This document shows positions 1 to 34,571 of a stretch of 34,571 nucleotides of DNA, piece by piece. The notes below the pieces were generated by a model. That model did not search any database and was not told where the DNA came from. It saw nothing but the letters and a program-made list of their open reading frames with translations. This DNA comes from Hyphomicrobiales bacterium (GTDB lineage: Bacteria > Pseudomonadota > Alphaproteobacteria > Rhizobiales > Xanthobacteraceae), in contig WHTP01000063.1 in assembly GCA_009377695.1 (NCBI GenBank), positions 1-34,571 of the forward strand. Direction: 5' to 3'. Made by a program: the position numbers and the translations under genes. Position 1 is the first letter of the stretch; each line of letters begins with the position of its first letter.

Positions 1-141
1 CCCTTCTCAGCGGGCGACTTTGCGAATGTTAGAATCAAAGGACCACTAGCAAATATAAGCTGCTAGTGGAGTTTTGGATTTGACATTCGCTTTGGGAGTC
101 TGCGGTCAACGGGGTAGCGAATGTCAAATCCACTCCACTAG
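1..141. repeat. Pair of CTAG-ended hairpin repeats, left copy (first unit cut by window edge)
   Basis: Two palindromic units lie head to tail. The first (1-49) is only its right part and ends in CACTAG; a 13-nt AT-rich spacer (50-62) follows; the second is complete (63-141), starting CTAGTGGAG and ending CTCCACTAG. The second unit folds on itself through GGATTTGACATTCGC and its complement. Its left arm carries an extra TTTT next to the terminal stem that is not matched on the right. The whole 141 bp reappears in inverted orientation at 29706-29846 with one mismatch. It sits 78 nt before the UbiD-family gene. Confidence 0.9.
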
Positions 142-219
142 GCTGCGGCAACGTCGCCCCAGGATGTCGCGATCGCGCTATCCGGGCTACATTTGCCGTC
201 CAAACGTGGACGGGCATGA

Positions 220-1755
220 ATGGAAGAGCAATCTGTCGAACGAACCGGCGCTGTCGCCGGCTCAAACCAGGACACACCGGTTGCCTGGCGTGACCTGCGC
301 GAGTGGGTCGCGCTGATCGAAGCCAACGGCCTGCTCAAGCGCATCGACAAGCCGGTCGATGCCGACGAAGAGCTTGCCGCCATCGCCTATCTCGCGACCC
401 GCCGCGAGGACGCCCCTGCCCTGATGTTCGACACCATCACCGGCGACCGTACCGGCTCGAGCATCCTCACCAACATGCTGGGCTCGAGCAAGGAACGCTA
501 CGCGCTCGCGGTCGGAATCGACCCGATCCTCTCGACCGCGGAGATGATCGCGACAACCCGTGAGATCATGCAACGCCGGGTCAAGCCGGTGCCGGTCGCT
601 AAAGCCGACGCGCGCGTGAACGAAGTTGTCCTGCGCGGCGACGAGATCGACCTCACGCAATTCCCGGTGCCGAAGTTCTGGCCGGGCGACGGTGGTCGCT
701 ATATCGGCACCGGCGATATCGCGTTGACGCGCAATCCCGATACCGGCCGCATCAATGTCGGCTGCTATCGGCAAATGCTGCATGGGCCGCGACGTGTCGG
801 GCTCTACTGCTCGCCCGGCAAGCACGGGCTGATCGACCGGGAAGGCTGGTGGGCGCGCGGCAAGCCGTGCGAAGTGGTTGCGGCCTATGGCATTGATCCG
901 GTGCTGTTCATGCTGGCCGCACAGGTATTCGGCATGAAAGAATCCGAGCTTGACGTCGCCGGCGGCATGATGGGTCGCGGCGTCGAGCTCACTGAAGCGG
1001 AATATGTGAGCCTGCCGATCCCCGCCAATGCCGAGTTCGTCATCGAGGGGCTCTTGCATCCCGGCGACAGCGAAGAGGAAGGACCGCTTGGTGAGTTCAC
1101 CGGCTATTACGGCCGCGAGCGTGCGCCGCAGCCGGTCATCGAGGTCAAGGCGGTGCATCACCGCCGCTCCCCGATCTTCACCGCCGCGCTGATGGCGAAA
1201 TATCCATCCTGCGAAATCGGCGCCTATTACGCGATCATGCGCTCGGCGCGCATCCTTGACGATCTTGACCGCATCGGCGTCTCCGGCGTGCTCGGCGCCT
1301 ATGCGCATCCGGCCGCCGCGTCGGGCTGGGGCATGGTGGTGGTATCGATACAGCAGCAATATGCCGGACACGCGGCGCAGGTGCTGGCGCTGACCGCGCA
1401 ATGCCCGGCTGCCGCCTACTACACCAAATGGATCATCGCGGTGGACGAGGACGTCGATCCGACCGACTTCAACGACGTGATGTGGGCGCTCTCGACGCGC
1501 TGCAACCCGGCCGACGACCTCGACGTGTTGCGCAACACCTGGTCGACCGGTCTCGATCCGAGCCAGTATCCGCCGGAGCTGCGGCCCTACGGATCGAAGG
1601 TGCTGATCAACGCGTGCAAGCCGCACAAGCACATCAAGCAATTCCCGCAGGCGACGCTCTTGCGGCAGAGCGTCTACGAGCGCGCCGCCGCGCGCTGGGA
1701 TGAGCTTGGCTTCGAAGGACCACCGCCAAAGCTGACGGCGTTTCATCAGGAGTGA
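220..1755 (+). CDS. UbiD-family prenylated-FMN-dependent decarboxylase
   Basis: A 511-aa protein with the full UbiD fold length. UbiD enzymes reversibly decarboxylate aromatic or alpha,beta-unsaturated acids using prenyl-FMN made by UbiX. Visible signature: N179 and R184 in NVGCYR, and E287 and E292 in EGPLGE, which match the Asn, Arg and two Glu residues that bind Mn/prFMN and act in catalysis in this family. The ATG at 220 has no strong Shine-Dalgarno site, so the N-terminus (about 20 loosely conserved residues before VAWRDL) may be shorter. No ubiX is in the window. The substrate cannot be told: it may be 3-polyprenyl-4-hydroxybenzoate (ubiquinone synthesis) or an aromatic acid; the pca genes at the other end make the second worth considering. 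Confidence 0.9.
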   Translation: MEEQSVERTGAVAGSNQDTPVAWRDLREWVALIEANGLLKRIDKPVDADEELAAIAYLATRREDAPALMFDTITGDRTGSSILTNMLGSSKERYALAVGIDPILSTAEMIATTREIMQRRVKPVPVAKADARVNEVVLRGDEIDLTQFPVPKFWPGDGGRYIGTGDIALTRNPDTGRINVGCYRQMLHGPRRVGLYCSPGKHGLIDREGWWARGKPCEVVAAYGIDPVLFMLAAQVFGMKESELDVAGGMMGRGVELTEAEYVSLPIPANAEFVIEGLLHPGDSEEEGPLGEFTGYYGRERAPQPVIEVKAVHHRRSPIFTAALMAKYPSCEIGAYYAIMRSARILDDLDRIGVSGVLGAYAHPAAASGWGMVVVSIQQQYAGHAAQVLALTAQCPAAAYYTKWIIAVDEDVDPTDFNDVMWALSTRCNPADDLDVLRNTWSTGLDPSQYPPELRPYGSKVLINACKPHKHIKQFPQATLLRQSVYERAAARWDELGFEGPPPKLTAFHQE

Positions 1756-1780
1756 TCGCTGCCAGGCTAAACCCTCTCTG

Positions 1781-1867
1781 GTCATTCCGGGGCCGGCCGA
1801 AGGCCGGAGCCCGGAATCCAAACCGCCCATGGATTCCGGACAGCCGCTTCGCGGCTTCCGGAATGAC
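1781..1867. repeat. Intergenic palindromic repeat (GTCATTCCGG type)
   Basis: The element opens with GTCATTCCGG and closes with CCGGAATGAC, with inner short hairpins (ggccggccgaaggccgg and gccgcttcgcggc). Elements of this look are scattered between genes in Bradyrhizobium-type genomes (from memory). It lies in the convergent gap between the UbiD-family gene and usg and could help end transcription from both sides. Confidence 0.75.
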
Positions 1868-1877
1868 GGAGGCTTCG

Positions 1878-2147
1878 TCAGTGCAGCCGGAATTCCCCGT
1901 CCAGCGCGCGGATTTCCGCAGGCTTGATCAGCCGTGCATGCGCGACGGTCACCGAATGCAGCGGGCCTTCGATCTTCTCCAGCCAGAACGCCAGAAACTT
2001 GTTCAGCACCGGAAACTTCGGACAGAGGTCGTAGTCCTGCCAGACGTAGGTCTGCAGTACCGTGGGATGGTCGGGTAGCCGATAAAGGATCTCGGCCGTG
2101 GTCAGTCCGTAGCCCTCGAGCTGCTTCTTGAAACCTTCCGAAATCAT
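1878..2147 (-). CDS. usg: Usg family protein
   Basis: An 89-aa protein recognised by its family-wide core: QLEGYGLTTAEILYRLPDHP, then LQTYVWQDYDL, then GPLHSVTVAHARLI. Usg proteins are small, soluble and confined mainly to alphaproteobacteria; an old suggestion linked them to phosphoribosylanthranilate isomerase, but their role is not established. The ATG at 2147 was chosen because GGAGG lies 7 nt ahead of it; a 19-residue upstream extension in the same frame lacks family similarity. The gene is single and points away from groES. Confidence 0.85.
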   Translation of the reverse strand: MISEGFKKQLEGYGLTTAEILYRLPDHPTVLQTYVWQDYDLCPKFPVLNKFLAFWLEKIEGPLHSVTVAHARLIKPAEIRALDGEFRLH

Positions 2148-2354
2148 GCAACGTCCTCCATGTCCGAGAACAACAGCATCGTGGAACCGGCGTTCCGATT
2201 GCAAGCCGAAAAGATAAATTATGTGTGCATTATCAAGGCACTAGCAGCATCGCCTGATGGCTGCTGACAAACCGCCTGAGGCGCGGGCGAGCGACCGGGT
2301 GCCGACCGCCTGGCCCCAAATTAACCAAATAAATTCAGATATTTGAGATGCCTG

Positions 2355-2381
2355 ATAGCACTCCGCCGAAATGAGTGCTAA
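2355..2381 (+). promoter_or_regulatory. CIRCE element (HrcA operator) upstream of groES
   Basis: ATAGCACTC, nine bases, GAGTGCTAA: one mismatch from the CIRCE consensus TTAGCACTC-N9-GAGTGCTAA. HrcA binds CIRCE and represses groESL until heat shock. It lies 140 nt before the groES start and, unusually, just upstream of the RpoH-like promoter at 2399-2427 instead of downstream of it. The rest of the usg-groES gap (2148-2521) shows nothing else clear. Confidence 0.92.
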
Positions 2382-2398
2382 AAATCCGCGCGGCCCCT

Positions 2399-2427
2399 CT
2401 TGCGGGTCAAAAATGTGCGCCCTATGT
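2399..2427 (+). promoter_or_regulatory. RpoH (sigma-32) type promoter of groESL
   Basis: CTTG at 2399-2402, an 18-nt spacer, then CCTATGT at 2421-2427. This fits the alphaproteobacterial heat-shock promoter pattern CTTG-N17/18-CYTATNT. Transcription would begin near 2434, leaving an untranslated leader of about 90 nt before groES. Confidence 0.7.
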
Positions 2428-2521
2428 CGCGCGCAAGCAGCCGCCAGGGGGCTCCAGGCGGCTGCGTCCACAAGACTACCGAATCACAAGGCTACCGAAT
2501 CACTCAACGAGGAGGATTTCC

Positions 2522-2836
2522 ATGAAGTTCCGTCCGCTTCACGACCGCGTCGTCGTTAAGCGTGTTGATGCCGAAGAGAAGACGTCCGGTGGCATCATCA
2601 TCCCCGACACCGCCAAAGAGAAGCCCAGCCAGGGCGAGATCGTTGCAGTTGGCCCCGGTGGCCGCGACGAGGCGGGCAAACTCATCCCGATCGATCTGCA
2701 GGTTGGCGACCGCGTGCTGTTCGGCAAGTGGTCGGGCACCGAGGTCAAGATCGACGGCCAAGACCTCCTGATCATGAAAGAGTCTGACATCCTTGGCGTG
2801 CTGGAAGGCAGCGTCGCCAAGAAGAAGGCCGCTTAA
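2522..2836 (+). CDS. groES: Co-chaperonin GroES (Cpn10)
   Basis: A 104-aa protein of typical GroES length beginning [16 protein letters not shown]. The mobile-loop stretch [18 protein letters not shown], which contacts GroEL, is at about residues 16-33, followed by [18 protein letters not shown]. GroES forms the heptameric lid of the folding chamber. The ATG at 2522 is preceded by a strong GAGGAGG 7 nt away; an in-frame extension to 2375 runs through the promoter and is not part of the gene. It is followed by groEL after 77 nt and is under the CIRCE and RpoH-like sites upstream. Confidence 0.98.
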
Positions 2837-2858
2837 GCATCATTCGATCCTTCGAGAT

Positions 2859-2878
2859 GCGAGCGCTTGTTTGCTCGC
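2859..2878 (+). other. Intergenic hairpin between groES and groEL
   Basis: GCGAGC, an 8-nt loop, GCTCGC. No T-run follows, so it is not a terminator. In Agrobacterium the groESL message is known to be cut between the two genes near a hairpin, giving a more stable groEL message; this stem may play the same part. That role is inferred. Confidence 0.4.
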
Positions 2879-2886
2879 TTCCGTAA

Positions 2887-4545
<1,659 letters not shown>

Positions 4546-4573
4546 TCGGTCCTATCAGACCAGACAAAAAATC

Positions 4574-4607
4574 GAGGCTCGGGAGCAATCCCGGGCCTCT
4601 TTCTTTT
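4574..4607 (+). terminator. Rho-independent terminator of groESL
   Basis: GAGGCTCGGGA, loop GCAA, TCCCGGGCCTC: an 11-bp stem with one G-T type mismatch, followed by a T-rich run (tttcttttc). It begins 28 nt after the groEL stop. Confidence 0.88.
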
Positions 4608-4758
4608 CTGGAACCGCGACCGATCCCGTTCCGCCCGTCCACCCAAAAGCGGCGACTCGACAACACCAAAAGATTCGGACTCCCGCTGGAGTTACCCCCC
4701 ACCTGATCGGGCGCGCGAATGAGTAATGAACCCTCCGACCGCGAATTGCTTTAGACTA

Positions 4759-4810
4759 CAAAAACGAGAAACGACCACGAACGAAAGGTGCGCGTACATC
4801 CGGCGTCACC
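4759..4810. repeat. Direct repeat, copy 1, before the DUF72 gene
   Basis: About 52 bp that recur at 5757-5808 with a few substitutions and small indels; the last 24 bases (ggtgcgcg through ggcgtcacc) are identical in both. The rest of the 4608-4897 gap shows no gene. Confidence 0.85.
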
Positions 4811-4897
4811 TGTCGAAGCGCGGTCGCTGGGGCGATGGTACACTGTACACAGCCATCGCCACTTGATGAAGTGCTACCGGAGGCGAACGACAGCGTC

Positions 4898-5716
4898 ATG
4901 ACAGCAAAAACAGGGCAAATCCGCATCGGCATCGGGGGCTGGACGTTCGAGCCGTGGCGCGGCGAGTTCTATCCGAAGGGTCTGCCGCACGCGAAGGAGC
5001 TTGCCTATGCCAGCGAGCGGCTCACGTCGATCGAGGTCAACGGCACCTTCTACCGTTCGCAGACGCCGGCGACCTTCCGCAAATGGGCGAGCGAGGTGCC
5101 CGATGGTTTCGTCTTCTCGCTCAAGGGCCCGCGCTTCACGACCAATCGCCGCGTGCTGAAAGAAGCGGGCGACTCCATCCAACGCTTTCTTGACAGTGGC
5201 GTGACCGAGCTCGGACCGCATCTCGGGCCCCTGCTCTGGCAGTTCGCGCCGACCAAGAAATTCGACGAAGCCGACTTCGGCGCCTTTCTTGAGCTGCTGC
5301 CGGACAAATTCAACGGCTGTCACATTCGCCACGTCGTCGAGGTCCGGCATGACAGTTTCAAGACGCCGGAATTTGCCGCGCTGTTACGCAAATTCTCGAT
5401 CCCCGCCGTCTATACCGACCATGCGCGCTATCCAAACATCGCCGATGTGACCGGCGATTTCGTGTATGCGCGGCTGCAACAGGGCGACGATAAGATCCCG
5501 ACCGCCTACCCGCCCAAAGCAATCGCCGAATGGGGCAAGCGGCTGCGCGACTGGGCCATGGGCGGCGAGCCCGATGACCTCGAGCGCATCGCACCGTCAC
5601 CGAAAGGCAAAGGCAAGCCGCGCGACGTGTTCGCCTACGTCATCCATGAAGGCAAGATCCGCGCGCCAGCGGCGGCGATGGGCTTGATCGAAAAGGTCGG
5701 AAAGCGTCCAGTGTGA
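4898..5716 (+). CDS. DUF72 (YecE-like) family protein
   Basis: A 272-aa protein of the DUF72 family, a TIM-barrel fold of unknown function. Family marks: IRIGIGGWTFEPWRGEFYP near the N-terminus, then SIEVNGTFYRSQ, FVFSLKGPRFTTN, GPLLWQFAPT, VVEVRHDSF and FVYARLQ. An in-frame ATG at 4835 would add 21 residues; 4898 is preferred because MTAKTGQIRIGIGGW is where family members normally begin, though neither start has a well-placed ribosome site. The gene stands alone, bounded by two direct repeats. Which molecule it acts on cannot be said. Confidence 0.85.
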   Translation: MTAKTGQIRIGIGGWTFEPWRGEFYPKGLPHAKELAYASERLTSIEVNGTFYRSQTPATFRKWASEVPDGFVFSLKGPRFTTNRRVLKEAGDSIQRFLDSGVTELGPHLGPLLWQFAPTKKFDEADFGAFLELLPDKFNGCHIRHVVEVRHDSFKTPEFAALLRKFSIPAVYTDHARYPNIADVTGDFVYARLQQGDDKIPTAYPPKAIAEWGKRLRDWAMGGEPDDLERIAPSPKGKGKPRDVFAYVIHEGKIRAPAAAMGLIEKVGKRPV

Positions 5717-5756
5717 CAGTGATATCCCCACAAGTCACAATTCCAAATGACAGCCT

Positions 5757-5808
5757 CAAAAACGACAACGACCACGAACCAAGAGGTGCGCGTACATCCG
5801 GCGTCACC
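5757..5808. repeat. Direct repeat, copy 2, after the DUF72 gene
   Basis: Matches 4759-4810 in the same orientation. Directly after it, TCGTGGTCGT (5815-5824) is the reverse complement of ACGACCACGA inside the repeat (5768-5777), so this copy could form a hairpin that copy 1 cannot. The remainder of the gap 5809-5989 shows no gene. Confidence 0.85.
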
Positions 5809-5989
5809 CAATGATCGTGGTCGTCCTGGCTGCAGCCGACTTGCGGCTGCCGCCCAGCGAAGGAACCTTTCAGCCAGCTCAACTTCGCCTTTCATGCTAT
5901 GTAGGTATTGTATGTGACACCCGCAAGACAGTGGAAAACAATGTTTTTCGCTGTCATGGGCCAGGTGCCCGAGATCAGGAGGCTACCAG

Positions 5990-7438
5990 TCACGGCCACT
6001 TGGCGCGGGCGCGAATATCGGCGAACGACTTCGTCGCGTTCGCCACGATCTGCTTGTGATCGAGCGCCGTGTGACGGCCGCTGCGATAGAGGATGCGGCC
6101 ATCAACGATCGTGGTGTCGACATTGCTCGGCTGCGCCAATGACACGAGTGCGTCATACGGGTCGCCCATGGGTGTCATGTTGACGTCGGTGGTGCGCACC
6201 AGGATGAGGTCGGCGCGCTTGCCGGGCGTGAGCGAGCCCACCCTGTCGGCGACGCCGAGGTCGCGTGCGCCATCGACCGTGGCGAGCTCCACCATCCGCC
6301 TGCTGGTGAGCGGGATCTTATTGCCCAGGCGATGCTTGTGCAGCGAATAGGCCATGCGCATGCAGCCGAAGCAGTCGCAGTTGTAGTTGGTCGTATGGTC
6401 GATCGACAAACTGACCGGGACGCCGGCTTCCAACAGCTCGCCGAGTTGAATGACGCCGGCGCTCGCCGGACGCTGCGATTCCCCGACCGGCGAGGTCGTG
6501 TAGCGCGTGCCCTTTTCCTTCATCATCGCGCGCTCCTCCGCCGTCGTCAGCAAGGGGTGCACGAGCTGCAGGTCCGGACCAAGAAGCCCCGTATCGTTGA
6601 GCAACTTGATCGGGCTCGCGCCCGACGTGTGCATGGTGATCGTCAGGCCGAGCTCACGCGCCGCGCCCCATTCCTTCTTTGCCATCTCGATCGAGATGTT
6701 GCCGCGCAAGGGATTGGTGCCGTCGCCGACGTTGCGTGAGGAAATTCCGAGCGTCAGCATTCCGTCGTTCTTGATCCAATCGCGCTTCACGCGCGCGAGG
6801 TCGGCAAGATCCATGGGCTGATCGTTGGGCGCGCCCTGCGGCGAGCCGTAGGCGAAACGCCCACGGATGCCGGTATCGCTCATGGCCCGCAGCTCTGCAT
6901 CGGCATGCGCGGGCGAGCGCACGTTGTGCGCCCAGTTGTGGGTCGTCGTGACGCCGGCGCTCAACGCCTCGGCGAGCCCGAGCTGCACGCTGTTATAGCT
7001 GTCATCGGCCATCATGTGCGGTCCGAGCCGCGACGTGACCGGGAAATAGCCGCGCGCCTTGTCATCATTGCTGATGACCGGCCGGAACAGGCTGGTCCAA
7101 TGATGCCAATGGGTCTCGACAAAGCCCGGCATGCAGATCATGCCGCGCCCGTCGATGACGTCTGCGCCGGCCGCATTGACATTTGCCCCGATCGCAACGA
7201 TAGCGCCATCGCGAACATGGACGTCGCCCGTCGGCAGATCGCCGACTTTCGGGTCCATCGAGAGCACGTGGGCGGCGCGGACGACGAACTCGCCGCGCGC
7301 CGGCAGCGTCGCGGCGGGCGCGGCACCCTGCCCCGTCGTTGCGGATTGCGCGTCCGCCTGGTCGTGCATCAGAGCGGATGCGCCGATGGATGCTGCTCCG
7401 GCGAGAATCGCACGCCGGTCGATTGGCTTTGGATGCAT
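5990..7438 (-). CDS. Exported amidohydrolase-family metal-dependent hydrolase
   Basis: A 482-aa protein. The N-terminus has a Tat-like signal: DRRAILAGAASIGASAL at residues 7-23, ending near QADAQS. The mature part is a TIM-barrel amidohydrolase of the deaminase / chlorohydrolase branch. Likely metal ligands are H110 and H112 (ETHWHHW), H270 (TMHTSG), H294 (LVHPLL) and D347 (SIDHTT). The closing segment GSLTPGKRADLILV is the usual family end. A CDCFGC cluster (C354, C356, C359) follows the metal Asp and is unusual. The ATG at 7438 has GGGAGG 6 nt ahead; a longer frame to 7525 is not needed. It lies 89 nt downstream of an MFS transporter gene on the same strand, so uptake and hydrolysis of one compound is plausible. 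The substrate is unknown. Confidence 0.85.
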   Translation of the reverse strand: MHPKPIDRRAILAGAASIGASALMHDQADAQSATTGQGAAPAATLPARGEFVVRAAHVLSMDPKVGDLPTGDVHVRDGAIVAIGANVNAAGADVIDGRGMICMPGFVETHWHHWTSLFRPVISNDDKARGYFPVTSRLGPHMMADDSYNSVQLGLAEALSAGVTTTHNWAHNVRSPAHADAELRAMSDTGIRGRFAYGSPQGAPNDQPMDLADLARVKRDWIKNDGMLTLGISSRNVGDGTNPLRGNISIEMAKKEWGAARELGLTITMHTSGASPIKLLNDTGLLGPDLQLVHPLLTTAEERAMMKEKGTRYTTSPVGESQRPASAGVIQLGELLEAGVPVSLSIDHTTNYNCDCFGCMRMAYSLHKHRLGNKIPLTSRRMVELATVDGARDLGVADRVGSLTPGKRADLILVRTTDVNMTPMGDPYDALVSLAQPSNVDTTIVDGRILYRSGRHTALDHKQIVANATKSFADIRARAKWP

Positions 7439-7527
7439 CGAAACCTCCCCATTGATCTTTTCTTGTCGTCCGAGACAAACACTCGCGCCGCGAGGGCGCG
7501 CGCCGAACCGCTGCCGCAGCGGCAAGC

Positions 7528-8769
7528 CTATTCCGCCGGCTGCGGGATCGACGCACGCTCCTTCTCGACGCCATTAACGAGCACAGCAATCGCCGCCGTG
7601 GCGATGACAAAGCCGAGCGCAATCACCGCCGTGACCGCGAGCACGAGGTCGAAGCCGCCGCGCCCGTGCAGCAGCGCGATCAGCGACACCGCCGCACCCG
7701 ACACCAGGAAGGTCAGGAAATAGCGCACCGCAAACACCCGGCCGCGCCAGGCGTCGGCGGTGTAGCGCGCGATCACCATGTCGTTGACGGTCACCTGCGC
7801 ATAGATGCCGATGACAGCCGCCGCGAGCGCGAACAGAATGGTAAGGCCGGTCGCATAGGCTGCCCAGATCACGCCAGCGAGCTGCCAGACCGCGACTACG
7901 GCGAACAGGATGTGCAGCGGGAATTTCTCGACCAGCCGCCCCATCGCAAGTTGCGCGAGCGCGCCGAACGCCAGGATCACGGTGGCGAGCCCGCCCACCA
8001 GGACCAGCGACACGTCACCGAGACGCTCGTCGACAATCTTCGGCAGCGCCACCGTCACGATGTGGAAGACCAAGCCGGCGGTGAGCGCAATGACGACGAA
8101 CAGACAGAACACGGTCGCCGCGACCCATGCCGCCAGCCGCACGTCGGGCGTCTGCTCGCGTGTGGCCGATTTGTGCCGGTCATCGGCGACGAGACGCAGA
8201 TAGGCGATGCCGGTGAGGATGCAGACAGCGGCCGGCACGACGAAGGCGCCGCGCCATCCGATCACAGAGGCGAGCACGGCGGTGATGCCGGCAGCGAACG
8301 CGACGCCGAGATTGCCGCACACGCCGTTGAAGGCGAGCGAGCGGCCGCGCGTCGTCGCCTGCTCGATCAGCATCGCGGTGCCGACCGGATGATAGATCGC
8401 GGCGAACATGCCGAGCGCCGCGAGCGCGATCGCGAGCGTGATCAGGTTCGGCGCCAGCGCCGCGCCGAGAAGCGATACGCCGCAGCCGAAATAGAACAGC
8501 GCCATCATATTGCGCCGGCTCCAGCGGTCGGCGAGCCAGCCGGCCGGAAGCGAGAAGATACCGAATGCAACAAAAGAGGCGGTGCCAAGCGCGATCAGCT
8601 CGGCATAGCTGCGGCCATAGACGGCTTCGAGCCCAATCACGACCGTCGGGAAGATCAGGATCACGTAATGATCGATCGCGTGCGCCCAGTTGATAAAGCC
8701 GATCGAAATCCGCCGCGCGGCGAGATCAGGCGCGGCCTGGTCGCTCGACGTGGCAATGATATCCGCCAT
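7528..8769 (-). CDS. Major facilitator superfamily transporter
   Basis: A 413-aa protein, almost entirely hydrophobic segments consistent with 12 membrane helices. The loop between helices 2 and 3 carries the MFS motif as GWLADRWSRRNMM. The sequence NWAHAIDHYVILIFPTVV near the N-terminus and GMFAAIYHPVGTAML resemble the fosmidomycin-resistance-like MFS subgroup. It is the promoter-proximal member of a two-gene set with the amidohydrolase. Direction of transport and substrate cannot be inferred. Confidence 0.85.
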   Translation of the reverse strand: MADIIATSSDQAAPDLAARRISIGFINWAHAIDHYVILIFPTVVIGLEAVYGRSYAELIALGTASFVAFGIFSLPAGWLADRWSRRNMMALFYFGCGVSLLGAALAPNLITLAIALAALGMFAAIYHPVGTAMLIEQATTRGRSLAFNGVCGNLGVAFAAGITAVLASVIGWRGAFVVPAAVCILTGIAYLRLVADDRHKSATREQTPDVRLAAWVAATVFCLFVVIALTAGLVFHIVTVALPKIVDERLGDVSLVLVGGLATVILAFGALAQLAMGRLVEKFPLHILFAVVAVWQLAGVIWAAYATGLTILFALAAAVIGIYAQVTVNDMVIARYTADAWRGRVFAVRYFLTFLVSGAAVSLIALLHGRGGFDLVLAVTAVIALGFVIATAAIAVLVNGVEKERASIPQPAE

Positions 8770-8882
8770 CGTTTGACCCCGGTCTTATCAACCCCGGCGG
8801 AACGTCCTCGCGATGCCGGTCGGTCGTCATTTCTATTGCCTGGTTGCCGGAAAGTCGAGATGGCCGCCGCCAGGAAAGAAAG

Positions 8883-10040
8883 TCAGTCGAGCGTGCGCCG
8901 GAAGCGCGTGACCGCGACCGCCATGGCGAGCAGCATCAGTCCTGTCAGCGCAGCCGTATCGTAATAGAGGTTTTCGAACGACGCGCCTTTGAGCATGATC
9001 CCCCGCACGATGCGAAGATAATGCGTCAGCGGCAGCGCCTCGCCGATCCATTGCGCCCACACCGGCATGCCGGCGAACGGAAACATGAAGCCCGAGAGCA
9101 GGATGTTGGGCAGGAAGAACATCAGCGACATCTGCATCGCCTGGAGCTGGTTCTGCGCCAGCGTCGAGAACGTATAGCCGATTGCGAGGTTCGCGGTGAT
9201 GAATAGCGTGCTAAGCATGGCGAGCAGCAGAAGGCTGCCGAGCAGCGGCACGCCGAACAAGAGAATCCCGATGCCGAGAATGAGCGCCGCCTGCACGAAG
9301 CCGACGATGATATAGGGTATGATCTTGCCGAGCATGACCTCGACCGGCCTGATCGGCATCGACAGCAGGCTCTCCATCGTTCCGCGCTCGATCTCGCGCG
9401 TCACCGAGAGCGCGGTGAAGATCAGCATGGTCATGGTGAGAATGGTGCCGACTAAGCCCGGCACGATGTTGAGCGAGGTCTCGGCGGCCGGATTGTAGCG
9501 TGCATGCGAGCGGAACTCGAACGGCGCCGACGCAGGCTCGGGCACGCCGTGGTCGTGGCGCAACGCCGTCTGCAGCACGCCGCTGAGGGCGGCGATTGCC
9601 GATCCGGCGGCTACCGGATCGGTCGCATCGCTCGCGATCAGGATCGCTGGACGATCGCCGCGCCGCACGTCGCGCTCGAAATTGGCCGGGATCTCGATGG
9701 CGAACAGCACGGTGCCCGAAGCCAGCAGCCGGTCGAACTCCGCCTCGTCGTGCAGGACATGCGTGACCTTGAAATATCGTGTGTTCTCCAAGGCGCGCAG
9801 AATCGATCGCCCGAGGTCGCTGCTTTCCTGCAGTAAGATGGCGGTCGGCAGGTGGCGCGGATTGGTGTTGATCGCATAGCCGAACAGCAGGAGTTGGATC
9901 AGCGGGATCATGATGATCATCGCGAACGAAACGCGGTCGCGCCTGAGCTGAATGAACTCCTTCACCAGCATCGCCCAGGTCCGCCGCCAGAACTCTCCGC
10001 GGCGGGATCGCCTTGGGGTTTGGCCTTGGATCATGGTCAT
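8883..10040 (-). CDS. ABC-2 type permease (YbhS/YbhR-like)
   Basis: A 385-aa membrane protein. One hydrophobic helix (about residues 38-56) is followed by a long extracytoplasmic domain to about residue 195, and then by five helices including SVTREIERGTMESLLSMP, the conserved coupling region of ABC-2 drug exporters. Its ATG overlaps the ATPase stop codon as ATGA. With the ATPase and the HlyD-like lipoprotein it forms an export pump of the YbhGFSR kind. E. coli has two permeases (YbhS and YbhR); only one is present here, so it would act as a homodimer. Confidence 0.9.
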   Translation of the reverse strand: MTMIQGQTPRRSRRGEFWRRTWAMLVKEFIQLRRDRVSFAMIIMIPLIQLLLFGYAINTNPRHLPTAILLQESSDLGRSILRALENTRYFKVTHVLHDEAEFDRLLASGTVLFAIEIPANFERDVRRGDRPAILIASDATDPVAAGSAIAALSGVLQTALRHDHGVPEPASAPFEFRSHARYNPAAETSLNIVPGLVGTILTMTMLIFTALSVTREIERGTMESLLSMPIRPVEVMLGKIIPYIIVGFVQAALILGIGILLFGVPLLGSLLLLAMLSTLFITANLAIGYTFSTLAQNQLQAMQMSLMFFLPNILLSGFMFPFAGMPVWAQWIGEALPLTHYLRIVRGIMLKGASFENLYYDTAALTGLMLLAMAVAVTRFRRTLD

Positions 10041-10999
10041 TGGAAATTGTCCCGCGCCCGGCTCATCAAATCGATGAACACGTCTTCGAGCGTCGCTTCG
10101 GAGCGCGTCCAGGTGAGGTCCGCGCGTTCGCGATAAGGCCCAATCGCCGCCTCAAGCGCCGCTTCATCGCGGCCGGATACATGCAGGCTCGACCCGAACG
10201 GCGCCACCATGTCGACGCCGGGACGGTCGGCGAGTTCATCCCCGAGCCTGGTCAGCGTCGCTGACGGTGCGCTGACCGTGTAGGTGATAAGATGCGCCGC
10301 CGCGATCACCTCGGGCACGGTGCCGCGTGCCAGCAGCACGCCATAGGCGATATAGGCGATCTCGTGACAGCGCTCGGCCTCGTCCATGTAGTGGGTCGAG
10401 ACCAGGACCGTTAAGCCCTGCGCGGCAAGCGCGTGGATCTCGTTCCAGAATTCCCGGCGCGCTTTCGGATCGACGCCGGCGGTCGGTTCGTCGAGCAGGA
10501 GAAGCTGTGGGCTTGGCAGCGTGCAGGCGCCGAGCGCGAGGCGCTGTTTCCAGCCGCCGGAGAGTTCGCCGGCAAGCTGCTCCTCGCGGCCGTTGAGGCC
10601 GAGCCGCTCGACCATCGCACCGGCCGCGGCGACCGGTCTCGCGATGCCGTAAAGCCGCGCGACGAATTCGAGGTTCTCGCGCACCGACAGGTCCTGATAG
10701 AGGCTGAAGCGCTGCGTCATATAACCGACGTGCCGCTTGATCTCGTCCGCCTGGGTCAGGATGTTGTAGCCAAGGCAGGTCCCCTCTCCTTCGTCCGGCG
10801 TCAGCAGCCCGGTCAGCATGCGGATGGTTGTGGTTTTGCCGGAGCCGTTGGGACCGAGGAAGCCATAGATCGTCCCGCGCCGCACCTGCATCGACAGGTC
10901 GCGCACGACCTTGCGATTGCCGAAGGATTTCGACAGCCCGCGCACATCGATGGCGATATCGGGTGCCGGGGCGAGCGCACCGTCGGGAGTTGGTGTCAT
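10037..10999 (-). CDS. ABC transporter ATP-binding protein (drug-export type)
   Basis: A 320-aa ATPase with Walker A GPNGSGKT (49-56), Q-loop Q96, signature LSGGW (146-150), Walker B LLLLDE (166-171) and switch His H203. The C-terminal ~90 residues form the extra domain usual in ABC-2 exporters. The ATG at 10999 overlaps the stop of the HlyD gene as ATGA; the open frame continues upstream to 11281 but only by reading through the HlyD tail in another frame. Unlike E. coli YbhF, which has two ATPase halves, this has one. Confidence 0.93.
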   Translation of the reverse strand: MTPTPDGALAPAPDIAIDVRGLSKSFGNRKVVRDLSMQVRRGTIYGFLGPNGSGKTTTIRMLTGLLTPDEGEGTCLGYNILTQADEIKRHVGYMTQRFSLYQDLSVRENLEFVARLYGIARPVAAAGAMVERLGLNGREEQLAGELSGGWKQRLALGACTLPSPQLLLLDEPTAGVDPKARREFWNEIHALAAQGLTVLVSTHYMDEAERCHEIAYIAYGVLLARGTVPEVIAAAHLITYTVSAPSATLTRLGDELADRPGVDMVAPFGSSLHVSGRDEAALEAAIGPYRERADLTWTRSEATLEDVFIDLMSRARDNFQ

Positions 11000-11850
11000 T
11001 TCGCCTGCCCCCGCTTCGGCTGCCCCCGTTTCGGCTCCGGCTGTTCCCGCTTCGGATTCGGCTGCTCCTGCTCCTGCTTCGCCTGCTCCTGTCCCCGGGG
11101 CGCGAGCGTCACGGTGACCGGCTGCCCGACCCGCAGACTTTCCGGCTTCTCCGGCAGGGCCTCGATCATGAACACAAGCTTGTTGCGTTCTTCGAGGCTG
11201 TAGATGACCGGCGGCGTAAACTCGGCAGTGCGGGCAATGAAGCTGATGCGGGCGGTCAGCCCGCTCGGGCAGCCGTCGCACTGGATATTGATCGTGTCGT
11301 CGAGCGCGATCGTTGGCAGGATGGCTTCGCTGACGAAGAAACGCACTTTCATGTTGCCCGGCGGCAGGATCGCCACGACTGGACGCCCCGCTGGAACGAG
11401 CTCACCGACGCGGAAATAAATCTGCTGGACTGTCCCGGCGGCCGGGCTGAAGGCCTTGCGCCGGGTCAACTTCGTCTGCGAGGAATTGAGCCGCGCCTGC
11501 GCGGAACGAAGGGCAGCCTCCGTCTCATCAAACGCCTTCTGCGTGCCGGCGGCCGTCTTCATGAGCGTCGACGCACGATCGTGGGCCTGCTGAGCGTTCT
11601 TCAGCGTCGCCTCACGCTCGGCGACCTCTGCGCGCTGCAGGTCGTCATCAAGCGTGAAAAGGAGCGTGCGCGCCTCGACCCGGTCGCCTTCGCGCACCGG
11701 CTGGGTTTCGATCCGGCCATACTCATCGGGACTGATGAAGATCAGGTTCGCCTCGATCCAGCCCTGAAACGACTGTTCGTTGTTCTTGCTGCAGCCGGCA
11801 ACAACAACAATAAGACACGCCAGGGATGCATGCAGGACCAGGCAGATCAT
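10996..11850 (-). CDS. HlyD/YbhG-like periplasmic adaptor lipoprotein
   Basis: A 284-aa protein starting with a short hydrophobic signal and lipobox VVAGC, with C20 the lipidated Cys. A barrel-sandwich hybrid domain is split by a coiled-coil hairpin (about residues 70-130, rich in Ala, Glu and Gln) and followed by a beta-barrel. Such adaptors join an inner-membrane pump to the outer membrane. The last ~35 residues are a charged Gln/Glu/Pro/Lys/Arg tail (EQ, EP and GQPKRGQAK repeats) not typical of the family. Overlaps the TetR stop and the ATPase start by ATGA at either end, so translation of all four genes is probably coupled. Confidence 0.88.
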   Translation of the reverse strand: MICLVLHASLACLIVVVAGCSKNNEQSFQGWIEANLIFISPDEYGRIETQPVREGDRVEARTLLFTLDDDLQRAEVAEREATLKNAQQAHDRASTLMKTAAGTQKAFDETEAALRSAQARLNSSQTKLTRRKAFSPAAGTVQQIYFRVGELVPAGRPVVAILPPGNMKVRFFVSEAILPTIALDDTINIQCDGCPSGLTARISFIARTAEFTPPVIYSLEERNKLVFMIEALPEKPESLRVGQPVTVTLAPRGQEQAKQEQEQPNPKREQPEPKRGQPKRGQAK

Positions 11851-12563
11851 AGCGAATTCCTTGGCGAATTCCTTGCCGACTTCCCCGACGAGGTTCTCTC
11901 GCCGAACAGAAGATCAAGATGGGCGCGCATGAGGTCGCGGACGTCGAGCGGTGCGAACCGGTCGAACATGCTGTTCCACACCAGCGCGACCAGCGCTGGT
12001 GCAACCAGCAACTGTGGAAAGCGCGCGAGCGCATCGTTCGGCAATTCACCGCGCTCCACGGCGCGCGTCAGGATCGGGCGCAGCGCCGTCATCACGCGTT
12101 CGATCACCTCGTGGTAGTAGAATTCGGCGAGCTTCGGAAACCGCGCACCTTCTGTGATCACCAGCCGGATGACATCCTTGCGGCGGGTGCCGAAGATCTC
12201 GCGCACGAAGATATCGGCGATGATCTCCGCGATGGCCTGCGGCGGTAGTTGTGCCATCTGCGGGGTTGCAACGGCGCCGACGATCGGGCTCAGCTCCGCC
12301 CGCACGAGCTCCTGGAACAGGTGCTCCTTGTCGTTGAAGTAGAGATAGATCGTCCCCTTCGCGACGCCGGCGCGGCGCGCGACGTCGTCGAGGCGGGTCG
12401 CGGCAAAGCCAGAGGCGGCGAACTCTTCGAGCGCAGCCGCCAGGATCGCCCCCCGCCGCTCGGCCTGTCGCGCCATGCGCGCATTGCCGGCGAGCGCCGG
12501 CACGGCGGCACGCGAGCGACGGCCCTTCTGTTGCACGCGTCTTGCTCCCTGCTTGCGAGCCAT
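11847..12563 (-). CDS. TetR-family repressor of the ABC export operon
   Basis: A 238-aa regulator. An Arg/Lys-rich N-terminal extension of about 30 residues precedes a standard TetR DNA-binding domain (about 35-85), with the recognition part VARRAGVAKGTIYLYFNDKE. The C-terminal ligand domain contains a FYYHEVIERVM helix typical of the AcrR/CecR-like group. First gene of the operon; the inverted repeat at 12579-12598 starts 15 nt ahead of its ATG, so it most likely represses itself and the pump. A TTG at 12578 is an alternative start, but the ATG at 12563 is preferred. Confidence 0.9.
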   Translation of the reverse strand: MARKQGARRVQQKGRRSRAAVPALAGNARMARQAERRGAILAAALEEFAASGFAATRLDDVARRAGVAKGTIYLYFNDKEHLFQELVRAELSPIVGAVATPQMAQLPPQAIAEIIADIFVREIFGTRRKDVIRLVITEGARFPKLAEFYYHEVIERVMTALRPILTRAVERGELPNDALARFPQLLVAPALVALVWNSMFDRFAPLDVRDLMRAHLDLLFGERTSSGKSARNSPRNSL

Positions 12564-12578
12564 CTTCGTCAACGTCAA

Positions 12579-12598
12579 ATGACTGACTGGTCAGTCAT
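12579..12598. promoter_or_regulatory. Inverted-repeat operator for the TetR regulator
   Basis: ATGACTGAC, two bases, GTCAGTCAT: perfect 9-bp arms. Size, symmetry and the TGACTGAC half-site are typical of TetR operators. It lies directly before the tetR start and in the region where the promoter must be. Confidence 0.85.
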
Positions 12599-12906
12599 AA
12601 TATAGGCGCGCAGGTTTGGCCGCAAGGGGGTCGACAGAAGGTTTCAAATTGCGATCCAGGCTTGAAGAACCTGTCGCGTTAAATCCCCTCGAATGTACGG
12701 GGCTCGATTTCGGAATCGTACAGTGATTCCAAGGCAATCGGAGCGAGTTTGAATCTGATATATTGCAAACACCACACAGATACAGCGGCGGACGCCAGTA
12801 ATTCCTCCCGGGCTCGTAAGTTGTTATTCCCGACCTAGGCCCGACTTCCCAATATGGGACTGCGGACTGTATCACGATACAGCCGTGCTACTTCCCCGAC
12901 TATTTG
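12599..12906. other. Divergent intergenic region, tetR to minC
   Basis: Lower in GC than its surroundings. No gene is visible. A short hairpin GGAATC-N7-GATTCC (12712-12730) is the only symmetric structure seen besides the operator and the CtrA-type box at the edges. Confidence 0.6.
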
Positions 12907-12925
12907 GGTTAACGGCTCGTTAACC
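12907..12925 (+). promoter_or_regulatory. CtrA-type box upstream of minCDE
   Basis: TTAA-N7-TTAACC, embedded in a perfect inverted repeat GGTTAACG-GCT-CGTTAACC. This matches the full CtrA recognition site TTAA-N7-TTAA of alphaproteobacteria. It is 51 nt before the minC start. CtrA is the cell-cycle master regulator and has been reported to control minCDE in Sinorhizobium. Confidence 0.75.
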
Positions 12926-12976
12926 ATCCGCGCCTAATGCTCATTTCACACGCCAGCAACAAAATCGAAGGCCGCC

Positions 12977-13693
12977 GTGAACAGCACCAGCGCTATCGAT
13001 GCGAACAATTTGATCCGATTTTGCATTCGCTCGTACATTGCGTTTGTCCTGGCTCCCCAGGCGCCGATCGTTGATTGGCTTCATCAACTCGACAATTGGA
13101 CCCGCAGCTCGCCTGGCTTCTTTGTTGGCAGACCGGTCGTGCTCGACCTCAGCACAGTTAAATTGAGCCAGGCTGGGATTCGGCATCTGCTCGAACAGCT
13201 CGCGGAGCGCAGTATCCGCATCATCGGCCTTGAAGGCACTGACTCTTCAGAGCTCGATACGTCACTGCCACCGCTCCTGACCGGAGGACGCCCATCAGAG
13301 CGGCAGGCCACACCCGCCGCTGCGACCACCAAGCCGACCGCTGCTCCGGATATACCGGACGAGCCGAGCTCGCTGCTGATCGAGACTCCGGTCCGCTCCG
13401 GCCAAACCGTGGTCTTCCCAAGCGGCGACGTCACGGTGCTCGGTTCGGTGGCTTCGGGATCGGAGATCATCGCCGGCGGATCGATTCACGTCTACGGCAC
13501 GCTCAGGGGGCGTGCCATGGCAGGATCGAGAGGCAACTCGGATGCGCGAATATTTTGCAGGAAGAACGAGGCCGAACTGCTTGCAATCAATGGCTACTAC
13601 CGAACTGCCGAGGAATGGGGTGCGGACATCCGCTCCCAAGCTGTCCAGTCCTGGCTTGAAGATGGTGTGTTGAAAGTCGCTCCCCTGGATTGA
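12977..13693 (+). CDS. minC: Septum site-determining protein MinC
   Basis: A 238-aa cell-division inhibitor. The N-terminal FtsZ-binding domain (about residues 10-95: LIRFCIRSYIAFVLAP, then VVLDLSTVKL) is joined by a Pro/Ala/Thr linker (about 100-130) to the C-terminal beta-helix that binds MinD (GDVTVLGSVASGSEIIAGGS, then HVYGTLRGRAMAG). GTG start, chosen for GAAGG 5 nt before it and for the fit to MinC N-termini. First gene of minCDE, 16 nt ahead of minD. Confidence 0.93.
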   Translation: MNSTSAIDANNLIRFCIRSYIAFVLAPQAPIVDWLHQLDNWTRSSPGFFVGRPVVLDLSTVKLSQAGIRHLLEQLAERSIRIIGLEGTDSSELDTSLPPLLTGGRPSERQATPAAATTKPTAAPDIPDEPSSLLIETPVRSGQTVVFPSGDVTVLGSVASGSEIIAGGSIHVYGTLRGRAMAGSRGNSDARIFCRKNEAELLAINGYYRTAEEWGADIRSQAVQSWLEDGVLKVAPLD

Positions 13694-13709
13694 GCAGGAG
13701 ATCATAAGC

Positions 13710-14525
13710 ATGAGCAAAGTTATCGTCGTCACATCCGGCAAAGGTGGGGTTGGCAAGACCACCTCGACCGCAGCGATCGGGGCCGCCCTCGCGGCCACCG
13801 GCCAGACGGTCGCCGTCGTCGATTTCGATGTAGGGCTCCGGAACCTCGACCTGGTGATGGGAGCGGAGCGGCGCGTCGTTTACGACCTGATCAACGTCGT
13901 TCAAGGGGTCGCCAAGCTTCCGCAAGCATTGATCCGCGACAAGCGCATCGACACGCTGTCGCTCTTGCCCGCCTCCCAGACCCGCGACAAGGACGCCCTC
14001 ACCGAAGAGGGCGTGGCGCGCGTGATCAAAGAGCTGCGCGCCAAATTCGACTGGGTTATCTGCGACAGCCCGGCCGGCATCGAGCGGGGCGCCACGCTTG
14101 CCATGCGGTACGCCGACACGGCCATCATCGTCACCAACCCCGAGGTGTCGTCCGTCCGCGACTCGGATCGCATTATCGGCCTGCTCGATTCCAAGACCGA
14201 GAAGGCCGAGAAGGGCGAGCGGGTCGAGAAGCACATCCTCATTACTCGTTACGATGCTGCCCGCGCCGCGCGCGGCGAGATGCTCAACATCAAGGATGTG
14301 CTCGACATCCTGTCGCTCCCGCTCCTCGGCATCGTTCCGGAGAGCGAGGACGTGCTGCGCGCATCCAATCTCGGCTCGCCGGTGACGCTCAATGATCCCG
14401 CGAGCGCGCCCGCCCGCGCCTATCGCGACGCCGCGAGCAGGCTTAAAGGCCAGGACCTGCCGATGACCATACCAAGCGACCGCAAGGGCTTTCTTGACAA
14501 GCTGTTCGGACGGAGAGCCGCATGA
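13710..14525 (+). CDS. minD: Septum site-determining ATPase MinD
   Basis: A 271-aa ParA/MinD ATPase. The deviant Walker A motif is KGGVGKTT with the signature Lys at 11 and the P-loop Lys at 16; [14 protein letters not shown] follows at about 38-51. The C-terminal [11 protein letters not shown] is the amphipathic membrane-targeting helix. It binds membrane when ATP-loaded, recruits MinC and is released by MinE. AGGAG precedes the ATG. Its stop overlaps the minE start as ATGA. Confidence 0.97.
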
Positions 14526-14791
14526 GCCTCCTCAACCTCTTCCGGCGTCGCGGCAGCGCCCCGGTGGCGCGCGAGCGGCTCCAAATCCTTCTCTCGCATG
14601 AAAGAGCGGTTCGGGGTCAGTCCGATCTGCTGACCAAGCTGAAGGATGAAATCCTGGCGGTGGTGGCCAAGCACGTCAACGTGGAGCACGATCAGGTGCA
14701 GGTCACCTTGGACCGCGGCGAAAAGGTTTCGCTGCTCGAGATCAATGTCGAGGTTCCGAACTCGGTGGGCGCGCTGGCCGCGGCCCAATAA
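14522..14791 (+). CDS. minE: Cell division topological specificity factor MinE
   Basis: An 89-aa protein of normal MinE length. The N-terminal part [20 protein letters not shown] is the membrane-binding and MinD-contact region, and the rest ([20 protein letters not shown] onwards) is the dimerising topological domain. Stimulates MinD ATPase to keep the division inhibitor at the poles. Four-base overlap with minD. Confidence 0.96.
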
Positions 14792-14804
14792 CGAGTAGCG
14801 TCCG

Positions 14805-15185
14805 TCAGCCGCGGGCGTCGCAGACGAAGGCGCGGATCACGCACTCCCTGCCGCCATTGCGGTAGCACTGCCGTAGTGCCGTGTTCTGCGCTGGACCGAG
14901 CCGCGAAGCGGCGGCAAAGCCATACGAACCGCATGCATTGCGCATGTCGACGGCGAAGGCGGCGCAGTTCTGTTTCATCGACGCAACCACCTTGCATCCT
15001 TTGCCGGCGCATTTGCGAATGGCTTCGGTGCGGGCGGCATCGGCGCGCGCGTAATCGTAGGCAAGGCCATAGGCGCCGCATCGTCCGATCGCGAGCGCGC
15101 CGGCCGCATGAACCAAGCCAGCGGCAGAAACAACAAGAGCTCCCGCGAGCGCCATGCGCGCGAAAACGCGGCCGAAGGTCGACAT
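14805..15185 (-). CDS. Secreted DUF4189-like Cys-rich protein
   Basis: A 126-aa protein with a signal peptide (MALAGALVVSAAGLVHA, cleavage near residue 27) and a small mature domain with six Cys residues, probably in disulphide bonds. The order CGAYGLAYDY, then ADAARTEAIRKC, then CKVVASMKQNCAAFAVD and CGSYGFAAASRLGPAQNTALRQC resembles two copies of the DUF4189 repeat. Function unknown; probably periplasmic. The ATG at 15185 has a strong GGGGAGGGG 5 nt ahead. It faces minE across 13 nt. Confidence 0.8.
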   Translation of the reverse strand: MSTFGRVFARMALAGALVVSAAGLVHAAGALAIGRCGAYGLAYDYARADAARTEAIRKCAGKGCKVVASMKQNCAAFAVDMRNACGSYGFAAASRLGPAQNTALRQCYRNGGRECVIRAFVCDARG

Positions 15186-15323
15186 GAACCCCTCCCCCGA
15201 GGATGTCGAGAGCCTACGGCGTAACGGTTGCGACTTGGTGAATTTGGAACTGGGCGGCGGCAAAGCACACATTATGGAGTGTGCAAGACGCTATGGTATG
15301 ATCCGAATCAGAAGGAAGCGTGC

Positions 15324-16757
15324 ATGGCCCGCGTCCAAAATCCGATATTGTTCTCGACCTATTTTGGTACCGATAGCGCGGCCCTCGAGACTGCCGGCTT
15401 TATTGACCCATTCCTGGATGTCGACGTGCCTCTCTTTATTGATCCGGTACTCCTCGAAAAATCATCCAACGAACAGGTCCGCACCGGGGGCATTGCAACG
15501 TTTCGGGATCATTTTGAAGACTTCGTACGGCTGCTAGCGATCTCAAACAACGAGAACGACGCTGCTTGGAAAGGGGCAAGGCGCTTGCTCGACCTTCGGG
15601 AGCCGCCTGAGAATGGCCTCGGATACGGCGGCAGCGGCCGATCCGGGAGTTCGCGCCCTAAAGACATCCGCGAAGCGATCATGCGAACGAGCAAGGAGAT
15701 TATCGAACTGGGCGCGAAAGACCCGGAAATGATCTCACTCATGGGTTTCTTCGAAGAAGAGGTCGGACCGGACACGATCAGCGATTTCACCACCCGGGTG
15801 ATCATTGATGTTCTCGGCACAATAACCGAAGAATTTTGCGTGGCGCACGGGGTTCCGGTACTCGACTGCGCCGTGGGCGGCGGCCACAACCTGCCCATGT
15901 TCAAGAACAGCCGTGGAGTGGAGGCGCCTCTTGTGCTTGTTCCGCGCGACATCGTTCGTGAACTGCCCGTTGCAAACGACTGGTCCGACATCGAGAAAGC
16001 AGCGATGTTGAATGCTCAGATTCGGGACAGGGTCAACAGGTTGCTTGGTGGATTGGCGCAGCCAACGATAGCTGACCGGAAACGCGCTCTCCGGGCCGCG
16101 GCCATGGGATCGGCGGAAGACTTCAATCGCTTCCTTGCCACTGTCAAAGAAAACGTAAGCAGCTACGATCCCAACCTCGACGCGCTCGGTTACTACCGAC
16201 TGAAGGAGATTTTTGCCAACGGGTTTGAGGGCCTAAAGCAGCCGCTGCCATACGACCTAGCAACCGGACCCGCAGAGATTATGAGACTCGTCAACGACAC
16301 GATCGAACTCTTTCAGAGGCATGTCGAGAAAGGCAATCTATGGGAGGAGCTTTGGATTCATGACAAACCAAAGAAGGAACGGGCATCGCAACTGATCTAC
16401 TACGCAATCGCCGACGCGTTTTGTAAAGCCAACAACATCGATATTTCGCCAGAAGCAAATATGGGCGGAGGGCCGATCGATTTCAAATTTTCAAAAGGTT
16501 ACAGCTCGAGGGTTTTGGTCGAAATGAAGCGCTCGAGCGGCAGCGTTGTTCACGGATATGAGAAGCAGCTCGAATTTTATAAAGACGCATCGCAAACTGA
16601 TTTCGCTGTGTTCGTGGTCATCGACTATGGCGATCTCGGCGAAAAGCTGAACACAATCCGTCAGATTCGGCAGACGCGAATCGAGGACCGTGAAAGGGCC
16701 TCCGAGATTATTGTGATCGACGCGACTCCGAAAGCATCTGCGAGCAAACGGACATAG
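15324..16757 (+). CDS. Uncharacterised protein with C-terminal PD-(D/E)XK nuclease-like motifs
   Basis: A 477-aa protein with no assigned function. The first ~340 residues are an unrecognised domain beginning with a striking NPILFSTYFGTD / PLFIDPVLLEKS region. The C-terminus (about 350-435) has the residue order of a PD-(D/E)XK nuclease: E378 (SPEAN), D386 (GGPIDF), E400-x-K402 (LVEMKRS), then Q415 (EKQLEFY) and a hydrophobic strand FAVFVVIDY. The acidic residues, the Lys and the trailing Gln are all present, so the site could be active. No methylase or helicase partner is adjacent. Codon use is visibly more AT-rich than in the min and cox genes, pointing to horizontal gain. The ATG at 15324 has GAAGGA upstream. 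A phage-defence or DNA-repair role is a guess. Confidence 0.65.
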   Translation: MARVQNPILFSTYFGTDSAALETAGFIDPFLDVDVPLFIDPVLLEKSSNEQVRTGGIATFRDHFEDFVRLLAISNNENDAAWKGARRLLDLREPPENGLGYGGSGRSGSSRPKDIREAIMRTSKEIIELGAKDPEMISLMGFFEEEVGPDTISDFTTRVIIDVLGTITEEFCVAHGVPVLDCAVGGGHNLPMFKNSRGVEAPLVLVPRDIVRELPVANDWSDIEKAAMLNAQIRDRVNRLLGGLAQPTIADRKRALRAAAMGSAEDFNRFLATVKENVSSYDPNLDALGYYRLKEIFANGFEGLKQPLPYDLATGPAEIMRLVNDTIELFQRHVEKGNLWEELWIHDKPKKERASQLIYYAIADAFCKANNIDISPEANMGGGPIDFKFSKGYSSRVLVEMKRSSGSVVHGYEKQLEFYKDASQTDFAVFVVIDYGDLGEKLNTIRQIRQTRIEDRERASEIIVIDATPKASASKRT

Positions 16758-16771
16758 CTCCGCTTGTGTTA

Positions 16772-18394
16772 TCAGCCGCCTTCGAGCTCGGCCTTGAGGC
16801 CGCGCAGCGCTTCCGGCGTGTCGACATCGATCAGCGCCGCCTTGCCGGTGACCGGCACCTCGACCACGGCTTCGTTGTAACGGCCGATCAGATGACGCGC
16901 GCCCACATCGCCTTCGATCGCCATCAGGTCGGGAAAGAATCGCCGCGACCACAGCACCGGATTGCCGCGCCGTCCGCCGAGCACCGGCACGACGGCCAGC
17001 GCGCCCTTCTCCGGATCAAAGCCCGCGATCAACTGGTTGATCAGCGCCGCGTCGACCTGCGGCATGTCCCCGAGGCACACGACGGCGCCGTCCGCGTCCG
17101 GCGGCACGGCGGCAATCCCGGCCTTGAGCGAACCGCCGAGGCCGGATGCAAAGTCGGGATTGTGCACGACCTTTACCGGCAGATCGGCAAGTGCCGCACT
17201 CACGCGTTCATTCTGATGGCCGGTGACGACGATCACCGGCGACGCGCGCGATGCGAGCGCCTGCTCGGCGGCAATGCGCACCAAGGGCTTTCCGCCGATC
17301 TCGGCCAGAAGCTTGTTCGGTCCCCCCATACGCGTTGACCTACCGGCCGCCAGCACCACGGCGGCAATGTGATGATCGGCCGGCACCACCGGCTCGTCGC
17401 GCGGCTGCGGCCGCGTGACAATCTCCATCAGCAGGCCGCCGACGCCGAGCCCGGTGATCGCCTCCCGCGGCACCTCAAGACCCGCCAGCAACCGCATCAA
17501 GACCCAGTCGAATCCGTTTTCCTTGGGCGAGCGCGCACAGCCCGGCGCGCCGAGCAGCGGGCGGCCGCGCGCATCCGCCAGCAGCAGCAGGTTGCCCGGA
17601 TCGACCGGCATGCCGAAATGCTCGACCCGGCCGCCGATCGCCTCGACCGCAGCCGGGATCACGTCGCGCCGGTCGGCGATGGCCGAGGCGCCGAACACGA
17701 TCACGAGCTCGGAGCCTTCCCGCAGGACCTCCTCCAGTGCCTGCACCAGCGCGTCCTTGTCATGCGGGATGCGGCGCTCGGCAACGATGACGGCACCGGC
17801 GGGCGCAAGCCGCTCGGCCGTCACCTTCATGGTCTTCTCGACGACCTTGGTGGCGAGACCCGGCAGCATGGTCGAGATCACGCCGACTTTGCGGATGCGA
17901 TAGGGCGCGACCTTGACCAGCGGGGCGGCGGCACGCGCCACCGAGACCGCTGCATCGCGCACTGCTCCTGCCACAGAAAATGGAATAATCTTCACGGTCG
18001 CGAGCATCTCGCCGGCGACCACCGGCTTGAACGCCGGCAAGGTCGCGAAAGTGACTGCCTCGTCGATCAGGTTGAGCGCATCGATCGCCGCCTTGTTGAC
18101 GACGAGGACTCCCGGGACCTCTGAAAACAGGTTCGCGCGGCCGGTGAAGGCGCGGTCGACCCGCACGCCCTCCCCTGCGACGGCGGCGGCGATGTCGCCG
18201 GCGGCGATGTCCTCCGACACGTCGCCGGGCTCGAGTCGGGCCACCACGATCTCGGGAATGCCGGCGGCTTCGAGTGCTTTGATTTCCGACGGCCCGATCA
18301 CCGTGCCCTTCTTGAGCACCAACGAAGCCTGGCGGATCGAATGGACGGCAACGCCGCCCTCCGCCTCGGCAATCGGGACGGCGCCGAACTTCAC
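16772..18394 (-). CDS. Molybdopterin-binding / MobA-like nucleotidyltransferase fusion protein
   Basis: A 540-aa two-domain protein. Residues 1-330 form a MoeA/MoaB-like molybdopterin-binding part (VGVISTMLPG, then LVIVFGASAIADRRDVIP, then PGNLLLLADARGRPLLGAPG). Residues 343-540 are a MobA/MocA-like transferase with LAAGRSTRMGG (348-358), K361 and LGDMP (441-445). Such fusions are thought to load molybdate into molybdopterin and add a nucleotide, most likely CMP, to make the cofactor of xanthine-oxidase-type enzymes. GTG start overlapping the XdhC gene as GTGA. Last gene of the cox-type accessory set; only 14 nt separate it from the convergent nuclease-like gene. Confidence 0.87.
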   Translation of the reverse strand: MKFGAVPIAEAEGGVAVHSIRQASLVLKKGTVIGPSEIKALEAAGIPEIVVARLEPGDVSEDIAAGDIAAAVAGEGVRVDRAFTGRANLFSEVPGVLVVNKAAIDALNLIDEAVTFATLPAFKPVVAGEMLATVKIIPFSVAGAVRDAAVSVARAAAPLVKVAPYRIRKVGVISTMLPGLATKVVEKTMKVTAERLAPAGAVIVAERRIPHDKDALVQALEEVLREGSELVIVFGASAIADRRDVIPAAVEAIGGRVEHFGMPVDPGNLLLLADARGRPLLGAPGCARSPKENGFDWVLMRLLAGLEVPREAITGLGVGGLLMEIVTRPQPRDEPVVPADHHIAAVVLAAGRSTRMGGPNKLLAEIGGKPLVRIAAEQALASRASPVIVVTGHQNERVSAALADLPVKVVHNPDFASGLGGSLKAGIAAVPPDADGAVVCLGDMPQVDAALINQLIAGFDPEKGALAVVPVLGGRRGNPVLWSRRFFPDLMAIEGDVGARHLIGRYNEAVVEVPVTGKAALIDVDTPEALRGLKAELEGG

Positions 18395-19107
18395 GACGCC
18401 GTCTCCGGCACTTTTTCCGGGGCTTTCTCCGGGGTCAGGCGCAGGCTGGATGTAATCTGCCCCATGATCGCGACCGCGATCTCGGCCGGGGATACTGCGC
18501 CGATCGAGAGCCCGATCGGCGCATGGATGCGGCCGAGATCGGCCTCGCTGAGGCCCTGACCCTTGAGGCGCTCGACGCGGCGGGCGTGGGTCTTCTTCGA
18601 GCCGAGCGCGCCGACATAGAAGCAGTCGCGCGACAACGCGTGCGTGAGCGCCGGATCGTCGATCTTGGGGTCATGGGTGAGCGCGATGAACGCCGTATAG
18701 CGGTCGACCCCGAGCGGCGGCAGCGCCACGTCTGGCCATTCCGCGATCACCTTCACATCGGGGAAGCGCTCCTGGGTGGCAAAGGCGGTGCGCGGATCGA
18801 CAATCGTGACGTCGTAGCCGAGGATCTTCGCGATCGGCGCCAGCGCCTGGCTGATGTGGACGGCACCGGTGATGACGATGCGCGGCGCCGGCACGTGCAC
18901 GGTCAGGAAGACCTTGCCCTGCGGCGTCTCCTCCATGCCGCTCTTGCCGCTGCGGATATGCTTCTCGATCAGGTCCTTGAGCGGGTCCTTCGCCGCGTCG
19001 GCGGCCTTGACGAGACGCTGATCGCCGGTCGCCTGATCGGTGACGACGACCGCCGCGCGCCGCGCGTTGCGTTCGGCATTCAGCGCTTTGAGGATGTCGA
19101 GTTTCAT
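18391..19107 (-). CDS. XdhC/CoxI-family protein, Rossmann-domain module
   Basis: A 238-aa protein matching the C-terminal NAD(P)-like domain of XdhC: RIVITGAVHISQALAPIA, ALTHDPKIDDPAL, YVGALGSKKTHARR and PIGLSIGAVSPAEIAVAI. XdhC proteins bind and sulfurate the molybdenum cofactor before it enters xanthine-oxidase-type enzymes. The N-terminal XdhC module is a separate gene upstream (19302-19631), so the protein is split. The C-terminal tail LTPEKAPEKVPETAS is low complexity. Confidence 0.88.
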   Translation of the reverse strand: MKLDILKALNAERNARRAAVVVTDQATGDQRLVKAADAAKDPLKDLIEKHIRSGKSGMEETPQGKVFLTVHVPAPRIVITGAVHISQALAPIAKILGYDVTIVDPRTAFATQERFPDVKVIAEWPDVALPPLGVDRYTAFIALTHDPKIDDPALTHALSRDCFYVGALGSKKTHARRVERLKGQGLSEADLGRIHAPIGLSIGAVSPAEIAVAIMGQITSSLRLTPEKAPEKVPETAS

Positions 19108-19159
19108 TTCATGTCACTCTAAGTGGGTTTGGCAGTTCGCGCGGCGACCTCGGTCTGTC

Positions 19160-19257
19160 CCCTCCCCCGCTTGCGGGGGAGGGTTAGGGAGGGGGCACAC
19201 ACGACAATCTGCGCAAGTTCGCCCTCTCCCCACCCCTCTCCCGCAAGCGGGAGAGGG
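19160..19257. repeat. Double-hairpin intergenic repeat between the two XdhC modules
   Basis: Two perfect stems with 2-nt loops: CCCTCCCCCGC/GCGGGGGAGGG (19160-19183) and CCCTCTCCCGC/GCGGGAGAGGG (19234-19257), 50 nt apart. Such purine/pyrimidine hairpin elements are common between genes in this order (from memory). It fills most of the 194-nt gap. Confidence 0.8.
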
Positions 19258-19301
19258 AGCACAGCGAATACGCCGCCGGCGCTCTCGTCCAAACACTGGC
19301 G

Positions 19302-19631
19302 CTAATCCACCTTCTCGACGTAGACCCGGATGGTGCCGCCGCAGGACAGCCCGACCTTCCAGGCGGTCTCGTCAGCGACGCCGAATTCCAGCGTCTTCGG
19401 CTTGCCGCTCTCGATCACGTCGATCGCCTCGGTGACCACCGCGCCCTCGACACAGCCGCCGGAGACGCTCCCAAGGAAGTTGCCCTCGCTGTCGATCACA
19501 AGATTGGAGCCAACCGGCCGGGGCGCCGAGCCCCAGGTCTCGACCACGGTCGCGAGTGCGACCTCGCGCCCTTCGCTGCGCCAAGCCTCGGCCGCCTTGA
19601 GGATATCGTCATCAGTTGCGAGCGTTGTCAT
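19302..19631 (-). CDS. XdhC/CoxF-family protein, N-terminal module
   Basis: A 109-aa protein equal to the XdhC_CoxI N-terminal domain alone: VALATVVETWGSAPRPVGS, LGSVSGGCVEGAVV (C60) and LSCGGTIRVYVE (C97). Both Cys residues lie in the conserved motifs proposed to take part in cofactor sulfuration. It presumably works with the separate Rossmann module downstream. It lies 14 nt after coxE. Confidence 0.88.
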   Translation of the reverse strand: MTTLATDDDILKAAEAWRSEGREVALATVVETWGSAPRPVGSNLVIDSEGNFLGSVSGGCVEGAVVTEAIDVIESGKPKTLEFGVADETAWKVGLSCGGTIRVYVEKVD

Positions 19632-19645
19632 GGTTTGTGCCCTTT

Positions 19646-20848
19646 CTAGGCGGCTTTCCCAAGCCAGTCCTTTGGATTACCGGCCCGGACATCATGGGAT
19701 GAGAGCGCGCGGACCAGGTCTCCCATGGCCTCCAGATTGTGAATCGGACGCAATTCGTCAACATGCGGCAGCATCGAGCGGATGCCGCGCGCCTTGGCCT
19801 CGAAGCCGGAAAAGCGCAACAGCGGGTTGAGCCAGATCAGCCGGCGGCAGGAGCGGTGCAGCCGGTCGATCTCGAATGCGAGCTCATCACCGCCGTCACG
19901 CTCGAGCCCGTCCGTGATCAAGAGCACGATTGCGCCTTGGGTCAACACCCGGCGCGCCCAGAGCTTGTTGAACGCGCGCAGCGAGGTCGCGATGCGGGTG
20001 CCGCCCGACCAATCGTCGACGCTCGCGGTCACCGCGGCGAGCGCCTCGTCGGGATCCTTCTGCTTGAGGGCACGGGTGACGTTGGTCAGCCGCGTCCCGA
20101 ACATGAAGGTGTGCACGCGTTTGCGGGCGTCTGTGACCGCATGAAGAAAATGCAGGAAGAGCCGTGTGTACTGGCTCATGGAGCCGGAAATATCGAGCAG
20201 CGCGACGATCGGCGGCTGGCGGGTGCGCGGGCCCAAGAATTTCAGGTCGATCAGCGCGCCGCCAGCCTTCAGGCTGGCGCGCAGGGTGCGGCGCATGTCG
20301 ATGACATGGCCATGGGGATGTGGTGCAAGACGGCGCGTCTTGATCTCGTCGAGCGGCAGGACGAGCCGCTGGATCGCCGCCTTGGCAGCAGCGATTTCCG
20401 CGGCCGACATCTGCGCGAAATCCTTCTTCTGCAGAAGCTCGCGGTCGGACACCGTGAGCCTCGCGTCGATCTCGACGTCGCGCGCATCGCGCTCCAGTTC
20501 GCGCAGCCCCGAGAACAACGCCTCCTCGATGCGTTGCGCGCCGGGTCGCGGCTTATCCTCCTCGCGCGGCGACGTCTCCGACATCAGCGAGGCCATGAGC
20601 TTGTCGAGATAGTCGCGGCGGCGGAAGAAGATGCGGAACGCCTGGTCGAACAATTCCGTATGCTCGTGTCGCTTCACGAACACCGCGTGCAGCGTCCAGT
20701 AGAAATCCTCGCGCGCTCCGACGCCGGCGACGCGCACGGCATCGAGCGCGTCGAGCACCGAGCCGGGACCTACAGGAATCCCGGCCGCGCGCAACGCCCG
20801 CGCGAAGTAGACGATATTGTCTGCCAGTCGGCCCGTATCCTGCGTCAT
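19646..20848 (-). CDS. coxE: CoxE-like von Willebrand factor A domain protein
   Basis: A 400-aa protein. The N-terminal half is the helical CoxE region; the C-terminal half is a VWA domain with a complete metal-ion adhesion site: DISGS (D219, S221, S223), T284 in SGGTR and D313 in LLITDG. CoxE works with the AAA+ ATPase CoxD to mature the Mo (in true CO dehydrogenase, Cu-S-Mo) centre. The ATG at 20848 has GGGAG 7 nt ahead. It lies downstream of coxD, separated by an 87-nt gap filled by a repeat. Confidence 0.92.
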   Translation of the reverse strand: MTQDTGRLADNIVYFARALRAAGIPVGPGSVLDALDAVRVAGVGAREDFYWTLHAVFVKRHEHTELFDQAFRIFFRRRDYLDKLMASLMSETSPREEDKPRPGAQRIEEALFSGLRELERDARDVEIDARLTVSDRELLQKKDFAQMSAAEIAAAKAAIQRLVLPLDEIKTRRLAPHPHGHVIDMRRTLRASLKAGGALIDLKFLGPRTRQPPIVALLDISGSMSQYTRLFLHFLHAVTDARKRVHTFMFGTRLTNVTRALKQKDPDEALAAVTASVDDWSGGTRIATSLRAFNKLWARRVLTQGAIVLLITDGLERDGGDELAFEIDRLHRSCRRLIWLNPLLRFSGFEAKARGIRSMLPHVDELRPIHNLEAMGDLVRALSSHDVRAGNPKDWLGKAA

Positions 20849-20865
20849 TCGCTCTCCCATCCGCT

Positions 20866-20930
20866 CGTCCCCACGCAAGCGGGGACCCAGAGTGTTGCCT
20901 GGATGCCCGCTTTCGCGGGCATGAGCGGAG
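20866..20930. repeat. Intergenic palindromic repeat between coxD and coxE
   Basis: Contains GTCCCC-N8-GGGGAC and ATGCCCGC-TTTC-GCGGGCAT (20903-20922). It matches a widespread alphaproteobacterial intergenic repeat whose accidental translation reads AGTQ...WMPAFAGM. Confidence 0.8.
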
Positions 20931-20935
20931 ACTGA

Positions 20936-21865
20936 CTACTCCGCTGCGCGCAGCTGCGTGCGCACCTCGTCGAGCAGTTCCTTGGCCTTGCTGCCCTCGA
21001 TGCGGGCAATGTCGTCTTGATATTTCAGAATGACTCCGAGCGTGTCCGATACCGTGGTCGGATCGAGCGCCGCCACGTCGAGCTCGGCAAGTGCACCGGC
21101 CCAGTCGAGCGTCTCGGCGACGCCGGGCGACTTGAACAGATCCTGCTTGCGCAGCGCCTGCACGAAATGCACGACCTGCTCCGACAACGTCTTGCTGATG
21201 CCGGGCACCTTGACGCGCACGATCTGCAATTCGCGTTCGGCCGTCGGATAGCCGACCCAATGATACAGGCAGCGGCGCTTGAGCGCGTCATGGATCTCGC
21301 GCGTACGGTTTGACGTGATGATCACGATCGGCGGCTTGGCGGCCTTGACGGTGCCCATTTCCGGGATGGTCACCTGGAAATCCGCCAGCACTTCGAGCAG
21401 GAACGCCTCGAACGCCTCGTCGGCGCGGTCGAGCTCGTCGATCAGCAGCACCGGCGCGCCGGCCGTATCGGGCTCGAGCGCCTGCAGGAGCGGCCGCTTG
21501 ATCAGGAAGCGCTCGGAGAACACATCGTGCTCGATCCGGTCGCGGTCGTGGTCGCCCTCGGCTTCCGCAACGCGGATCGCGATCATCTGCGCCGCGTAAT
21601 TCCACTCGTAGACCGCCGCCGCGACGTCGAGACCCTCGTAACATTGCAGGCGGATGAGGCGACGCCCGAGCGTCGCCGAGAGCACCTTGGCGATCTCGGT
21701 CTTGCCCACGCCCGCCTCGCCTTCGAGGAAGATCGGGCGGCCCATGCGCAGCGCCAGGAACAGCACGGTGGCGAGCGAACGGTCGGCAAGGTAGTCGGCC
21801 GCCGACAGGAGTTCGAGGGTCTGGTCGATGGTCGCTGGCAGCGGGCGGGGGGAAGCAGGCTTCAT
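20936..21865 (-). CDS. coxD: CoxD-like MoxR-family AAA+ ATPase
   Basis: A 309-aa AAA+ ATPase with Walker A GEAGVGKT (49-56), Walker B LLIDELD (140-146), sensor Asn N186 in ITSNRT and ALKRRCLYHW, the arginine-finger region. MoxR/CoxD proteins act as chaperones with VWA partners; in Oligotropha CoxD is needed to make functional CO dehydrogenase. The ATG at 21865 was chosen because the conserved part begins just after it; no strong ribosome site is seen, and an in-frame extension to 21964 is unlike the family. Confidence 0.93.
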   Translation of the reverse strand: MKPASPRPLPATIDQTLELLSAADYLADRSLATVLFLALRMGRPIFLEGEAGVGKTEIAKVLSATLGRRLIRLQCYEGLDVAAAVYEWNYAAQMIAIRVAEAEGDHDRDRIEHDVFSERFLIKRPLLQALEPDTAGAPVLLIDELDRADEAFEAFLLEVLADFQVTIPEMGTVKAAKPPIVIITSNRTREIHDALKRRCLYHWVGYPTAERELQIVRVKVPGISKTLSEQVVHFVQALRKQDLFKSPGVAETLDWAGALAELDVAALDPTTVSDTLGVILKYQDDIARIEGSKAKELLDEVRTQLRAAE

Positions 21866-22056
21866 TGTGGCATGTCTATCGTGTCTGGAACCGGCGGGCC
21901 ACCGCAAAGACGCGCGAGACGCACGTTGCGTGCCGTGGCGCTTTCGCCTGGCGTGCCGAGGCACGTTGCATAGTTAATGTGTTGCTTGCAGATCCGTGAG
22001 TACCTGTGGCTGCGCGCGTCCGAATTTCTCCGCAATAAGCAGGGCATCAAAGCAGC

Positions 22057-23187
22057 ATGCCAGCAATGCAACCGTCCCTGCCCCGCCGGCCGATCCGTCC
22101 GACCCTGCGCCAGCGCTTCGAGTTCCGGGCGGCACGGCTGCTGTTCTCCCTGCCCGCTGCCGTTCAGGTCCGCCTCTCGGGCCGGCCGCCAGTGGTGGTC
22201 GATGGCTGCGCCCTCCACCCGCAGATGCAGTTGCTTCTGGCGCTGCATCATCTATGGCACGGCGGCCTGATCGCCGAATTGACGCCGGACATGGCGCGGC
22301 AGACGTTCCGCAACGACACTGCGACGATCGCCGGCCGGCCGATCCCGGTCGGCGCAGTCGCGGACATCGCCATCGACAGTGGCGGCACGATTGCCGCGCG
22401 CCACTACGCGCCGGCTGCGAGCGGTCCACGGCCGCTCATGGTCTATTATCACGGTGGCGGCTTCGTTCTCGGTGACCTCGACGGCCACGACAATCTGTGC
22501 CGGCGCGTTTGCCGCGATGCCGACATGCACGTGCTGTCGGTCGACTATCGCCTCGCTCCCGAGCACCCCTTTCCTGCGGCGGTCGACGATGCCTGCGCCG
22601 CCTTCCGCTGGGCCTGCGCCAATGCGGCGCGGCTCGGCGCCACGCCGAGAGTTGCGGTTGGCGGCGACAGCGCCGGCGGCAATCTCGCCGCGGTCGTATC
22701 GCAGAAGGCGATGACTGCGGGCGGACCTGCACCATGCGCGCAGGTCCTGCTCTATCCAGCGCTCGACCGCACTGTCGCGCGTCCCTCGCTCGAACTATTC
22801 GGCAAGGGCTTCTTCATCAGCCGCGCCGACATCGACTGGTACATGCTTCAGTACACCGGCTCGACGATCGCACAGCCCGACCCGGCGCAGAATCCGCTGT
22901 GCGCGAAAGAATTCTCCGGTCTACCGCCGGCGCTGATCGTTACCGCCGGTTTCGATCCGTTGCGCGACGAAGGCGAAGCCTATGCCGATGCGCTGCGCCA
23001 AGCGGGCGTGCCTGTCGTGTTGAAACGCTTCGACGGACTGCTGCACGGCTTCTGCAGCATGGCAACGATTAGCTCGGCCTGCGATGCCGCGCTCGGCGAG
23101 ATTATCGCGAAGCTTCGCAAATTGATTGCAGACACAAAGAACGTGGCGCCTGGATCGCGCTCGCCTATTCAACAACGTCCAGTTTGA
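22057..23187 (+). CDS. Alpha/beta-hydrolase, hormone-sensitive-lipase family esterase
   Basis: A 376-aa esterase/lipase of the HSL group. The oxyanion-hole motif HGGG is at 132-135, the nucleophile S205 in GGDSAGGN, the acid D300 in GFDPLRDEG and the catalytic His H330 in GLLHGF. About 100 residues come before the core, longer than the bare family. No secretion signal, so likely cytoplasmic. Its 3' end overlaps the convergent rlpA gene by 23 nt. It belongs to the block that interrupts the cox genes. Confidence 0.88.
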
Positions 23188-23716
23188 CCTTGGCGACACC
23201 CCGTCCGACCATTCCAAGCGATTCAGCGGCGGAGTGCGAGACATCGATCACGCGCCCGTTGACGAACGGGCCACGATCATTGACTCGGACCATGACAGAC
23301 CGTCCGGTGGCGACGTTGGTGACGCGCACCCGCGTGCCGAACGGCAGTGTGCGGTGCGCCGCCGTCAATTCGCGTGGATTGAATTTTTCGCCGCTCGCGG
23401 TTCGCGATCCATGCCTGTAGAAGCTGGCAAGTCCATCTGAAGCATGTTGCGTCCGGACGGTCTGACGGCCGCGCGCCCTTCTCGATTGCTTTCGCGTGAC
23501 GATCGCTGCGTGCGTTCGAGGTGCTTGGTATGAAACGGCAGCTGATGAAGACCTATCGCCTGCCGCAGTCGAGTGAACGCAGGCCCCCAGCATCGCCGCC
23601 ATAAACGCCACGACCGATAGCTGCAGAACATTCCGACATCGGTTCTTCGGCTCGCTCAGAGAAAGACTCGCGGCAATGCCGACGGATGCAAGCCGGTCAA
23701 AAGTCCTGAACGTCAT
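23165..23716 (-). CDS. rlpA: RlpA-like double-psi beta-barrel lipoprotein
   Basis: A 183-aa protein ending in the RlpA double-psi beta-barrel: [58 protein letters not shown], then AAESLG. RlpA proteins are septal-ring lipoproteins and in some species cleave denuded peptidoglycan. Lipobox LGAC puts the lipidated Cys at residue 46, unusually far from the N-terminus: about 30 polar residues precede the hydrophobic stretch. No better start codon was found between them; the ATG used has GGGGGG ahead. No SPOR domain. Confidence 0.87.
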
Positions 23717-23901
23717 GTTCGCCCCCCACCACCCATGGGTGAATGAGCGGAGGGAACTTTGACCTGATGAGGACCAATGTGGCGGTCTCAGCAGTCATTC
23801 ACACGATAGTTGACGAGTGTGATTTTTTTGCCACGGGGGCAGCAAAGTTTTGGGGCGCGCCCGTGGTGGCTGCTTACCGCTTCCCTGCGCCGGCTGACGG
23901 C

Positions 23902-24702
23902 TCAACTGACGCGTGACCGCAGCACGAGGACCTTGGCCCCGAGCGGCGTGCGCTGATAGAGGTCGATGACGTCCTGGTTGAGCATGCGGATGCAGCCGGA
24001 CGAAACATTTTGGCCGATCGTCGCGGGTTCGTTGGTCCCGTGGATCCGGTAAAGCGTGTCCTTATTGCCTTGCCAGAGATACATGGCGCGGGCGCCGAGC
24101 GGATTGCCGGGACCACCGGCCACACCGAGCCCGCTCTGCAGTCGGCTCATGTGTTTCCTGAGCTCGGGCTGACGTTGGATCATCTCCTTGGGCGGATACC
24201 AATCAGGCCATGCCTGTTTGTCGCGGATGGTTGCGACGCCGGACCAGCTGAAGCCCTGCCGCCCCACACCGACACCGTATCGGATCGCCCGTCCGCCGCC
24301 CTGCACGAGGTAGAGGAAGCGATTTTGCGGATCGATGATGATCGTGCCGGGCGGTTCGTTTGAAGGGTACGACACCGGCCTGCGGAGATAGGTCGGATCA
24401 ACCTCCGATAGCGGCACGGCGGGAATCGGAAAAGGCTCGCCAGCAACAGGCCCGTACATCCCTCTGTATTGGGGACTGACGCCTGGCCCGTAAGACGGTG
24501 CAATGTCCCGTGGTCCGTAGGATGGTCCATAGGACGGTGCCATATCCCGTGGCGCGACGACCGGTGGTCCAGGCTGAGGACGGGGCTCCAGACGGGGTTC
24601 AGCCGGTCTGGGGCACAGCAAAAAGAAAGGGGGGCACTCTTGCGCCGACGCGCTGCCGGCCATGATCGTGAGGCAAGCGGCCAATACGCGACTGTTCCAC
24701 AT
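23902..24702 (-). CDS. L,D-transpeptidase (YkuD domain)
   Basis: A 266-aa exported protein. Signal peptide with cleavage near ASA-QE (20/21). Next comes a Pro-rich linker with SYGP repeats (about residues 56-74) encoded by short DNA direct repeats. The YkuD catalytic domain runs from about 118 to 264, with H221 in RIHGTNEP and the nucleophile C237 in NVSSGCIRM. These enzymes make 3-3 peptidoglycan cross-links or attach proteins to the wall. The 23717-23901 gap before it shows no gene. Confidence 0.92.
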   Translation of the reverse strand: MWNSRVLAACLTIMAGSASAQECPPFFLLCPRPAEPRLEPRPQPGPPVVAPRDMAPSYGPSYGPRDIAPSYGPGVSPQYRGMYGPVAGEPFPIPAVPLSEVDPTYLRRPVSYPSNEPPGTIIIDPQNRFLYLVQGGGRAIRYGVGVGRQGFSWSGVATIRDKQAWPDWYPPKEMIQRQPELRKHMSRLQSGLGVAGGPGNPLGARAMYLWQGNKDTLYRIHGTNEPATIGQNVSSGCIRMLNQDVIDLYQRTPLGAKVLVLRSRVS

Positions 24703-24880
24703 CTGCCGACCTTTACCCTGCTGGCGACCGTTACCCAGCGTGCTACCTGCTGACGCTACCCTCTGATTATGTCATCAAACGTTCAGCGCCGATGCCGGAT
24801 CGGCGTACCTCTCGAGGCGTTCAACGGAACGTGACGTTGTTGTGGTCGCAATTCGCGTCGCGCCCCCAATGCTGGTCCCA

Positions 24881-25675
24881 ATGTCCGTCAACCTGCCCCA
24901 TCGCATCCTGCAAAAACTCCCCGACGCATGGCGCGCGGAGCTTGCCGCGATCGGGGCCGAGCCGATCACCAGCGGCATGAGCGGGGCCAACGTGTTTCGT
25001 TTGCGAACGGAGCCCGCGCGCTTTCTCAAATTCGCCGACGATGATGTAGCGGCTCAAACTCTTCGACAAGAGATTGCTCGCGCTGCATGGCTCGCTGGGC
25101 ACGGCGTCCGCGTCGCGCCGATCCTGCGCACGCACGACGATGGCCGCACGGCGGCAATGCAGACGCAGGCTCTGCCGGGCGAACCGGCTGATCGTTGCGA
25201 CTGGCCTGAGGCTCGCCTCCTACCGGCGATCGGCCATGCGCTCGCGCAGCTGCATGCGCTGCCCGCGATCGACTGCCCCTTCGACGAAAGCCTCGCCGTG
25301 CGGCTCAAGCGAGCGCGGCACGCCATCGAGCAGGGCGGCGTCGATGTAAGACATTTCGCCTCGCGTAACCGCAATGTAACGCCTCGCGAGCTATTCGCGC
25401 GCGTTGTTGCGAATCCGCCAGCGGAAGATTTCGTCGTCGCGCATGGCGATTTGACGCTGAGCAACATGATCATCAGTCCAGACGGCGCCGTCGGGTTCAT
25501 CGACTGCGGACATGCAGGCCGAGCCGACCGCTATCTCGATCTGGGAGTCCTCGCAGCTGAGATCGCCGATCATTTCGGACGCCGCTCGGTCAAAACCTTC
25601 GCCCGGGGCTACGGCGTGCAGCGATGGAATGGACGCAAGGCCGCCTATTATGCCGATCTGTACGAGTTCTTCTGA
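24881..25675 (+). CDS. Aminoglycoside 3'-phosphotransferase-like kinase, APH(3') family
   Basis: A 264-aa kinase. With the ATG at 24881, the catalytic residues fall at D190 and N195 (HGDLTLSN) and D208 (IDCG), and the protein ends in F264. These are the same numbers as in APH(3')-II enzymes, which supports both the family and the start. Also visible: K50 in FLKFADD, E64 and ADRYLDLGVLA, the usual APH(3') segment after the Mg-binding Asp. Alternative starts are GTG 24842 and ATG 24869. The family phosphorylates kanamycin/neomycin-type drugs in the cytoplasm; whether this copy gives resistance is unknown. Lone gene within the cox cluster, opposite in strand. Confidence 0.82.
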   Translation: MSVNLPHRILQKLPDAWRAELAAIGAEPITSGMSGANVFRLRTEPARFLKFADDDVAAQTLRQEIARAAWLAGHGVRVAPILRTHDDGRTAAMQTQALPGEPADRCDWPEARLLPAIGHALAQLHALPAIDCPFDESLAVRLKRARHAIEQGGVDVRHFASRNRNVTPRELFARVVANPPAEDFVVAHGDLTLSNMIISPDGAVGFIDCGHAGRADRYLDLGVLAAEIADHFGRRSVKTFARGYGVQRWNGRKAAYYADLYEFF

Positions 25676-25740
25676 GCCATGGCGTTCGCTCTCGCCGGCT
25701 CTCGCTCGATCCGTTCCCCGATCAGCGCGTGAGGACACGG

Positions 25741-26541
25741 CTAGGCCGTCGCCGCCGCGACCGCGCGACGGGCGAGCACACCGACGAGATGCGCGCGATA
25801 CTCGGCGCTGCCGTGGATGTCGCTCGACATCCCGTCCACCGGGACCGTCAAGCCTTCGAGCGACTTTACCCCGAAACGCTTCTTGAGCGCCTCTTCGAAT
25901 GCGGTGACGCGGAAGACGCCGTTGGATCCGGCGCCGGTCACCGCTACGCGGATGTCCGAGCCGCGCTTCGACACGAACACACCGACCAGCGCAAAACGCG
26001 AGGCCGGGTTTGGGAATTTCACGTAGGCGGCTTTGTTGACCTTCGGGAACTGGAACCGGACGATGATCTCGTCCGGTTCAAGCGCGGTCTCGAACAATCC
26101 CTTGAAGAAATCGTCCGACGGGATGCGACGCTTGTTGGTGACGATGGTGGCGCCGAGACCGAGGCATGCAGCCGGATAGTCGGCGTTCGGATCGTTGTTC
26201 GCGACCGAGCCGCCGATGGTGCCGCGATGGCGCACCGCCGGATCGCCGATCAGGCTTGCGAGTTCGGCGAGCGCCGGGATGTTTTCTTTGACGATCGACG
26301 AGGTCGCGACCTCGTCATGCCGCGTGAACGCGCCGATCACCAGCGAACGGCCTTTCACCTCGATGCCGGACAGGCCCTCGATCTGCGACATGTCGATTAT
26401 GTGCTTCGGCCCGGCGAGACGAAGCTTCATGGTCGGGATCAGCGTGTGTCCGCCGGCGAGGAGCTTGGCCTCTTCCTGGCGGGCCAGCAGCCCTGCCGCC
26501 TGGCGCACCGTGGTCGGGCGATGGAATTTGAATTCGTACAT
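25741..26541 (-). CDS. coxM: CoxM-like FAD-binding subunit of a molybdenum hydroxylase
   Basis: A 266-aa flavoprotein subunit with both FAD-binding motifs: AGGHTLIP (29-36) and TIGGSVANNDPNADYP (108-123), then the C-terminal FAD_binding_5 / CO_deh_flav_C region. It would pass electrons from the iron-sulphur subunit to an acceptor. The ATG at 26541 opens MYEFKFHRP, the usual family start. It lies 43 nt after coxS; no large-subunit gene follows, and the next gene downstream is on the other strand. Confidence 0.93.
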   Translation of the reverse strand: MYEFKFHRPTTVRQAAGLLARQEEAKLLAGGHTLIPTMKLRLAGPKHIIDMSQIEGLSGIEVKGRSLVIGAFTRHDEVATSSIVKENIPALAELASLIGDPAVRHRGTIGGSVANNDPNADYPAACLGLGATIVTNKRRIPSDDFFKGLFETALEPDEIIVRFQFPKVNKAAYVKFPNPASRFALVGVFVSKRGSDIRVAVTGAGSNGVFRVTAFEEALKKRFGVKSLEGLTVPVDGMSSDIHGSAEYRAHLVGVLARRAVAAATA

Positions 26542-26584
26542 GGCGTCCGGTCCCTGATATCGCAGTCTGACTGATGCGATCGTG

Positions 26585-27079
26585 TTACGCAGTTTTGGCC
26601 ATGGGACTCTTTTCCATGGCTTTGGCGCCCGCCGCAATCGCCTTCACGATGTTGTGGTAGCCGGTGCAACGGCAGATATTGCCCTCGAGCTCGTGGCGGA
26701 TCGTGTTTTCGTCGAGGTCGTTGCCTTTGCGCCACACGATGTCGACCGCCGACATGATCATGCCAGGGGTGCAGTAGCCACACTGCAGCGCGTGGTTCTC
26801 CCGGAATGCCTCCTGCATCGGATGCAGCGGCCCGTTCGGCTCCGCGAGCCCTTCAATCGTCGTGATGTTCGCGCCCTGCACCTGCCAGGCGAAAGTCGTA
26901 CATGACTTCGCCGCCTTGCCGTCGATATGGACCACGCAGGCGCCACACTGCGATGTATCGCAACCCACATGGGTCCCGGTAAGCCGCAGGTGCTCCCGCA
27001 GAAACTGCACCAGCAGGGTGCGTGGGTCGACGTCACCGGTGACGGCCTTGCCGTTCACCGTCATTGCGACGGCGGTCAT
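26585..27079 (-). CDS. coxS: CoxS-like 2Fe-2S subunit of a molybdenum hydroxylase
   Basis: A 164-aa protein with all eight cluster ligands: C40, C45, C48 and C60 for the plant-ferredoxin-type cluster and C100, C103, C136 and C138 for the second cluster ([14 protein letters not shown]). It relays electrons between the molybdenum subunit and the FAD subunit. Strong GGAGG 8 nt before the ATG. The order here is S then M with no L beside them, which differs from both known cox orders (M-S-L and S-L-M). Confidence 0.95.
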
Positions 27080-27149
27080 CGAGGTACCTCCAAAAATCCG
27101 GGCCGGGCGGCCTGTTTTGCGTGCCGCCGGTGGGAACCGGCAACAGATA

Positions 27150-27176
27150 GGGGCAAAATCGCAATGATTTTGCCCC
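27150..27176. terminator. Perfect stem-loop between coxG and coxS
   Basis: GGGGCAAAATC, loop GCAAT, GATTTTGCCCC, an exact 11-bp stem. Only a short T-run (gtttt) follows on the plus strand, and there is none on the minus strand. On the minus strand it may attenuate or end the coxG transcript before coxS; it could also be an operator. The 27080-27318 gap otherwise shows no convincing gene. Confidence 0.45.
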
Positions 27177-27318
27177 GTTTTGCGTCTTTGAACAAGTTCA
27201 ACTCTGAACCTGACATGCGCGTACGGTCAAGGGAATTGGTCCGTATTCCGCGCAACATATGGCGTGCTTCTGAACCACCACACGAGTGGTATGCCAGATT
27301 CGCAGGGCTCGGCACCGC

Positions 27319-27768
27319 CTACCCCTCTTTCACCGCCTTGGCAAAATTAGCGAAGAAGTCATCGGCAGTCTTCTTGGCCGCGCTGTTGATCAGCCGCTGC
27401 CCGAGTTGGGCGAGCTTGCCGCCGATCTGCGCCTCGACGTTGTAACTGAGCAGCGTGCCGCCATCCTTGTCGGTCAGCGCGACCGTGGCGCCGCCTTTGG
27501 CGAAGCCGGCGACGCCGCCCTCGCCTTCGCCCGAGATCTTGTAACCATTGGGCGGATCGAGATCGGAGAGCCGCACCTTGCCCTTCCAGCGCGCCTTGAC
27601 CGGCCCGACCTTGATGCTGGCGACGGCCTGGAATTCCGTATCCGACGTCTTATCGAGTTGTTCGCATCCCGGCACGCAGCCCTTGAGCACCACAGGGTCG
27701 TTGAGCTTCGCCCAAACCGTGTCACGACTGGCGGGAAGCTGCACTTCCCCGCTCATGGTCATTGCCAT
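27319..27768 (-). CDS. coxG: CoxG-like SRPBCC-fold protein
   Basis: A 149-aa protein of the CoxG family: MSGEVQLPASRDTVWAKLND, then VLKGCVPGCEQL, VKARWKGKVRLSDLDPP and a final helix AAKKTADDFFANFAKAV. CoxG proteins are lipid-binding-like folds; in CO oxidisers they have been linked to membrane attachment or quinone hand-off of the enzyme. It lacks the C-terminal hydrophobic extension that some homologues have. Start at 27768, with GGAG upstream. First gene of the coxG-coxS-coxM set. Confidence 0.9.
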   Translation of the reverse strand: MAMTMSGEVQLPASRDTVWAKLNDPVVLKGCVPGCEQLDKTSDTEFQAVASIKVGPVKARWKGKVRLSDLDPPNGYKISGEGEGGVAGFAKGGATVALTDKDGGTLLSYNVEAQIGGKLAQLGQRLINSAAKKTADDFFANFAKAVKEG

Positions 27769-27787
27769 CGTCTATCTTTCTCCATCA

Positions 27788-27862
27788 CGAGTGTCCCGAT
27801 TCCGAAGTTCGTACCATTTTGCGGCGTCCTCCTATACGAACTTCGGAATCGAAGGACACTAG
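27788..27862. repeat. CTAG hairpin repeat, array unit 1
   Basis: 75 bp. Terminal arms CGAGTGTCCC / GGACACTAG (left end degraded), long stem GATTCCGAAGTTCGTA with its complement and a ~20-nt loop. One arm has an extra TT after the terminal stem. A 13-nt spacer follows. Confidence 0.88.
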
Positions 27863-27875
27863 CAACTCATTGAAT

Positions 27876-27954
27876 CTAGTGTGGCTTTGGTTCCGAAGTT
27901 CGCCAGATCTTGCGGCCAGGTTGGAAGCGAACTTCTAAGCCAAAGCCACACTAG
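27876..27954. repeat. CTAG hairpin repeat, array unit 2
   Basis: 79 bp. Ends CTAGTGTGGC / GCCACACTAG; inner arm GAAGTTCG and complement, with some decay just outside it (TTCC on the left against CTTA on the right arm). Its final CTAG is also the first CTAG of unit 3. Confidence 0.88.
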
Positions 27955-28027
27955 TGTCCCGGTTCCGACGCTTGTATCGCTCTTGCCGCACATGCGTTTA
28001 CAAGCGTCGGAACCAAAGGGACACTAG
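27951..28027. repeat. CTAG hairpin repeat, array unit 3
   Basis: 77 bp. Ends CTAGTGTCCC / GGGACACTAG; long arm GGTTCCGACGCTTGTA with exact complement; the extra bases (TTT) occur only on the right arm. A 13-nt spacer (28028-28040) follows. Confidence 0.9.
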
Positions 28028-28040
28028 AAATCATTGATTG

Positions 28041-28119
28041 CTAGTGCGGTTTTGGATTTGACGTTCGTACTGCCGACTCGCAGCAAATACCGGTACGAAC
28101 GTCAAATCCACCGCACTAG
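28041..28119. repeat. CTAG hairpin repeat, array unit 4
   Basis: 79 bp. Ends CTAGTGCGG / CCGCACTAG; long arm GGATTTGACGTTCGTAC with exact complement; the extra TTTT occurs only on the left arm. Its arm is close to that of the unit at 63-141. A 13-nt spacer (28120-28132) follows. Confidence 0.9.
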
Positions 28120-28132
28120 AAAGCCATATGTG

Positions 28133-28199
28133 CTGGTGTCCCTTTAGAATCCGAAGTTCGCGCATCCGCACCTTGCGAACTTCGGATTCGGGCCACCAG
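28133..28199. repeat. CTAG hairpin repeat, array unit 5 (degenerate ends)
   Basis: 67 bp. Ends CTGGTG / CACCAG, so the CTAG has changed on both sides together; long arm GAATCCGAAGTTCGC with complement (AATCCGAAGTTCGC exact), short loop. The remainder, 28200-28329, before pcaB shows no other structure. Confidence 0.8.
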
Positions 28200-28329
28200 T
28201 GAACGTGATATAGGCCCTTGCTAGCGCACGGGGAAAGGCTTTTTGACGCAGAATTGGGCCGCCGTCTTTGGGGTTGGCGGCGCCTTCCCGGGCCGCTAGA
28301 CCATCATCATCCGTCCCGCGTCTTGTTCT

Positions 28330-29709
28330 ATGACCAGTGCCTTGACCCCGTCCTCGCTGCTCACGCCGCTGATCTCGAGCGCAGCCATGCGGGCGATCGT
28401 CGACGACCGCGCCCACCTGCAACGCATGCTGGATTTCGAGTCGGCGTTAGCCCGCGCCGAAGCCGCCGTGGCGGTGGTTCCCGCGGCCTGCGTCGACCCG
28501 ATCGGCGCTGCCTGCAAGGCCGAGCGCTATAACCTCGCGGCGCTGGGCGAGGCCGCCGCACGCGCCGGCAATGTCGCAGGTGCGGTGCTCGCAGCGCTGA
28601 CCGACGAGGTGGCCAAGGCCAATGCTGAGGCCGCTCGCTTCGTGCACTGGGGCGCGACCGCCCAGGACCTCATCGACACTGCACTGATGCTCGAATTGCG
28701 CGCCGGTATCGACGCGCTGCTTGCCGACCTCAACAATGCCATCGACGGCTTCACCGCGATCGCCGGCCGGCAGCGCCGCACGGCCGCGGTGGCGCGCACC
28801 TCGCTGCAGCACACCCTGCCGATGCCGTTCGGGCTCAAACTCGCGGGCTACGCGGCGGCACTGGCGCGGTCACGCGAACGGCTGCGCCGGGTGCGCAAGG
28901 AGGCGCTCGCGCTGCAGTTCGGGGGCGCCGCCGGCACGCTCGCGGCGCTCGGCGAGCACGGCCTCGCGGTCACCGACCGGCTTGCCGCGCTGCTCGACTT
29001 GCCAGCGCCGGACGCACCTTGGCACGCCCACAGCGACCGGCTGGCGGATATCGCATCCGCGCTCGCGATCCTCACCGGCACTTGCGGCAAGATCGCGCGC
29101 GACGTCGCACTGCTGATGCAGACTGAGGTCGGCGAAGCGCAGGAGGCGGCGCGCGCGCCGGCGAACGAGGCGATCGGCTTGCCGCACAAGCGCCAGCCCA
29201 ACGCCGCGGCCGTCGGCATCGCGGCCGCGACGATGGCTCCGAACCTCCTGGCGACGATCATCGCCGGCCAGGTCCAAGAGCATGAGCGCGGCCTGGGCGG
29301 CTGGCAGGCGCAGTGGCATGCCATCCCCGCCCTGCTGCTGGTGACGTCCGGCGCCGTCGCCGCCGTCGCCGAACTTGCGCAAAGCATCGAAATCGATACC
29401 GAGCGTATGCGCAGCAATCTCGACGTCGCGCGTGGCCTGATCATGACCGACGCCATCACGATGGCGCTTGGCGCCAAGGTCGGGCCCTATCAAGCGAAGC
29501 TGATCGTCGAGGAAGCGAGCCGGCAGACTGTCGCCTCCAAGCGCCACCTCAACAGCGTCCTCGCCGAAGACCCGCGCGTGGCCGCGCACATGACGCCGGG
29601 CGAACTCGCCCGCCTGTTCGAGGTGATGGGCCACCAGGGCGTCGCGCAAACCTATATCGACCGTCTTATCGCGTCGGTCGGCGCCCGCATGCCGAAACGG
29701 CCAATCTAG
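28330..29709 (+). CDS. pcaB: 3-carboxy-cis,cis-muconate cycloisomerase-like protein (PcaB)
   Basis: A 459-aa member of the fumarase/aspartase superfamily, PcaB branch: HWGATAQDLIDTALML (106-121), RTSLQHTLPMPFGLKLAGY (156-174), QFGGAAGTLAALG, and the C-terminal PcaB region HLNSVLAEDPRVAAHMTPGEL. PcaB cyclises beta-carboxymuconate in the protocatechuate branch of the beta-ketoadipate pathway; pcaD and pcaC follow, which supports the call. Odd: the signature loop, normally GSSxMPHKRNP, reads EAIGLPHKRQP (280-290), so the usual Ser pair is missing. No clear ribosome site before the ATG at 28330. Confidence 0.87.
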   Translation: MTSALTPSSLLTPLISSAAMRAIVDDRAHLQRMLDFESALARAEAAVAVVPAACVDPIGAACKAERYNLAALGEAAARAGNVAGAVLAALTDEVAKANAEAARFVHWGATAQDLIDTALMLELRAGIDALLADLNNAIDGFTAIAGRQRRTAAVARTSLQHTLPMPFGLKLAGYAAALARSRERLRRVRKEALALQFGGAAGTLAALGEHGLAVTDRLAALLDLPAPDAPWHAHSDRLADIASALAILTGTCGKIARDVALLMQTEVGEAQEAARAPANEAIGLPHKRQPNAAAVGIAAATMAPNLLATIIAGQVQEHERGLGGWQAQWHAIPALLLVTSGAVAAVAELAQSIEIDTERMRSNLDVARGLIMTDAITMALGAKVGPYQAKLIVEEASRQTVASKRHLNSVLAEDPRVAAHMTPGELARLFEVMGHQGVAQTYIDRLIASVGARMPKRPI

Positions 29710-29873
29710 TGGAGTGGATTTGACATTCGCTACCCCGTTGACCGCAGACTCCGAAAGCGAATGTCAAATCCAAAACTCCACTAGCAGCTTATATTTGCTA
29801 GTGGTCCTTTGATTCTAACATTCGCAAAGTCGCCCGCTGAGAAGGGATGCGATTGTTAGAATCGGACCACTAG
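29706..29873. repeat. Pair of CTAG-ended hairpin repeats, right copy
   Basis: Units at 29706-29784 and 29798-29873 with a 13-nt spacer between them. Positions 29706-29846 are the reverse complement of 1-141 with one mismatch. The second unit is complete here: CTAGTGGTCC / GGACCACTAG ends and arm GATTCTAACATTCGC, partly complementary to its right arm. The first CTAG overlaps the pcaB stop codon (TAG at 29707-29709). Lies between pcaB and pcaD. Confidence 0.92.
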
Positions 29874-29899
29874 AAGGCCAAAGCACAGAGGAAAGCGCC

Positions 29900-30682
29900 G
29901 TGCCGGTGATCGAAGCGAACGGCTGCCCCATTCACGTCGAGGTCGAGGGTCCGGAACGCGCGCCCGCGCTGATCCTGTCGAACTCGCTGGGCACGACGCT
30001 CCACATGTGGAATGGCCAGGCGGGACCGTTCACCAAACATTTCCGGCTGGTGCGTTTCGATCGCCGCGGCCATGGAAAATCGGGCCTGCCCAAGGGCCCC
30101 TACTCCATGGAGATGCTGGGACGTGACGTGCTCGCGATCATGGATGGGCTCGGCATCACGAAGGCGAACTGGTGCGGTCTCTCGATGGGCGGCATGGAAG
30201 GCATGTGGCTCGCCGCCAATGCGCCGGAGCGCTTCGAACGGATGGTGCTGTCCAACACGTCAAGCTACTTCGCGGACAAAAAAGGCTGGAATGACCGCCT
30301 TGCGCTCGTTCGCGAAAAGGGCGTGCCCGCCTTTGCGGGCCCGAACATGGAGCGCTGGTTCACCAAAGGCTTTCGCGAACGCGATCCGCAGGCGATCGCG
30401 AACATGGCTGCGATGTTCGCGGCAACGCCGCTTGACGGCTATCTCGCCTGCGGCAAGGCCGTGCGCGACATGGACCATCGTGATCTCCTGCCACGCATCA
30501 AGGTGCCGACACTTGTGATCATCGGACGTCACGATCCGGCCACGACGCCCGACGCCGGCGAATACATCCGTAACAACATACCCGGAGCCGAACATTTCAT
30601 GATCGACGCGGCTCATATTTCGAACGTCGAGCAACCTCAACAGTTCAACGAAGCAGTCCTAGGATTTCTGACTCGTCATTGA
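29900..30682 (+). CDS. pcaD: 3-oxoadipate enol-lactonase (PcaD)
   Basis: A 260-aa alpha/beta-hydrolase: LSNSLGTTLHMWNGQ (oxyanion region), FDRRGHGKSG, nucleophile S95 in GLSMGGMEG, acid D212 in GRHDPATTP and catalytic His H239 in DAAHISNVEQP, the same order as PcaD. It opens the lactone made after PcaC to give beta-ketoadipate. GTG start with AGAGGAAAG ahead. The hairpin pair sits between it and pcaB, so it may be transcribed with pcaB or from its own start. Confidence 0.93.
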   Translation: MPVIEANGCPIHVEVEGPERAPALILSNSLGTTLHMWNGQAGPFTKHFRLVRFDRRGHGKSGLPKGPYSMEMLGRDVLAIMDGLGITKANWCGLSMGGMEGMWLAANAPERFERMVLSNTSSYFADKKGWNDRLALVREKGVPAFAGPNMERWFTKGFRERDPQAIANMAAMFAATPLDGYLACGKAVRDMDHRDLLPRIKVPTLVIIGRHDPATTPDAGEYIRNNIPGAEHFMIDAAHISNVEQPQQFNEAVLGFLTRH

Positions 30683-30773
30683 TCGCAAAAAGGCGCTGAT
30701 CACAAAATTGCCGCGAGGACTCCAGCATCGATTCAGCAAGCGTTAGGTCGCGCGGTCTACATCCCCATCGTCC

Positions 30774-30802
30774 GACAAAAATCTGTCATCTGACAAAAAT
30801 CT
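30774..30802. repeat. Short direct repeat before the BLUF gene
   Basis: GACAAAAATCT occurs at 30774-30784 and 30792-30802, 18 nt apart, with TGTCA-TC-TGACA (30784-30795) as an inverted repeat between them. Position and symmetry suggest a regulator site 32-60 nt before the BLUF start. The 30683-30833 gap has no other visible feature. Confidence 0.5.
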
Positions 30803-30833
30803 CCGTCTGACGATGCCTGCAGGGGTGGTAGCC

Positions 30834-31304
30834 ATGATGCTCATTCGTTTGATCTATTTCAGTCGTAATCGTCTCGACGAGTGGTACGACCGTAAAGACG
30901 CCGGCATCGCCGAGATTCTCGCGACGTCGGTTGCCAATAATTTGCGCGATTGCATCACCGGCGCTCTGATTTGCGACGAGCGATGGTTCGTGCAGGCGCT
31001 GGAGGGCGCCGAGAACAAGGTTTCGGCCGCCTTCGAACGGATCCTGCGCGATCAACGCCATCGCGACGTGTCACTGGTCACGATGCAGGCCGTGTCCGAG
31101 CGGCGCTATCCGAACGCCGCCATGGCTTGCGTGATGCGCAGCCAGGACAATGACGATCTCTTCCGTCATTATGGCGAGGACGCCTGTTTTGATCCGCGAC
31201 AGGTGCGGCCCGAGCGGCTGTCCGACCTCATCGAGGCGGTGGTGCAGCGGAGGGCGACGGGGGAACCGGCATGGACGAAAAAACACGCCACGAACGCGGC
31301 CTGA
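30834..31304 (+). CDS. BLUF-domain blue-light sensor protein
   Basis: A 156-aa protein, nearly all one BLUF domain. It has the flavin-switch residues Y8 (LIYFS), N36 (ANNLRDCITG) and Q54 (FVQALEG); the 18-residue N-to-Q spacing equals that of AppA. The region that holds the semi-conserved Trp and Met in AppA reads RRYPNAAM, so the Trp is Ala but the Met stays. The C-terminal ~50 residues have no recognised output domain, so it probably acts through a partner. The start could be 30813, 30834 or 30837; 30834 has AGGGG upstream. Its end overlaps pcaC by 34 nt. Confidence 0.9.
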   Translation: MMLIRLIYFSRNRLDEWYDRKDAGIAEILATSVANNLRDCITGALICDERWFVQALEGAENKVSAAFERILRDQRHRDVSLVTMQAVSERRYPNAAMACVMRSQDNDDLFRHYGEDACFDPRQVRPERLSDLIEAVVQRRATGEPAWTKKHATNAA

Positions 31305-31660
31305 CTCAACGGCGCAAGGTCCTGGGCGATGCCCATGTGGAGCGTTCGGCCGCGGCCAGGACGGATTTCAATTCGGAGTTCCAGGACATCATCACCCGCT
31401 ATGCCTGGGGTGAGATCTGGACCCGCCCGCACTACGACCAGCGGACCCGGCGCATCCTGGTGATCGGCACCACGATGGCGCTCGACAAATGGGAAGAATT
31501 CCGCCTGCACGTGCGCGCCGCACTCACCGAGGGCGGCTTCTCCAGCGACGATATCAAGGAGATCATCCTGCAGCAGATGATCTATTGCGGCGTCCCGGCT
31601 GCGAACCATGCCTTTCGAGAGGCGGGTGAGATTATCGCGGAGCTCAAAAAGGCGTGTTAA
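31271..31660 (+). CDS. pcaC: 4-carboxymuconolactone decarboxylase (PcaC)
   Basis: A 129-aa protein of PcaC length: GEIWTRPHYDQRTRRILVIG, then TMALDKWEEFRLHVRAAL and QQMIYCGVPAANHAF, the conserved YCG...AF segment near the active site. Decarboxylates gamma-carboxymuconolactone, the product of PcaB, giving the PcaD substrate. The start lies inside the BLUF reading frame, with GGGGGA 7 nt ahead, so the two are probably translated together. A diverged remnant of the last 14 codons of a pcaC lies at 32223-32267. Confidence 0.94.
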   Translation: MDEKTRHERGLTQRRKVLGDAHVERSAAARTDFNSEFQDIITRYAWGEIWTRPHYDQRTRRILVIGTTMALDKWEEFRLHVRAALTEGGFSSDDIKEIILQQMIYCGVPAANHAFREAGEIIAELKKAC

Positions 31661-31672
31661 TAGAGGGCCGTC

Positions 31673-32179
31673 GTGCTCATCATCTTCGGCGGCCTTCCAG
31701 GAACGGGAAAAACGACGCTTGCCCGAGAGTTGGCACGCCAGCTTGGCGCCGCCTACCTGCGGATCGATACGATTGAAGTGGCCATCGCCCAAACCGAAGA
31801 TGTGTCCATCGGTGAGGCAGGATACCGAGTCGGCTATGCAGTCGCGGAAGACAATTTGCGACTCGGCCTGGCGGTTGTGGCCGATTCAGTCAACCCGCTG
31901 CGGATGACACGAGACGCCTGGCGCAATGCCGCGAGGCGCGCGGAGGTGACGTTTGTCGATGTCTTGGTCGTCTGTTCCGACCCGGTCGAGCACCGACGTC
32001 GCGTCGAGACACGCAAGACAGGCAATGCCGCATCGGACACCTTGACCTGGCACCATGTTGCGACACGCGAGTTCGAATCGTGGGATTGCGAGCATATCGT
32101 GATCGATACGGCCGGTCAGACCGTGGAGCAAAGTCTCGGCGCGCTGAGAACAGCTCTATCCACGAGGGGCCAACGATAA
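31673..32179 (+). CDS. P-loop kinase of the AAA_33 / zeta-like group
   Basis: A 168-aa single-domain P-loop protein. Walker A is GLPGTGKTT (7-15), followed by D32 in LRIDTIE, D71 in VVADSVNP and a lid region CSDPVEHRRRVETRK (101-115) with likely ATP-contacting Arg residues. It resembles small-molecule kinases such as gluconate, chloramphenicol-phosphotransferase or zeta-type enzymes; the substrate is unknown. GTG start with AGAGGG before it, 12 nt after pcaC. It lies between intact pcaC and a pcaC remnant, which suggests it arrived with a DNA rearrangement. Confidence 0.82.
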   Translation: MLIIFGGLPGTGKTTLARELARQLGAAYLRIDTIEVAIAQTEDVSIGEAGYRVGYAVAEDNLRLGLAVVADSVNPLRMTRDAWRNAARRAEVTFVDVLVVCSDPVEHRRRVETRKTGNAASDTLTWHHVATREFESWDCEHIVIDTAGQTVEQSLGALRTALSTRGQR

Positions 32180-32222
32180 AATCTTCGATCTTCGCCGCGC
32201 CCTGTCGGTGACACCCCTGTGT

Positions 32223-32267
32223 GCAGAAGCGGGCGAGATTGTCGCCGAACTTAAGAAGGCGCCTTAG
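32223..32267 (+). pseudogene. Remnant of a second pcaC 3' end
   Basis: Read in frame, this gives AEAGEIVAELKKAP and a stop, against REAGEIIAELKKAC at the end of pcaC (31616-31660). The differences are mostly at third codon positions, as between two genes that were both under selection for the protein. No pcaC-like sequence is seen upstream of 32223, so only the tail survives. The last bases overlap the end of the convergent membrane-protein gene. Confidence 0.7.
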
Positions 32268-32881
32268 CCTCGATCCAGGGGATGGCGCAGGCGCCCCTCC
32301 GGGATTCGCGCCAGCGCCGCGGCGGCCTGCACCGGCGGCGGTCCCGCCGCCAGCACACCGACCGGCAAAAGCCGCGTGGCATCGAACTCACGCGCAGCCG
32401 TGGCGACACGGGACGCCTGCTGGTGCTTCGGCGCCAGTTGGCGCTCGACCACGATAACGGTGATCGCGCCCGCGACCAGCAACATCTGTGTTGCATAAAG
32501 ACGGACCATCGCAGCGTCGTCGACCGCCAGCGCCGGCACCGCGCAAATGACGATGCCGACGACCGCAAGGATCAGCACGACGTCGATCGTCTCGCGGTCC
32601 GTCTCCCGCCCCATCACCCACGACCGGGCAAATTCGATCAGGTAGGCAACGAACGCTGCCGCGATGACCAGCTTGACGCCGGCCAGGGCATGCGCGGTGA
32701 GACCGAGACCGTTGAAGCCGAGATCGAAGACTTGACGGAAATAGATCGCGGCAGTCGCATGCGCGTGATCCTCCAGGCCATGGTAGGGCGACACCAGGGC
32801 TCGGACTGCATCGCGACTCCAGATTGGGAAGAAATAGACCGACAAAAGAGCCAGATTGACCGAACCGAGCCTTAGCCGCAT
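32264..32881 (-). CDS. Small inner-membrane protein, function unknown
   Basis: A 205-aa protein with four likely membrane helices: one at the N-terminus (SVNLALLSVYFFPIW), then GVKLVIAAAFVAYLIEFA, TIDVVLILAVVGIVICAVPA and QMLLVAGAITVIVV. The loop between the first two helices is rich in His (YHGLEDHAHATAA). The last ~55 residues are probably cytoplasmic. GGAGG lies 5 nt before the ATG. Not recognised as a named family. Confidence 0.72.
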   Translation of the reverse strand: MRLRLGSVNLALLSVYFFPIWSRDAVRALVSPYHGLEDHAHATAAIYFRQVFDLGFNGLGLTAHALAGVKLVIAAAFVAYLIEFARSWVMGRETDRETIDVVLILAVVGIVICAVPALAVDDAAMVRLYATQMLLVAGAITVIVVERQLAPKHQQASRVATAAREFDATRLLPVGVLAAGPPPVQAAAALARIPEGRLRHPLDRG

Positions 32882-33086
32882 CGACGCCTCCGATCCCCGG
32901 CCCTGGTGCTCAGTGACTTCTGGCTAGGCCGATAGACGCCAAGCTACGCCGTTCGAATTGTCGGCCCAATCGAAACCTCGCGTTAACCCTTATTTTGCCA
33001 GCCGCGGCGGTCAATGAACGATGCGCCGCTGGACGAGCGAGGTCGGCCAAAGACCTGAGCCAGAGATCGGCCAGAGACCTACCGCC

Positions 33087-34055
33087 TTAACCTCCCCGCG
33101 CGTCGCGGAATTGGTGCGGCGACGTGCCGGTCTGCTTGCGGAAGAAGCGGGCAAAATGGGAGGGATCGGAGAAAGCAAGCTCGTAAGCGATCTCGTTGAT
33201 CGGCTGATTGGTGAAGACAAGCTGGCGCTTGGCCTCGGTCAGCACGCGCTGACGGATCAGGTGACCGGCCGTGACGCCGGTTGCCCGCTTCACGTGATCG
33301 TTGAGGCGGTCGACAGTCATGGCGAGCTTGTCAGCGTAGAATGCGAGCTGACGCTCGGTCTGGAAGTGCTCCTCGATCAATTTGCGTAGTTCCATAACGG
33401 TCGCGTCGGTCGGCGTCAGCGGATCGCTGCAGGTGCGGCTCGCCGCCATGCGCGCGACTTCGACCGCAATCAGCGCCAGCAGACCGCGCATCGCGATGCG
33501 ATATCCGGGACGGCCCAAGCTTCGTTCGTCGTGCAGGTCGGTTGCGAACGCCATGATCCGCGCATGATCGGCGGGAAGCGGCACGACCGGATCGAAGGCC
33601 AAACTTTTCAGACGCGCCAGCGCCTCGCGATCGCCGGTCGCATCGGCAGCGTCTTCGGTAAAGCTTATCACCCAGCCGTCGGTGACATCGGGATGGAAAC
33701 GAAAGCCGTGCGCGGTGGTCGGCTGCACGATGATCGCGCAGGGCGCCTCGAACGAAGCAACCGACGCCTCAAAGGTCATCTCGCCGCCGCCCGTCCCGAT
33801 CAGCAGGATCTGGACGAGGTTGCGATGCCGATGCGCGCGGATGGTCCAATCGTTTATCAACGAACGCGACGAAATCGTTTCGATATGAATGAAGTCGAAC
33901 GCCTGATCGTCCGGCGGATCGCCGTACAGGTGAAACAGCGGCAGCGCGGTGACCGTTCCCATGCCGCAAGCATAGTCCGGCACCCGAGTGCCGCAATCGA
34001 CCTCCTCGCCGCAGGCGCGGGTCACGCACAGCTCGAACGGTAACGGCCTCGCCAT
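33087..34055 (-). CDS. AraC-family regulator, PobR-like
   Basis: A 322-aa regulator. The cupin-like sensor part begins LPLFHLYGDPPDDQAFDFIH, then IETISSRSLINDWTIRAHRHRNLVQIL, the layout of PobR-type regulators of 4-hydroxybenzoate or hydroxyphenylacetate use. The C-terminal double helix-turn-helix ends in NEIAYELAFSDPSHFARFFRKQTGTSPHQFR. The ATG at 34055 gives a Cys-containing extension of 31 residues; ATG 33962 (MGTVTALPLFHLYG) may be the real start, and neither has a good ribosome site. Likely targets are the aromatic genes nearby. The 32882-33086 gap downstream shows only an imperfect short repeat (ggccaaagacct / ggccagagacct). Confidence 0.85.
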   Translation of the reverse strand: MARPLPFELCVTRACGEEVDCGTRVPDYACGMGTVTALPLFHLYGDPPDDQAFDFIHIETISSRSLINDWTIRAHRHRNLVQILLIGTGGGEMTFEASVASFEAPCAIIVQPTTAHGFRFHPDVTDGWVISFTEDAADATGDREALARLKSLAFDPVVPLPADHARIMAFATDLHDERSLGRPGYRIAMRGLLALIAVEVARMAASRTCSDPLTPTDATVMELRKLIEEHFQTERQLAFYADKLAMTVDRLNDHVKRATGVTAGHLIRQRVLTEAKRQLVFTNQPINEIAYELAFSDPSHFARFFRKQTGTSPHQFRDARGG

Positions 34056-34096
34056 GAGGCGAGGCCGAAACGTCAAAATGCAAATATCGTCGAGAC

Positions 34097-34276
34097 TTAG
34101 CGGTCCTGATTGCGCTGTCCCGGATGCTGCTGTCCAGGCTGCTGCTGACCCTGCTGGTCCGGCCGCTGTCCGCCACCGCCCTGCTGCTGCCCGCCGCCTT
34201 GGCCTGGCTGCTGCTGCTGCTGCTGGCCCGGTCGCGGCTTGTTCTGCTGGTTCGGCTTTTGATTGGGATTGGCCAT
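34097..34276 (-). CDS. Gln/Gly/Pro-rich low-complexity mini-protein
   Basis: A 59-aa protein of almost only Gln, Pro, Gly, Asn and Arg, with a Q6 run at 19-24 and QQPGQ repeats. No signal peptide or hydrophobic segment; expected to be disordered. The start is well supported: GAGGAG 8 nt before the ATG at 34276. A short hairpin CCCCGA-N7-TCGGGG (34332-34350) lies in its presumed leader. Small proteins beginning MANPNQKPNQQ look familiar from Bradyrhizobium-type genomes (from memory); function unknown. Confidence 0.7.
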   Translation of the reverse strand: MANPNQKPNQQNKPRPGQQQQQQPGQGGGQQQGGGGQRPDQQGQQQPGQQHPGQRNQDR

Positions 34277-34459
34277 TCTCGCTACTCCTCGTGGGTTGAA
34301 GCGGTAAGCCCCTGCAGGCCAACTCAAGTACCCCCGATCGAGTTTCGGGGAATGCAAAAGAAAGCCGCGGCCTACCGAATTCGCCGCAAACCTGATTTGA
34401 ATTTGACGAATATTTTCTGCGCGTCCGAATCCGACGCGGGCAACTTGTCCAAAAAGAAC

Positions 34460-34571
34460 TTAGAGCGGCTTGTAAGCGCGCTCGTGATAGCAGAGTGCCG
34501 GCCCTTGCGGACCAAGCCGCACGGCTTCGACGGCGCCGAAGAACACGTTGTGGCTTCCGACCGAACGGACC
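34460..34571 (-). CDS. Flavin reductase-like domain protein, C-terminal fragment (runs off the window)
   Basis: The last 36 codons and TAA stop of a gene that starts beyond the right edge. It reads VRSVGSHNVFFGAVEAVRLG, then PQGPALCYHERAYKPL. The GSH..FFG.VEAV....G.AL.YH...Y..L pattern is the C-terminal end of the flavin reductase (FMN-binding split barrel) family, the reductase partner of two-component aromatic monooxygenases. It fits beside a PobR-like regulator. The 34277-34459 gap shows no other gene. Confidence 0.72.
   Translation of the reverse strand, partial: VRSVGSHNVFFGAVEAVRLGPQGPALCYHERAYKPL

Follow-up and report, generated by a model that had tools for sequence, protein, structure and literature searches.

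What are the CTAG-ended palindromes that stand five in a row between two genes of a Hyphomicrobiales bacterium, and what moves them, if anything does? The window (the whole stretch of DNA analysed, 34,571 nt of one contig) belongs to a 5.85-Mb draft genome of 235 contigs that is 95% complete (G000; G-numbers denote the genomes compared, 119 of the same family). CTAG-ended hairpins with matched arms lie in the window at 1-141, 27788-28199 and 29706-29873, and their types are designated P, Q and R. Sequence relationships with insertion sequences of related genomes make it highly probable that these hairpins belong to the IS630/Tc1-mariner family as non-autonomous elements (MITEs), with the pair of hairpins as the mobile unit.

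Hairpins of the window

The hairpins and their spacers are arranged as follows.

27788-27862, minus strand: U1, R-type hairpin, GTCC...GATTCCGAAGTTCG arms
27863-27875, no strand: spacer U1-U2, 13 nt, caactcattgaat, frequent among R pairs
27876-27954, plus strand: U2, R-type hairpin, GTGGC arms, symmetric
27951-28027, minus strand: U3, Q-type hairpin, GTCCC...GGTTCCGACGCTTGTA, AAA bulge on the 3' arm
28028-28040, no strand: Q-pair spacer U3-U4, 13 nt, aaatcattgattg
28041-28119, plus strand: U4, Q-type hairpin, GCGGT...GGATTTGACGTTCGTAC, TTT bulge on the 5' arm
28120-28132, no strand: spacer U4-U5, 13 nt, aaagccatatgtg
28133-28199, plus strand: U5, R-type hairpin, GTCCC...GAATCCGAAGTTCGC, CTGG/CCAG ends, bulge on the 5' arm
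29706-29873, plus strand: complete P pair, with hairpin 29706-29784 (GGAGT), spacer 29785-29797 and hairpin 29798-29873 (GGTCC)
1-141, minus strand: second P pair, cut by the contig end, with partial hairpin 1-49, spacer 50-62 and hairpin 63-141

All five hairpins of the array described in the initial annotation are present and fold as it claimed, as do the further pairs at 1-141 and 29706-29873. The units were said to be bounded by CTAG (CTGG in U5), which applies to U2 to U5 but not to the left end of U1, which reads CGAG. The one-sided bulge is present in U1, U3, U4, U5 and the 29706 pair; U2 lacks it because the TTT/AAA run is present on both of its arms, and is a symmetric form. The spacers U1-U2, U3-U4 and U4-U5 each measure 13 nt, as reported, and a single CTAG (27951-27954) is indeed common to U2 and U3.

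Most hairpins comprise a terminal stem of about 10 bp beginning with CTAGTG, a bulge of 2-4 nt on one arm and, beyond the bulge, an inner stem of 15-18 bp enclosing 13-23 nt; the units of the window fold at -37 to -50 kcal/mol (RNA parameters, either strand). In most units the bulge is a TTT run, or AAA when the opposite strand is read, and in U1 (on its 3' arm), U3, U4 and the 29706 pair it sits on the arm that faces the spacer. Together with their spacer, U3 and U4 form a complete Q pair with 99% identity to a copy on another contig (C80:12350-12517), and the array can be read as this complete pair amid the R-type hairpins U1, U2 and U5; the U4-U5 spacer may be that of an older pair, split by the insertion of the Q pair. 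Elsewhere in G000, the hairpin type of U1 is partnered with GTGGC hairpins. The P pair at 29706 has 54 matching stretches in G000, not all of them separate copies, and the 20 listed in full are 97-100% identical. In a further comparison the listed P copies of G000 show 95-99% identity to the pair at 29706, a near-identity that suggests recent activity.

Abundance and distribution

The initial annotation had proposed a search for further copies in this and related genomes, and these proved numerous. A strict pattern (CTAGTG-N48..78-CACTAG) was counted over 119 genomes of the same family. It has 452 sites in G000 against 50 for the reversed pattern, which is a rough and poor background because the frequencies of CTAG and GATC differ; a better guide is that 60 of the 119 genomes have no site at all. 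At least one site was found in 59 of the 119 genomes and at least ten in 28, with the highest counts in G065 (848, one contig), G000 (452), G089 and G096 (163 each) and G055 (146). Among the six genomes sampled in the genus of the window, G001, G002 and G006 have 0 sites, G005 has 30, G007 has 94 and G000 has 452.

The hairpin pair as basic unit

The side of the bulge was classified for 120 hairpins in 400 kb of G065 and 109 hairpins in 362 kb of G000. Wherever a two-hairpin cluster had a spacer and two bulged units, both bulges faced the spacer (14/14 clusters in G065 and 23/23 in G000); the remaining two-hairpin clusters had one symmetric member (one in G065, two in G000) or hairpins sharing a CTAG (one in G065). 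The basic unit is a pair of hairpins of about 77 nt each, about 13 nt apart, with the bulges facing the spacer. Such a pair is about 168 bp long, including a CTAG on each side, and contains no transposase gene; its spacer is mostly 12-13 nt and alike inside each pair class. Nests also occur, for example of the form hairpin, [pair], 13 nt, hairpin, in which a whole pair lies within the CTAG of another pair and is flanked by CTAG on both sides. Pairs insert into CTAG, the CTAGs of other pairs included.

Hairpins also stand alone: of the 53 clusters in G065, 19 consist of one hairpin, as do 15 of the 50 in G000 (34 of 103 altogether), and these single hairpins are mostly bulged (for example, L046 5977-6051 and L057 17391-17467); the movement of pairs alone does not account for them. 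At three G065 loci (L051 12848-13175, L053 502-833 and L054 17702-18194), pairs are repeated head to tail two to three times with one CTAG per junction, which could be the outcome of repeated insertion or of unequal recombination. Among decayed ends, in the window and at several related loci, CGAG and CTCG recur in place of CTAG, through a change of T to G (27788, L114 at about 9646, L042 7126 and L041 13520).

Arm covariation and genomic context

Covariation of the arms, noted earlier from the units of the window, extends to a far larger sample. Among 162 distinct hairpins of the 229 scored, namely those with a CTAG start and a 2-4-nt bulge, the rest being left out, Watson-Crick pairs fill 3763 of the 3888 cells of a 24-bp stem. 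Dealing out the letters of the 3' side anew in 500 shuffles gave 2699 such pairs on average and 2763 at most. In 852 cells, both letters depart from those of the commonest pair. Because the hairpins belong to related families, the shuffle is not a probability and the cell count not a count of events. The initial annotation took compensated change to mean that the fold is selected or was copied as a fold. The changes are real, but selection for the fold is not a necessary consequence of them. Each arm resembles a copy of the end to which a transposase binds, and symmetric units such as U2 (10 of the 229 scored hairpins, and U2 of the window besides) suggest occasional copying of one arm onto the other. 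Since such arm-to-arm copying is possible, covariation alone is no proof of selection on the fold.

These considerations bear on a reading in which the hairpins are RNA structures used by the host, as terminators or mRNA stabilisers, and retained by selection for their fold. Besides covarying arms, it would explain strong hairpins on both strands and their position mostly outside long open reading frames (ORFs): ORFs of at least 200 aa contain only 14 of 103 clusters, yet make up about 80% of the sequence. Yet strict-pattern counts range from 0 to 452 inside one genus, insertions are nested and near-identical copies stand at many sites, and Rfam gave 0 matches above the gathering score in the window. 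These facts point to mobile DNA. We consider the host-RNA reading extremely improbable as a general explanation, although individual hairpin copies may have been co-opted by the host. The hairpins also meet genes at their stop codons. The TAG stop of ORFs of at least 150 aa is supplied by 37 of 188 outer CTAGs of hairpin clusters in G000 and G065, compared with 47 of 450 sides of other CTAGs, and the first CTAG of the P pair (29706-29709) gives the TAG stop of a pcaB-like gene. This excess may reflect the target itself, with its C before a TAG stop, as well as the harmlessness of the site.

A RAYT gene among other repeats

The initial annotation had likened the hairpins to REP/BIME elements moved by RAYT (Y1) transposases, and their anatomy is REPIN-like in its foot tetranucleotide, asymmetric bulge and inverted pairs. 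G000 also has one RAYT gene (NF047646 by NCBIfam, E 3.9e-54), but its 3.3-kb locus contains no CTAG hairpin. By eye, GTAGGGTGGGC-type (GTAG-type) repeats lie on either side of it, in the usual layout of REPs and apart from the CTAG hairpins. This gene, at L009:1360-1890 (G000:C25), is the only Y1 gene found in the genome and is flanked, again by eye, by inverted copies of a GTAGGGTGGGCAAAGGCGC repeat.

The comparison across the family does not favour RAYT either. Ten or more hairpins are present in 28 family genomes, and 18 of these have no Y1_Tnp match. Y1 genes occur in 31 of the 119 genomes, and their association with hairpin presence (19/31 with Y1_Tnp vs 40/88 without, p = 0.15) is not significant; at three count thresholds p ranges from 0.15 to 0.35, with p = 0.22 at ten or more hairpins. 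Moreover, the hairpins carry CTAG at both feet, where it is paired, whereas REPs are described with a tag at one foot in the portions of the literature consulted (PMC3733652, PMC6006769), and the outer arms of the CTAG hairpins match the ends of IS630 elements. Movement by RAYT is therefore very unlikely here, and bulged inverted hairpin pairs are not necessarily REPINs.

IS630 elements whose ends match the hairpin arms

The evidence supports the other proposal of the initial annotation, a MITE that targets CTAG, and points to IS630 as the family that probably mobilises it. Full-length IS630 elements with CTAGTG ends were found in G077, G022, G005 (from the genus of the window), G065, G053 and G121; G055 has one whose gene is interrupted by a stop, and others are present in the named records of Bradyrhizobium vignae, Roseomonas sp. 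KE2513 and a Rubritepida MAG. All 11 transposases scanned belong to the IS630 family by NCBIfam. In G065, PF13358 (DDE_3) has 34 matches, mostly of three types (A, B and C). Type C ends in CTAGTGTTCCGTCTCGCAAATCAG and CTAGTGTCCTGACTCTCAATTGCC, near the G065 hairpin arms CTAGTGTGGCGTCTCGCAATTGCC and CTAGTGTCCTGTCTCCGAATTACCG; types A and B use the same CTAG target with ends unlike the arms. The ends of the G077 element, CTAGTGTCCCGAGTCATAAGTTCGC and CTAGTGTCCTGAACCAGAAGTTCGC, compare with the hairpin arms CTAGTGTCCCGATTCCGAAGTTCGC and CTAGTGCCCTGAACCTGAAGTTCGC of its own genome. A collection of named records gave 80 loci, the best of at least 587, and 24 of these were inspected; 17 had CTAGTG or CTAGTC at both ends, and no hairpins were seen in the flanks of the 24. 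The best transposase matches in this collection suggest that the family of genomes compared lies near Bradyrhizobium.

End matches were scored over the 19 positions beyond CTAGTG. Against arms from their own genomes, the two ends matched at 16 and 17 positions in G077, 13 and 15 in G065 type C, 14 and 13 in G005, and 12 and 12 in G121; for G022 they matched eight sampled arms at only 10 and 12. Just 3-5 hairpins each were sampled from G005, G022, G053, G055, G077 and G121. A pairing of each IS end with one hairpin is clear in G077 only; in G005, both ends prefer the same hairpin. Against 60 G000 arms, taken from 362 kb and the window, with 1000 shuffles per end, the G077, G022, B. vignae, Rubritepida and Roseomonas ends scored 15-18/19 and the G005 ends 14 and 14/19 (p 0.001-0.002 in both cases). 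The best G000 arm shown was, by eye, the unbulged (outer) one for 15 of 15 related elements.

By hairpin class, R shares terminal inverted repeats with IS630 at 14-18/19 (G077, G022, G005, B. vignae, Rubritepida and Roseomonas). The P class matches G055/G053 ends at 12-13/19 (p 0.003-0.033, or 0.025-0.154 under a wider null), and the same ends match the few arms sampled from those two genomes at 9-10/19. For the Q class, no separate IS630 partner was identified among the elements compared. Within the clade, poor matches are given by G116 and G063 (10-12/19, p 0.14-0.37) and by one end each of the G071, G134 and Streptomyces coffeae elements (p 0.116 for the last); the Rhizobium johnstonii (12 and 15/19) and G046 (15 and 13/19) elements are clade members that both match and do not serve as controls.

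Several CTAG-using IS630s were rejected as sources of the arms, namely G065 A, G065 B, G091, G071b and G115 (7-11/19, p 0.09-0.97), as was a G077 element ending in CTAGAGCG, which does not match the hairpin arms either. G007 carries DDE_3 genes, and the one with visible ends also terminates in CTAGAGCG.

Relatives of these IS630 transposases occur in 24 of the 119 family genomes (E <= 1e-30), and at least one hairpin is present in 19 of these 24 genomes, compared with 40 of the 95 without the subfamily (Fisher p = 0.0013); for at least ten hairpins, the figures are 10/24 and 18/95 (p = 0.030), in both cases without control for phylogeny. A transposase gene with matching ends, which the initial annotation had suggested looking for, was thus found in relatives, but G000, despite its 452 hairpins, gave no match to DDE_3 or to a profile of 11 IS630 sequences. 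Since G000 is in 235 contigs and 95% complete, a repeated insertion sequence could be missing from its assembly; the MITE may have outlived its helper, or the helper may be unassembled. We also searched with the profile 12 hairpin-bearing genomes, picked as lacking a match or unlisted in the earlier search for relatives: eight gave no match and four gave weak partial ones (E 5e-9 to 6e-5). G086, with 84 hairpins and one contig, has neither a DDE_3 nor a profile match.

The weak profile matches in G096, G089 and G076 were rejected as IS630, as only their N-terminal part is common with the profile; we take these genes to be IS481-like. They lie between CTAG sites (L255 1360-2403 in G096, L256 947-1978 in G089 and L258 1393-2439 in G076), and the one in L255 adjoins a hairpin.

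Target site and empty sites

IS630 reportedly prefers TA in CTAG. We examined 31 IS630 insertions in G065; every copy had to have 90 nt of sequence on either side, and copies with the same flanks were counted once. With the duplicated TA collapsed, 28 of them stand at CTAG and the others at CTAA, TTAA and TTAG; these last three are all type A, and the duplication there therefore fits TA only. Hairpin pairs, alone and nested, likewise stand between CTAGs, where duplication of CTAG and of TA are indistinguishable.

In 400 kb of G065, 204 of 279 CTAGs are at hairpin ends, and the other 75 include the ends of IS630 copies. This raises the alternative that IS630 only lands at hairpins, which hold most CTAGs, and that another agent moves them. 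As this alternative would predict, 21 of the 31 insertions are at a hairpin CTAG, about the expectation for CTAG targeting; IS630 shows no preference for hairpin CTAGs in G065 beyond CTAG itself, and types A and B use the same target although their ends are unlike the hairpins. Hairpin abundance accounts for many G065 IS630 copies inside repeats. Landing alone, however, leaves unexplained why the ends of one IS630 clade match the arms over 19 bases beyond CTAGTG, a match that the other CTAG-targeting IS630s (G065 A and B, G091, G071b and G115) lack. We regard it as unlikely.

Related genomes offer views of the loci without hairpins. In G007 the sequence between pcaB and pcaD lacks the P pair, and its flanks join directly, with CTGA against the CTAG of the window. 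The five-hairpin array, which lies between coxG-like and pcaB-like genes, is absent from G007 and G001. G001 was rejected as an empty site at pcaB-pcaD, about 390 nt of other sequence being present there.

A model for paired-hairpin movement

IS630 probably moves the paired hairpins, because the outer arms match IS630 ends, the pairs nest in CTAG, genomes with this IS630 subfamily more often have hairpins and G007 has an empty site. Counting against this are the absence of a detected IS630 gene in G000 and the weakness of the P-class matches. Under the IS630 model, the mobile unit would run from outer arm, loop and inner arm through the spacer of about 13 nt to inner arm, loop and outer arm, and the outer arms would be IS630 terminal inverted repeats. 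A full IS630 element would supply transposase in trans, recognising the outer arms and cutting next to the flanking TAs, as described at TA for ISY100 in the part of the work consulted (PMC2170065). The pair would then join the TA inside a new CTAG, and duplication of TA would leave CTAG on both sides. Each end would form a hairpin together with an inverted copy of itself, the inner copy carrying 2-4 extra bases after the first 10 bp or so, between terminus and core; these bases may keep the transposase from using the inner copy and so restrict it to the outer ends. The G000 copies would be stranded, or served by an unassembled helper.

A more specific proposal, which we advance tentatively as somewhat short of an even chance, is that this is a distinct MITE design: IS630 ends are doubled, the inner copy is disabled by the 2-4-nt insertion and the two-hairpin cassette is mobile, while arm-to-arm copying keeps the arms matched; each hairpin class (P, Q, R and one specific to G065) tracks the ends of its own IS630 lineage, and the cassettes, forming most CTAGs of a genome rich in them, become a landing ground for IS630. 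It would offer a testable case of a MITE that doubles its ends without falling apart. More generally, a likely mover can now be named for a very abundant repeat of these bacteria, with up to 848 strict-pattern hairpins per genome.

Comparison with known systems

No account of a paired CTAG-hairpin element was found in the portions consulted of the open-licence PubMed Central literature on IS630/CTAG MITEs and Bradyrhizobium palindromes. RIME1 and Correia/NEMIS were also considered.

The elements resemble several described repeats in part. With REP/REPIN/BIME elements and RAYT, they share bulged inverted hairpin pairs, a foot tetranucleotide, high copy number and intergenic position, but REPs, in the excerpts consulted, have a GTAG-type tag at one foot and lie around RAYT genes (PMC3733652, PMC6006769), and the window hairpins do neither. 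Br-REP1 and Br-REP2 belong to a probably related bacterium, Bradyrhizobium japonicum; they too are palindromic and intergenic, and Br-REP1 lies within three consecutive stem-loops, as far as the consulted text goes (PMC5082802). Their consensus nevertheless differs (CCGGAATCTCGAGATTCCGG for Br-REP1), and 'ctag' is absent from the main text of that article (PMC5082802). MITEPsy1 of Pseudomonas syringae is, like the window pairs, a small MITE inserted at CTAG (or YTAA), but according to the sections consulted it has ISPsy2-like (IS5-family) ends, is a single 100-nt element and makes a 4-nt duplication (PMC3189936).

The closest parallels lie within the IS630 family. The elements probably share the transposase family, and may share the TA duplication, of IS630 and ISY100, in the part of the source consulted (PMC2170065), but, unlike these, carry no gene. 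RUP of Streptococcus pneumoniae, reported in the consulted part of its description as 107 bp long, with 108 copies and one pair of ends, is a short, gene-less intergenic repeat with ends matching those of IS630-Spn1 and insertion at TA (PMC2229807); the window elements are likewise short, gene-less and intergenic, have ends that match an IS630 element and may also insert at TA. They differ from RUP in that doubling turns each end into a hairpin and sets two hairpins opposite each other, in their CTAG target and in number, with 452 and 848 hairpins per genome in G000 and G065 against the 108 copies of RUP. The paired-hairpin elements are most probably a variant of RUP/IS630-type MITEs.
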